Origin: Polytrichum commune | Taxonomy: Eukaryota; Streptophyta; Polytrichopsida; Polytrichales; Polytrichaceae | Direction: 5' to 3' | NCBI GenBank assembly: GCA_950295325.1 | Contig: OX485804.1 | Span: 25,730,001-25,794,000, forward strand | DNA length: 64,000 nt | In this document: positions 1-64,000 of the stretch, in pieces | Layout: each line of letters starts with the position of its first letter | Position numbering within the stretch: position 1 is the stretch's first letter | Translations under genes and position numbers: made by a program | The notes under the pieces: model-generated | What the model saw: the letters and a program-made list of their open reading frames with translations, nothing else | The model's database searches: none | What the model was told of the DNA's origin: nothing

Positions 1-75
1 GCTTCTCAATCCCAACCCAGATCCTTGCAAACACACTTGAACCCAAGCGTGCCCAACAGGTTCAGGCGATGATTT

Positions 76-290
76 GTGTCTGTCTGAGTTGGCCCAAAAA
101 TATTTCTGCCATTATCAGAAAGATTTTGGTGCTTGCTAACCCCACATCGGAGCATAACACACCAGATCAAACCCACTAAACCCAAGAGTGTCTGTCTGGG
201 TTCTCCAAAAAAAGATTCTGCCCAAATTGCTGCTACAAGCTAACTCCACATCGGAGGATCACCCGACAGATCAAACCCACTTACAAAAAA
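76..290. repeat. Tandem duplication of about 105-112 bp
   Basis: Two diverged tandem units share, in the same order, a GTGTCTGTCTG start (at 76 and 188), a CCACATCGG core (at 142-150 and 246-254) and a CAGATCAAACCCACT tail. The core resembles the upstream sequence element of plant snRNA genes (RTCCCACATCG) with one mismatch in each copy. No TATA box stands at the expected distance and no snRNA body follows, so it is annotated only as a repeat. Confidence 0.6.
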
Positions 291-680
291 ATCAAACATG
301 GAAACCTGGAAGATGCAAAGATGGCAAAACCCAACAAAACCCAACAAAGAATGAATGGACAATTTAGGGGAACTACCAAACAAAACTCAACTCCATCAGA
401 TTCCTGAACTCTGAATCATCTTCCTCCTACCTTAACTTATTAGGTCCATCATTTGAGTAGTCAAAGAAGAAGCCCAAACTCACTTCAGAGAGGAGAAAAT
501 AAGTGAAGTTTGAAGGTAGAAAGTAAAGTAGTAGGGATTTGGAGGAGGTCAATCAATCAGGCAGGTCAGTTTCTCATCATCATGATTGCATGAGATGGGA
601 TGGGTGCCGGGTGTCAGACACGCCTCGATCTGCACATCTTCTATGTAACAAACATCATCAAAAACCTCATCAGAAATCAT
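291..680. other. Non-coding stretch, nothing recognised
   Basis: I see no reading frame with a recognisable product, no RNA gene and no clear repeat boundary between the tandem duplication and the first fold-back element. Confidence 0.4.
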
Positions 681-1447
681 ATATAAGGTAAGGTAGACAA
701 CCCTTAAATGGTTACTTTTTTCCAACTAGCCCACTTCTCAAAGGATATGAAACATACAATTAGTACAACGAGATGGTTAGCAATCCACATTGAGGTTGTA
801 GCCATTTTCCTTGTGATTGTTAAACCTCATATGAATATCCTATTCATTAATCAAAGTAAAGATTATGTGTTGATTAAATGGTCATATGCCCACCTCCCTC
901 CTCGGATTTTATTGACTCTAAAGTCTACAATGATTATCATATTTTGAGTGCATAACTTTTTAATATTCATTCTTGGAGGCACTCCTAACCCACATGCGAA
1001 CTACTTAACACATGTGTTCTAATATGATAATCAAGCAAGGGATTTCTATCTTAGACAAGCTTAAAATCCAATGAATCAATAATTTGGACACGTGTGTGTT
1101 GAGTGGTTTGTGGTTGAGTGGGGATGTACAGGTGGAACACCGAAAAGGCATCATGTGTATAAAAGAGATTGGACTGTACATACTCAAAATGTGCTAACCA
1201 TTCTAGGCTCGGGAGTCAACGTGATTGGGGGCACCTATATGACCACTTGATGATCACAAGGAGGAACTTCACTTTGATAATAATTGAGATAATCATATGC
1301 ACTCTAAAATTATGCAAATTACGAGGACACTTGTGGCTACAGGCATAGTTTAAGTTTGCTAATCAGCTTGCATTGGTTGTGTTGCATATCCTATGAGAAG
1401 TGGGTGCAACGATAAAAGTGTCCATTTAATATGACATGCTTACCTCA
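680..1447. mobile_element. Fold-back element with arms of about 280 bp, family R1
   Basis: The left part (about 680-955) matches the reverse complement of the right part (about 1195-1447). Shared blocks include the region around CCCACTTCTC-GGATATGAA, the CTTTGATAAT block and the CATATGAATATC block. The centre of about 240 bp is not repeated. There is no transposase frame, so it is a non-autonomous long-TIR or fold-back element. Further whole or half copies lie at about 1470-2340, 27.75-28.12, 28.30-28.72, 43.03-43.43 and 53.15-53.51 kb. Confidence 0.65.
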
Positions 1448-1469
1448 AGCTCTTGTATCGTAAGCGAAT

Positions 1470-2340
1470 CTAAAACAACCACTTTTCCCTCCGCACCACT
1501 TCTTGTAGGATATGAATACACGCAATCAGAGTGAGTTGATTAGCAAATCCAAATCATGCTTGTAGTCATCTCCCTCATACTTTGCAGAGCTCATATATGA
1601 ATATTTTGACTCGTTGTCAAAGTGTAGATTCTCCGAGTTCTTAAATGATCATATTGGTCTCCCATTTATGTCGACTCTTGTGTTTGAAATGGTTAATAAT
1701 TTTTTAGCACGTAGTCCGGTCTTTAGCATTTAGGAGACAAACTTTTGGGAGAGAAATTTGCAATTCCTCTAGAGGAAGTTTCGCGCATGTGTGTGTGTGT
1801 GTGTGTGTTTTTCACTTCCTTTTTTATTTTCCCTCTTCTCACACCAAGTTGTCAGGCCATCACAACATCAGAATAGGCTTCAACTTTGTAAGTAATCAAG
1901 ACCGATATCAATATAATGAGAATGGGCTACTATTCATGTCATGCTCGAAAACTGACATTTCTTTTTTCTTTTTTTTCTAATCTTCTAATCAAGCAATCAC
2001 TTAGTAAAAAAACATATGCTTGGAGCTTCATAGATATATAAGAGAAACATGCCTACTTTGGATATTGGTCTAAATGGAACACCTATATGTGAATGGTATG
2101 TGGTAAAGTGTGGGTTCAAGAATGCATACCAAAAGGTTGTGTGTTTAAGAGAGATTGGATTACATGTTCAAAATTAAGCAACATGATTGGAGGCATGTAT
2201 ACAACCAGTTAATGTGCATGAGAATCTGCACTTTGATAATGAATATGCTATTTATGTGAACTCCAAAAATTACAGGATAAGTGGCTACAACCTTTATTCA
2301 GATTTGCTTACTATCTCGTACTAAGGTAGAAATACTATAA
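1470..2340. mobile_element. Second fold-back element of family R1, diverged
   Basis: The left arm (about 1470-1720) and right arm (about 2040-2335) are diverged inverted copies of the same sequence as the element immediately upstream. The centre contains a GT microsatellite (1788-1808). No coding capacity is visible. Confidence 0.5.
1788..1808. repeat. (GT)n microsatellite
   Basis: About ten GT units, uninterrupted, inside the centre of the second fold-back element. Confidence 0.9.
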
Positions 2341-2715
2341 CCCATTAACCACCCTCTACCCGTGCACCAGACTGCCATCATAATAGTGAAGTGCCATTTC
2401 TGAAACTGATCATGACTCGGCAACAACTTCAATGCGTGTACACTTAGTGTAGCCAACGGGAGTCAAGTGTTAATGTACTCATGAGGTAACCGATTTAGGC
2501 GATTTAACTGTGTGGAAATGCGGATTACCATGTTCAGTGTAGGGAGAATCTAGTGAACAAGTAGGGGGTTGGACAACTTTCCACTTTGTAAAATTGTAGC
2601 ATTCTTTGTACGGGGCAAAAAAATATGACACAACTTGCATTCTTCGTGAATCCTTCGCATCTATGTTGGAAAATTATCTCATGATTGTAAGACCATATCT
2701 CCAATGCGAATCACC

Positions 2716-3076
2716 TTAGGGCCGGTTTACACTACGGTGGAGAAGTCCACCGGTCATGAAAAACAGGGCGTTTCTCAATTGTGATTGGTTGAAAATGCAA
2801 CTCTTGACCGGTGGGTGTTTACACTAGGTGAAGAAAACAATGGTGGTGAACTTTTCTCATGGATGATAAAATGACATGGCCGCCTACATGGCGGCACTTT
2901 TTGGAGTTGGGCTTCTCCGGCCTCTTGAGGCCGGAGAAAGCCCAACTCAATAAAAATATTTTATTGCCTTTAATTCTTCTCCGGCACATCCACCATTTGC
3001 CTCATATAAGCATGTCTTGGCCAAGCATTCTTGACCGACCGGAGGCCTTCTCCACCGTAGTGTAAACTGGCCCTTA
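2716..3076. mobile_element. Tourist-like (PIF/Harbinger-type) MITE, TSD TTA
   Basis: The element spans 2719-3073 (355 bp). It begins GGGCCGGTTTACACTACGG and ends with the inverted form of the same sequence. It is flanked on both sides by TTA (2716-2718 and 3074-3076), the target duplication typical of PIF/Harbinger elements. The TIR match is almost perfect over about 30 bp. It carries internal inverted sequence around the GGCCTCTTGAGGCC palindrome and no transposase. Confidence 0.85.
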
Positions 3077-3568
3077 TTTTCACGGCTTATGGTATTTCTA
3101 TCTTAATCGGGTGTTGTATATCCCAGGAACTAAGTCGGGAAAAAAGTGACCATTCAACACACGTCTACCTTAAGCTTATCATGATTCATGATGTGTGCAT
3201 AGCACCAATTTTTCAATGCGAGATCTGCGTTGACCGGTCCTTTGCTTTATTTACAGGATTTGAGAATAACAGCCTTCCACAATTCCTGTGACCGTGCTTG
3301 CAATAATTGCATGGTTTGTGGAACAAAGGATCGAGGGAGATCCGGTTACAAATGAACCGGTGGAAGTTCATCAAGACTTCAGGAAAATTACCGTTCGTTT
3401 TAGAAGGATTTGTAAAATACACCTTAAATTCATTAAGAAAAATCATAAGATGTGAACATTTCACCGGTTGGACTTGGAAGCATTAGGATATCGACCGGTT
3501 ATGTCCAAAAATCTCCTTGGATATTGTGTGGAATTTTTCTTGGAGCTTGAAATTTGAGATGACACTCA

Positions 3569-3906
3569 AGGCCACATCACACATAATATTGAAGGTTCGT
3601 GACCATTGTGTTCTAAGATCACTCGTTGGTTAAAAAGGCCGAGATTGTCCAAGATCATTTCACACTAGAAGGTGAAGGCCTAAGGGTCCAGAGAAATTAT
3701 CATGAATGAAAAGTCTACATGGATCCATACATGGCGCGCTTATAATGTGTCATGGTGTGCTGGAATTTGTGTCATGCCCACCTCCAAGGGTTAGGCCTGA
3801 CGCATGCTCTAGTGTACCATGTCAGTGGTACATTTGACCTTTGGAGGAGAATCAAGGGCCCTCACAATTACATGGTCACGGTCCTTGGCTAGTGTGTGAA
3901 GTGGCC
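3569..3906. mobile_element. Diverged or partial copy of the GGGCCACTTCACACA MITE family
   Basis: It starts near GGCCACATCACACA and ends GTGTGTGAAGTGGCC. Internal blocks (TCTACATGGAT, the CATGGTCACGG block, GGAGG near the end) match the longer elements at 3985-4487 and 62035-62534, in the orientation of the latter. The left end is degraded and no clean target duplication is visible. Confidence 0.55.
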
Positions 3907-3981
3907 GGACTGGTGTCACTTCTATCTCATTACTTGTAACTAAGCCTTATGAATTTGTAATCCGACCCTACTACTCACAAC

Positions 3982-4490
3982 TAAGGGCCACTTCACACAT
4001 GAGCCAAGAGCCGCAACCATAAAATCATGAGAGCCCAAATGAAAGTGTCCAAAGGCCGTCTCAAGACACCTCCAAAATCATGTAGTGTGGTCACAGACCC
4101 TCAAGTGTAGTGTAAAGCCATATGTGACCGGACCCTCAACCAAATGCTATTTCACTGGATTTTTATTCATGCGGGTCCTCACACGTGATAACATAGAATA
4201 AATCTATGCTTGTGAGCGTTCATAGTGCCATGGTCTCCCAATTTTGTGTTAGGCCTACATGCAAGAGCTGGTTTTTCGAAAACAACCCAAGTGACCATGA
4301 AACACAATCCATTCAATGCCACGTAGGAATCCATGTGGACTTTACATCCATCTTGCATTCACATACTCAGTTGGTCCCTCAAGCATAGTCTGAAGTGAAC
4401 TTGGACGGGGGCTCCGCGTTTTCCACCAATGAGAGTGCTCTGAAGTGTGATGGTCACGGGCTCTCAGTCTCGTGTGTGAAGTGGCCCTTA
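3982..4490. mobile_element. Tourist-like MITE, GGGCCACTTCACACA family, copy 1
   Basis: The element spans 3985-4487 (503 bp) with TIRs GGGCCACTTCACACA and TGTGTGAAGTGGCCC. The flanks are TAA on the left and TTA on the right, which may be a mutated TTA duplication. It is homologous along its whole length, in inverted orientation, to 62035-62534. The frame at 4206-4388 lies inside it and is not a gene. Confidence 0.85.
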
Positions 4491-5128
4491 GTACTGATTA
4501 GCCATGAATAATTTAGAGGATGTTGGTCACCGAAGCTTAATTAAGGAGCCTAATGAGGGGCGTGATGCCGCTAATCAACCCCGAAAAGCTTTTTCTTTGC
4601 GACTTAGTACAGCCTCCTGTACTATATATGGACAGTTAAGTTTAGGATACTAATGAAGTCTCTCCACCAATGAAGGGCACACTGCGTCTGGAATTATGAT
4701 TGCGGTTTGTACTCAGCATTACAGTTTTTTTTAAAGAGAGTAACCTAATAATACAGTAGTGTTTTTCATTCAAATCATTAATTCTAGATTTCAGTGGGGC
4801 CCTGCAATTGTGTTCAAGTGGCATGGGTTTTAAAAAGGCCTTAGAAACCAGACTACCTTGAACAGAGTGTGTTTTTCTTAATGAAATTGACAAGTTCTGT
4901 ATGAACATTTAAAAAAAATTTAAAATTGTATCTATTTCTGAACGCAAATGAGTTTTGTCATTGCCTTAATGAATCCAACATTTACAATGAGGATACTCGA
5001 GCCCATCTTGAAGGGTTGGGCCAAACCGACCCGTACACTGGTTCCTTGGAGGCGAGGGTTTAGGCACTCTAACAAGGAATGAGTGTATGGGTTGGTTCGC
5101 CCAAATCATCTTGAAGAAGGCTTGTGAT

Positions 5129-5464
5129 AGATCACATCTTCATTCAACTAGGCACCGGTCCTCCCACGTCTCCTTCATTGTTCAGTCTGCTTGTCCACAC
5201 CTGTGTGGGAACTCCTCCTTGGTGGGAACCAATGTGACAACACCCCGTCAAAATTACAAATATTCAAGTTGACATCACTTTCATTATTCCCAAGTTAATC
5301 GATGGACTTCCTTCACATGCCAAAGGAGCTCAATGGCTTAAGTGACTGGGTATTGTCACATTGGTTCCCAACGAGGAGGAGTTCCCATGCAGGTGCGGGC
5401 AAGAAGACCAAGGAGTGAAGGAGGTGTGGGAGGGATAGGGCCCAACTGAATGAAGATGTGATCT
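5129..5464. repeat. Large imperfect inverted repeat (hairpin)
   Basis: The left arm at about 5129-5239 and the right arm at about 5353-5464 are inverted copies that share AGATCACATCTTCATTCA, GGGAACTCCTCCT and GGGAACCAATGTGACAA-like blocks, with a loop of about 113 bp. The short frames in both arms are consequences of the repeat. It is probably a fold-back or MITE relic. Confidence 0.7.
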
Positions 5465-5583
5465 AGCCCGGGGCGTTGCAGAGCCATGCTCAAGAGGTGA
5501 CCAAGCCAAAGACTCAACCAAGGAATATATATATATAAAAGGTCAAAGAAGCATGTGGCCAACATAAAAACACTTGTCAAGTA

Positions 5584-5915
5584 CACTACATAGTCCTATT
5601 AGTATGGGCCACATTAATTTTCTAGTCAAGATATAATAACTATGGATCCAAAACCCTATGTTTTTTCCCATAGTCTTCGTGAACTTGACTTTTGACCAAC
5701 ACCTTACATAAAATAAAAAATTCACCTTACATCAAAAGTAGCACATAAACAACCACAATCATGTTCTAGAAAACAATAATCGTGACCCATACTAATTTTC
5801 TACCATAAATTTAATGTGGGTTGAAAAACAATGTGGCCCGTGTTAATTCTCATCATGAGAATTAGCGTGGGATGTAGAAATTTACCATGGCCCATAGGAA
5901 TAGGACTATGTGGTG
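5584..5915. mobile_element. MITE with CACTA-like ends, copy 1
   Basis: The element is about 332 bp. It begins CACTACATAGTCCTATT and ends with the inverted form (AATAGGACTATGTGGTG). It is homologous over its full length to 35720-36042 in a DEX1 intron. The termini resemble CACTA-superfamily ends, but no 3-bp target duplication is clear and there is no transposase. Confidence 0.75.
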
Positions 5916-7853
5916 GAGCTCACATATGGGTTGCAAACGGTTGCGTACCAAACGAATTACCTTGTGCATGACACCTAGTATCAACAAGAGAAGTGGACAT
6001 GTATAAAGATGTTTTTGAGAGTGTCGCCTTGTCCCATCACCATTTATTGCGTATCTATGAAGAGGGAGAAGTTGTCGGGACCATCAACATTAGGTCCTCA
6101 TCAAAATGCTCTAGAGCTAGAGTACACTACACTAACATCTAAGTCAATGTGGCCCACACTATTCATCATTGACCTACCTAAACGATCTTGCAAGGTGGAT
6201 TGGAGTTTTTGCATACAAGCATACCTCTCATTCATTCAACGTAAAAAGCTTAGTAAAATAGTAAACAATCTGGAGGTTGTTATAAAAGTCGATTTGACAT
6301 TAGAATTAGCTTCAAAGAGTTCAAATCAATATATTCCAAGTTATTTAGAATGAATCGATAACAAACCTACAGGGGTCAAGTTTTGGTCTTGGATGGATGA
6401 GAGGTATTCCCATATACGATAATTTCCTCTCATCATCTTGCAATCGCAAGTTGACATGTAGAGTAGAGGCTTCCATGACCGATCACTTGAGAGATTTTGC
6501 ACCAAATTTGGAGAAGTACAAGGTGGTGCAAATTTTTCCTATGTAGGAAGATAGAAATCATGAGAATTGCAAAATTTTCGGTAATTTTGTTCCTTGATTG
6601 AAATTACTGTAAGTTTTTGAAGCCATAAGTTGGCACAAACATATTACCAATGTCTTGAGTTTGCCATTACCGCTCATTTTAGCCACTCACTCCTCCTCAC
6701 TTAGCACTCAAAACTAGGACAATGTGTTGTGGCACTATTGTTCCAACTTAATCAAAATTCAATCCCGCTTGATCAAAATTCCGAATACGTTACATATTGC
6801 TGATGGGGTCTTGATCAAGAATAGACACCTCTACTATAATCAACATGGCACATCAATTTCAATGACACTTATTCAAATATTTAAGTGAAGTTACCCCTTT
6901 TGCACCAAGTTACACAATAGTAGAACTCTTACACAACATTTTCATCTCGTTCAATATCAAAAACCTGCAGCCAATATAAGGGGTAGTAGCTAAGGAAAGA
7001 TCTGGTGAAAGACCGTTGGTTAATTCACAGAAAACGACTGACATCTGACAAAATAGGGGAGGTTCTTGTCTAAATATAGCAGCTAAAACCAAGAGTGAAC
7101 TGTCAACCTTCCTCCACTGGAGCTGAAAAGCTAAATAGCTAAAAAGTATCAGTCATCTCAAGTCACATTTTGGTGCCAAATCATTGCCCAATCTTTGTTC
7201 ACTCGATTTGAGATAAGGTTCTCAGGAAAAACATAAATGGACTCACATCAACATTCCAGATCTCCTACACTAAATAACATGCCATGCAATTTTTCATTCA
7301 AACTATAACAATGATTTGAAGAAACTGTTGCCCCAATGCAGTTACAACTGATCACATATGATCTGGATACAAACACGAACTAATACTGTCCTCAATTAAC
7401 CACCTTAATGTTGTCAATTTTAAATACATGAGATTTCTAGAGTTCAAAAATCATTGAACCCTATGTAACACAGAAAAGAAGTGGTCTGGGACCTGTATGG
7501 GTCAAGCCCAAGGAAAAACACAAGGTCAAAGAATAGGAGCCAAATAAAATGGGGCAATCTTGGATTTTCTACCCAGCTAAGAAAATTTGCAGTTCATCTA
7601 TCCCAGTGAATAATCTTGTTAAAGTTGGTCTCACAACGGACCAAAATGCCTAACACCAATTTTCATCATTTCTCCAAAAATTATGCTGGTTTTGAACCAC
7701 ACCTAGAATGGATCAGCAAAATTTAGAGGTGAACACTGAGGCGGTAGCATTACAATTACACCTCACAGTTTTGCTCTGAAGCCTCAAGCTATGGAGGAGT
7801 AACTGAGAGGAATGCAGGACAAATGGATTAAGTTATGGTCAAAGATGGATTCA
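5916..7853. other. Intergenic stretch, nothing recognised
   Basis: About 1.9 kb between a MITE and the 3' end of the apyrase gene. A 114-codon frame at 6009-6353 has no recognisable domain and its start is not supported. The last few hundred bases may include the apyrase 3' UTR. Confidence 0.4.
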
Positions 7854-10800
7854 TTATCGAACACGGGATGCCGTTGTGATGTATCGCCCCTTTTCTAGGT
7901 CATAAATTGTTGTTAATTGAGGCCGTCGCCACCGCATGATGAACCATATCGCTAATGCTCCTACACTCAACAACATCAATGGTGACAAAATCCTCAAGTA
8001 TCCCGCACTTAACTCCCATGAATGTAGTATTTCTTCTTCCCCGTCTTTGCCAAGTTTCACAATCAAAGCCCCCAATGCCCAGTCCAGTGGCACATTATGC
8101 ACTTTGTTTGTGAACCTCACCCTGAAATCCAACAGTATGCACTTCATATTAAAACAAGATGGTCGACAAAAGATTCAAAAGCATAATCAACAGTTTGATA
8201 TCTGTGGTCCAACAGAAACTGCAGGAAGTCAAAATCATCACAAATTTGCATTGACATGGGCACTAGAAACCATCGTCCCCTCATATTAGAGTTACCGCCA
8301 ACTCAACTTGGGGAGTTGGTTGGTTTGCAAACATGTTTGGTAAGTTTTCAGTCCATGATTGGAGGTAGTGTGGAGATTTTAACAAAGAAACATTGTATAC
8401 TGGTTTATTGAGGGTCAAACTCATTTGGCATGCCAAAAGGTCCTAAAATGAGTATAGCCCTCAATGAACTGAAATAGGTTGCTCTTCATTAGAAGTCAAA
8501 TACTACCTCCGCCCATGCACCACAAGCAGAAATAAATTATTGATATTGTATACAAAACAACTGACAAAAATCATAGCACACCACATCCCAAAGGAAAGTC
8601 CCATTGAGTTGAAGGTTAACTCTAATACCCAAGCAAGACATAAACTTACACGGGTTTAATAAACAAAAGTAAGAATGGGCTGTAATGTTCAACATACCTC
8701 TCGTCACGCATAGCAATGCCAAGGCTGTCGTGCATCAGAGCAACAATGTAAGCAGTGGAAAAACAATATTTCAAGAGATCCTTCTCTCCCACGTTTTCAT
8801 GTTTCTCCTGAAGCTTTGTCCAGTCCTCTTCACAGAAATGCTCACCAGCATCTACAAGCTCCGCTAGGGATGTTGTCACTGGCAATTTGAAGAACTGTTC
8901 TTAAACGCCAGAGACACAACCAAGTGAATTCTGAGTGATTGTTAAATTTCAATCAGCATAGGCGAATTCTAGGCTAAAGAGTTATAAATCACATGTGCTT
9001 ATAACTACACACAAATAGCCACCACTGTCACTGTATTTTAGAGACTCAAAATCACAGTGATCAGCAAGTGAGAAAGGTGATATAATAAGATGGATATTGA
9101 AATGCAATAAAAGATGTCAAGAACAGAGAATTTAATAAGAGAGAACACCTCAGAAGTGTAGAAGAAATTCTCTGTTGCAAAAAAGTTTCCCTTTAGCTTT
9201 GGTACGTACGCATTTCCTATTGCACATTTTGGGTACATGCAAGCATCTGCAAAACTCCACAAAAGAGCCAACACGGTGACAAAATTTAGAAAATTGGGCA
9301 CCGAACCATTTAATGATATTGATGTTTTCATCAGATCACAGGTTCTCATATGGAAGAAATTTTTGCATCAAGTATAAAATCAGAAACCCCCAGAAAAGAG
9401 TAGAGCAACATTTACGCATTCAAGTTCCCATAAAAGTGAGGTGGCACAACATCAGTTGCATAAAACTGGCAATGGAAGACATATATGCAGGAAATTCATT
9501 ACCATGTCCTTGCTTGAGAAGTAATTGAGCAGCAGTCCGACACTCAGAGAAATTTCCAGAAGAAATAACAGTGGAAACTGACGTATGTGTGGCAGTTGAA
9601 ATGGTAGCTGAGTGGCGGATATTTACATCTGCAGTGCGCTCATAACCACGTGGGGTGCAAGGGTCCACCACAACTCCCTCTGATAATCCATCCCTTGGAG
9701 CTGTCCAGCACAATACTATTTCTTAATTTCGAAAATTTTCATTAGACACAAAGAACAGCAGAGAATGGATATGCTACCAAGTATTTTAGCCATGTGTTTG
9801 TGATCACAATACGTATAGCAAACTCCTCCCCCCTCAATACCTTGTACAGGAAACCTACCCCCATCCTTGAAGAGCAGCTGTTTTTAAACAAGAGGTGTGA
9901 ATCTTTGTATTTGTCTACCAAGTTTTTAAATAGTGAAACAGATAATGAATCAACAGTTCAGAAGGATTACTTGCTAGGACACCTCCAGCCGTGATCAACT
10001 GCAAAAGGCTATCCCATGCCGCCTCCTACAGATGCACACCAAATCATAAATTACACCCCACAACTTCAGACTAATTATGAATGTGACATATGTGAGTTAC
10101 ATGGATGTAAACTATGGTAGTCGTTGCCTCAAATCATGGGCTACAGTGATTCATAAAAGGACATCAAACTTCGGGATTCTACAGTTAACAAACTTCATAG
10201 GCAGATATAAATTACATTAATATGGAACAGGTGCAGTAGAAGGGGAGGATCACAACCCAATTCATGTTGGGCACTCATCTTGTATGAAGCCCACAAGGGA
10301 ATTGAGGAAACTAACCTGGCCAAAATTAAGAAAGCTGTATGTGTACAGCATGATGGACATTCCTCCTAGCTCCAACGTGTACTTAAATGACGGTGGAGGA
10401 GTCTCCTCTGGGACAAATGTCACCTGTTCATCATTCTCTCTAATTAAAGCTTCAACCTCTACAAATGTCCCTTTAGCGTGATTAGAAAAAATTCTCCTAA
10501 GTGAGAGAGAAGCACAACAACTCACTCAAGCCACATGCCATAAAGGTCTAAATAACAGAGGTCCAAAAGGTTGTAGACTAAGCAAACTATGAACACTAAA
10601 AATAGCTAACATATTCAGATCAACTTTTGGGTGATCACCTGTGCAGAGGCACCACCTAGCTCTATGATACCAGTGGTTTTGTGTGGATCTCCATGTAGAG
10701 TTCCAAGTGCGTAATTGGCTGAGACCCATGCATACACCCCTTCTTCCGTGCCTGCTCAGGACCACACAGCTCTTATATGCGAGAAAGAATTCAGAAACTG

Positions 10801-13324
10801 CAAGACCATTAGGACCAATTTACACTATGGCCAAGAGCTGTGACCAGGAATTGTGAAGGCCCTTGAAACTCATCCAAAGGCTGTACCATAGACATATGCT
10901 ATTGTAATCTACATGCTCACAGGCCTTCAAGTGTTATGTACATGCTCACATAGCACACGTGCCAGAGTTCTCAAACATATGCTCTTTCATTACAAACTTA
11001 TTCATGTGGGCTCTTCTACACAATAAGTTACAATATATCCAGAGTTGAGAAATTTAGAAATGTGATGGTCTTCTGGTATTGCATTAGACCCACCTCTTTG
11101 AGGAGGGTTTGACACAAAATCGGTAACCCATGAAACATACCACATTGCATGCCATGTGTCACTCTTTGTAGGTTTTCTTCATCCAATAAAAACTTCCTTT
11201 GGTTCCTTTGGCCCTCGAGCTCTAGTATATAAGTGCCCCATAGTATGTGAGTGGGACACTATAAAGATTTAAGTGGTCAATGAGTCACCTAGGCTTTCAA
11301 GTTATAGCAATTTATATGGTGATCTATCCCTTCATGTTATGAACCACAAAATTTTAGTGATGAAGAGAAAATCTTGGTTCAAATACAGGGACTCTCTTCA
11401 TGCTATTAATGATATACTTGTATGAACGAAGTTTCAAGATTCAACCATTGTGACCAACATCATACTATACCACAAGAACAATCTCCTAGTTACCATGAAA
11501 TCGACCAGAAATTTTGAGCTCGTCCGATCCTTGGTGGTTCTATTCCTATATCCAGATTCCTCTTACAGAAATTTACAGTCAACAATTTAGAGTGCCTTAT
11601 CACTACCTCATTCACCTTAGAGTTTAGAACAAAGACCTCCTATCAGAGCTCCAAATCTTTCCATAACCACTTTTGATTCTCCTATCTACACCAACCTTGT
11701 GCCCAAGCTTAGGAGTGAATGTGCCAACATACATACCAGTAATAACAGACGCCCACTCATCTTGAAACCAGAAACTTGATGCACGCAGCACTTGCCTGCA
11801 TGAATCTAACACTGCTTCTTGAATACTCTTGTCCAACTTTCTCAAACCTGCAGTAGCCATGAGATAAACCCTTGTCTGAGACCTCTCTTTCTCCGGCACC
11901 TTTTCCTTGGCAAACTCCATCTGCTCCTTCAGTGAATCTCCAGCCATGCTTGGATTATCTGCCAACATGCAACAACATCAGCCTGCAAACATGGAAATTC
12001 ATTGACTAGCATGCCCCCCCCCCAAGATTTTGGAACAATCACATGCATCTGCGTGTATACCAGTTTTCTGCAGGTATCAAATTTTCCATACACCAATGGG
12101 TAAGGATATTGAAAGAAAACTTATATTGCTACCCAACCGGTCAAGGTATTAAAATTACTCATACAATGTCCAAGGGTATACCAGCTGGTTGACATCGACA
12201 GGGAACATATTAGGTGAAGCCATGGAATTTCACAATAGTATGTGTGCAAATGTCAAATAGGTTTCGCCACTGACATTGAAGGATGGAATACCATCCGGTT
12301 TGGGCACATTATACCTATATACGTACCCTTCTTTACACCCAGGTTGAACACCTACACACTTCTGGAGCCCGATTTGGGCCTTTCATACATACGGCATTTT
12401 GAAATTGTACAACGTGAATATAGATCGTGATGTGACATTTTAGTAGATAGTGACTGCTTGTTGTCTTGCAAGAATATTTCTTGACACTCGCTCAAAGTGA
12501 CTTGAAAAGAGATTGATGAAGAAGACTTATATCATCCAGTATGAAGAGGGAATGCACGATGAGTATGAACATGTTAAAAAGCCACTAGGGGTTAACATAG
12601 ATACCCGCACAACATTGGTGTATACCCAACTAAACCTTAATTTTGCAGGAAAAAAAAATGAATCACAGAAGATTGAATTCAACATTCCTCCACTGATTTC
12701 CAATAGTCCAGCCTCTGCAGAATCCAACTAAACCAATCATTTTATCCAGTGTGACTCGCAAAAACTTCCCCTCGCATCAACAACAACAACTGAGAATTGC
12801 GCCATACCTGCGAAGGAAGATAACCCTGGCGTCCGTTTCAGAGAATGTGAATCTAAACCGATGAGATCCACTTCGGGGATGACCCCTTGCCTATACTGAA
12901 ACACATGGATTCGTGAACCCGAACTCCCGGCATCAATGATAATCCCGAACCTCGCCTGGTTGTTAGCAGCAGCAGCCCGTTGACTGGAAAGTTGCAAGCC
13001 TCGTACCAGAGACACCATGTACAAAATGACAAAGAGAAAGGAGAAGAGTGCAAACATGAGCCACATGGTTCGTTTGCAAATTATATGGGAGGGGGATTTG
13101 TGGTTGCTTTGATTTTGGAAGTGCTGAGTCTGGTAGCGAGCAGGCAGCTGAGTCTTGTGAGGTGGGGGGAACGTCGATGCTGAACTGCGGGGTTGGAGCT
13201 TTGGAAAGTCCATTTTGTGATTTTTGTGGTTATCGTTGATGTTCTTCGTGGTGGTTGTGCTTGATCGACGTAGGAATCCACCTAAACCCACCCCCTTGCC
13301 GACCATCCTCTCACATCCTTTCAC
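7854..13324 (-). CDS. Apyrase / nucleoside triphosphate diphosphatase (GDA1/CD39 family)
   Basis: Nine exons on the minus strand: 13324-12808, 11958-11737, 10751-10639, 10423-10316, 10025-9983, 9700-9503, 9246-9149, 8894-8698, 8121-7854. They join in phase to 587 residues, all with GT-AG junctions. All five apyrase conserved regions are present: ACR1 IIDAGSSGSRIHVF (about 128-141), ACR2 ATAGLR (208-213), ACR3 EGVYAWVSANYALG (about 250-263), ACR4 GIIELGGASAQVTF (from about 274) and ACR5 DWALGA (512-517). The family hydrolyses NTPs and NDPs to NMP. Membrane segments at about 87-106 and 543-561 give the two-anchor topology of NTPDases that face the Golgi/ER lumen or the cell exterior. The first 85 residues are polar and poorly typical, so the true start could be the internal Met at residue 7 or 38. 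Which plant apyrase subgroup it belongs to is not determined. The gene has no functional link to its neighbours. Confidence 0.93.
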
Positions 13325-13330
13325 ATGATC

Positions 13331-13690
13331 TCACATCCCATGTACACCCTATTCACACCTCCTAAATGCAATCCCACGACAAACAAGTGCAATACTTCCT
13401 TCCTTCTTTCCTACCACTTTGCCTCCACAATGTGGGTTTAAGTCTCCTAACCCTGGAATGCACCTGTGACCAACTTCCAGCTACCAAATGGTTCCACCAC
13501 TGTTCTGCCAAACTTCAAAGAATAACGATGATGGCAACTCTCACATCCTATGTTTCCGAATGCAGTCCACATCAAACAAGTGTAATCCTTCCTTATTTTC
13601 CTTCCTACCAATTTGCCTCTACAATACGGGGCTCAGGCCTCCTAACCCTGAAATCCACCTGTGACCGACTTCCAGCTACTATATGTTAGG
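13331..13690. repeat. Tandem duplication of about 150-190 bp upstream of the apyrase
   Basis: A first copy (about 13331-13495) and a second (about 13537-13688) share CTCACATCC-ATGT, AAACAAGTG, CTCCTAACCCTG and CACCTGTGACC-ACTTCCAGCTAC in the same order with modest divergence. The 107-codon frame at 13366-13689 spans both copies and is not considered a gene. The duplication starts right at the apyrase start codon region, so it lies in the 5' UTR or promoter. Confidence 0.75.
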
Positions 13691-14872
13691 AATAAAGGCA
13701 ACTCAATTCACTCAGTTAGGGCAACATTTTTTGGGGTAAAGGAAGCAGAGATTTCTGTTGAGTTCTTGACCGGTTGAACCAACTCCGTGAAAATGAGATC
13801 TGATGCTTCCTACTTGCTTGATATGGACTTACCTACGACTCCTCATCTGGAACTGCGGCAGATGTGACAAAATGCAAAAACTAATAAGTGCAACCCAACC
13901 TGCCTCCATAGAAATGAGGTGGAGGAAGCTAGAAAACAGAAAACCTACATAAGGAAAGGAAGTAAGTAGGTATAAGTCGCGAGAAGGATTGCTTGAATAA
14001 CAGAAGAGCCAATTTTAAGCGGTTGTTGCAGAGAGCCGCAGGTGATAATGCCTCTCCGCAGATGCTTGATGTGCTCTATTTGAGTCATACATATATATAA
14101 ATATTTTTCATGTTAGAAGAGGACTGCATGCGTGATGATGCATACATTGCAAGGAGCAGCAATTTCGGATTCCAAGTCAACCGGAAAGAGAAATAAGAAA
14201 GGTGAGCTGTGGGTTTAGGTGCACTCATCGACATTTCAGGCTTCTTGATGCCAAGAGAATACCCAGGTTTCGGATTAGGTACACTCTTACCCAGCTAGGT
14301 TTTGGATTACCGGGTTTTGGTTCTCAGCTTACCCGGTCCTTGCCCATTCGGGTTATGGTATATAACACCTACATACTCTAGTACCTTGACCACTTCGGCA
14401 CTTATTTAAACTATTTTTTTAAATGTCGATTTTTTGGGAATATATATTTTTAAAATATCAAAAATTAATATACAAAAAATCCCCTTTAAATTCAGGATTG
14501 TTGAATCCAACAATAAAAATTGTAATAAGTATTTGTCTATAAATAGCATGGATGGTAAAGGTACTACGGTACTTATCAAGGGCATAATATCATAGAGGGC
14601 TCTCTATTTCATCTGTACATGTGTCGGAATGTAGTTTTCACATGGGATACAAAGGTGGTATGGCGAATTCGAGCATGACATGTGGCAAAATTTGAAGGAC
14701 AATAATTTTGTGTTGGAATGCAACCCTCTACGGTAGTAAACACCAATGTTCGTATGGTAGGTGTAGAAGTGAATGCATGGTATCAATTAAAATGTATCAA
14801 ACAATGCAACCATGGGTATCAATCAACAGTAATACCACTCAATCCTTTGGACTTATGACTTGTAAGGAAGAT
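13691..14872. other. Intergenic stretch, no gene seen
   Basis: Between the upstream duplication of the apyrase and the next MITE. It contains CCCGGTT/ACCCGG-rich text near 14.28-14.36 kb and an AT-rich block near 14.40-14.54 kb, but no supported gene. Confidence 0.4.
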
Positions 14873-15090
14873 TTAGGGTGAGTTTAAACTTTGGTCCAAT
14901 CCCATAGATATTCCACAAATTGAGCAATCTTATTGGTCGAGAGCAAAGTTTTGGACCTAAGGAGTGCTCTCTAGAAACAAAGTGACTCTAGTGAGGATCA
15001 CTTTCCCGCCAAATCTTGCCAGCTCCCACTCAAGAAAATACTCCTCCTAGTTTGAGAATGGACCCAAACCCTAATGTAAACCTACCCTTA
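14873..15090. mobile_element. Short Tourist-like MITE, TSD TTA
   Basis: The element spans 14876-15087 (212 bp). It begins GGGTGAGTTTAAACTTTGG and ends with an imperfect inverted form (CCAAACCCTAATGTAAACCTACCC). TTA flanks both ends (14873-14875 and 15088-15090). The TIRs are less perfect than in the 2719-3073 element, so it is probably older. No coding capacity. Confidence 0.65.
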
Positions 15091-17000
15091 GTACCTAATG
15101 GTGCATGAACTCATATGAACGTCTTTTAAAGCTCGAGATTTGAAAGAGGCAAAAACGGCATGTAGGTGTGGAAAGGTCATGACAAATGTTCATAACTCCT
15201 ATCAAGGGTTAGGGCAAATTGGGGAAAGGAAAGGTAAAGATGCTAATTATTATTAAAATACCACGAGGTTTGTTAGTTCAACCAATTAAACCCTATATTA
15301 GTCTAGTGGCTTAAGTTGGGATGAATATCCAACCAACCTATATGGCCCATGCTTTTACAAGTGTTGGTATGGTTTGTTTCTTTGATACCCTTCAGGTATC
15401 TATAATGAGGATTTCACATATTTTGATACCAACATGTTATGGGTACATGATGGTATTTTTGTTTTCCATACCATTCGGGACTCTTTACCATACCGTCACC
15501 TTTGTAGCCATGCAAAGTCATCCCAATATCAATATGGTTTAGAATGGCATCAACCAAAATAATAATTAAGGCATACAAACATCCCCTCTTCTGGATATAA
15601 CCATCAAAGTGTATGTTTATTTATGTTGCAAGAAATCATAACATACATTTCCTCCACGAAGATTGTTGCATGCTTTCTAAGTTCTAGAGTGAACATTTCT
15701 AAAATGTTAATATTTTAGAAGAGAAAAAACAACACATTATTTCTCACGCTACTTTTCAAACATCACTTCAAATGACAAGTCACATCAAACATCAGCTCAT
15801 GGCTTATGAGTTTTTATTTTGTTTTAGTTTTAGAATATACAATGAATTCAATTTTTGCTTCCATGATTATTATTGATAGTTTCATTTTAATGGGATGAAT
15901 TCTTAGTCATCTGCTTATTTTATGAGCGGCCGTGCACATATATATTTGGGATTATGAGCCTTCTAGGTGAGATGCACTCAATATATGGGATTTAAGGGCA
16001 AGCGCATATGGTGGATCCCAAACCTCATGCAAGCTAAGGTATGTTGCCCTATAATAGTGGACTACGTCTTGAGCACTTTTTGCTATTTACTTACATTGGC
16101 ATATGGTATAAAGTGGTTTTATTTTTATTTTTATTTTTTCCCTCCTTTTGTAGAGGTAATGAACAATCTTTTTGATCTTTTTAAGGGCAAGCGCATATGG
16201 TGGATCTTATATGTCACAATCTTTTTTGAATTTTATTTATCAATTCGAGTAGATTTTGAGTTTTTGAAGTATTCGGCTAGAGTGTGCTCCACGAGATTTC
16301 AATGGTCTCATTTTAGACTTGAACAACTCCTACCATAGAATCGAATTGTCATGTGTTATTACCTTGAGTTTATCTTTACACACTCACCATATGTTTTGAC
16401 ACCAACACCTAATGAGCTAATTACAAATTTTTAACTTGGCTCCAGACATCCTCACCAAGTGTCTTACATCTGACACCCTAGCCAACGAATCATAGTAAAG
16501 GAATAGGAAGATGTTATCTTGTCTTTGAAACCATGCTCAACTTGTCATAATTTGAGAGTTTGTGTTCTTATTTTCAATACTTGCCTCGCCCCACATAAGT
16601 GCTTCTAAATTTCGTTCATGAAGACAAGCTCCACCCGACTCCTCCATTGCATTGGAAACTTGGGAAACCTAATAAGACCTTATTTTTTGAATTTGTTCCC
16701 TAGAGCTCAATGAAAGGGCACCCCCTTGGTGATAGGACAACATACCTTACATCCTTGGCCCTAAAATGGCTCCTAGGCCATACCTTAATGTCCGCCATTG
16801 AACTTACCATTGAAGGGATAACGTCCTACATATAGAGCAGACTTTTGCCAAAAAAGACTACGTGTCATCATGTGGTTGATTGAAACCTCTTAAAAGGTGA
16901 CATGGAAATTGAATTTTGGCATAAAGGTGCCAAATCATCACCATCTAATCTACCATCTAAAGTCTTTCATTTAGGACGTAAACCTATAACCTTGAGTTTT
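15091..17000. other. Intergenic stretch with one exact short direct repeat
   Basis: No gene is supported. A 26-bp exact repeat beginning TTTAAGGGCAAGCGCATATG occurs at 15991-16016 and 16180-16205. A 123-codon frame at 15967-16338 covers both copies but is rich in Phe and Tyr from T-runs and matches nothing I know. Confidence 0.45.
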
Positions 17001-17014
17001 TAATTAGCTTGATT

Positions 17015-17060
17015 ATAAAATTAGGGTTCGGAGCTCTGATTAGGGTTCGGAGCTTACTCT
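17015..17060 (+). promoter_or_regulatory. Telo-box motifs in the putative FRA10AC1 promoter
   Basis: ATTAGGGTTCGGAGCT occurs twice within 25 bp (about 17021-17046). The TTAGGGTT core is the reverse of the plant telo-box AAACCCTAA, which is common near the transcription starts of housekeeping genes. It lies about 680 bp before the FRA10AC1 start, which leaves room for a long or spliced 5' UTR. Confidence 0.5.
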
Positions 17061-17173
17061 GTCTCTCGACGTTCATGTTCAAGTTCCGGTTGCAGACCTC
17101 GTATTCCTCTCGCTAAGGTTGGATGTGAAGCGATTCAATCTAACCTCTTTGAAGCTGTAGGTTCACGCTGTGC

Positions 17174-17323
17174 ATGGAAAAAACATCTTCCAGTGATGGT
17201 GAAGTTTCTTGCCTTGTTAAGGTTAGCTACAAATTTACAGGCAGTAGAGGCAGAGCGAAACATCTCCTGAATGTCACCCTCGAAAGGGTTTTATCATCAT
17301 TGAGTTCTGAAAGGTCAGAATGA
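17174..17323 (+). CDS. Small ORF, possible uORF of FRA10AC1 (49 aa)
   Basis: An ATG-initiated frame of 49 codons (starts MEKTSSSDGEV, ends LSSLSSERSE) lies between the telo-box pair and the FRA10AC1 start. If transcription starts near the telo-boxes, it would be an upstream ORF in the leader. The amino-acid composition looks protein-like, but I recognise no family. A competing 72-codon minus-strand frame (17315-17533) begins where it ends. Neither is proven. Confidence 0.3.
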   Translation: MEKTSSSDGEVSCLVKVSYKFTGSRGRAKHLLNVTLERVLSSLSSERSE

Positions 17324-17721
17324 TGGAGGAAAGGGGAAGGCATCGATGATTTCTGACATCAACTCTATAATCTTACGGCGTCTGTTCTTGTGCAGATGAT
17401 ATATGGTGTCTGAGAATGCAGCAATTGGGATGAATTTCATGTGGAATGCGAGTCCTCGCTCATGTCCGGAAAGCTCAATCCCACGGATCACTTGAACTGA
17501 ATTCTTCAAGCAATTCATGGTTTTAGTTAGCATTTATTTCTTGGAGGTTATAAGTAGTCTGGTGCCAAGGATTGGGGGAACAATGGTCGAAATGAGGAGC
17601 AGTGGCTAGAGATCCTCTCAGGGACGATAGGGGCATGATGAGTTGAGGCGAATAGGTTAGCTTAGCTTGAATTTTACCACAGGTAGGGTAATTAGAGGAA
17701 TAGGACTGATCAGCTGTGGAG

Positions 17722-19074
17722 ATGGCATCATTCTCAGCCATAAAGAATGATATATTCACTCGGGAGCAGCGGAGGCAGCAGCATCAGGACAAGATCCTAG
17801 GGTTAAATGCTTATGAGCGCCACAAGCAGTTCATGAATGACTACCAAAGACACTATGTGAAAGGTGCAAGTTCTGTAGGGCAGGTCATGCCGGCCAAGAC
17901 TGATCACGATACCCTGAGAGAGACTTACCGTTTCATCCGCAGTGAGGAAGACGATCAGGAGAGGACTTGGGAGCAGCGGCTTGCGAAACGGTACCATGAC
18001 AAGCTGTTTAAGGAGTACTGTATTGCAGACATGTCGAGGTACTTATCATATCCCGACCATGGACAGATGAATAAGCTCAAACGCCCAGCATAAAGAGGTT
18101 TCATAATATTTGTGATGTGATTTTCGTTGCATGTGAAAATTAGCTTGCCCTCTTCTAGTTATCATCTTGTAGGGGGATGTTTTCGACGAGTTAGATGCCA
18201 GTGGAATTTGTGTTTTGGTGTGATCATGTACACATGTCAGATTTTGTGCTTGTTTGTTGGATTGCTTGTTGGTCCTTTCTGTTTATGCAGTATCACAAGT
18301 TCACAAATGTATGGCTTCTCAACCGTTTTTTAACAAGTGGATATACATGATTTGGATGCACAGTTAAGTGGAGTAGCATTGTAATTTATCCCTTTTCAAG
18401 TCAGATTTCGCACTTGCGGTTGTGTAGGTTGAAGTAGCTTAAGGCTCTTCAAGGTGATGGGAATTCTGTTGAGATTGGACAGTGGCAATTCAGATTATGG
18501 TCTCTAACGGGTGATAGCTTCTAATATTTCTCTCTTCTCAATGATGGACAGGTACAAAGAGAACCGGATTGGATTGAGATGGAGGACTGAAAAGGAAGTT
18601 ATTAGTGGTAAAGGGCAGTTCGAATGTGGAAATAAGAAGTGCAGTGCCCGTGAGGGTCTTCGAAGCTATGAGGTGAATTTTGCCTACACAGAAGCAGGAG
18701 AGAGTAAACAAGCCCTTGTGAAGCTACGAGTATGCCCCAAATGTACATATAAACTGAATTACAGAAAAGAAAAGGAGCTGGAGAAAAGATTGAGGAAGGA
18801 GTCGAGACGGCGGAAACGGAAAATGGTGAAAGAGAGGAGAGAAAGGGGAGAGCGCAGCAGGGGAAGCAGGGAGAAGAGTGAGAAAAGAGAAAGAGAATCA
18901 AGGAGTGTGACCGAGGATGATGATACTGATGATTCGAGTTCCAGTGAAGAATTGGAGGAGTCAAGGTTTAGAAGGACCGGTAAAGAAGAAGGGGCTCACA
19001 AGACTCGTGAGTGGCAAGAGAGAGAGAGCAAGGAAGGAGAATTTGAGCCCTTCTTTAAAGGCATGTTTTTGTAA
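17722..19074 (+). CDS. FRA10AC1: FRA10AC1 homologue
   Basis: Two exons, 17722-18038 and 18552-19074, join across a GT-AG intron of 513 bp (AG|GTACTT donor, ACAG|G acceptor) to 279 residues. The start is the ATG of MASFSAIKND; the longer open frame upstream starts with GTG. The core RIGLRWRTEKEVISGKGQF and the cysteines C131, C136, C167 and C170 (C-x4-C...C-x2-C, a probable zinc ribbon) are hallmarks of the FRA10AC1 family. In animals the family is a nuclear protein associated with late spliceosomes. The C-terminal 100 residues are Arg/Lys/Glu/Ser-rich and low complexity, as expected. The length is close to the human protein. Function in plants is inferred from the family. Confidence 0.92.
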
Positions 19075-20150
19075 AGTGGGATACAGCTACTTAGAGGTCA
19101 AGAGCTCTTCGAGCCCCAGAAAGAGGGACCGATGTACAATAGTAGCTTATGTATTTTAATATGACCTATAAGGTAGGTACTCAGGTCTGAACAAGTACCA
19201 CACATGGATTTTGTCGGCAATGACATTGGAGATGGTGAGTGGTGGAAGATGTCAGGGTTTGGGAGTAAAGGCGGCTGATTACTGAGACCATCTATTAGAG
19301 AGGAACTGAACATGTCATGCAGGTGATATTAACTTCTTCAAGCACTATGTCGACAACTTGTTATTTTGAGCTTTTACATTGTCTTGCCCAGCTTTGATGC
19401 AAGTGCAGCAACTGGAGATGAGAAATGGAAGTCAAGTGTCTTGGAATGTTGATGTTTGAAAACTGTTATAGAGCAGTCTTCACAATGAGTTTTGGAAGTG
19501 ATTGCTGTTGGGATCATTTCTGGTTCATCAACTCATAACCTTAGTAACTGATTTCTGAGGGACATGCTGTCGCCCCACCCAGCACTGACTGCGATCTATT
19601 GTCATATGATAATCATGTATACTCTTATAAAGTAAGAGCAAGGTGCCGATTAATTCTAGTATTAGCCTGGTCGAAATTAGTAATGCTGCGAAGCACTCAT
19701 GGTTTCAGAACCATCAGACCATGGGATTTAACTGACCAGTTGTTGCTTTCACAAAGGGTACATGAGCCTGAGAAGCACACACTAATGCCTACAAAGCGAA
19801 GGGGTGTTACACTAACCATTACTGCCCAGATTTTTACACCAGGCCTATGAAGTGGAGCAGCTGAAGGGATAAGGCTTTCGCCATCCATGCCCATCGTGAG
19901 CATCAGCTTGCCAATATTAACAATTCGATAGATTATCCCAACTTTGTGTTGTTTTCCTTGCTCCAACAAACATCTGAAACAAGGTAATTCTATCCCAATA
20001 ATTTATTTTGTGGATTTGGAAAACGTATCGTTGAGGGAAGAATGTGGGATTGTAGAAAGCTTACAGAAGCTGGCACGACAACTGACGCACAAAGCATCTC
20101 GGAATGTGAACTTTCCCCGCTGCGACGACAAGTGGCAACCTTTAGACTTC
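19075..20150. other. Intergenic stretch downstream of FRA10AC1
   Basis: The first part is probably 3' UTR. The only candidate coding signal is on the minus strand at 19817-19973, a 157-bp block bounded by a CAG acceptor and an ATG|GTTAGT donor and open in one frame (about 50 codons, including GIIYRIVNIGKLMLTMGMDG). I do not recognise the peptide and find no partner exon. Confidence 0.35.
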
Positions 20151-20164
20151 CATCTCAGGGCAAG

Positions 20165-20330
20165 TTGGCAACGTGGACTCTGGAGAATGTCACGTGGCTG
20201 AGGCCTCTCCACCCCCGTCTTTCTCATTGTCGACACATGTTCTTGACGTGGCCAATATATTCAATTCCTCCACTTCCATTTCCACTGCTATCCCCCTTCA
20301 TAAGCCTGAATCGAGTACTGACCGCATAAC
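20165..20330 (+). promoter_or_regulatory. ABRE-containing promoter of the LEA-like gene
   Basis: CACGTGGC at 20191-20198 is a textbook ABA-responsive element. A second ACGTGG is at 20171-20176 and GACGTGGC at 20245-20252 overlaps a CCAAT box (20252-20256) and an AT-rich TATATTCAAT. This cluster, 130-290 bp before the ATG, is what is expected for a desiccation/ABA-induced LEA gene. Confidence 0.65.
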
Positions 20331-20456
20331 CTAACGTTGCAACGTATTTGTTACTCTATGAGCTTGTAATCTGTGGGATAAAACGGCCAGTGTTTGGAAT
20401 TGCTACAGGTAAGTAGTGTCTGACTTGGGAGCGAGCACCTAACCATAGTCTCCAAG

Positions 20457-21633
20457 ATGCAAGGGGTGAAACATGCGGCTGCTGATGCAAAGGAGAAGCT
20501 TGGGAATGTGACGGCAAAGGTGGAGGAGAAGATGGACAAGAGCAAGAAGGTATGAAATGATTTTGTTGCAGTTCTTTCAGTTACGTAGAATTGTTTGTTA
20601 GCTTGGAGATCCGGAGGAGGGCATATGGATTGAGCAGGAACTCGAGGATGTGAAGCCTCCAAAAGTCCAAAGCTTGCCTAGATGGTAGGTGGCCTGTGAA
20701 GTCATGCAGACTTTAGCCACGTTCTCTTTAAATCTTCAACAGGTTTCTCCCAATTACTTTTCTTGAAATTATTGTTGATTTCCGAAATGTAGATTCACTC
20801 TTCCACCACTGTTTAAAATAAATGTCTTTTCCCTGCTTGATCTCATGTATGACGTTGAGCGCGGGACTTAGGCCCACTTCACAGTAGAGAGATTGAAGAG
20901 GAGAGCCTTCTCATTGGTGGGAGCCTCTAGCTCGTGTTTGTTTGCTCAAGTCCACTTTTTACTTGGGCTTTCAACTCGCGAGAGCTTGAACTTCTTACTA
21001 GGCTTACATTATTTAGATTGCACCTTGATGGATCCCATGTGGAACAATTACGACAAGTTCTCGGTTGAAATTCTAAACTACATCATGGAGGTCGCTTAGG
21101 AATGTGGAGAGTTGGAGCTCTTGTTTTGTGCACCCCCAGCTAATGGGCTTTCCAGTGTTCATTGGCTTGTCATGAATTCTCCTTTATTTAGTACCCAAAC
21201 TCCCCCTTTGTTATCTCATTATGAGCGTGACATCCACTTCACACTTGTTCAAACTTTTGAGAGCATGAGGATTGGTGGAACTCTTGATAGTCTGAGCTTT
21301 GGATTGATGCTTGTCAAATCCAAGCATCAAAGTGCTGCAAATTGCAATTTTGAGCTCTCAACCCAAGCTCAAGTGGAAAGGGAGTCTGCTTACCATTGAG
21401 GTGCATTATGGTGACAGAGTGACATGGAAGCTCCAGTGGACCAAACGAAGGCCGACAATGCAATCAACATTGCTGACATCAAACAAGATGTCAATGGCGA
21501 CCCACACGCGGCCATTGGCAACGATTCTTTGAAACACACACAGATGACAAATGAAGGTCTGGCGAATGAGGGCAATGGAGTTGGAGCACCAACTATTCCT
21601 GGAGGTGCTGTTGCTTCCCCCATGGGATGGTAA
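20457..21633 (+). CDS. Small LEA group-1-like protein (two-exon model)
   Basis: Exon 1 (20457-20549, 31 codons) encodes MQGVKHAAADAKEKLGNVTA followed by a Lys/Glu-rich stretch. This matches the amphipathic N-terminus of group-1 LEA proteins, hydrophilic desiccation protectants. It ends AAG|GTATGA. A second exon 21418-21633 (acceptor GACAG) continues in frame (SDMEAPVDQTKADNAINIAD...) to give 102 residues, hydrophilic with a Gly/Ala/Pro-rich end. The usual middle of the family (HDP-x-EKEMA-type segment) is missing. So either an internal exon has been lost, the second exon is wrong, or this is a short divergent member. The ABRE cluster upstream supports ABA/drought regulation. Confidence is good for exon 1 and moderate for exon 2. 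Confidence 0.55.
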
Positions 21634-24540
21634 TTCTGTGTGCATTGAATACAAACATAATTCAACGAGTTTCGATGTTACGACCATGTTCCATATCCTT
21701 GGATCAACCTCAGACCAAGAGAATCATGAAGACAACTTTCTGAAGCTGTAGTTGAAGCATTATCATTTCCTCAAACCAAGGTTTAGGGTTTGAGGGGTAG
21801 AGTAGGATTTAACATATATGTAATGTAATGGGATTCTTCACAACATTTCATGGGTAGGTCAACTATCCTTGAGGGGTGCACCTTCCATAACATGTATCAA
21901 TATATGTGAGTGCATAGGAAGGGTATTAATTTGAGCTTTTTTGTATTACGCATACATATGCTACACAAAATATAACTTGTAGTTATGTACGTACTTGTAT
22001 GGTAGGTCATTCATTGAGGGTCATTTATTTCGAAGTATGAAGGAGAATGAGGAGTATGATTATGATCAGACATTGATTGATAGTTCCAATGCATAAGAAG
22101 GTCACAAGGAAAATTATAGTTGTTGAAGAAGGCATTTCAAACATGTGCAAGCATGTTGTCATAGAGACGGAATTAATGTAGTTGCAAGTTGAAATTTATT
22201 TACAAGAAGAAGTGAGCGTCGACATGCCTTGGATGTTCTAATTGATGAACCTGAAAATGTTGAAATGCCCTCTCAATCTAATGTAAAGTCCATTGTGGCT
22301 TATGTAGAGGTAGGGGAGTCTAGAATTTTGAAAAGTACACTTGTTAGTTAATCAAATGGCAATTCAACCTTATCTAAATATCAATTAACTTGGATTAAGG
22401 TTGGTATATTATAGATGAAGCCTAAACTCCTTACTATCACGAATCATGATATTATAAAGTCTTGGTTGTGATTGTGGAGCGTGTTTTTTGAATACACCTA
22501 AAGCTATAATTGTCAAAAAACGTGGTCTACCAAAAAAAATTAGCTTTAATCAAGGTTTGGTTTGTTGGGAGGGTTTATAGGATGCATACAAAATTTGGTT
22601 ATATTGGGTGGGAACATAGGGATCCAATTGATTTGATGAACCATCCATCAAACATGGAGATTGGTTTTTTAAAAAGGAACTAAATATAAGTGAACTTATC
22701 ATTTGATGGTAGATTTAGCTAGAAACAATAGTTGCATTAGCTACTATGACGTACATTATATATGTTGGGGGTACATTATTATTCAAAAGTATATTTGTGT
22801 ACTTTTATTAATGTCATTCATACAAATGTAATTTTTTTTACGTACACATATTGCCACTTGTATGTTTATCAATGAAATTGTACGTGTGTTGTTGGATTCT
22901 ACAATAAAACTTGTACAAGGGAGTTTTAGAGTATGTTGCGCATGCATGTGATTCTTGGTTTTCAATGAAAGGTGCACCCCTCATGCAACTATTGGTCATC
23001 CTCACTTTACAATGTTGTTTGACTCGTAGAGTGCGTACCACTACTTTGTTTGTATTTTCTAGAATATATATTATGAAAATATCGGAGTTGGCTAGCACAT
23101 TCAATAAACAAAGAGAAGTTTCATATGAGAAGTTGCTATCTTTTCTTGATTTAGTTTGCATAGAATTTTAGGTATTCTAAGGAAAATTTATGGCCTTCAC
23201 TGGGTGGTTCACCCGCCCTTCACCTCTTCAGTGAAGATCTCAATTTAATTTACACCTGAGTGCAAGCATGGTAAAGTGGACCAAAAAAGTGGTCCGGTAT
23301 ACTAAAACCATAATTTTTTGGTCAATGGCCTAAAAGTAGTAGCAAAATGTTGTTTAAATTAGATTTCTTTTCATGATGACCTTTGTTGTTGTGTTGGATA
23401 CTCAAATGAACCTTATGGTGAGACACCGGTGTCCCAAATAAATTGGAGCCTCATTAATCATTGGTTTTGTGATTGTAAGTGGTAAAAAATAAAAATGAAC
23501 TTTGAACATCAGAGCGAGTACATGACATCGAGATAATCTCAACACCACTTTGATCACCTTCAACTTATCATTTTTGACGTTGACACTGGCTTTAGGGTTC
23601 AACCGGTGTATGATGGGACATTGGGGTTCAAATGTAGAAAATCAAGTTGAGATCTTCAATACTTATCATTAAAAATGTTGCTCAAAAGCACATGGTTGAG
23701 TCTGATTTTGAACGTAGATTTCATGACCTTAATTATTTTGAAGTTGGAATTTTATTTCATATTCCTTGAATTCATGATCATCTTGAGGGCATCGCCATGA
23801 AACTTTTTGGAAAACTGTCAATGTAATGTAATTTATTGTACTTTAAACAAAATTTAGGCAATCACTTGTTTAATATCACCTACTTGCACACCACTTGCAC
23901 CGTCTTCTAAAATATGTAGATTTTTCTTGGATTTCTTTTTTTTCATCATAATTTGCTTGGCTTTGTAGATCAATATGTTTTAAAAATGTCTATGATTTTT
24001 TACTTCACAAATTCAAAGTGAGTGTATAGTTTTGAATTATGAGAGAGGTAGATGGTATTGCTAATGATAGTGGTGCTAGTAGTGATAGTGGTACATCAAA
24101 TATACATGCCAAAAATTTCACCAAAGTATGCTAGACTTCGAATATTGAATTTGTAACAAATCCTTGGGTTCTCCTTGAAGAGAATAACCATTCGAGGATT
24201 GAAAGTCAATAGTTTTCATGAATATAACGATTGTGCTGGGAAAATTGCTCCACATGTTGAGAGTTGTGCTATGAGTTCAACATAGAACCATAAATTGCGT
24301 TCAAAACCCAATACCACATTGTAATCCTTGCAACACTACCATAGAAAACATGATCTTCTAAAAAAGACCTCCAACCAATGCTGAAAAGGTTGGAGGAATG
24401 ATGTGGCAACCACAATGTGGTTTCTAGGGACATTAAGGGTTAATGGATAACTCTAATGGCCATTATCTCATAGAGCAATTTTACAAGTCATATGTATTAT
24501 TGGTTGTACTCGGTCATAGAAAACTAACCTGGTTAGCGTG
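21634..24540. other. Intergenic stretch, possible decayed transposon text
   Basis: About 2.9 kb without a supportable gene. Between 22.25 and 22.75 kb, short frames with many stops alternate in all three plus frames, as in a decayed coding sequence (for instance a relic transposase), but I cannot name a family. The frames at 22838-23171 overlap on both strands and look like chance. Confidence 0.35.
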
Positions 24541-25490
24541 TTCGCGGTCATAGGACATCCCTTGGTTAGGAAGAGCTGCTCTGCTCCTCCTGGCTTTCGC
24601 ACTCGCATTGCAAATTTCTTTGCGAAACCTCCGAATAATTGCTGTACCACTTGCAGCAACAACATCATCAATCCTCTGGACTGATACCCTGTACGTTCTC
24701 ACGGACCGACCAATGCTTTTTTGGTTGCGTATGGTGGCGAATTGGGCACTGTTTGGGAGCTTCCTTGAAGGCGTGGGATTTGCAGGTGGGAGAGTAGCAA
24801 AAAGAGTGAGATCAGGTATCCGCGTGGAGGGGAATTGAAGCTTGAAGCTCGGGTAAACATATGAATTACGTCAGTGTGAATTTCAGGTCAGCTGTGGAAA
24901 TTTGCTGTGAAATTGCAGTTTATGATGTCTTGCGTTTGATTAGGGTTAAGTGCTGGGCTTCGGACCTTCACTCTTGTAGCATTCTTGTTCTTGTCCAATG
25001 TAAAGTGAGAAAAAAAGAAAAAAGAAAAACACTCTGACGCGTCTTTGGAGCTCTCGGTGACCTTCCTGCGATTACAAGTTGTTTCGGATTGTAGATTGTT
25101 CAGAAAGTTGGTGCTCCGGTTCTGTTTTCGTTGCCGTTGCTGTTTTCTCGCTTTAGGTGTCGCAGGTTCGATTCTTTGATTTTTTGATGTTAGTGTTCTA
25201 GTTGTCGAGTGATTGAGAGTTTTGTGTACTTTCTAAGTTTTAGGGTTTAGGTGGTGGTGATGGTGATGGTGATATGATGGTGGGCATTGGTTGGGAAGTG
25301 GATGGCGAGGATTTTATGATTGTGATAGGGATTTGTAAGGTTTATATGGATTCTAATCTTTGTGGCTTTGCAATTGCAGACTTTAATGCCATCAATTACA
25401 TGAATGTCGTCAAGGATTTTTGTGCACTTTAGCTGCCCATCGTCAAGGGTTTTGTGATCATTGAGCCGATGTGGGTGCTATCATCCATTC
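24540..25490 (+). repeat. Duplicated promoter/leader module, copy A (upstream of Abraxas)
   Basis: This segment is homologous to about 29930-30610. Matching landmarks in order are ATTGCAAATTTCTTYGC, the AGTCCTCTGG block, ACCAATG...GCTTTTT, TTGTAGRTTG, a GTTGCYG-rich stretch, TTTTAGGGTTTA-GTGGTGG (telo-box), TTTGCAATTGCAG (intron acceptor) and ATGAATGTCGTCAAG. Copy A has extra sequence (about 24.82-25.08 kb) that copy B lacks. It covers the probable promoter, 5' leader and leader intron of the Abraxas gene. On the minus strand its left part retains degenerate coding text (FAKKFAM motif). Confidence 0.75.
25400..25432 (+). CDS. uORF in the Abraxas leader (10 aa)
   Basis: ATGAATGTCGTCAAG opens a 10-codon frame (MNVVKDFCAL) about 270 bp before the Abraxas start. 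The same first five codons open a 20-codon frame at the matching place before DEX1 (30516). Translation is not shown; conservation of the start context is what is seen. Confidence 0.35.
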   Translation: MNVVKDFCAL

Positions 25491-25699
25491 GCAAAGAGCT
25501 CCTTTCTCCTTCAGTGTGTGTAATCTGCAGGGCGTGAGTTAGGTCAACGCAGAAGTGCAGATTGTATTTCATAAATTATGCAGAATTTGGGAACACGGGT
25601 TTGCTTTCTATCTATATGAGAGCACCCCTTGCCTTCCTGGCGGTAGTGGAGATTGACGTCCTTATCAATTGCAATTGGAGAAGTAACAATCTCTAGGGC

Positions 25700-26814
25700 A
25701 TGGCACCTGCAAGACATCCAACAGTGGATGGTGACACACCAGTCGAACGAGTTGCAATTTCAGGTGCAACACTCGCAGCCTTATTGCAAGCAGTCAATTC
25801 CTCAAGAGGAGATTTCGATGGTGTTCTGTTTGGCCATGTTGACCATCAAGTTACTTCAACCTTTGTCGACGAAGATATGTCTCCTCAAGCCTCTCAAGAA
25901 TCCACTGCAATTGTTACAGGCCATTACTGTTCTGGAAGAGTCAATAGCTTTTATGATGCAACCGGCTGGGTGGATGCAGAAAAACTCGCTGATATGATGT
26001 CTGAACGAAAATCCCGAGGTGGTGATCCTCCCATTGGATGGTATGTTGGTCGAAGGGGATCCACTATGCGACCTTCAATGAGAGAATCAACTGTTACAAC
26101 TTACTTGAGAACAACACCACTCTATGTGCCTGTTGATACTATTGATTGTTTCGGCGACATACGGCATCGGAAACGGAAAGGCGCTGGTGAAGGTGTAGAA
26201 GATAGTCTTGGTAAAACTGCCCAATCTCCAGATAGAGGAGGAATTGCTGGTTCCATGAGTGAAAGCTCTGGATCTGGTAAGAGGCCTGCCAATGAGGGTG
26301 TTTTTCATACTCCTGGATTGGACAGGAAGTTTGTAGGAATACATTCTTCATCCCCCTGCATTTTCTTTCTTTTTACAGAATCAATTGACTCGAATTCAAT
26401 ACATACACATGAATACCGTGCTTTTCAATTCCACATGAGGTCTCCAGGGGCTGGATGTTTTGAGCCTCGCTCTGTCAGCATCATAAACACGGCCTCGTTT
26501 CGAGGATTATACAACACATTTGTGCCTTCATCGCCATTCCCGCGGTTTCTTAGGTCCTCATACATGGAAGGTGAGAGTTCTGATGAGTTCTTCACGAGTT
26601 CTGAGACCACCGATGTACACATGGAGGGCCAACAAGTAGAAGAACAGACATTATTAAAGATGTACTCCCACGACTTCTCGACAGATAGATTAAAGGGCAT
26701 GATCAGAATGGAAGGGCAAGAAGGCGAGCTTGAAGCTCTATACAAAACGATGTTACGGAAACTGGAACAGCTGGCGAAATGTGTTTGTGAGGGCAACATT
26801 GTGATTGCTGAGCA

Positions 26815-26908
<94 letters not shown>

Positions 26909-27123
26909 TCCCTCAATGTGAGTTGAATGAATTAGCTAAATGTTGAATCAGAACTGTTAAGATGCTAAACCCTGAAGGGTATGTAAGAATATTGACACAA
27001 CATCAAGCACTGGCCACTTGCATTTTGAGATTTAGCACTGATTCAGTTTATATTTCATTGCAGGAACTTGCAGTTGCCAAGCTAAGAATGGAACTGCAAT
27101 CTGTTGGGAAACAACGACACTAG
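25700..27123 (+). CDS. Abraxas / ABRO1-type MPN-like scaffold protein (FAM175)
   Basis: Exon 1 (25700-26815) and exon 2 (27064-27123) join at CAG|GTGTCT...TTGCAG|GAA to 391 residues. The N-terminal part (VAISGATLAALLQAVNSS, GDFDGVLFGH, GWYVGRRGS, and in the middle CIFFLFTESI) matches the MPN-minus domain of FAM175/Abraxas proteins. These lack the JAMM zinc ligands and pair with the deubiquitinase BRCC36, in BRCA1-A (nuclear) or BRISC complexes acting on K63-linked ubiquitin. About residues 310-391 are charged and heptad-like, fitting the C-terminal coiled coil. No C-terminal SPxF BRCA1-binding motif is present, so it is nearer to ABRO1 in that respect. A CT microsatellite begins 2 bp inside the intron. 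The leader is shared with DEX1. Confidence 0.85.
26818..26913. repeat. (TC)n microsatellite at the Abraxas 5' splice site
   Basis: About 45 TC/CT dinucleotides with few interruptions start immediately after the GT of the intron donor at 26816. Read in frame from exon 1 they encode alternating Ser-Leu until a stop at 26924-26926. The opposite-strand Arg-Glu frame (26425-26916) is an artefact of the repeat. Confidence 0.95.
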
Positions 27124-29387
27124 TCACCTCCAGAACATTTCAGTGCACTCTCGACCTGCTGTTTCATAAGGGCATGTAACCACATAATTTTGGTCAGCAG
27201 AGGTCATAGTGGTCATTCTTGAGCCCCCCTTTCAGCTTTGGGCAGCTATTCATGTTGGTAGCATTGTAATTTTTGTGGTATTAATGCAGCACATCTAATG
27301 CTGCGGATTTGTTCTTGCAACACCTGATGGCAAGATCGTTCTATAACCCTCCGCAAAAGATAGAATTTGTGTGTAGTCATCAGGTTTTTGGTCTGGGCTG
27401 AAAGATTGTTGCGCCAAAAAATTGTATTATATCAAACTATCTTCAAAGCTCCACAAACTCGAAACACCCATCTTATGTTTGTGGTTTCTGCTTAGTTGGG
27501 AAAGTACTCGTGTCATGTGTCCAATCAACCCGAGGAAGCTTTACTGGAAAGAGGGTTGTTTTTGCCAGTAGAGGAGAATGTAGAAATAGCCTCTTGCCTG
27601 GAGTTAGGGTTTGTCTTCATTAAGAGATTTGAACAAAATGCTGATGTCTTGTCATCACCACCTTCTAGCTCTAGGTAGTGTATTTTTAGGGGGTTCATGG
27701 CTGAATCTCCAGGCTTCCATTTTGTGAAACTTGTAAGATATGTAGGCCTAAGGAGACTTTAAGCTCCACACCCACTTCTCCTAGGATATCAAACACGCAA
27801 TTAGTACTAGATGAATAGCAAAATTAAATCAAGGCCATAGCCATTTTCCTAATATTTTTTGAAGCTTATATGAATATCCTCTTCATTATCAAAGTGATGA
27901 TGCTTTTTCTTCTGGAATGATCATACATGTCCCCGCATTATGTTGACCCTTTTTCACAAGTTGGAAGAGGTGGAAAGTTTGTCCAAAATGAATTAATTGC
28001 TGTTCACTAAAATGAAGTTGTGCCATATAGATTCTTGATGACATCAACGTTCTGTTTCTGCATTGTGATTGGAAATGCAACCTAAGAAATCCACAACGGT
28101 TACCTAGTGTCAAGGCTGCACTCATATTTCACAATCACAATCGTTGAACGCTTGATAGCTCATGTATCTATTGTTCTGTTGATTATGGGAATGATTCTCT
28201 TGAGTAGAAGAGTCGCTTCACGCATGAACCAAGGTCAGGGATCACAATGCACTCAGGGTGTGTGTGTTGGGGCATGCTCTTGCACATGCATTCATAAAAT
28301 GTGTAAGGTATATGGATTTTAAATGGTTGCTTTTTCCAATTAGCCCACTTCTAGGATATGAAACGCACAATTAGTTATCATATTCAAATTGAGGTTGTAG
28401 CCACTTTCCTCGTGGTTTTTGGAGCTTGTATGGATGTTTAATTCGTTATTAAAGTGAAGATTCTTGTGCTCATTAAATGGTCATATTAGTCACCTCAATT
28501 GTGTTGAATATTGAGTATAGAATGGTTTTCACATTTTGAGCATGCAACTTATCTCTTTTAAACATGTTTCTTTTTTGTTTTTGTTCTTGGAGCCACACCA
28601 AACCACATACCACACAAATATAGATGTCCTCGTAAGAATAATCGAATAAGGGTTGTGTACCACAATAGGAGTAGCTTTGTCAAAAGTTTTCTTATTTCTA
28701 AAATCCAAGGGATAAGACCTTTCTATGTGTAAATATGGATGCTATGGATGCTCCCACCTCACATCTACCTTGAATGAATAAGTCTCAAACAATGGACTCT
28801 ACCTTAGGGACATTCTTCAAGAGGCCTATCTTGTTGTCTCCTTGTACTTCTTCAAGTCAATAATTATGGGACATGTGTTGGGAAAGCTTACATCAATAAT
28901 CGTGTTAAGAATAGATGGACAACCTAGATTTGCTTAGCAATTCGAAACCTAGGTTTGAGATGGCATCTAGATCATGTGATGTGAACCCATAGGCATGGAA
29001 TTAGGTTAACAACCAAAAGCCTTACAATTTTATGTGTGACCAATTATGAAATTGAAAGCTAAAAATAACAACAAAGGTAACCTTAAGTACCTATGTATGA
29101 TGGTCTGAGCCCCATAAACATACCTCTTTGACCTTTTAGGGTTGATGAAAATAGTATCAATAGGCTATATGGTCTAGTTTGCCAACAATGATTGGGGAGG
29201 TTTTTGGACATAATCGGTCAAAATTCTAGTGTTTCCAAGTCCAACCGGGTTACATATTGTGATCTTTCAGTTTTCTTTATTAATTTGAAATAAATCCCAT
29301 AGATTCCTCTAACATGATTGGTAATTTTCTTAAATTCTTGAACTTCAACGGGTTATTTCTCAAACCCAACCAATTCATCTGTAACTA
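27124..29387. other. Intergenic stretch with two half-copies of fold-back family R1
   Basis: No gene is supported. Segments at about 27750-28000 and 28300-28720 match the left arm of the 680-1447 element (for example the CCCACTTCT..GGATAT and ACACGCAATTAGTA blocks), both in the same orientation and without their opposite arms. The short frames here follow the repeats. Confidence 0.5.
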
Positions 29388-29765
29388 CACTAAATATCAT
29401 ATTTAGTGTCACCAATTCTAATTATCTTGCTCAATACTAATTGTAAACCACACTATAGTGTCACCAAAACTAAATGTTTACCCAACATTATGTGTCATTC
29501 CTTATAAATGTTTTTGGGGATTATAGATTTACAGTGTTGCAATTATTGTCACTTACCAAGTGATTTTTCATCCAAACTTCAATCATCCTTGACAATATTA
29601 CATCACAAGTTGTTGACAAGAGAAGGTATAGTAGGGTTTTGGCCAATGGATGAACTCATCCATCATCCATGACAATTGTTTTTTGCTTATTCATAAGAAG
29701 TGTCATCCAAAAAGTTACCATAGTGACATCAAAATACCATATGATACTAAATATCATATTTAGTG
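29388..29765. mobile_element. MITE with palindromic CACTA-like ends, copy 1
   Basis: The element is about 378 bp and homologous over its length to 61450-61824 and, more weakly, 62771-63144. Both ends carry the same palindrome, with arms CACTAAATAT and ATATTTAGTG around a single C (one end base altered at the right). Each terminus can therefore form its own hairpin as well as pair with the other. It lies directly upstream of the DEX1 promoter module. No transposase, no clear target duplication. Confidence 0.8.
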
Positions 29766-29929
29766 TAGATGTTGGGTTGGTTCGGTTCTCCCCATTCATT
29801 TTCCACCATGAAAAGCATAGGATGCACTAAAACCTTTAGAAATTAAATGATTTATATGATTACTGTAAGACCCGGCACCACGGTCACAGGCACACCACCG
29901 TCGGTGCAAAACCGCGAATGGTCAGAGTG

Positions 29930-30610
29930 TGCACGGTCATATAATCCTTTGACTGATCCCTCTGTTACTCGGAAGAAGCGGTATTGCTCCTGCTTTTTTT
30001 TTGCCTTGGCCTTTGGCCTACATTGCAAATTTCTTCGCAAAACCTGCGATTGCATCCATATTAGCAGCGGCACCAGTCCTCTGGAATTCCTGTACTTTCT
30101 CGCGCACCAATGGATGCTTTTTACGTCGAAAACTGTTGAGCAGTCGGCCCCTTGCAAGAGCTTTTGATGGCACAGAAGTTCCAATTGCCTTTGTAGGTTG
30201 TCGATGAAGTAGTTAGCTCCGCTTTTGTTGTTGTTGTTGTTGCTGCTGCTGCCTTCTTGCTTTAGTTGTCCCTATTCTGACGATTCCCTGTTGTGAGTGT
30301 TGTAGTGTCTGTGGAGATTTTTGTAAGTGATTAGGACTTTTTATGTAGGTTTAAGATTTTAGGGTTTATGTGGTGGAATTGCTTGGCATGACGATGAGCA
30401 TTGGTCAGGATGTGGATGGTGAGGTTTATGTAAATTTTAACAGGGAGTTGTGAGGTGTACGGAGTTTGATGTTTGTGGCTATTTGCAATTGCAGAGTTGA
30501 ATGTGATCAATTTGTATGAATGTCGTCAAGTGTGTGAGGATTTTCGTGGATATCAGCTGCCTGCTAAGGGTGTTGTGAATCTTTGAGTGGATGCGGGTGC
30601 CTATGCGAGG
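29930..30610 (+). repeat. Duplicated promoter/leader module, copy B (upstream of DEX1)
   Basis: This is the partner of 24540-25490. It carries the same ordered landmarks: reverse-strand relic coding text with FAKKFAM followed by a TAG stop, a telo-box-like TTTTAGGGTTTA, a leader intron acceptor TTTGCAATTGCAG at 30482-30494, and the ATGAATGTCGTCAAG uORF start. It ends a few bases before the DEX1 start codon, so it supplies the promoter and leader of that gene. Confidence 0.75.
30516..30578 (+). CDS. uORF in the DEX1 leader (20 aa)
   Basis: It opens with ATGAATGTCGTCAAG (MNVVK), as in the uORF before Abraxas, then diverges and runs 20 codons to TGA, 36 bp before the DEX1 ATG at 30615. A role in tuning translation is inference only. 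Confidence 0.35.
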   Translation: MNVVKCVRIFVDISCLLRVL

Positions 30611-30614
30611 AGCC

Positions 30615-33600
30615 ATGGCATCCGCCTTATGGTGGTGTCTCGTGGCGATTCTGGTGTTGGGAGTAGCTGGAGTGGACCGGCGGCCTGTTGCGCACGATGA
30701 TAATATGAAGGACCAAGTTGAGGGCAACAAATTTCTGAGTAATGAAGCATCAGAGGATAACCAAGCATTTCCTGCTTTGTAAGCTACTCATCTCCCTCCT
30801 AAATTTTTTTACACTTTCTTGTGGGATGCATGTCCTCAAGGGCGTTACAAATTCAATCATGGAGCTTGTGAGGGCACCTTTCGCCTTTACATTGGACTGG
30901 CATAGTACCACCATTTCTTACATTCTATATGAAGCATAGTTTCATACTGAGAAAATGAAGGGTATTATGTGTTGGGGCTATGTTCTACTTGTTTCCAGTA
31001 GATTGAGATTGTCTTGTATTTTGGAATCAAGAAGAATTTGCTAAAGGGCACCTAGTTATGCAAGAACTACTACTTTTAATACTCCCACTTCTCTCTCACT
31101 TTCCCAAAATCTTGCCAATGATCTTCTTTATCCATCTACAATCAGAAGACATAGAAATTACAGGTGGAAAGTCTTGGCAAAGGTATTCTCTAAGGACATA
31201 GTCCTAGGGAGGCCTCTTTTGTGTTAACTTCACATGCACCTCCCTGGGCAGTCTTGTCAACAGTTCTTGATGGTGTGTGATGGATAAATTATTGATTGTC
31301 AGGACCATTGTCCTCTGGAACTGCTTCCTTTGACATGTTACCAATATATCACCACCATCAACTAAAGGGTCTTGTGAGAAACTTCATAGACAACAAAGGA
31401 ATTATCATTCATGCTGCCTTTATTAATTTTGAAGCTTGAACTTTATTCTGGATACAGCCATGGACCGCACAAGAGTGTATGAGTCAAATTGGTGCATTGA
31501 TTATGTTATTAGTAACCTTCATGTAGGTCCCTAAGTTTGTATTGTTAGCCTTGTTGGCAGTTGGGCTGTGAATGCTCCACTCACTGAGGCACTTACCTTC
31601 AACTTTAAATATACAGCATAGCCTGGGGTGCAGGTGACCAGAAAACTAATCTCATTTACCGATCCATCATCTTTATGCCTGAAGACTGCGCAACTGGTCC
31701 ATAGTCATTGAAGCAAATGGTTCTGCTTAAACTATGGGGTGACTTTGAAATAGGGCGTTAAAATTACAAAATGCATAAGAGAGACAACCACATGATGGAA
31801 TATGGTCATGTTCAAGCCATCAGGACACTGAAGGTAATGGGGCACTAGTTATTATTGGATTCCCAGATAAGGGTTTCTTACAAGAACCTCCTATATTGCA
31901 TGTGATAAGGTCCCATGCAATTGGCTGCTGTATGCATTTTCCCTTCTATGGGGCTTGAGTTATGGGGTCCTATGTACACCACTGGGAATGGTTACGATGG
32001 TTCAAATTTATAAGCTGACTAAGGAGGTGGACTGGATGTTCAGGAATGAGGAAGCCCTAGCCAACACTCAGTGTCCACAGCAGGTCGAATTGCGGTGGCA
32101 GACGGAGGTCAGCTCTAGCATCTATGCTACTCCTCTCATCACTGACATAAACACGTACACTCCCTAACCTTTCCCCTTTGCAGACCTTTCCGAGGCTATC
32201 ACTTTCTATGTGTACTGATACAAAAGCAGCTGAAGCTGATGCTACAGGGTGTAGTGCCGATGAGTTGAAGGTCTTGCCATACTCCTTAGAACCACAAAAG
32301 TCTAAGTTCTTTAGTGTTGCAATGAAGTGGGTGGATCGGGACATTCATCTCAGGTCTCTGGCCCTGTGTAATTTGTTTGTGCTTGAGGGATATGCTTTCA
32401 TGCTCCATTTCTATTCATGTGAGCTGCCTGCTTAGATGCAGTTTTGATGAATCTGTCCTTTGGACATCTCAAGATGCCAGTGAGTTATGCCTTTAGAGTG
32501 TTTGGGACATGCCCATGTATTTTTAGCTTACAGTTTGTGGGGATCGACATAAATGGAAAATGATATTGCTTTCTTTGTAATCTACATGCTGTTTAGAGTC
32601 TACATGCTATTCATGATTTCAGTGATTCAAGTTGCTATGAATCATGCCGCTGTTCTGAACAAGTCATGTCTTGGTTTAGAGAGGTTCACACTCTAAATGG
32701 TCCTGCTTGTGACACTCTTTCTCCCTTCCTTGATCCTGTGCACAGTGATGGCAAATTGGAGATAGTGGTCCCTTCGTTTGTACATTATCTGGAAGTTCTT
32801 GAAGGTTCAGATGGAGAGAAACTGGCAGGTATTGTTTTCAGCCTTTTGGGTTGTGTACCTAATACAGGTCTAGATGTTATGCAAAGGCAGTCCACTTCCA
32901 CAGTGGTGGGTTTTTGAGCAATGTTTTCTTCCAGATAGATAAGGGGATTCATTTGGTCAGGTGTTTCTTAGACCTACATTGGGAACAACTTTAATTATTG
33001 CTTAAATCACATTGTTACCCTGACGCTGGCTAAGTATGAAGCATCATAGTTGGTTTTTCTAGTTCATCAAGACATGTTTATCACCTTTTTTCCTTATCTG
33101 AACTTTGTTGTTTTTTGGGTGGAGGAAGAGAAACATATACATGTACATCAGTCTTTAGATCGTGTCAGCTGTAATTCTTAAAGGGCTTTTCTCACAAGGA
33201 GATATTTTGTATGACACTCACAGGTTGGCCAGCATATCACCAATCTACAGTTCACTCAAGTGCACTTATGTACGATATTGATAAGGATGGCATTCGTGAA
33301 GTTGCCCTGGCTACTTTCAATGGCGAGGTTTTGTTTTTCCGGTACTTTCAGCATCCAACTTTGCTGTAAAATATAGTCTGTAAACTGGATCTGACTCTGA
33401 AGTCAAGGGTTCTCTTATTCACAAATGTCGTCATATTTGTCTACCAGGATCATATTGAGTACAACAGGAGTATTCAAGTTCTCTTTATTCCAAACATGAT
33501 TTGCAAGATCTAAGCCTGCACTCTGCAGGGTTGAGGATTTGCAGTTGTCTGAATTTGGATGCTTTGCAGGGCTTCTGGATTCCTTATGTCAGAGAAGCTG

Positions 33601-36600
33601 ATTGTTCCAAGGAGGAAAGTAAAGAAAGACTGGTATGAGGGTCTTAGCCCTGATCATATAGATCGCACTCAGAATGATGTTCATGACGAAGCTCTCAACA
33701 TTGCCAGTCCTAACATCACCAGTAACAGTACTTGGGGTTTAGTTCATGGTATGTGAATGATTTCCCTTTTTCACCTTTTGTGTTGAGTATTGAGTGCTTT
33801 CATTTGTTCAAAGTTTCAATCTTGAATGATCTGCTGCACTGTGGGTATTTTGTACATTTCAAGATGCAGAGATAAATGATGTGTTTCTCCATGTCACACC
33901 TCCATATAGTATGAATTGTGGGGTATCATTCTCTTCATATACTGTAATTGGGTGTGGTCATTGGATATCGCTGTAATGAAATCTGGCTCCATGTCTGAAT
34001 GAATGTGTATGAATGCATATACCTACATTGGGTATCGATTTCTTTGCATCTATTTACAAGCAGGTCTGAAAAAGTCTTGATAGCCTTGATCCTCTGCACA
34101 TGGTCCATTGATTTCAAGAGATTATTTTACTAGACAAATTTGAAATTGTTGTTTGGGATTGGGACCTTGTACAGAGAATGTTGTTAAGACAAAAGAAGTC
34201 ATTGACCTTGGAGAGGGATTGTGCTGCAGGTGCTGGTGGCACTCTCAGCACGAGTAATGAAAATTTGCAAGCTCAAAATGGGACCAATGTCACTGACACC
34301 ACATCACATGGGGCTGAAAAGTCTGCTCTCAATGATACCAGCACCAATGTAACTTCACAGAATGCAACAAGACGCCGATTACTAGAGGAAGCAGTAGGAC
34401 AGGAAGCAACTGTTGAGAATGAGGACAACAACGTATTAGAGGATGAAGCAGATGCCTCATTTGATGTATTTAGAAGTGCTGAAGAACTTGCAGAAGATCA
34501 CGGGGATCAAGGACTGTCTGACCATTATGCTTATGACTATGATGACTATGTGGATGAGTCCATGTGGGCGGATGACTCCTGGGCTGAAGCACAACATGTG
34601 AAAGAGACTGATTATATTGATGTGGATGCCCATATTCTATGTACTCCTGTAAGCAAAGCTCAATGTCAACTGCATTTAAGTTTATGGTTCTTTTTCTTTT
34701 ACTCTGCAACTCATCACATTGATTAGAGCTTACCCACTGTTTTTAAGATGTTAGGATTTTGGTCACTTCTAAGCTTATAGTCACAATGGTTGAAGTCCTC
34801 AATCTAGTCTGGCTTTGCATGTTAGGAATGTCTCATGAGAGAGAGGATTTTCCTTGTGCAGGTTATAGCTGACATCGATAGAGATGGAGTGGATGAACTG
34901 ATTGTGGCAGTGTCTTACTTCTTCGATCGTGAGTAAGCTCCCACTTCCTTCTTTCCTAACAAGCAGAAAAACCAACAGGTAGTTTCTTGTTTCCTGCATT
35001 GCCTGCATCGCCTGCAGACATCCAGCTGTTGACATTCCAGTCACTTCTTGTTGCAGGTATTATGATATGCCAGAACACGCGAAAGAGCTCCCTGAAGGTC
35101 TTGATATTAGTAAGTATGTGGGTGGCTCAATTGTCGTTTTCAACTTGGACACCAAGCAGGTGAAATGGACCCAAGAGCTAGACCTCAGTACAGACTCGGT
35201 CTCTTTCCGTGCCTATATTTACTCTTCTCCAACAGTTGTTGATGTTGATGGTGATGGATTCCTGGAAGTGATCGTGGGAACATCATTTGGATTTCTGTAT
35301 GTTCTCCACCATAATGGTATTTGCTCATAACCTTGACCTCCTGAATGCTAGTTGCTAAATTGAAATGTGGTTATTGTTTCACCAACTTATTGCTAACTTA
35401 TTGATGTTGTAAGTAATCTGCAGCTCAATGCTTTATTCTACCAAGTTGAACATATTTTATATACTCTACACGATTGTTGACACTGTATTATCTGAACAGG
35501 TACTTTGAAATTACCATTTCCACGTCTGATGGGCGAGATCCAAGGACAAGTTGTCGCCGGTGACATTAATGATGATGGGAAGATTGAGATAGTAAGTGCA
35601 GACGTTCGTGGTAACGTGGCAGCTTGGACTGGCGATGGCAAGGAGCTTTGGACTGTTCATTTGAAGAGCCTTGTTGCCCAGGTGATAACAATTTCTATAA
35701 CAAATAAATTCAGCAGCTACACTAAATAGTCCTGTTAGTGTGGGTGGCAATGATTAGCATGGACCACACTAATTTTCTACTCAAGGTGGAAATGACGTGG
35801 GTCTTCCCATAAGTCTTCAGAAGACTTTTGACCAACACATTGAATATTAGTTATAGGACAGAAGTAGCATAAAATGAAGTAGTCACCCATACTAATTTTC
35901 TTATTAATGTGGCCCATGCTAATTTTTGCTAGAAATTTGGCGTGGGTTGGAAATTAATGTGGCCCATATTAATTCTCATTATGAGAATTAGCGTGGGTGC
36001 TAGAAAATTACTGTGAGTCACAGTAATAGGACTATCTAGTTGTAGTTGTGATTCAATCTGTGTCTTAGTTCCTGTATGACTGTTTGGAAAGTAGACTGCG
36101 TCTGTCTTTCTAATTGGCATGACTTGAGAAAGTCTTCTGAGTTTATGTTTTCGGTTTAGCTGTTGAGTGTGCTTGGACCTGGTTGGGTGCCAGCTGATTG
36201 CTTTGTTTATGTGTCACCTGCATGATTAGGTGTGTGGGCCTTATGTAACCCCTCCTCTTAATTGGATGCCTATTCTTGAGTGGCACATGGGAATGCTGTA
36301 GTTACAAATGGACACCTAAAAAGACACAAGTCACGATGAGAGTCAACTGGTTACTTAAAATCTGTTAATTATTCATGGTTCAATAGTTTACACAATTGGG
36401 AGGGCGTATGTGATCTCTTAATTAGAAAGATAATCTTCACTTTAACCTCTTAGAACTTTTGCATCTCGGCACCAGAACCTATCAACTTTGCCAAAATTTT
36501 GCTTTTCTTGATTTATAACTGTGCTAGGATTGTGTTTGTGCAGGGGCCTACGATTGGAGATGTAAATGGAGATGGTTACACAGATGTGGTGGTCCCAACA

Positions 36601-39326
36601 GCTTCAGGAAAAATCTTTGTGCTGAAGGGAGCGGACGGTTCATATGTGGGTCCATATCCTTTTAAAACACACGGGCGGGTCATGGCACCTGTTCTCTTGG
36701 TGGATCTTAGCAAGCGGGATGCAGATCGGAAAGGCCTTACACTTGCTGTGACATCTTTTGATGGCTACTTCTACCTCATTGATGGACCGACTGGTTGTGC
36801 TGATGCAATTGATATTGGAGAAACCTCGTAAGATCTCCTTGCATTTCTTTGATGATGTTGATTAGGGTAGGTGCATCTGTTACAGTTTGTGACCTATTTG
36901 GAACACCTAAAATCAAGGGTATAATGGACATGAAGCACATGCTACATGGTTTCAAATGAAGAACCAATAAAAAGGAACCAAGTGGAGGCACATCATGACC
37001 TTTGTGAACACATGGCTAGTCCACCTCGTAGCAGACCGTGACAGAGACAAGTGACTACAGCTTCCAACATAGGTAGGGTTGTATGTAAGGGATTATAAGC
37101 AAGTGCGGCATGTGACTTGTGGTCCCTATTCTCACAGGCTTGAGGGTTTAAGCAAGGCCATAATGGGTTGTGTAGAAGCACTTTATCCCATGTAAAAGGT
37201 CTGACTTGACCTAGATGGGTAGCAGAAACTAATGTCTGTACATAACAGCAGGTCCGTAAGAACTTGAGATATGATTGAAATATTCTGAGTGGCATGGTCT
37301 CTGAACCATTTTCAAAGGTTATTCCAATGAGGTAATTGACACATAAATCAGATTACTCTAAAAACCCACACTCACTGAAGTGCTGGGAATAGGTGCGACT
37401 GCCATACAGGAGGCTTTCTGGTATGCCCGTGGTCTTTGGAATGGAGCACATTGTTGTCCACATCTGTTTTTTTGGTTGGCCTTGTCTTAGATCCTTGTTC
37501 ATGCAGGTATAGCATGGTATTAGCAGACAATGTGGATGGAGGTGATGACCTGGACTTGATTGTTACAACCATGAATGGAAATGTTTATTGCTTCCAAACA
37601 CCTGCTCCACATCATCCTCTTAAGGTACTAGCTTCTCACTGAGTGTCCTCCGGCTTTCAAGTATGTAGTGAGGGCATGAGCACACTGTTAACTCTCCTAC
37701 TTTACTAGCTTCATGTTTGGAGGGGGCTTAAGTGTTACTGTTAATGTTCTCCTGTGCATCTATACAGTGGTTCTACATTGCTCATGTCATCTTCAAAAAC
37801 GTTATGTTCTCTTGTAGATGACTCCAACCCTGAGATCAATTACTGAAACATCTTCTAATTATTGTGTCCAAAGAAGAGGTTTCTGACAGCTTGGGGAAAA
37901 TGCCAAGGAAGAGTTTAATAGCATTTCTCACTGTTAATATGTACCTCGCTTGTGGATGTTGTGTTAGCTGTTGCCGTCACCTGTTGGAATAGAAGCTTAT
38001 TTGTGCTTGTAATCTACTCATTTTCAGCAAGATTGTGTTATAGTACATGATCTGTATTACAACATTTTGTGCTGTGCAGGCATGGCCATCTCAATTGCAA
38101 GGTAGGAATGTGATTGCAAGCAAGCATAATCGAGAAGGAATATTCATTCGTCCCAATTCTCGAGTTTTTCGGGATGAGGCGGGAAGCAACTTCTGGGTGC
38201 AGTTTCAGATCGTTGATCAGCATCGCCCTACTGCAGGCCCGCCAGGGCCCTACAATGTTACGGTATGTGGCTGGTGATTGGGCTCTGGTTATGGTCAATT
38301 CCAATGTTGGACTGGTATATAGGTGAATGCATGGTATCATACACAATATCAATAATGCTGCCAAAAAACCTACCCAATCAATATCAAAACTGGTAATGCC
38401 AGTCAAATATCAGTATCAAATATTGATACTTGGAGGATATCACAAGATGAGAGAATCTTTGTATACCCGACTTAAAATTTGGGTCAATAAAATCCTAACA
38501 GCATGTTGATACTAGGTTAATGTCCTAGGTATGTAGGTTCTGGCATGGTATGTAGACCTGAGACCTGATTGGTATCAAAACCAAGATATGGTTGAGGATT
38601 TGTGCCACTCAAGTAAGGGGGTCCAATAAAAATCTACCCCTTGGTAGGTTTATGGTTGATCAATCCCAATTAACTTTTACTGAACTAATTTGAGGTCTCT
38701 GATGCTAATTACGGGGTCGAATATACTAAGGAAGAAGTCTCCGAGCTATAAGGGGTTCCCAATGTTTTCACCTTCAGCTTACTTGAGTGACACAAATCGT
38801 TGGCCCAAAATTCTCCTCAAATTCCGTACTCTAGCAGGTGTCAAAAGAGGTGACACCACTCCAGCAGTGGTCAATTCTCTGGCAAGTCTGTTCCCTGTTG
38901 GCCATAAGACCCTAAACCCTCAACCCTAAACCCTACTACAGCAAATTTTTGTTTTGGCACATGAAGGTGGTTGATGAATCGTGTTGTTTGCTTGCTTGCT
39001 TGCTCAAACTGCAGGTGAGTCTTCTAGTTCCCGGCAACTACCAAGGACCTAAGCGTATCTCACAAACAATTCCGTACACAAAGCCTGGTGTGTACCAGGT
39101 GAAGGTGCCGTGTGTCTCGGTGCGAACAACAGGGAGTGTTCTGGTGGAGATGGTGGACAAGAATGGCCTCTACTTTTCAGATGAATTTTCACTCACATTT
39201 CACATGCGGTACTACCGCTTGCTGAAGTGGCTCATTTGCCTTCCCTTTGTGGGTATGGTGACCCTTCTAATATTCGTGCACCCCCCGGAAGGCACCCCGC
39301 TTCCATCATTTTCCCATCAATTGTAG
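30615..39326 (+). CDS. DEX1: DEX1 homologue (DEFECTIVE IN EXINE FORMATION 1), FG-GAP protein
   Basis: Thirteen exons: 30615-30778, 32044-32154, 32746-32828, 33224-33341, 33570-33748, 34230-34648, 34862-34932, 35057-35316, 35500-35681, 36544-36827, 37507-37624, 38080-38262, 39015-39326. All have GT-AG introns and together give 827 residues in frame (Arabidopsis DEX1 is slightly longer). There is a signal peptide at 1-20 and a single membrane span at about 793-812 with a short tail. Between them, repeated Ca-binding-like loops [50 protein letters not shown] and [10 protein letters not shown] form an integrin-alpha/FG-GAP propeller. Exon 6 encodes an acidic, Asn-glycosylation-rich insert (NGTNVTD, RRRLLEE). 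In Arabidopsis DEX1 is a membrane/ER protein needed for primexine and exine patterning. Upstream in-frame ATGs at 30591 and 30603 would add 8 or 4 residues. Intron 9 contains a MITE. Confidence 0.95.
35720..36042. mobile_element. MITE with CACTA-like ends, copy 2, inside DEX1 intron 9
   Basis: The element is about 323 bp. It begins CACTAAATAGTCCTGTTAGTG and ends with the inverted form (AATAGGACTATCTAGTTG). It is homologous throughout to 5584-5915, including the palindromic ATTCTCATTATGAGAAT near its right end. It starts 38 bp after the exon 9 donor and enlarges the intron to 862 bp without touching splice sites. Confidence 0.75.
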
Positions 39327-39827
39327 ACCTAGAAATTACATTGTATGTGACATTATTGGTGAGCCATTTGAGCTCTTCCAAATCTCTGTAGGTTACAGGG
39401 ACGCGCTTCCTGCTTAGGTTGGTTGACTTAGGGGAACAGAAATGCTTATGAATAGACTCTTAAAAGTTCTCTGAATTGAGCCTCTTAAAGTTTCATGCAC
39501 ACTAATCAGAAGGCGATGATTAGTCATTTTGTGCAAATGATCATGTATGCACAAGGAATGAACGACTCACTTTTTGTCACTTTCTGTCACTTTTCACGTT
39601 GTCTGGATGTTGTCTTCTTTAGAGAAGATGGCACTTTGTATTGAACCTTGCATATTGAGCATCGACTGGCATACTGTCAACTGACATACTATCGAGTATT
39701 GGCAAAACGTCTTTGGGAAACGCGTTACAAATTCGACCAACATAAAAGTAAAAGGATTGCCTCTTTTTTGAGCTTTTAATTTCATATGTAAACATAAAAG
39801 TAATAGTAAAAGTAAAATCATCTTGCT

Positions 39828-39946
39828 CTAGTATTTAAGGGAGTGTTGTCACATTCATTCTCCATCATGTCGCATACAAGTTCCATTCGGTTGTTATCAT
39901 TACTTCCATCTACACACAAGATACGAAAATTGGAGGAGGAGCCAAG
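39828..39946 (+). promoter_or_regulatory. Core promoter and leader of the F-box gene
   Basis: TATTTAA at about 39832 is a plausible TATA box, placing transcription near 39865 and giving a short leader before the ATG at 39947 or 40016. The space between the DEX1 stop and this gene is only about 620 bp. Confidence 0.4.
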
Positions 39947-41242
39947 TTGAAGATACACATCATCTTATGGTCATTGACAATCCAAGACGTTCCACGTTCC
40001 AAACATTTTGACGCAATGGGTCAATGGAAGAACCTCCCTTCTGAAATCGTTGAACTCGTGATAGCCAAATTGCCAGTGGCGGACATTTTTAGAATGCAAA
40101 CAACGAACACACACATGTATGAGTTGGTTAAAAGGATGCTACACAACAATAACTCACCACGGCTTTCTCTTCGTAGTCGAGGAGAAACAACATCCTTTTT
40201 AAACGGGCAACTTATGATACCAGGCGAACCAATCGACGACGCATTGGGAACTCCTTTCACGAGCGAACCTCTAGTGTTCAATCCCGAAACCAAGGCACAG
40301 AATGCGAAATTACCCCAACTCTCATTGTATCTTCCCAACTCGAGGCGTCGAACGAATGTAACCGTGTTTGCCGGTAACGGAGGCCTTCTCCTTGTTGGGG
40401 TGTCGGCGAGGCACGCCTTGGTTGTGTGCAACCCGTTAACCAAAAGTTGGCGAGACTTGCCTCTTCTACCGACTCGACTCCCACACTCCAACCTATCGAA
40501 GCTATTCCTCAAGGTCGTGATGGTAGACAAATCCAAGCAATCCTACAAGGTCGCGTTATTTACGAAGTCGGCTTGGGTCACGAACGCGGGGAAGTGCTAT
40601 TCCTTGGTTTATACCCGAGAACGCCTCGATTGGCAATACAAAGAGCACGACAACGGTGACCTACCCAACAAGCGTTTCCTTCACGTCGCCGTCGACGATG
40701 TCGACCCCAATCTAGCACACGCCTTGGTCTTGAACATGAAGCAGCATGCGGAGCTCGAAATCGTGACGTTCGACGCGGAAGCCATGAAATGGACACCGTG
40801 GGGCTTCAACGATGTTTTAGTACCCGACCACCCTTCTTGCACCGAAAAAGTCTACACCCTTCTCGTTCAAGATGGCGTCGTGTATGTGGTAGTGGACCAA
40901 AGTCTTTTCACCCCAACCGACCTTCTCGGCGTGTATACTGTAGGCACGTGGACGACGATTCTAAGACTCGAGAGACACGCGAGCAGCAAACCAACCGCCC
41001 GAAAACTCACAGAGACTTACTTCGACGGCGAGTACTACGAATGCTCCGAGAGAGACACGCCGGTGAACCAACCGTGGTTTATGTGGAAATCGACGACGAG
41101 CCGGAGAGTGATTAGCAAGATATGTCGGGATGAAATCGTTGAGTACGATATTGTGGGTGGCACTTGGAGTCAACACCAAGTTCAAGCCACGGGAACGAAT
41201 CTTACCCAAGTCGGGTACGAGGAGTGTTGGATGAGTGTGTAG
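39947..41242 (+). CDS. F-box protein with C-terminal beta-propeller-like region
   Basis: An uninterrupted frame of 431 codons. The Met at 40016 (MGQWKNLPSEIVELVIAKLP) is the more likely start because the F-box begins there, giving 408 residues. The F-box (LPSEIVELVIAKLPVADIFR, first 45 residues) would bind SKP1 in an SCF ubiquitin ligase. NPLTKSWRDLPLLPTRL is the typical first blade of kelch/F-box-associated domains that select substrates. The target is unknown. The gene has no intron and its second half is clearly GC-rich with G/C-ending codons, unlike DEX1 just upstream. This suggests retroposition or membership of an intronless expanded F-box family. No frame damage is seen. Confidence 0.85.
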   Translation: MKIHIILWSLTIQDVPRSKHFDAMGQWKNLPSEIVELVIAKLPVADIFRMQTTNTHMYELVKRMLHNNNSPRLSLRSRGETTSFLNGQLMIPGEPIDDALGTPFTSEPLVFNPETKAQNAKLPQLSLYLPNSRRRTNVTVFAGNGGLLLVGVSARHALVVCNPLTKSWRDLPLLPTRLPHSNLSKLFLKVVMVDKSKQSYKVALFTKSAWVTNAGKCYSLVYTRERLDWQYKEHDNGDLPNKRFLHVAVDDVDPNLAHALVLNMKQHAELEIVTFDAEAMKWTPWGFNDVLVPDHPSCTEKVYTLLVQDGVVYVVVDQSLFTPTDLLGVYTVGTWTTILRLERHASSKPTARKLTETYFDGEYYECSERDTPVNQPWFMWKSTTSRRVISKICRDEIVEYDIVGGTWSQHQVQATGTNLTQVGYEECWMSV

Positions 41243-44200
41243 TAGCTATTCATGAATCGCGTCAACCATGTGCTTTATAGAAGTTTGATATGAGTTGCAA
41301 TTTTCGTTGTTATTTATTATTAGAATTGTATTTGATTTTATACACCCCTAATGAATAGAACGCAGAAGTTTGAGAAATCCCGCGGGGGGGGGGTGGTAGA
41401 CTCTTCATTGGAAACCTAAATGACATGCGTGGGTCACTATGCAATTTCACCTCCTATAGATATACAAGAAGTTTAGGGAGAAAAATAGATGTATGTGTAC
41501 TAATGACAGGCTAGAAAATGGACTCATGTATTTATACAAAGTTTTTCAATATAAAGTGATAAATGCCTCTACTACATATCCAACATATAAATCATGAATT
41601 AAATAAGCATTATTAGACATATGTTCATTTGTACTTGCCGTTGAGAAAGTCATAAATTTTTTATTTTTTTTCCATGCATAGCATGTAACTCCACGATTGT
41701 ACCAAACAAATAAAAACAAGAGCACAATAAGTTAGCCGCAATATGGAGAGAAAACTTAAGGAAGCCCATGAGTGCTCCAAGAGATCCTAGTTTGTAAAAA
41801 CCTAAAACGCAAATGCAAACCCTGGCAAGAACATACATGGTAGTCATTAAGGACTATGACCATTATATGACAACAATGGATGAAAGCGTGAATTGGATGA
41901 AACTAACACATCAACTACCCCTTTTCTTCTCTAAAGCTTAGGGCCCCCTTTACTACATCTACCCTTACTTCAAAAAATCAATAGCCTTTCTAGATGAACA
42001 CACTAGAGAAAAATAATACCTCTCATTTATGTAGACTACGTATTCTAATGCCTCAAATAATACTCCTTCTTATACTCATGTTAGTTTGTACATGATATGA
42101 AGAGTCCACTGCCCGGGATGTAAGATTGTAGGTATGAGTGGAAGTTGGTTTGCAATTCATTATTAATTAATGTATCATTGCTACTGTGAAGTGATTGCAA
42201 ATTTCTCATACTTGGGCGGTATTTCATCGCAATAGATTCTCATGCTTTGGCAACATAATGACATGCAATGGTCATATGGGCAATATGATGATTTCCAAGA
42301 TGTGTGCATTTCCAACTCCACATACCGTCCTGGTAAGTTGCTTGAGGTGCCTACTTCCTCTACTTTCGTCATGTTAATTTGTACATTAGAATGATGCATT
42401 GGTTTTGATTGCAGGTTCCACCAAACTTTGGAATGCAATGCCTCTTGGTGAATCTAATACTTGGTGGAAAGAAATACCCATTTGTTATCAATTTACATGT
42501 TTGAATCCATGTGTTTATTCATGCCACCAACATTGGCACAAATATCCAGCAAGTTCCGTGTGAACAATAACCACATTAAATAAACCCAACAATAACAATA
42601 GCATTGACTCTTCAATAACAATTGACACACAAATTTATTAACAATTATAGTCACAACCATACAATAATTGCAAGAGAATGAAATCCAACAAATTACTTGT
42701 GCTTAATACATCCTGTAAGACCAAATAAGTTACTACATGCAGTTGTTATAGTGTCATTCGTAGTAAAGTATGGGTCGAGGTAAAAATGGAGTGGTTATCT
42801 AATCATTGACACCATGAGCGGGGCCCTATAACAGTCTAACATGCCATATTCTAAGAAAAGAAGCCCCAAATGGTTGGGTGGTGCATGGTTGTTAGCACAC
42901 GGCCCCAACGATAACATTTTTTTACTGGGTTGGGTTCGAGAGGGTCAATGCATTTACAGATGTGGGAGGAGCCATATTGTGTGAAAACTCATGCAAAATC
43001 ATTGTTGCCTAGCCTGACCACAACCTTACTAGTGTGCCTATACCTAAGGTAGACATGCCTAACTCGGCTACCTGCCTTAATCAGACACCTAGATTTGAGG
43101 GGCATGTGCTCTGGTGTGCCTCCAACAACGGATACCAAAAAGGCATGTGTTTTAAAAAGATTGGACTATGCACCCAAATATGAAATCCATTCTACGCTCA
43201 AAATCCAACATAATTGAGGGGGACCTGTATGACTATTTAATGAGCACAAGAATTTTCACTTCGATAATGACTCGAAGATATTCATGTGAGCTCCAAAAAT
43301 CATGAGGAAAGTGGCTACGGCCTTCATTGGGAATTACTGAACATCTTGTACTAATCGCATGGTTCATATCCTAGGAGAAGTGGGCTAGTCGGAAAGGGTA
43401 ACCATGCATATATAAGACCCATCTACCTTACTCAGAAAAGTGTGCAAATTCATAGTTTCAAATATTATGCGACATAGTGTAGTGTGAACAAGATTTGTTA
43501 TAGAACTCTTGAAGGAAGCACGAAAGGCTGTGGCCACCAGAATCTGCATTTCTTGGCTCTCCTGCCTTTTGGACTCATGTCACCACATCAAATTAAGTAT
43601 GCCATTAATCCAGTCATGAACCATTTCTGGACTTTTCAACCCAAATAATGCACAAGCTTAGATCCTAGGCACATATTTTCCCTTGAGGATTCACAATGTT
43701 GATTTGACACGCCACTCCACTTGATTTGGTTTGAGTGGTCAACAAGAATTAATGCAGAGGCAATGTGAAATTGTTGGAGTTAAAAACAGGAAATGGTTTG
43801 CAGTGACTGTGAACCTCCAACGTGAATATCTCTCATTGACATATAATTCAGGTATTCAATCCTTCTATCAGTGTCAGTCAGGCACGTATGCCCAGTCATC
43901 ACTCCTTCAATTGAATATGCAATTAATATATTCTGCCAAAGGAATTGAGAAATCTGGAGGAGCTTCATCAATCCTTTCAAGTTCATCAGCTGAAAGTTAT
44001 GAGAATCATGTTACCACAAAAGCCACTACTATAGGAACTTAGGAAATTAGCATGTTCAACACGATCTTCGTGTACTTTTTAAACCCATAAGCATTTTGGC
44101 TTCCCAGTCCTTAAAAATCAGTTTCAATTTGATTTCAATCAAGCATGATTCTTAGTTTGTGCTAGGATAAGAGAACATGCTAGTGTTGTTGTATATTGTT

Positions 44201-44275
44201 GTGTTTTCCTTCTCCATGGACGAGTGGATTCAAGCTTCCCATTAGTTGATGTTGCTTCAATTACTACAGGGAACC
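41243..44275. other. Intergenic stretch with one R1 half-copy
   Basis: About 3 kb with no firm gene. A G-run at about 41385 and an R1 right-arm copy at about 43030-43430 are the visible repeats. A pair of plus-strand blocks at 42228-42331 and 42417-42560, bounded by a donor GTAAGT and acceptor TTGCAG, can be read as an 80-codon spliced frame, but its product is not recognisable. The 43731-44042 frame is unsupported; part of it could be 5' UTR of the next gene. Confidence 0.4.
43030..43430. repeat. R1 family right-arm copy
   Basis: It matches the right arm of the 680-1447 element and the copy at 53150-53510, including GATACCAAAAAGGC, CACTTYGATAATGA, CATGTGAGCTCCAAAAATCAT, GTGGCTACGGCCT and CCTAGGAGAAGTGGGCTAGT-like blocks. 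Confidence 0.65.
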
Positions 44276-44591
44276 ATGTCGAGTTGGTGTAGGAAGTCAT
44301 CATCTTTGCTCTTCTTTGGGTTGATGGGTGTGGCGGGCACCAACCTTTATGATGACTTCCTCATATGGAAGCAATGCACAAGGTATTCTTCTTCTTCTTC
44401 TTCTTCTTGTGTGTCAACATACTAATATACAATGTAAGACCACCATGGAGATCTCCATGGACCCTCTTTTGAACCGGTTACTGGAGGGGACCGTCTTTGA
44501 CAAGAGGCAGTAACATTTGTCACGTTGCCATGCTCAATTGAGCTTGAAGCTATGATCAAGGGTGAAGTATACCTCAATCACACCAACTTGC

Positions 44592-44657
<66 letters not shown>

Positions 44658-46494
44658 CTGTTTTCTTGATCTTCTTGAATTTCCTGGTCTCAATCACGGG
44701 CTGTCCGGAAAATATGCAGGCAGAAAGTGATATTTATACACGATCCAGAGTGCGGCAAAGCACCAGTTTAAGCCTCACTCTGTAGCAGTCACTCTGTATC
44801 CGAAGTCACAGCTACTGATCTCTGCATACACCTACTCTGCAGGATAGCTATACAGAACACTACAGTAGTGTTATCCTTCACCTGTAGATCTGTAACCAAG
44901 TTCCGTGCACAGAGACTGCTGAGCTCACAGAATTTACTGCAGTAACATTTGATTACCACAGTACTAACCTCAAGATGGACAAGACAGGCAATGCTTCTGC
45001 TTCTGACGAGTTCAAGGTGGCAAGATGATCTTGAATTCTAAAAAACTTACATAGCACATACAATATGAGAGTAACACAAATTGTGCTTATGACATTTTAC
45101 TTTCTAAGTACTATATGTATGATTTTGAGAATTGTAAAGTTGGTGTAAATCCTCCTACATCTAAGGAAGGAGTTGAAACTTGTTGACATTGATAACAAGT
45201 AAGAAGGTCCGTTTACACCTGTTGTACGCTCTACTAACTTTTCTTGTAATTGTGGGGAGCATGGGCACAGGTGAGGACCTCTTCTACAAGCGGTATACGC
45301 CTTCCGAAGATCCGGTCACTCATCTCAATTTCTAAAAGATTTCATGCTCTTGAAATTGATTTGGAGTACTTCTTGTTTTTACACCATACTTTCTTTAAAT
45401 ACTACATTCTCTAGTAGTTCCTCAACTTATGCTCTATATGAAGCAATTGAGGAATACAATAAAGATATCAAGAATACGATTATGAGTTCTATCACACCAT
45501 TGTATATGGTAAACTAAATAAAATCAGTAATTCTTGATTTCCTATACAAAATAAAGAAACGGAGTTAAGAGAACTCTGTGACCGGTCATACATATTATAC
45601 TCAGATATACTCTCTTGAAGCTACATGGTTCTGACTGGCTTAAAATGTGCACCCTGAAAGGATTTGGTATCAAGATTCTGGTGCAAGTGGAAAAATACCT
45701 ATATGTTGGTATGCTGTCTGTTAGTTTATGTTCATTGATGACCAGATGGTGAGATGGGCAGGTCGGATTACTTAATATGTATTAAGTTCACATTACTGAC
45801 CACAGTGGACTGAAGTGGCTGAAATCAAATTGATTCCCTAGTAATCAAGATATATATCTATATATCTACTTACCTGCCATATATTAAGAAATGAGTAATT
45901 CGGCTCCTCATTAAGTGCTGACCAAACTATATGCTGAGTAATTTAGACCACTGTTTATGTACAGATGTCTACACTATTTATATGGAGTTTGCAATAATAG
46001 TTGGAATCGTACTGATTCTCGACTAACCAGTGCTCTCTGAAAATATTTGGGAACTATGAGAAATTTATACATTGATATGTATACATATATATCTCCATAC
46101 TTGAAATATGATGGGGAGTATTAACCTATGAGGGTATTCAACTTCCTATTCGGAGTATATATACAACCATTTCACAGGATGGGGTGACTACTTCAGTAAA
46201 CAACAAACAAAGGACTTCTCTATTGGTTATGAGTTAACTAGATCAGTTGAAATTATATCAATTCAGTCTTTATAACATTATGTATTCTTATGTATAGTCT
46301 ACATAATACCAAAAAGGTGAAACTCTTCTGACAAGCCTCTTTTGGGGAAGGATGAGATATGAAGAATGAGTAATATACTTGATTACCGGGACCCTAACAA
46401 GGGATGTATGTTGTCATTACATAACTTAACCTTACCTGTATAGTGATGACATATCCTAACAGGATAAGACAATAATCAAGACAAGATTAGTCAG

Positions 46495-46531
<37 letters not shown>

Positions 46532-47900
46532 GTTGTGTGTTTTTTTTCACAAGTGCAATGCAATCCTCATTTCGAGAATTGTGAACAACCTTCATCACAT
46601 GTAACAATTCCTAGTCTAGACCTTGAACAATTTATGTCTAAGGCATGAACCATCCCTTCATCCTCCATGAGCTATTGGGAGACCTTGAACCACAACCTAA
46701 TAACAAGAAATTGGATATCCTCTATGTTGTGCTCATCACCTCTCCTCTTCTGTAGCTTCCCTCCTTCCCTTGTCTTAAAAGAGTGGAAGTTGTTCTCAAG
46801 CTGACTTAGTTCCACATAGCTACAACACTAAGACTTAGGCCGTCATTTTTTCATTCTCACATGTTTATTCCAACCTTTGACTATATACTTCTCATTGCCT
46901 AGGGTGAGAGAGCATGAATCTTAGCAATGTTATGCAATTCCTTGATTTATTGGTATGCTACATGCCAATATCACATCATGGAAAACTAGATGTTGTGCTC
47001 CAGCTTGTTGTCGGGCATAAACTTGAAGTTTTGTAAAGTATATTTAGGAAAATATATGTCTGAGTAGCATGATAGCTCTTGTTTCCAACAAAACCTGGAT
47101 GGCCTCTCAAAATTTCAAAGCCATCAAAAAGATGTTCAAAAATGTGCCAAAGCACAAATGGAATAGTTCTTAGGTAATCCAGGTGTTCTAAGAATGAGTT
47201 CACTTGCTATGAACACCTCTTCAATTTAGTCTCAGGCTTGATGGATGGGAATGCTTAATAAACTATAGGCACCAATGTGGTGTCGAATAATGGAAGCCTG
47301 CCAATTCAGTATGCTAGGCATTCACACATGCAAGCCAAGGACCTTGATTAATGGAAATTCATTCCTGAATCTAGAATAGAAAGGGAACATTCTTGCAAGG
47401 GTTAAGACTGTTAAGTCTAATGTCATTCGTGAAATTTGACCCCAGCACCCATTACCTGGGACACTTAGAATAGTTACGGTGGGAAGACAGAATAAATAAA
47501 TAAATAAATAAAACAACGCCAGTTTCATGAGGAAGCAAGCATGAATGAAGAGTCTCTTCTTCGCCTGCAGGCTACTGGTGAGGGCATAATGACTGGACAA
47601 CAAAGACAATAAATTGTTGGAGAGTGAATTTGTGTTGAATATTCTGTCAAAATCTCCCTCATGTGCAGAAAGGCCATGGGAAAGGCATGCCACGACCCCC
47701 GACTAATGAAGAAGCTTGGTGACAACATACAACAAGGACCCTGGTGGGAATCCTCACTTCGTATTGATCATGAAGGCCACTCTGCGGCGTTCCATATCCC
47801 CATCATAGGCACCCGTGGGCATGCCAGAATGCACCTTCGAGCTGTTCGCTATGAAGGTGCATTGCCACAATTCAATTTTAAAACCGGGTCAACTTTCTGA
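44276..47900 (+). CDS. Coa1 / DUF1783-like protein, mitochondrial cytochrome oxidase assembly family
   Basis: Exon 1 (44276-44382) encodes MSSWCRKSSSLLFFGLMGVA and on to LYDDFLIWKQC, with a membrane anchor. The donor AAG|GTATTC joins in phase to exon 2 at 47669 (acceptor GTGCAG), which continues KAMGKACHDPRLMKKLGDNI, then GPWWESSLRID and GHARMHLRAV. This short N-terminal anchor followed by a beta-rich domain with G-x-x-GPWW is the pattern of plant Coa1-family proteins, thought to act in complex IV assembly at the inner mitochondrial membrane. As drawn the protein is 112 residues and stops at 47900. Relatives are longer, so the 3' end is uncertain. A donor at 47857 (GAAG|GTGCAT) may lead to a further exon that I could not place, or the gene may be truncated. 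The intron of 3,286 bp is the largest in the window. Confidence 0.7.
44594..44652. repeat. (TC)n microsatellite
   Basis: About 29 CT units, uninterrupted, in the Coa1-like gene intron. The frame at 44525-44785 that reads Leu-Ser repeats through it is an artefact. Confidence 0.95.
46494..46531. repeat. (CT)n(TA)n compound microsatellite
   Basis: A CT tract passes directly into a TA tract, again in the intron of the Coa1-like gene. Confidence 0.95.
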
Positions 47901-48938
47901 GAAATTGGGGTAAATCATACAAAGTCGCAGCATCACTCGTTGCATAACATTATTCAGTGCATGTGTGGAGTTCTCTTTCACTATGAAAGGGCAAAGGGCA
48001 GCTGGACCATTCTTTGTTAGTGCTCCCCACTCCTCAATTCCAGATTCAGCTGTGACTCTAGGTTGATTTGGGACAAATTGCAGAGGACACTTTCCTGGAC
48101 CCACATAAATGAGCTAATCAACTGAGTAATGTTACGTGGGAAGCAGAATAGGATGCTAAAAGTTGCTCAAGGTAGGGAAAACTCTGAAGATGGTCTCGAC
48201 ACAGATGCCTCACAGTTTCAATAGAAGAAATTCACTGCAGTACCTCACAACGTCCGTTTTAAGAGTCCCATGCTTTCCACTCTCTGGAGGCTTCTACTTA
48301 CACCTTAAGTTCACCTCACAGGGAGTGTAAGAGTACGATTTCTCGTCAAAATTTGCCACTCCAGTGAACACAATCAAAAATTGCAATAGTCAGTAAAATT
48401 TCTCACAAGGGAATTGGTTGTGATGTTGGTGGCAGAGAAAATCAGCTCACAATATTACTACGTGTGGCCTGGCTCGGGCACATGGGAGATGCTGGTGCTT
48501 GAGGCTCTAATACCCCAAGCAAACCCAAACTGCCCTTTGCGTATTGATTTATTACAGAAACCCTGAATATATAAAGCACTGGATACTGAAATTACGATCA
48601 CATGAACTACTACCTGTAATTCTCAACCAATAGGGTTTAGCGTCATCTTATGACCCTTATAAAACCTGGATCCTCACTTAAACTTCCAGAGATGTGCTGC
48701 TGGATTACTCATCTTTGATGTCATTGACTCATGATCGATTACAATACTTGACCAAATCATACATTGGATTTTGGGAAAACTCCCAATGAGGACACATCAA
48801 CGTGCACGACCACATCAATTGACCTAAGAGCACATACAATCATCGTTTGATCGCACAAAAGTTGCATCGAATATATTTAAATCAACACTGTCATCAACCT
48901 ATGTCCTTCATGGACACCTTCACTAAGACGACAGTTTA
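47901..48938. other. Intergenic stretch between convergent genes
   Basis: Downstream of the Coa1-like stop and of the minus-strand gene that ends at 48939. It probably holds both 3' UTRs. The frame after the 47900 stop stays open to 48023 and includes HYERAKGSW, a weak hint of coding continuation of the Coa1-like gene. Confidence 0.4.
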
Positions 48939-49910
48939 CTAGGGCTCTCCTAGTTGAGGAATTTGTGACGGAAACATGGTGCCACCTGGGATGTGAACCT
49001 GCTCACGGGTTGCCCCAAGCCCGGGATGGGTTATTTTATGTGACTCCTTACCTGTAGGGTCTTCATAGTCCATTGTTTCCATTAAAGTTTCCTCATAATC
49101 CGTCCCATCAACAGCTGATGGGAGCATGCTGTTAAGATCATCTCGTGCACCTAACCCGCCAGCGTGGATTAGATCTTCTTTTGAGATCGGCGCTTCCATG
49201 TTGACGTCCACTCCATGTCTAATGGCTGAATAATCCAATGGTATTTCTGCCCTATGTTGATGTTCTTTCACCCTGCCAAACAAGAATAAAAAGGAATTAC
49301 TTGTCATATGGCATAACATTCTTAAGCGTGTGTAAGGACGTTCTCTTTCTATTCTCGGTTCAGAATAATTTTTCAAAAATCAAGGTCCTGGAGTGCATGA
49401 ATGCCGAGCATAGTCAAGTGGCAAGCTCTCATTGCTCGACACCTCATTGTGGCATATCTTCGGATACATAGCTTTCTGCCATCTACCAAGATTAAATTGA
49501 AAAGGTGCCCCCCCGATGGATCCATATTATTCCATTTGCATCAGAACTTAAATAGGCTACTTGAGCATGTTATGGGTTCTACAGCAATTTTTCGGTCCAT
49601 TTTGTTCTCCATCTGGAATTTCTCCTAGAAGCATCTTGTTCTAATTTCTTCACCATTAGGAACTTCAGATTTAGAGGCACTAAGGTTCGCATAGCCCAGA
49701 TTTACACTTTTGAATTCATTTAAACCCAAGAGAACACTACAGCGCCCACAAAGCACGTCAAATAAATCAGTCTTACAGGTCGAAACTTCTAAGTTGACAA
49801 ATGTTTACGGATGACAAGCCATATTTCACATACCCTTTATCAGGAACTTCCATCTGTTGAGGTGAACTTGCTTGGGTCCTGTCTGCCAGATTACCTTGGT
49901 TATCTGCCAT
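48939..49910 (-). CDS. Conserved plant hypothetical protein, hydrophilic, possibly stress-related
   Basis: Two exons, 49910-49834 and 49272-48939, join GG|GTATGT...GGCAG|G to a clean 136-residue frame. The start is MADNQGNLADRTQASSPQQM. The middle holds compact conserved-looking segments (AEIPLDYSAIRHGVDVNMEA, DLIHAGGLGARDDLNSMLP, DGTDYEETLMETMDYEDP). The protein is acidic, has no membrane segment and no cysteine, and is rich in Asp/Glu/Gly/Pro. I think it belongs to an uncharacterised plant family but cannot name it. The composition resembles small seed-maturation or desiccation proteins, which is inference. A TATA-like GTTATATAAGGC lies about 115 bp upstream (minus strand), and a G-box/ABRE-like GACACGTGCC at about 51283, too far away to assign. 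Confidence 0.65.
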
Positions 49911-50017
49911 GTTTAACACACCCTGCACCCTTCACTTGTTCAGTTTTGGTTTACATTCCAGTAGTTTCATGTACAAAACCGAAAATGATAACAGTATTGC
50001 TTTGAAAATACTTGAGG

Positions 50018-50032
50018 TGCCTTATATAACAG
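50018..50032 (-). promoter_or_regulatory. TATA-like element of the 136-aa gene
   Basis: On the minus strand the sequence reads GTTATATAAGGC, roughly 110-120 bp before the ATG at 49910. Position and sequence fit a TATA box; a 5'-UTR intron further upstream cannot be excluded. Confidence 0.4.
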
Positions 50033-50099
50033 AATGTACTTAACTTAAGAAATATATGTGACCTGGAGCCCATTGCTTTGGGTGTATTTCGACAATCAC

Positions 50100-53000
50100 A
50101 GAAGCAAGCAACAACAAGGTTTAGCCCTCAGTTGAAGCTATGTTTGTCATACTATATATAAGATTTGGAAACAAATGTCAGCATTGAAATGGTTCCAGCA
50201 GATTCCACTCCCAAGTGTATGCTTCGTGCTAAAAGGCCGTCAGTCCTTCCTAATTTCCTACTTTTCGATAAACCGTAAATGACTACGGGGACCTGAGGAG
50301 TAAAAGTGTTTTCTAAGTTGTGCTATGACATGACATCACCAAGTGTTTCTTGAGAACTATCAAAAACGAGAAGTTGTGAGACACCATCAAAGGATTACAT
50401 CCATACGGTCTAAAATATAAAACAATGAATTTTGGTCCTACTATAATATATTTAGAAGTGAAAATTTTAGAAAACTCATCACACTTGCAAACCTCATTGT
50501 TATAATGAGGAACTTACGAGGAGCGGTTGAAATTATAGATGCTATAGATTGGTGAAAAGCTGCAAGCATAATATGATCTTGAAGTGATGTGAGCTCTTCG
50601 TGAGGAATAGAGAGTAACCGTCCATGAAACCTTATGATCCAAGCCTTTGGAGGTGATAGACAATTTCCTTAGCTCCAACTTGAAAAATGTTTTGTTAAGA
50701 ACCACATACTTTAGCAAGACCATATCATTTGAAAATGAGAATTCCATTTTGGGTTAAGATAAGTATAGGAATTCCATCTTCGCGACAAACAGTGCGGGAA
50801 AAATCTACAGGCGAATGTGCTGTGAAGAAAAGGCAGAGTACAAAACCCTAATTTGACATTTGAGATCGATCGAACAATTGTCCAGAATTATGTTCATTTA
50901 ACGACTTGGAACGAGGAGGATTATGAAAATCTTGATCAGAGAACCGCCCTAGGATAACTGGCATCGTATGATAACAACCTAGCCCAAAAAAATCAATCGT
51001 ACTTAAGTTGAGGCACGTAATCGATAGGCAAGAAGGTCATGGAACACACCTTGGCGATGGTGACTCGGGTTGCAGAGCCTCGATAACCTCAAATCAAAAA
51101 AAGTCAAAACTGCAAGAAACGCACAAAGCTCAGAAACTTAAAATTAGAGAATGTTCTGTGAGGAACGGTCTTCAGAAATTCTCATCGAAGGGCCCTTCAA
51201 GAGTGATATCGATGACCAAGTAAAGTTCCCAGTGGCGGAGGCTTTCGGGAAGAAGGCGGGACACTTGGCACCCACTCCATTGGACACGTGCCATCAGAGG
51301 CTCACGCCAGCGTGGACGTTCGGCGCTTCACAAAGACATTCTCCCATTGTCACCACTCCCATAGAGTTACCATAATGGGCTCTCTATTCCAATATAAAAT
51401 GATTATTTTCCACTCAAATTTTGCCACTAGTCATGCTCACATTTGCTAAGATCCACTTGTATCCCATGTGGAAACGACATTCTGGCACAGGTCAAGATGA
51501 AATAGAGAGCCCTATATGGCATTCTTAACACTTAAAAGGACGTAGGGTCTCAATATATATACGTCCATATACAAAATTTATATGGGTTTCACCAAATTCA
51601 TAAATCATATTTTATAGATATATGTGTTTGAAACCGTATTATATACATTGTCTTTTGTCATGGAGAAGACAAAAAATATATACTCATGCTAGACATTGAT
51701 GATCAAAATAGAACGTATGTATTTGCAACCAAGGGCACTCAAGCTATGTATCTAAACTTAAATCTTCAATAACATCAAAGCGTTTCACTTGTTTGAGTAA
51801 TGCACTTGGAGAGTAAGTTGATTTTAGATAGGGTTGCTTTTGACATGATTAGCTAAAAATGCAAGTATGTGGCTCAAATACATTGTTTTTGACTTGAAAA
51901 GCCCAGTGTGGGCCTTTTGAACACCTAGGGGTTAAAACTTCTCAAGATCTCATGCCACTTTTGATATCCAAAATGTTTAAACAATGTTAAGGTGATGTCG
52001 AAACCCCCCAATTATAGTGAAATGAACCAAAGGCATTTGACTTTGTCCAAAGGGCAGCTACATAAAAACAATTTTCAAGGCAAAGTTTGAAGGCACCTAA
52101 AATGGTGCTCTCAAAAGTTTAATAAGGAGTTCATTTTTTATATAGTTGTTATGGGACATGCTCAACAAACATCATTTTTGTGCACCCACGTTGGTAGATA
52201 TTGCAATATAGAGTGCATCCCCAAAGATAAAACCATGAATTTCATAGGGGTTTTTATTCTTGCATAGCATGCCTCTCTTGTATTAAGACATGTACATAAA
52301 CACAAGTCCAAAGAGTTTTTCTTCCTATTCTTGGCCTCACTGGTGTTTGGTTCCAAGTCTGCTCATTTTCTCTTGGGAACATGTAAAATGAGTTTTGAGA
52401 ACTTCTTGAGAGTTGCTAGGGACCTGCAAGGTTAGTGGGCGTGGGCCATTGCGCCTCTATCCAAAATATTTTTTGGATTGGAAACTTTCCAATTAACTCA
52501 CCCAAGACAAGATGCACCTCCAAAACACCATATGGTTGCTCCAGTCCTTTTTAGACAACTCTAATCCACATGCTCATCTCACAAATAAAGTCCATATTTA
52601 TTACAAATGTTTATTGCCCACCTATTTATTGCAAGTGAGACTACCTTCTAAAATCCTTTAACCTTCAGGATCCTAAAATCCTTAAGTCCTTAAGTCTTGA
52701 GGTTAGGAAGTGGTTTTAAGGGTACCAACTTTGAAGGTAGAAGCACTTGCAACTGACACTCTGAACACTTGGGACCCTTAATGTGATCAGAACAGTCAAC
52801 ATAACTTTATCAATAAAATTTAAGAATTACTACAAAGGTTAATACAATTGAGTTTGTGAAATTTTGACATCATGTGATTTAAAGAGGATTGGTGTAAGTC
52901 TACATTTCTTTGCAATCCGATGTTTCTTTACAGAGACTCCTCAAAACATATTATGTTGAGAGTTGACATTATGCCTCTTTCAAACATTGAGCTGCATTTC

Positions 53001-54795
53001 CTAATCTTTAGAATGATAATATTCTTCTTCATCATACTTATCGGAATCATGCACCTCTACCTAGTACATGGCAGGTATTTACAATTGATGAAGACAATCA
53101 ATGCATATAATCTCTCTATTTGATATCTAATGTAGTTTCGTATGTCCATTGCTCCCAGTCGACACCTAAGTTAAGGCAGATGTGTCTAATTTGGTAACTT
53201 ATCTTCATTAAACACCTAATATTTGAGCGGTATGTGCTTAGGTGTGTGGATCTAGGAACAGATACCAAAAAAACTGCGTGCTCAAAATATGTTAACTATT
53301 CTAAGTTCAATAGTCAACATAATTTGGGGGTTGGGGGACCTATATGACTCATAATGAATAAGATGTTCATGTGAGATCCGAAATTAAAGCCTCAATCTGG
53401 ATTTGCTAAACCACCTTGCCCTAATTGCCTGTTTCATGTCCTAAGGAAAGTGGGCTATTCGAAAAAGCAACCATTTGAGACCCATGTACCTTATATCTAC
53501 ATAGTCGCTAAGAGAAGGTGATGAGCTGCAATAGGTGTCCGCATTGTGCACTTCTACCTTCCGCCAGATAACTTAACTTAATTTAATTGGACACCAAAAG
53601 GTAACTGACGCTATGATTGTGAATATGATTTCAATGGTGGGCCAGTTTTAACCAATTCGCTCTGTAACTGTCTTCCTCATTTGTCCTTCTCCATCTAATC
53701 AGTACCTTTATTCATGTGCACTCATTATCCACTCATTTTTTAAGTTACTACAGAACGAGTGCATACAGCCAAGAGAAGTGACAACAAATAACTTGACGAC
53801 AAGGAGACTCAAAACTATCCAATAACAGTAGATAAAGGGATCGCATTCAAAACTCCCTTTGGCTAGGCACAGCACAACCTCCTCAGAACACCTTTTCATT
53901 AAGCGTAAGCTAGGTGGTCCTCTGTAGGGAGATCCAACTTCACAGAAAATTTTGGTCGTTTGGATTGGATCGGAAATTCTCTCATCCAGTTAGCAATTGC
54001 AAAGTTTTTGGAGTTATCCAATGCTAGCAATGCACCATGTGGTTCTATTGTGGGCAAAACAACTCCTGACAACAACTCCAGACAATTTTTGACATTGGAT
54101 CAGATCAAAAACTGTCCACTAGTGAGCAATTGCAAATCACAAAGATTTCCATGAAACGTTTTGGAATCTCTCTGTAAGTGAATACACAGACCCTCCCAAT
54201 TGTGTTGATTATTAAACCTAGAATGGTATCAATGTTTTCAGAATATAGTCCAATCTCCTTGTAAAAGGTGTCTTTGTAGTGTCCATTCTAACTACTACGC
54301 CTCGCCATATACCACTCAAATATTGGTTTCTGATCAACGAAAGTGACCACATAAGGGCCACAAACCTTATATCTTGATGCGGTGCAATAAGGGCGACACA
54401 GTTGAAACCTCCAATTCATGAAGTTTGCTAGACCTCAAAGCACTTGTCCTCTCTGCACAGAGATATCTTGAGGCTTACCCTACAGGAGTCCACTCCTACT
54501 GCTACTGCTAAAGAAGCAGCCCCATTGATTAGCATTTCCAGAATTCAGACCACCATCTTGCTCTCTCTATGCCGATCCAAAACTCAGTTGAGAGGGGACT
54601 CTAAAAGCCAAGGGGGGTTGCTTTTAACTTCATGGCTACCCTTTTCATTGCCTATGTGCTTACCCGATAAGATGGGCAATAACTGCCACAAAGGGTTTCT
54701 ACCATTTGGGATAAGAGTCACACAAAGACTTATTAGTGTACCAGAGAAAATTGTAGTACCGTAGCATAAAATAAGAATCATCACCTGAATAAGGA
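50100..54795. other. Intergenic stretch, 4.7 kb, with one R1 half-copy
   Basis: No gene is supported. A telo-box-like AAAACCCTAATT (near 50841) and GACACGTGCC (about 51283) suggest a promoter somewhere in 50.8-51.3 kb, but no convincing exon is next to it. The frames at 50514-50747 (-) and 51008-51375 (+) are unrecognised. The R1 right-arm copy lies at about 53150-53510. The end near 54.4-54.8 kb probably includes the CUE gene 3' UTR. Confidence 0.4.
53150..53510. repeat. R1 family right-arm copy, diverged
   Basis: It shares with 43030-43430 the ordered blocks GATACCAAAAA, GACCTATATGACT, TTCATGTGAG-TCC, the ATCTGGATTTGCTA block, AAAGTGGGCTA and the terminal ACCATTTGAGACCCATGTACCTTA. Confidence 0.6.
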
Positions 54796-55605
54796 TTATA
54801 GTACATCTGGATGAAAACGTCCTGGCATGGACCTCCCATCTTGTGCCTGCCGAAGGTGCAATGTCAGGGCATAATTGTTCAACTCCAGGATCCTTACTTG
54901 TTCCTGATACTGACCAAGCAGGTGCTTAACTTGCTGGAGCTCTCGATTCCGTCCTTCGTGCTCTTGCTGCCGCTCGTGTTGGATTGCAACAGCTCTTTTC
55001 AATATGTGATTATCATGCAATAACCCACGATTTTGTTCCTTCAATACTACATTCTCCTTTTGGAGCTCATCTGTGGAAACAGCGGAACGAGAAACCACAG
55101 CTTTCTCAAATGCCTCCAAGGTGCGCGCTGCACGAATTCGAGCATCATCCATGTCGCTCGAACTCATCATTTGGCTCACCAGAAGCTCCACCCACTTCCC
55201 ACCTTCCGATTGAGATGGTGAAGACGCAGCTTCATTCCTTTGTTGCTGCATATTAAGCTCCTCCGACTGGCCTGACACTGAAGGGTACAGAGTAGAAACA
55301 TCTTGTGATGGAGCACCCTGCTGTGAAGCTGACAAACGCAGCAGATTTAGGCTCTTGATGGCATAATCCAGATCATGGTTAGAGTCCTCCAACACCTTCT
55401 CCACAACTTGTTCTTCCATTTCAGGGAAGAGAGCATGGAGTTGTGATAACAGAGTGCCCGCCTCGAGGCGGGACTCAAAAGGTGGGCCACTGGCGAAGCG
55501 AATGGGGGAGTTCGCTTGTGCTGCAAACCGCAGTCGCTTTGCTATTGGCGGTGAGCCGTGCAAATCCTCAAACAGAGACCGCTTCCCACAAACCGTGGCA
55601 GACAT
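54796..55605 (-). CDS. CUE-domain ubiquitin-binding protein with C-terminal coiled coil
   Basis: A single uninterrupted frame of 269 residues starting MSATVCGKRSLFEDLHGSPP, a conserved plant-type N-terminus. Residues about 51-90 (LLSQLHALFPEMEEQVVEKV... then DLDYAIKSLNLL) form a CUE domain, a three-helix ubiquitin binder. The usual MFP motif reads LFP, and the di-leucine is present at the end. Residues about 180-255 are rich in Glu, Gln and Leu heptads and predict a coiled coil, and the end is SMPGRFHPDVL. It resembles the plant 'ubiquitin system component Cue' family, whose role is not defined. No catalytic domain. It has no intron, and the upstream neighbour on the same strand is far away. 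Confidence 0.85.
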   Translation of the reverse strand: MSATVCGKRSLFEDLHGSPPIAKRLRFAAQANSPIRFASGPPFESRLEAGTLLSQLHALFPEMEEQVVEKVLEDSNHDLDYAIKSLNLLRLSASQQGAPSQDVSTLYPSVSGQSEELNMQQQRNEAASSPSQSEGGKWVELLVSQMMSSSDMDDARIRAARTLEAFEKAVVSRSAVSTDELQKENVVLKEQNRGLLHDNHILKRAVAIQHERQQEHEGRNRELQQVKHLLGQYQEQVRILELNNYALTLHLRQAQDGRSMPGRFHPDVL

Positions 55606-57330
55606 CGCATCCAGCAGTCCGCTGTTCTTCCCCGCACAGTCTTGAACCTATGCCCTCGTATCTCCTCTAAATCTCTCACTTTCTTTTCGGCGACGTCCTT
55701 GCGAACTTGAGCAAGAAACACCTTTCCACAACTCACCAACCATGCCTTGTACCTCACCTAGCTCCGCCCTCATGTACAAAACGTGCCCCAATGTGCACAC
55801 GCAATTTCCTCCAGCGGTAGATTGTGAAGACAAGTGCTTCGGATCACGTTGCCTGCATCCCCATATACACACAATTCAACACTGGAAGTAATAGTGCTAG
55901 ATGAAAGGATCCTGCTACATCGCGTTGCAACAGCAAACAGAGCACCTCCACAGCATGTAAGTCAAGCAACTCGAGTCAACCTATAGAGATGATGCCAAAA
56001 ACAACTTAACCTTCTCGACTTATAAGAATCGAGCAACTCGAGTCACTAGTTCGTAGGTAAACGCAAACGTGCGAATAAGGATCCTTCACGTCTTCCTCCT
56101 GAGATAGAGGTTCAGGAAACCTAACAATCTCAGAAAGAATTGCAAGTAACATCGTAACTCTACAATTAAGAAGGAACCCAAGAATTTATTAGCTTGCGTA
56201 GAGATCTTCTCTACAGATCCTGCCTCCCAGAAAAGTTTCTTGCACGAGACGAATATCTATTGCTCTTTAGTGAACCACCAATTTTTACCAAACCCGAAAT
56301 ATATTTCTTCAATATCGTCTTCATTCCAAATAAAAATTACATCTTCCCGTTTGATGGTTGACCCGCGGTAGAGACTGAACACAAAACACAGCTATCGCCT
56401 CCACGAGTACCAAGTTTTGAATAATAAACAAAGTGCCCAATTTTTCCTCCACGCCAACGACCCTTACATCGAAATCCCCAAGGATCATCATCGTTCCCAC
56501 AAATCCCGACCAACGCCAAGGGACTGCGGCACAAATCATTACAAACTCAGGGGACTCGCTTACGATTCCTTCATCACCAACGCTCACAAACACGATAGCA
56601 ACTCCACAGAACAGCCTAGCCCACCCCCTTCTTCCACCATAACCCTAACTCAAGCAACACGTCTCCAAGCACCGACACCAATAACTCCCTCCCCCTTCTC
56701 CGACAAGCAGCCCTGTATACATGTACACATACCCTAGCTCAGGTCCACAAGACCCAGGTAGCCTCTGCACCGCATCAACGGCATTGCTCGCAGCATCACA
56801 TGCTCAAAACCCTAGAATCCCGTTCCACAAAACACCAACAGTCCAGCTAGATGCGGTCAATACGGATTTCGTGAGCGGAGAGGAGAGTGAGCACACACTC
56901 AGGTTGGTAAGAATCGAGCGATGGTGGCTACTTCATGATGCATGCAACGAGGACTATGGAACCCTGAGCGCGATCCAAACCCCTGTGAAATCCAATTCCG
57001 TGATTGAATAATGCTGCAGATGCTGCGGCGTATGGTGAATGTGAAATTCGACAAGAGCAGGAGAGTGGGCACAATCGGCTTGTGAGAACTGACGTGAGGC
57101 GAATTGCAAGGAGGCATTGAAAAATCCTAATTAAGGAGGCGCTGCGTCGGAGGAGAGTGACAGAGCAACCAGGAATGGCGTGACCTAAGAAGAAAGTATA
57201 TTCTGCGTGGGATGAGGAGGCGTAAAGCGTGGGCTGCCCGGAATCAAGGACGGGCAGGGCAGGGCAGGAAAAAGCCACTGCACACGACGATTGCATTCGG
57301 ATTCCGGAACGGAAGGGGCAGCGGGCACCG
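55606..57330 (-). promoter_or_regulatory. Upstream region of the CUE gene
   Basis: GC-richer than the surroundings, with overlapping short frames on both strands and none convincing. Telo-box-like ACCCTAA (about 56642) and AAACCCTAG (about 56808) suggest the transcription start may be about 1.0-1.2 kb upstream with a spliced leader. This is inferred only. Confidence 0.35.
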
Positions 57331-60300
57331 AGGGATCAAAATATTATACTCTTAGGCCCTGATATTGGGTTTAGACTCTACACCTTCCACACTATTACTG
57401 TGGCCCACGATAATTTTGGTCTATTTAATTTTATTGGTGATCCTTATCATTTTTGAACCCACAATTTCATATGTTAAGGGCTAGGAATATGAAATCGATG
57501 TGTTTTAGAAAAACATGACTTTTGTAACTTAGAAAACATGTAATAGAAATAGTACACCAAAAACATCAATATTGCATTAACATTCATTTCAAATTTGAAT
57601 AGTGATAGTTTGTGAATTTGAGTCACTTTCATTTTCAACCCACGCAGAAGATACAGTGGACCATGATAATTTCTACCCACTCTAACTTTCAGCACCAAAA
57701 TAACAGGTGTGCTTAGGTAATTGCAAGAAGAAGTTTTACCTAATTTTGATCATTCATGTTGTTGCTATTTTCTTATGTTGTTAGTCCAATTCTCTGAAAA
57801 AAGCATTGTACAAACTAGTTTGGGCCCATGTTGTCTTGGACCATACCATCTGTGCATCTAAATCGATGCATCAGACCATCTTCATACCATGAAATTAATG
57901 TGTTGATTTTGAACCCCCCCCCCCCCACCACCGTCCATTCTGCCATCGCAAATGGATTTCATCAACGTTCATGGACCAAACCACCATCTATTTTTGGGAC
58001 TTATAAAGCTCAATATACTCTTGAAAATGAATTGTTTGTGTGCACATGACTCAACCTTTACCCGTTGTCGTGGAGAGAGGGGTCCGCTTTAGGAAAGCAT
58101 GGGGCTTCTTGCTGCAACTGGTTTCACTCACCGGACCGTCGAATCTTCAATTGTCTTCAAAACTTCTTCAATCTTTCAAATCTTTACAAAACAAATCTAT
58201 CAATAAGTCTTACTCTCTCAAAGGATTGTTGCCAACAAAGACTTGTCCGTCTTTTTGTGGACGGTCAAAGTCTCAGCTCTTTCTATGCAAGAGCTAGCAA
58301 ACTTCCCTCCACTCAAACTAGCACAACTTTGTTTTCGCTCACTCTCCTTCAAGCATGTAAACACTCAAGATAAAACAATCACATGAAAACTCAATTGCAT
58401 ATTTTATTTCAAGTTTTCTTCTCCAAAAAAAACACACAAAAAACGTCGAGCTTTCAACAACAAAAAAACTTGTCTCTCCCCACTCTCTTCTCCTCAACCA
58501 CATATATGAGATAAGGCCTCAAATCCTCCTCTTATCCTCATCACGTGATTTCTAATTATCCATTGGTCTAAAGATAAACTAAGGATAAAACTAGAAATAA
58601 GGCTAAAAGGGTAATAAGAGTAAACTAAGAGTAAAGGATAGATAAGAATAAAAAAGATAAACTAAAAGTTACTAAGAATAAGTGTGAGTAACAAAAAGGT
58701 AATCTAATTCGACTCCCTTTTACTTTCCTCCTTCATCTCCAAATGAAGGAATCACCATGAAACACAAAATACGTACACATGTAAATAATGTACGTATTTA
58801 CACTACGACACCGTAGGATCACCGTCCATGTAACTTAGATGGGGTTCAAGTTGCAATAAGCAAGTGCGACTTAGATGAATGAAACTTAATAAATAAACCT
58901 CAACAACACGTCTAAAGTCCATTAAGGGATGTTCTGGACCCCAACTTTCATTGATTGTGCACCTAGAACCAATGCTCCCAGAAGTGCCTCGTTTGTAAAA
59001 GTAACCACGCTTTTGGTACTTTGAAATCTAATATAGAAAATGCACAACGTTGGTTATCCCAATGTTGTGGTGTGGTACTAATTCCTGAAACACGCACTAT
59101 TTTGCCAAATCTCAAAATTTGGAGGGCTTACACTTTTAATGAAGGATACTAAATTCATGAATACATTCTCATTTACCGGATATTTCAAGAAAAATAGTGC
59201 ATGCTCTAAGGTGCTTGTAGAGTGAAAAATAAAGAAGCAAATACATGCTTGTCAATGAATAATGCCAGTAGTTTTAGTGAATAGTGTATGGATGAACAAT
59301 GCTTCCTCAACCTTTTGGTGACACTAATTTCATAGTGTAAAAAAAATTAGTGTCACCTTCACTAATTCCCCACGCCCACTATTCGCCCTCCCTCACTAAT
59401 TGGGATAATTGGTGTTCTTAAAATAAAACATTAGTTTGCTAGTAACTTTTGCAAATAGAGCCACCCATTGAGGTTGGTGGATTTTGGGTTGCAACAAGAA
59501 AAAGCAAGTTGGATGGATGAATAAGGTCTACAAGTGTTATTTGGTTACTTTTCTTACTTGGACACATATATTTGATTGAGTGGTTAGGTGAAGATCACAA
59601 AATAACCATCAAAACTGTGACATATGTTTCAAAAGAGATTGGAGTACGTCTTCAAACTTTATCAACTACACTACATTAAAAAATGAACACATTTGGGAGG
59701 ACCTATGAATTCGGTAAAGGAATCGACAAACGGGTACATTCGTTAACCATAACCAAATCAAGGGAAGTCCAATTTTCAATATGGTTTTTATGGATGTTTC
59801 GTCAAAACTATGCTAATGCCTCAGACGTGAAGACATGAAAATTTGAGAAGAAGAAAAAATAAACCGAACAACACCCGCATACCTTACTGCAAATTGCGAT
59901 GAAATAAACTGACAACCTCGGCAACAATGTACAAAAGTTTTAGGGTTTCTTTGAGAGCTTCGGAATTGAATAGATAGAAAGCAAGGTTTGGACCAACGAG
60001 TTCTTTTGAACATCCTTTCCTACAATCTTGTGATATCATTGGAGATGGGTATGAGATGACCCTAAACTACCGGACGATAGTGGAGAGGTACTCATTTCTA
60101 AATGAAGCAGTTGGCGGTTTGATTCCCAATGTGAGATCTTCTCTCTACATGACGGAAAAAACTAGGCAGGTAGGTAGAAAGCCAAAAGCCCACCCACTGC
60201 AAAGTAGGCAATAAACCCCACCCTACACCAAGAGGATTATTGAGCAGGGTAGAACCAACGGGCTCAAATTCACGCGGGATTGCCTGGCATTCGTTAGTTA

Positions 60301-61449
60301 TTTATGTATTCATCATTGGAGATGATCTCATTGGCACTTCTTGCATTTGTTGAACAAGCGCCGATGCACAAAAGGCATCCCCAAATCTCATATCCCAATG
60401 ATAATTTTTGAGCAATCAAGACAACCAACCCACTTGGTTGCTTCTCATGAAGAGTCTCGGTACTCGCCCCAACCTCCTTATATACAAAAAAAGTATTGTT
60501 TGTCTCTAGCGGCAACACGCTTTGAACCGTCAACCTAGATTGGGGTAACTTGCGTGTCATGCCTCGGGTCTCACGATTCAAGCAACCCAAGAGCATGCCC
60601 ATATCACGAGGTTTACGTACTCTAAGAAACATTTTCAAGACGACTTGACCTAATATTAGACAACTCCTTGACTACGTTCTGTGGGATCATGTATTACATG
60701 AGCATAATTTTTCATTAAATTTGGGATTTTCATGTGTATGGGGAGTACCCAGGTTGTCTACTATGAACGTTTTGACAAGCAACTATGAATCATCAAAGTT
60801 TTTCAACGGCAACCTGGGAAAGAGATCGTCGTGTAGTTGCTTAGTAATGTTATGGATCACATCCATTGTGTCAAAATTTACCCATCATGAAGATAAGCCT
60901 GGATCACTATGGCAAGAGGAGGTTGTTGCATAAGTGTGTACTCCTTATCCATCCATCTAAAGAGTTGGGTCCCCCTGATTTGTGGTGAGTTCATTTCAAT
61001 TGGATTCCACAAGACTAGTTTTTAAAACACTCTACAATGAGACGAGGGTGCACAATCCTTTTACATCCAAGGTGTTGTTACACTACATGAATGACGGTTC
61101 CACATCACTACATTCATTATCCCAATTAGTGTGTGTTACTATTCGGGGCTAACAATGTTGGTACTATTTATTGAGAATGCGATATGTTATTAAGCGAAGT
61201 CACGTATGTTCTATAATGTCCGGACAACCTATTGAACTTAAAAAACCTTATTGCATTACGTAACTCTGGATACTTACAAGCACTAATTGAGATAATCATT
61301 GTAGTTTTCTTCCACTGTACAGGTTTTATGATCTACCTATTACAATAGTAGAATTCCAACTCGTATTCATAGGATTCAAACCCATCTAGTGAAAGAGAAC
61401 TAGAGATAAGGAACCATGATTCCCGTAATCTAACTAGATAAACAAACTA
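57330..61449. other. Intergenic stretch, 4.1 kb, no gene seen
   Basis: It includes text at 57.38-57.70 kb resembling the 5584-5915 MITE family only faintly, a C-run (about 57917-57930) and a low-complexity AAGATAAACTA/AGTAA-rich block (58569-58705). The frames at 57828-58373 and 60294-60933 have no recognisable product. Confidence 0.4.
58569..58705. repeat. Degenerate purine-rich low-complexity repeat
   Basis: Variants of AAGATAAACTAAG, AGAATAAG and GAGTAA follow one another for about 135 bp with no regular period. Confidence 0.6.
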
Positions 61450-61824
61450 CACTAAATATTAAATCTAGTGTCACCAATTCTCATTGCCTTGCTCAATGCT
61501 AATTACAACCGATGTGTAGTGTCATCAACATCAAATGTTAAACAAACATTATTTGTCATCCCTTGTAAAATTTTTGGGGGATTATATGTTTATTGTGTTG
61601 CAATTAGTGTCACGTACCAAGTGATTTTTCATCTAGATTCCATCCATCCATCCATCACAATATCTCCTCACAAGTTGCTGACAAGAGAGGTGAGGGTTTG
61701 GCCAATGGATGAACTCATCCATCATCCATGACAATAGTTGTTCACTTACTCATAAGAAGCGTCATCCAAAGAGTTACCATAGTGACATAAAGTACCATGT
61801 GACACTAACATATCATATTTAGCG
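61450..61824. mobile_element. MITE with palindromic CACTA-like ends, copy 2
   Basis: The element is about 375 bp and homologous in the same orientation to 29388-29765 throughout, for example GGCCAATGGATGAACTCATC and AGTTACCATAGTGACAT. The terminal palindromes are partly eroded (CACTAAATATTAAATCTAGTG at the left). Confidence 0.8.
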
Positions 61825-62031
61825 TACTTTGGTATTCATGAACTTCACATCGGAATGGGGGCATTGGGGGCTATAGTTGGGACTTTAAATCGAATTGGGG
61901 AATTGGGACTAACAGTTGACCGACACACACAAAAGCTCAAAAAGTACCCAAAAAAATATCTTTATATGCTCTAAGGAGTCCTACTAAGCTTATCACCCTC
62001 AAGTTGTTAGGATTTTGGCCTTTCTTGTGAC

Positions 62032-62537
62032 TTAGGGCCACTTCACACACGCGACTGAGAGCCCGTGACCATTACACTTCAAGCGCTCTCATTGGTGGAA
62101 ATCATGGGGCCGGTTGGAGTTTGCTTGAGGCTACGTTTGAGGGACCAACGGAGTATGTGAATGCAAGATGGATGTAAAGTCTACATGGATTCTTACATGG
62201 CATCGAATGGATCATGTTTCATGGTCACTTGGACTATTCTCAAAAACCACCTCTTGGAGGTAGGCCTCACAGAAAACCAGGAGACCATGGCACTCCAAAC
62301 GCTCACAACCGTTGATATATTCGATTTTATCGTGTGTGAGGACCTGCATGAATAGAAATTCATTGAAATAGCATTTGGTTGAGGGCCCGGTCACATATGA
62401 GTTCACAATACACTTTGAGGGTCCGTGACCACACTACATGATTTTGGAGGTGTCTTGGGACAACCTTTGGACACTTTCTTTTGGGCTCTCACAATTTCAT
62501 GGTCACGGCTCTTGGCTTGTGTGAGAAGTGGCCCTTA
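62032..62537. mobile_element. Tourist-like MITE, GGGCCACTTCACACA family, copy 2
   Basis: The element spans 62035-62534 (500 bp). It has TIRs GGGCCACTTCACACA and TGTGAGAAGTGGCCC and a perfect TTA duplication at 62032-62034 and 62535-62537. It is inverted relative to copy 1 at 3985-4487 and homologous over its full length. The frames inside it are not genes. Confidence 0.85.
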
Positions 62538-62770
62538 TACCAACCCCACACATGTTGGTGTGGGTGGGCAATGCCTACCTCCCATTATTGTGGGGCACTT
62601 AACCGACACTTTCTAGTTCTACCAACGACTAGATGTAATGGAGTTGTGTTATACTTGTTCGATGGCTTTAACCTTATGATCGAGTGAACCATGCAAATAA
62701 GATGAGATTGTTTTCCCGAATGTATTAGTTTAAGTATTAATTTATTACAACATGTAAGTTTTTGAAGCTA

Positions 62771-63144
62771 CACTACGTATTGTGTTTAGTGCCACCAATT
62801 CTAATTGTCTTCCTCACTTACTAATTGTGAACCGCTTGTGTGGACCTTACATTATTTGTCAACCCTTGTAACTTTTTTTGAAGAATGATGTATTTACAAT
62901 GTTGCAATTGTTGTCACTTACTAAGTGATTTTTCATAATAATTTTAATCATTCATGACAATATTACATCACATAAATGTTAGCATGCACAAAATACCAAG
63001 CTTTGTTAAGGGTATATGGCATGTGGTTGAACTGACAAGAAGTTGCGATGAGAATATTTGTAAAGTTGTTCATAGGAAAAAATCACTAAAAAAGTCACCG
63101 CAGTGACATTAAGCATCATTCCCAATGACACCCTTAGCAAATGT
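62771..63144. mobile_element. MITE with palindromic CACTA-like ends, copy 3, diverged
   Basis: It shares with the other two copies ACCAATTCTAATTGTCTT, TTACAATGTTGCAATTGTTG, CACTTACTAAGTGATTTTTCAT and CATGACAATATTACATCAC. The second half and the right end are strongly eroded. Confidence 0.65.
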
Positions 63145-64000
63145 AGACCTCTACATCTTCATCTAAACTTTTGACATACCCAAATTATGTATAATATCAG
63201 ATACACTTCATTGTCATTGTGAAAATCATGAATATTTAGATTAATTACTTTGGTTGACTCTTTTCGCTATAAATTAAAAATCTTGAACAGACATTATAGA
63301 TGCACTCATAAAAATATATAACCAAGAAGAAATATGTACGTATGAATTACCTATTTACAATAGTTAGTCACTACACCCAAATTTTATTTGTGACATAACC
63401 ATTTAATTTTGTAATAAGTTAGCTTTTCTTTTTTACTGTACTTTTATTTTATGGTTAAAGGTTAAATGTTGTCCTCCTTAGATATACATATGAAGCCATC
63501 TAACTAATATTCTTGTTGGAAAACATTATTGTCGTAAGGTGGCTAGAGTTGGTAGACGTGGTCGGGGTGAAGTTCGGGGTGAAGGTCAGGGCAACACCAA
63601 TGATCTTAATCCTTCATTAACTTGTGGAGTGATTTGATCTAGCACGTTGATAAAGATTCTATGATCTATGTATAAGAAAAAAAAATTGTAGGTCAAAACT
63701 ATAATCCAATAACAAAGCATCAATGGAAATAATGTTGCATGTGTTCAATTAAAGGGCAAATGTGTATTTTACTAAAGACTTTCTAATTTCAAAAATTGAT
63801 AGTCCAAAACGATTGTGGAAAGCAGAGAAAAAGAAAAAGAAAAAACACAACTGTTGGCACTCCGTCAACATGGATTTGGTTTGATCATTGTGATCGAATT
63901 TGGGGTCAAACACCCAAAACTCAATGAATTGAAGATGCGATTGATGTTGGAGATGCAAAAGAAGATGTTGAAGCATTTGAAGTTGGAGGGCCTAGTGGGC
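63145..64000. other. Terminal stretch, no gene seen
   Basis: AT-rich to about 63.52 kb, then a short GGTCGGGGTGAAGTTCGGGG-type stretch. A coding start could lie here and continue beyond the window, but nothing supports one. Confidence 0.35.

Follow-up and report, generated by a model that had tools for sequence, protein, structure and literature searches.

A duplicated 5' segment in front of an Abraxas-like gene and of DEX1 in Polytrichum commune, most likely of local origin

Introduction

Two neighbouring genes of Polytrichum commune that encode unrelated proteins are preceded by similar upstream sequence. This raises the question of how one 5' segment came to stand in front of both, what it comprises, and whether it has any bearing on their regulation. 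The region under study, referred to as the window, is a stretch of 64,000 nucleotides (C2:25730001-25794000) of a 408-Mb assembly with 64 contigs. Copy A denotes the segment 5' of the Abraxas-like gene, and copy B the segment 5' of DEX1. A previous sequence-only reading of the window had proposed that a promoter together with a leader intron was duplicated and captured by a second gene.

Results

The two genes

Both gene names given by that reading are borne out by protein matches. ORF 25697-26926 contains the Abraxas MPN family (Pfam, E 4.2e-14) and its protein matches an Abraxas 2 chain (PDB, E 2.7e-06). The DEX1 beta-sandwich is found in ORF 38916-39326 (Pfam, E 5.4e-17), and exons within 32045-33696 reveal 57-74% identity to an approximate DEX1 probe. 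Thus, the coding regions, an MPN family on the one side and a beta-sandwich on the other, are indeed unrelated. The gene models are as follows.

25700..27123, + strand: Abraxas-like gene, ATG at 25700
25700-26276, 26379-26815 and 27064-27123, + strand: Abraxas coding exons, read by eye
30591..30778, + strand: first coding exon of DEX1, with donor GTAAGC at 30779, by eye
32045..39323, + strand: later DEX1 exons with introns in between, from Pfam, probe matches and assembly search

The first Abraxas intron, as read by eye, is 102 bp long, in frame, and may be retained; a long CT repeat at about 26816-26914 opens the other putative intron. The first coding exon of DEX1, which we take to resemble the N-terminus of the protein, carries three in-frame ATGs at 30591, 30603, and 30615. 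Neither a structured RNA at the Rfam gathering threshold nor a tRNA (ARAGORN) was found in the window.

Extent of the shared sequence

The homology between the two upstream regions falls into two blocks, and copy A contains two stretches of its own.

25089..25478, + strand: core of copy A, leader-like, 5' of Abraxas (blastn, local alignment)
30191..30600, + strand: core of copy B, leader-like, reaching the start codons of DEX1 (blastn, local alignment)
24526..24772, + strand: copy A, upstream block of patchy and weaker homology (local alignment)
29910..30171, + strand: copy B, upstream block of patchy and weaker homology (local alignment)
24773..25088, + strand: A-only stretch of 316 bp without a counterpart in B (alignment)
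25479..25699, + strand: A-only spacer of 221 bp between shared core and Abraxas ATG (alignment)
25469..25537, + strand: upstream ORF of 22 codons in A, its ATG aligned with the DEX1 ATG at 30591

The core pair, 25089-25478 and 30191-30600, is the sole strong blastn match between the upstream regions (137 bits, E 4e-35). Its alignment of 429 columns contains 371 ungapped columns, 294 of which are identical. The score of this pairwise alignment, 151, is far above chance, given that 200 dinucleotide shuffles averaged 17.6 and did not exceed 26.3. The homology is same-strand and collinear, the copies lie 5.1 kb apart, each 5' of a gene, and the homologous segments thus precede the unrelated coding regions of Abraxas and DEX1.

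The alignment of the upstream block spans 285 columns, of which 224 are ungapped and 167 identical, and scores 67. The maximum was 22.0 in 1000 shuffles, and 396 comparisons with other tiles of the window, on both strands, gave at most 20.0. Further upstream no homology was detected: 24200-24525 against 29768-29909 scored 10.8, compared to a shuffle mean of 11.6 (300 shuffles), and a permissive alignment of 24036-24597 with 29487-29996 scored 32.6, its end being the shared upstream block.

Between the two blocks, the 316 bp of A face only 19 bp in B, to which they show no match, such a short target giving little power. No further copy of this stretch was identified among the assembly matches listed (40 of 134 first-look candidates scored). 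Of the 0.7-0.95 kb of homology proposed previously, core and upstream block in the same order and orientation are retained; in A they are not continuous but separated by the 316-bp gap, and the length is therefore overstated. Since these 316 bp are unmatched in B, the two genes differ in the proximal sequence directly 5' of their common leader, and a shared proximal promoter is doubtful.

At the 3' side, the core homology ends at 30600 and takes in the first in-frame DEX1 ATG (30591), with which the A-copy ATG at 25469 is aligned. Remains of DEX1 exon 1 beyond the 3' end of the A core were looked for by comparing 25479-25699 with 30601-30790; the score was at chance level, being reached by 217 of 500 shuffles.

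Divergence and constraint

The core copies are about 79% identical and differ by many small gaps. K2P amounts to 0.246 in the core and 0.31 in the upstream block, and the difference in identity between them is not significant (p 0.19). In the core, no conserved islands above an even background were found by permuting columns (p 0.20 for the variance and 0.34 for the longest run), and the codon-phase pattern of mismatch counts gave no clear coding signal. Evenly spread matches at a K2P of about 0.25, without conserved islands, are what an old duplication under little constraint would leave; constraint is not demonstrable. As core and upstream block are alike in identity and no island shows excess conservation, use of copy A by Abraxas is not demonstrated by divergence.

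Features of the putative leader

Both cores are rich in G+T on the gene strand. GC skew is 0.50 and 0.51, respectively, a size reached by 32 and 29 of 2623 overlapping 300-bp tiles, and the G+T content is reached by 14-15 of them, where the two 300-bp test tiles were positioned after the composition had been seen. The bias fits a leader transcribed rightward; the skew of A may be mere inheritance. Copy A shows high skew at 24700-24900 as well, within the A-only stretch, such that the core is not uniquely marked there. In B, the skew climbs near the core start, which fits a transcription start near 30190, where transcription of B may begin.

Two motifs of the sequence-only reading, a telo-box and the acceptor of a leader intron, map to both cores.

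25238..25249, + strand: 12-base exact match with the telo-box word, copy A (alignment)
30357..30368, + strand: 12-base exact match with the telo-box word, copy B (alignment)
25367..25379, + strand: acceptor-like TTTGCAATTGCAG, copy A (motif search)
30482..30494, + strand: acceptor-like TTTGCAATTGCAG, copy B (motif search)

The telo-box word TTAGGGTTT is present in both copies as proposed, yet it is not specific to them, occurring at five other places in the window (seven in all). This word is enriched in the window, with 7 occurrences compared to 0.92 expected, a count reached in 0 of 100 shuffles.

A search of the window for TTTGCAATTGCAG with up to one mismatch allowed gave two hits, one per copy, each of them an exact match. 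By eye, a YTRAY-like branch-point candidate lies 5' of it in both copies. Using an approximate donor matrix, no strong conserved donor was found at a suitable distance in both copies. The top conserved pair, 25340/30455, scores 2.1 and 1.1 and implies an intron of only 40 bp, while the better-placed pair 25189/30293 scores 1.3 and -0.1, below the 95% quantile of the window (2.3, same matrix). The A core contains 12 ATGs, which would burden translation if the majority were not spliced out with an intron; the putative 25189/30293 intron would remove 7 of the 12, with another lying across the donor, and in B 8 of 12. A leader intron common to both copies, as proposed earlier, is plausible from the conserved acceptor-like motif and branch-point candidate, but no more than that.

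Copy number and repeats

Searched against the assembly, the A core retrieved itself and B only (2 of 2 candidates scored). B together with the upstream block retrieved the two copies and, in addition, short matches of 49 and 37 bp (4 of 4 scored), which, judged by query position, fall in the GTT/GCT-rich stretch of B. Taking these counts as lower bounds, the copies are confined to this locus, close together and in the same orientation, and the core does not look like a dispersed repeat.

Other sequences in the window are repetitive. A dispersed repeat with at least 44 other matches listed lies at about 24170-24445, directly 5' of copy A; the query 24100-25088 gave 44 listed non-self matches, all in query positions 71-346, with 40 of 134 first-look candidates scored. 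The shared blocks and the 316-bp stretch are reached by no dispersed-repeat match among those listed. Directly 5' of copy B, a repeat at 29383-29767 has a relative at 61445-61826 (about 385 bp, 83% identical); its ACTAAATATCATATTTAGT-like ends appear MITE-like by eye. An inverted pair, 3982-4492 and 62030-62537, aligns over 512 columns at 85% identity, and 5128-5465 is foldback-like, with a 71% match to its own reverse complement.

For a base rate, direct pairs of at least 300 bp and at most 10 kb apart were collected from 264 kb, comprising the window and 200 kb added without gene annotation. Five such pairs in four places were obtained, and of these only the Abraxas/DEX1 pair had no additional copies in the 264 kb. 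The other four pairs sit in repeats or local arrays, the places p1 and p2 having relatives elsewhere in the 264 kb. The place p3 (L030 8514-9800) is a head-to-tail local array of units of some 620 bp, for which no relatives were found elsewhere in the 264 kb.

Discussion

Origin of the shared segment

We favor, with a probability of roughly two in three, the view that a 5' segment, most likely that of DEX1, was duplicated locally and at the DNA level to a position before Abraxas, and that the copies then drifted evenly. A copy at the DNA level is indicated since the homology extends above the presumed transcription start. Under this reading, a segment of several hundred bases, comprising upstream DNA, the transcribed leader, and the first start codon, would have been copied locally and set about 5 kb away, in the same orientation, before the Abraxas-like gene. 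The copies would then have diverged evenly to their present identity with many small gaps, and the 316-bp difference would have arisen by gain in A or loss from B. Abraxas transcripts would start in or above copy A, which the gene likely uses as leader. Of the promoter and leader intron that were proposed to have been duplicated and captured, we retain the duplication of a 5' segment, present at two places in the same orientation, with a plausible intron and a doubtful promoter.

That the DEX1 5' end was the source is weakly suggested by the homology reaching the DEX1 start codons and stopping 221 bp short of the Abraxas ATG. Abraxas and the one DEX1 exon tested each gave a single place in the assembly (E up to 0.01), and a paralogue therefore cannot give the direction of copying; as the 316 bp of A may also reflect a loss from B, the direction is unsettled. 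The same local duplication may have run the opposite way, from the Abraxas 5' end, or copy A may be an unused fossil with Abraxas transcription starting within 25479-25699. The 316 bp absent from B, the 221 A-only bases preceding the Abraxas ATG, the 12 ATGs in the A core, and the even, apparently unconstrained divergence are all compatible with these variants. They are at odds with a homology that stops at the DEX1 start codons and with the strong G+T strand bias that the A core shares with B, perhaps by mere inheritance, and we consider them possible, if rather unlikely.

An origin other than local duplication finds little room in the data. Repeats do border both copies (about 24170-24445 and 29383-29767), as might be seen if a dispersed element, i.e., a MITE, a solo LTR or similar, had landed before both genes. 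Such an element should not be limited to the pair and two short GTT/GCT-rich matches, which is all that the assembly yielded (2 of 2 and 4 of 4 candidates scored, lower bounds); with no further copies found, we disfavor this explanation as very improbable. Still harder to credit is that both segments are remnants of a third, minus-strand gene. The frame 30018-30197 is open in B and two short stretches of it agree in A, yet it has no Pfam match and an unconvincing best PDB match (E 0.074), is found once in the assembly, and is broken in A. Its mismatches number 14 at third, 21 at second, and 10 at first codon positions, such that third positions are not favored, and the idea was rejected. A retroposed Abraxas gene is likewise disfavored by the two canonical introns that we read by eye in its coding part.

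Regulation and relation to known systems

Co-regulation of Abraxas and DEX1, as far as the sequence of the locus goes, is unsupported. We hold it to be improbable that an old duplicated leader, with intron and upstream ORFs, is still used by both genes and would couple a ubiquitin-complex scaffold and a cell-wall gene via transcription or shared-leader translation.

No publication naming Abraxas and DEX1 together was found within the library searched, nor an account of this locus at the level of titles and abstract openings. In kind, the event is leader or promoter shuffling by partial local duplication, which is already described in other organisms, rice included. The title of the rice rpl27 paper reportedly includes the term 'promoter shuffling'.

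According to PMC2631504, a transposable element supplied rice rpl6-1 with its 5'-UTR, and chromosomal recombinations are given as the route by which rpl27 gained its promoter. Both rpl27 and rpl6 are transferred mitochondrial genes whose upstream or 5'-UTR sequences came from other parts of the nuclear genome, and here, too, a gene would have received 5' sequence from another place. Unlike them, Abraxas and DEX1 are ordinary genes lying side by side, the copy is a nearby one of the same orientation, and no transposable element was seen to have carried it; for the rice genes transcripts were available, whereas the present locus is read from genomic sequence. In Drosophila yakuba, tandem duplications shuffle regulatory elements and create chimeric structures (PMC5460883), a regulatory shuffling similar to ours. 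Those cases come from a population sample with RNA-seq, while ours is a diverged pair (K2P 0.25) read from the genome only.

By itself, the duplication follows a known route for gaining new leaders. The locus represents a clean and locally confined example of two unrelated genes preceded by one ancestral 5' segment and, with transcripts and outgroup genomes, would allow a direct test of whether control of expression or translation travels with a copied leader.
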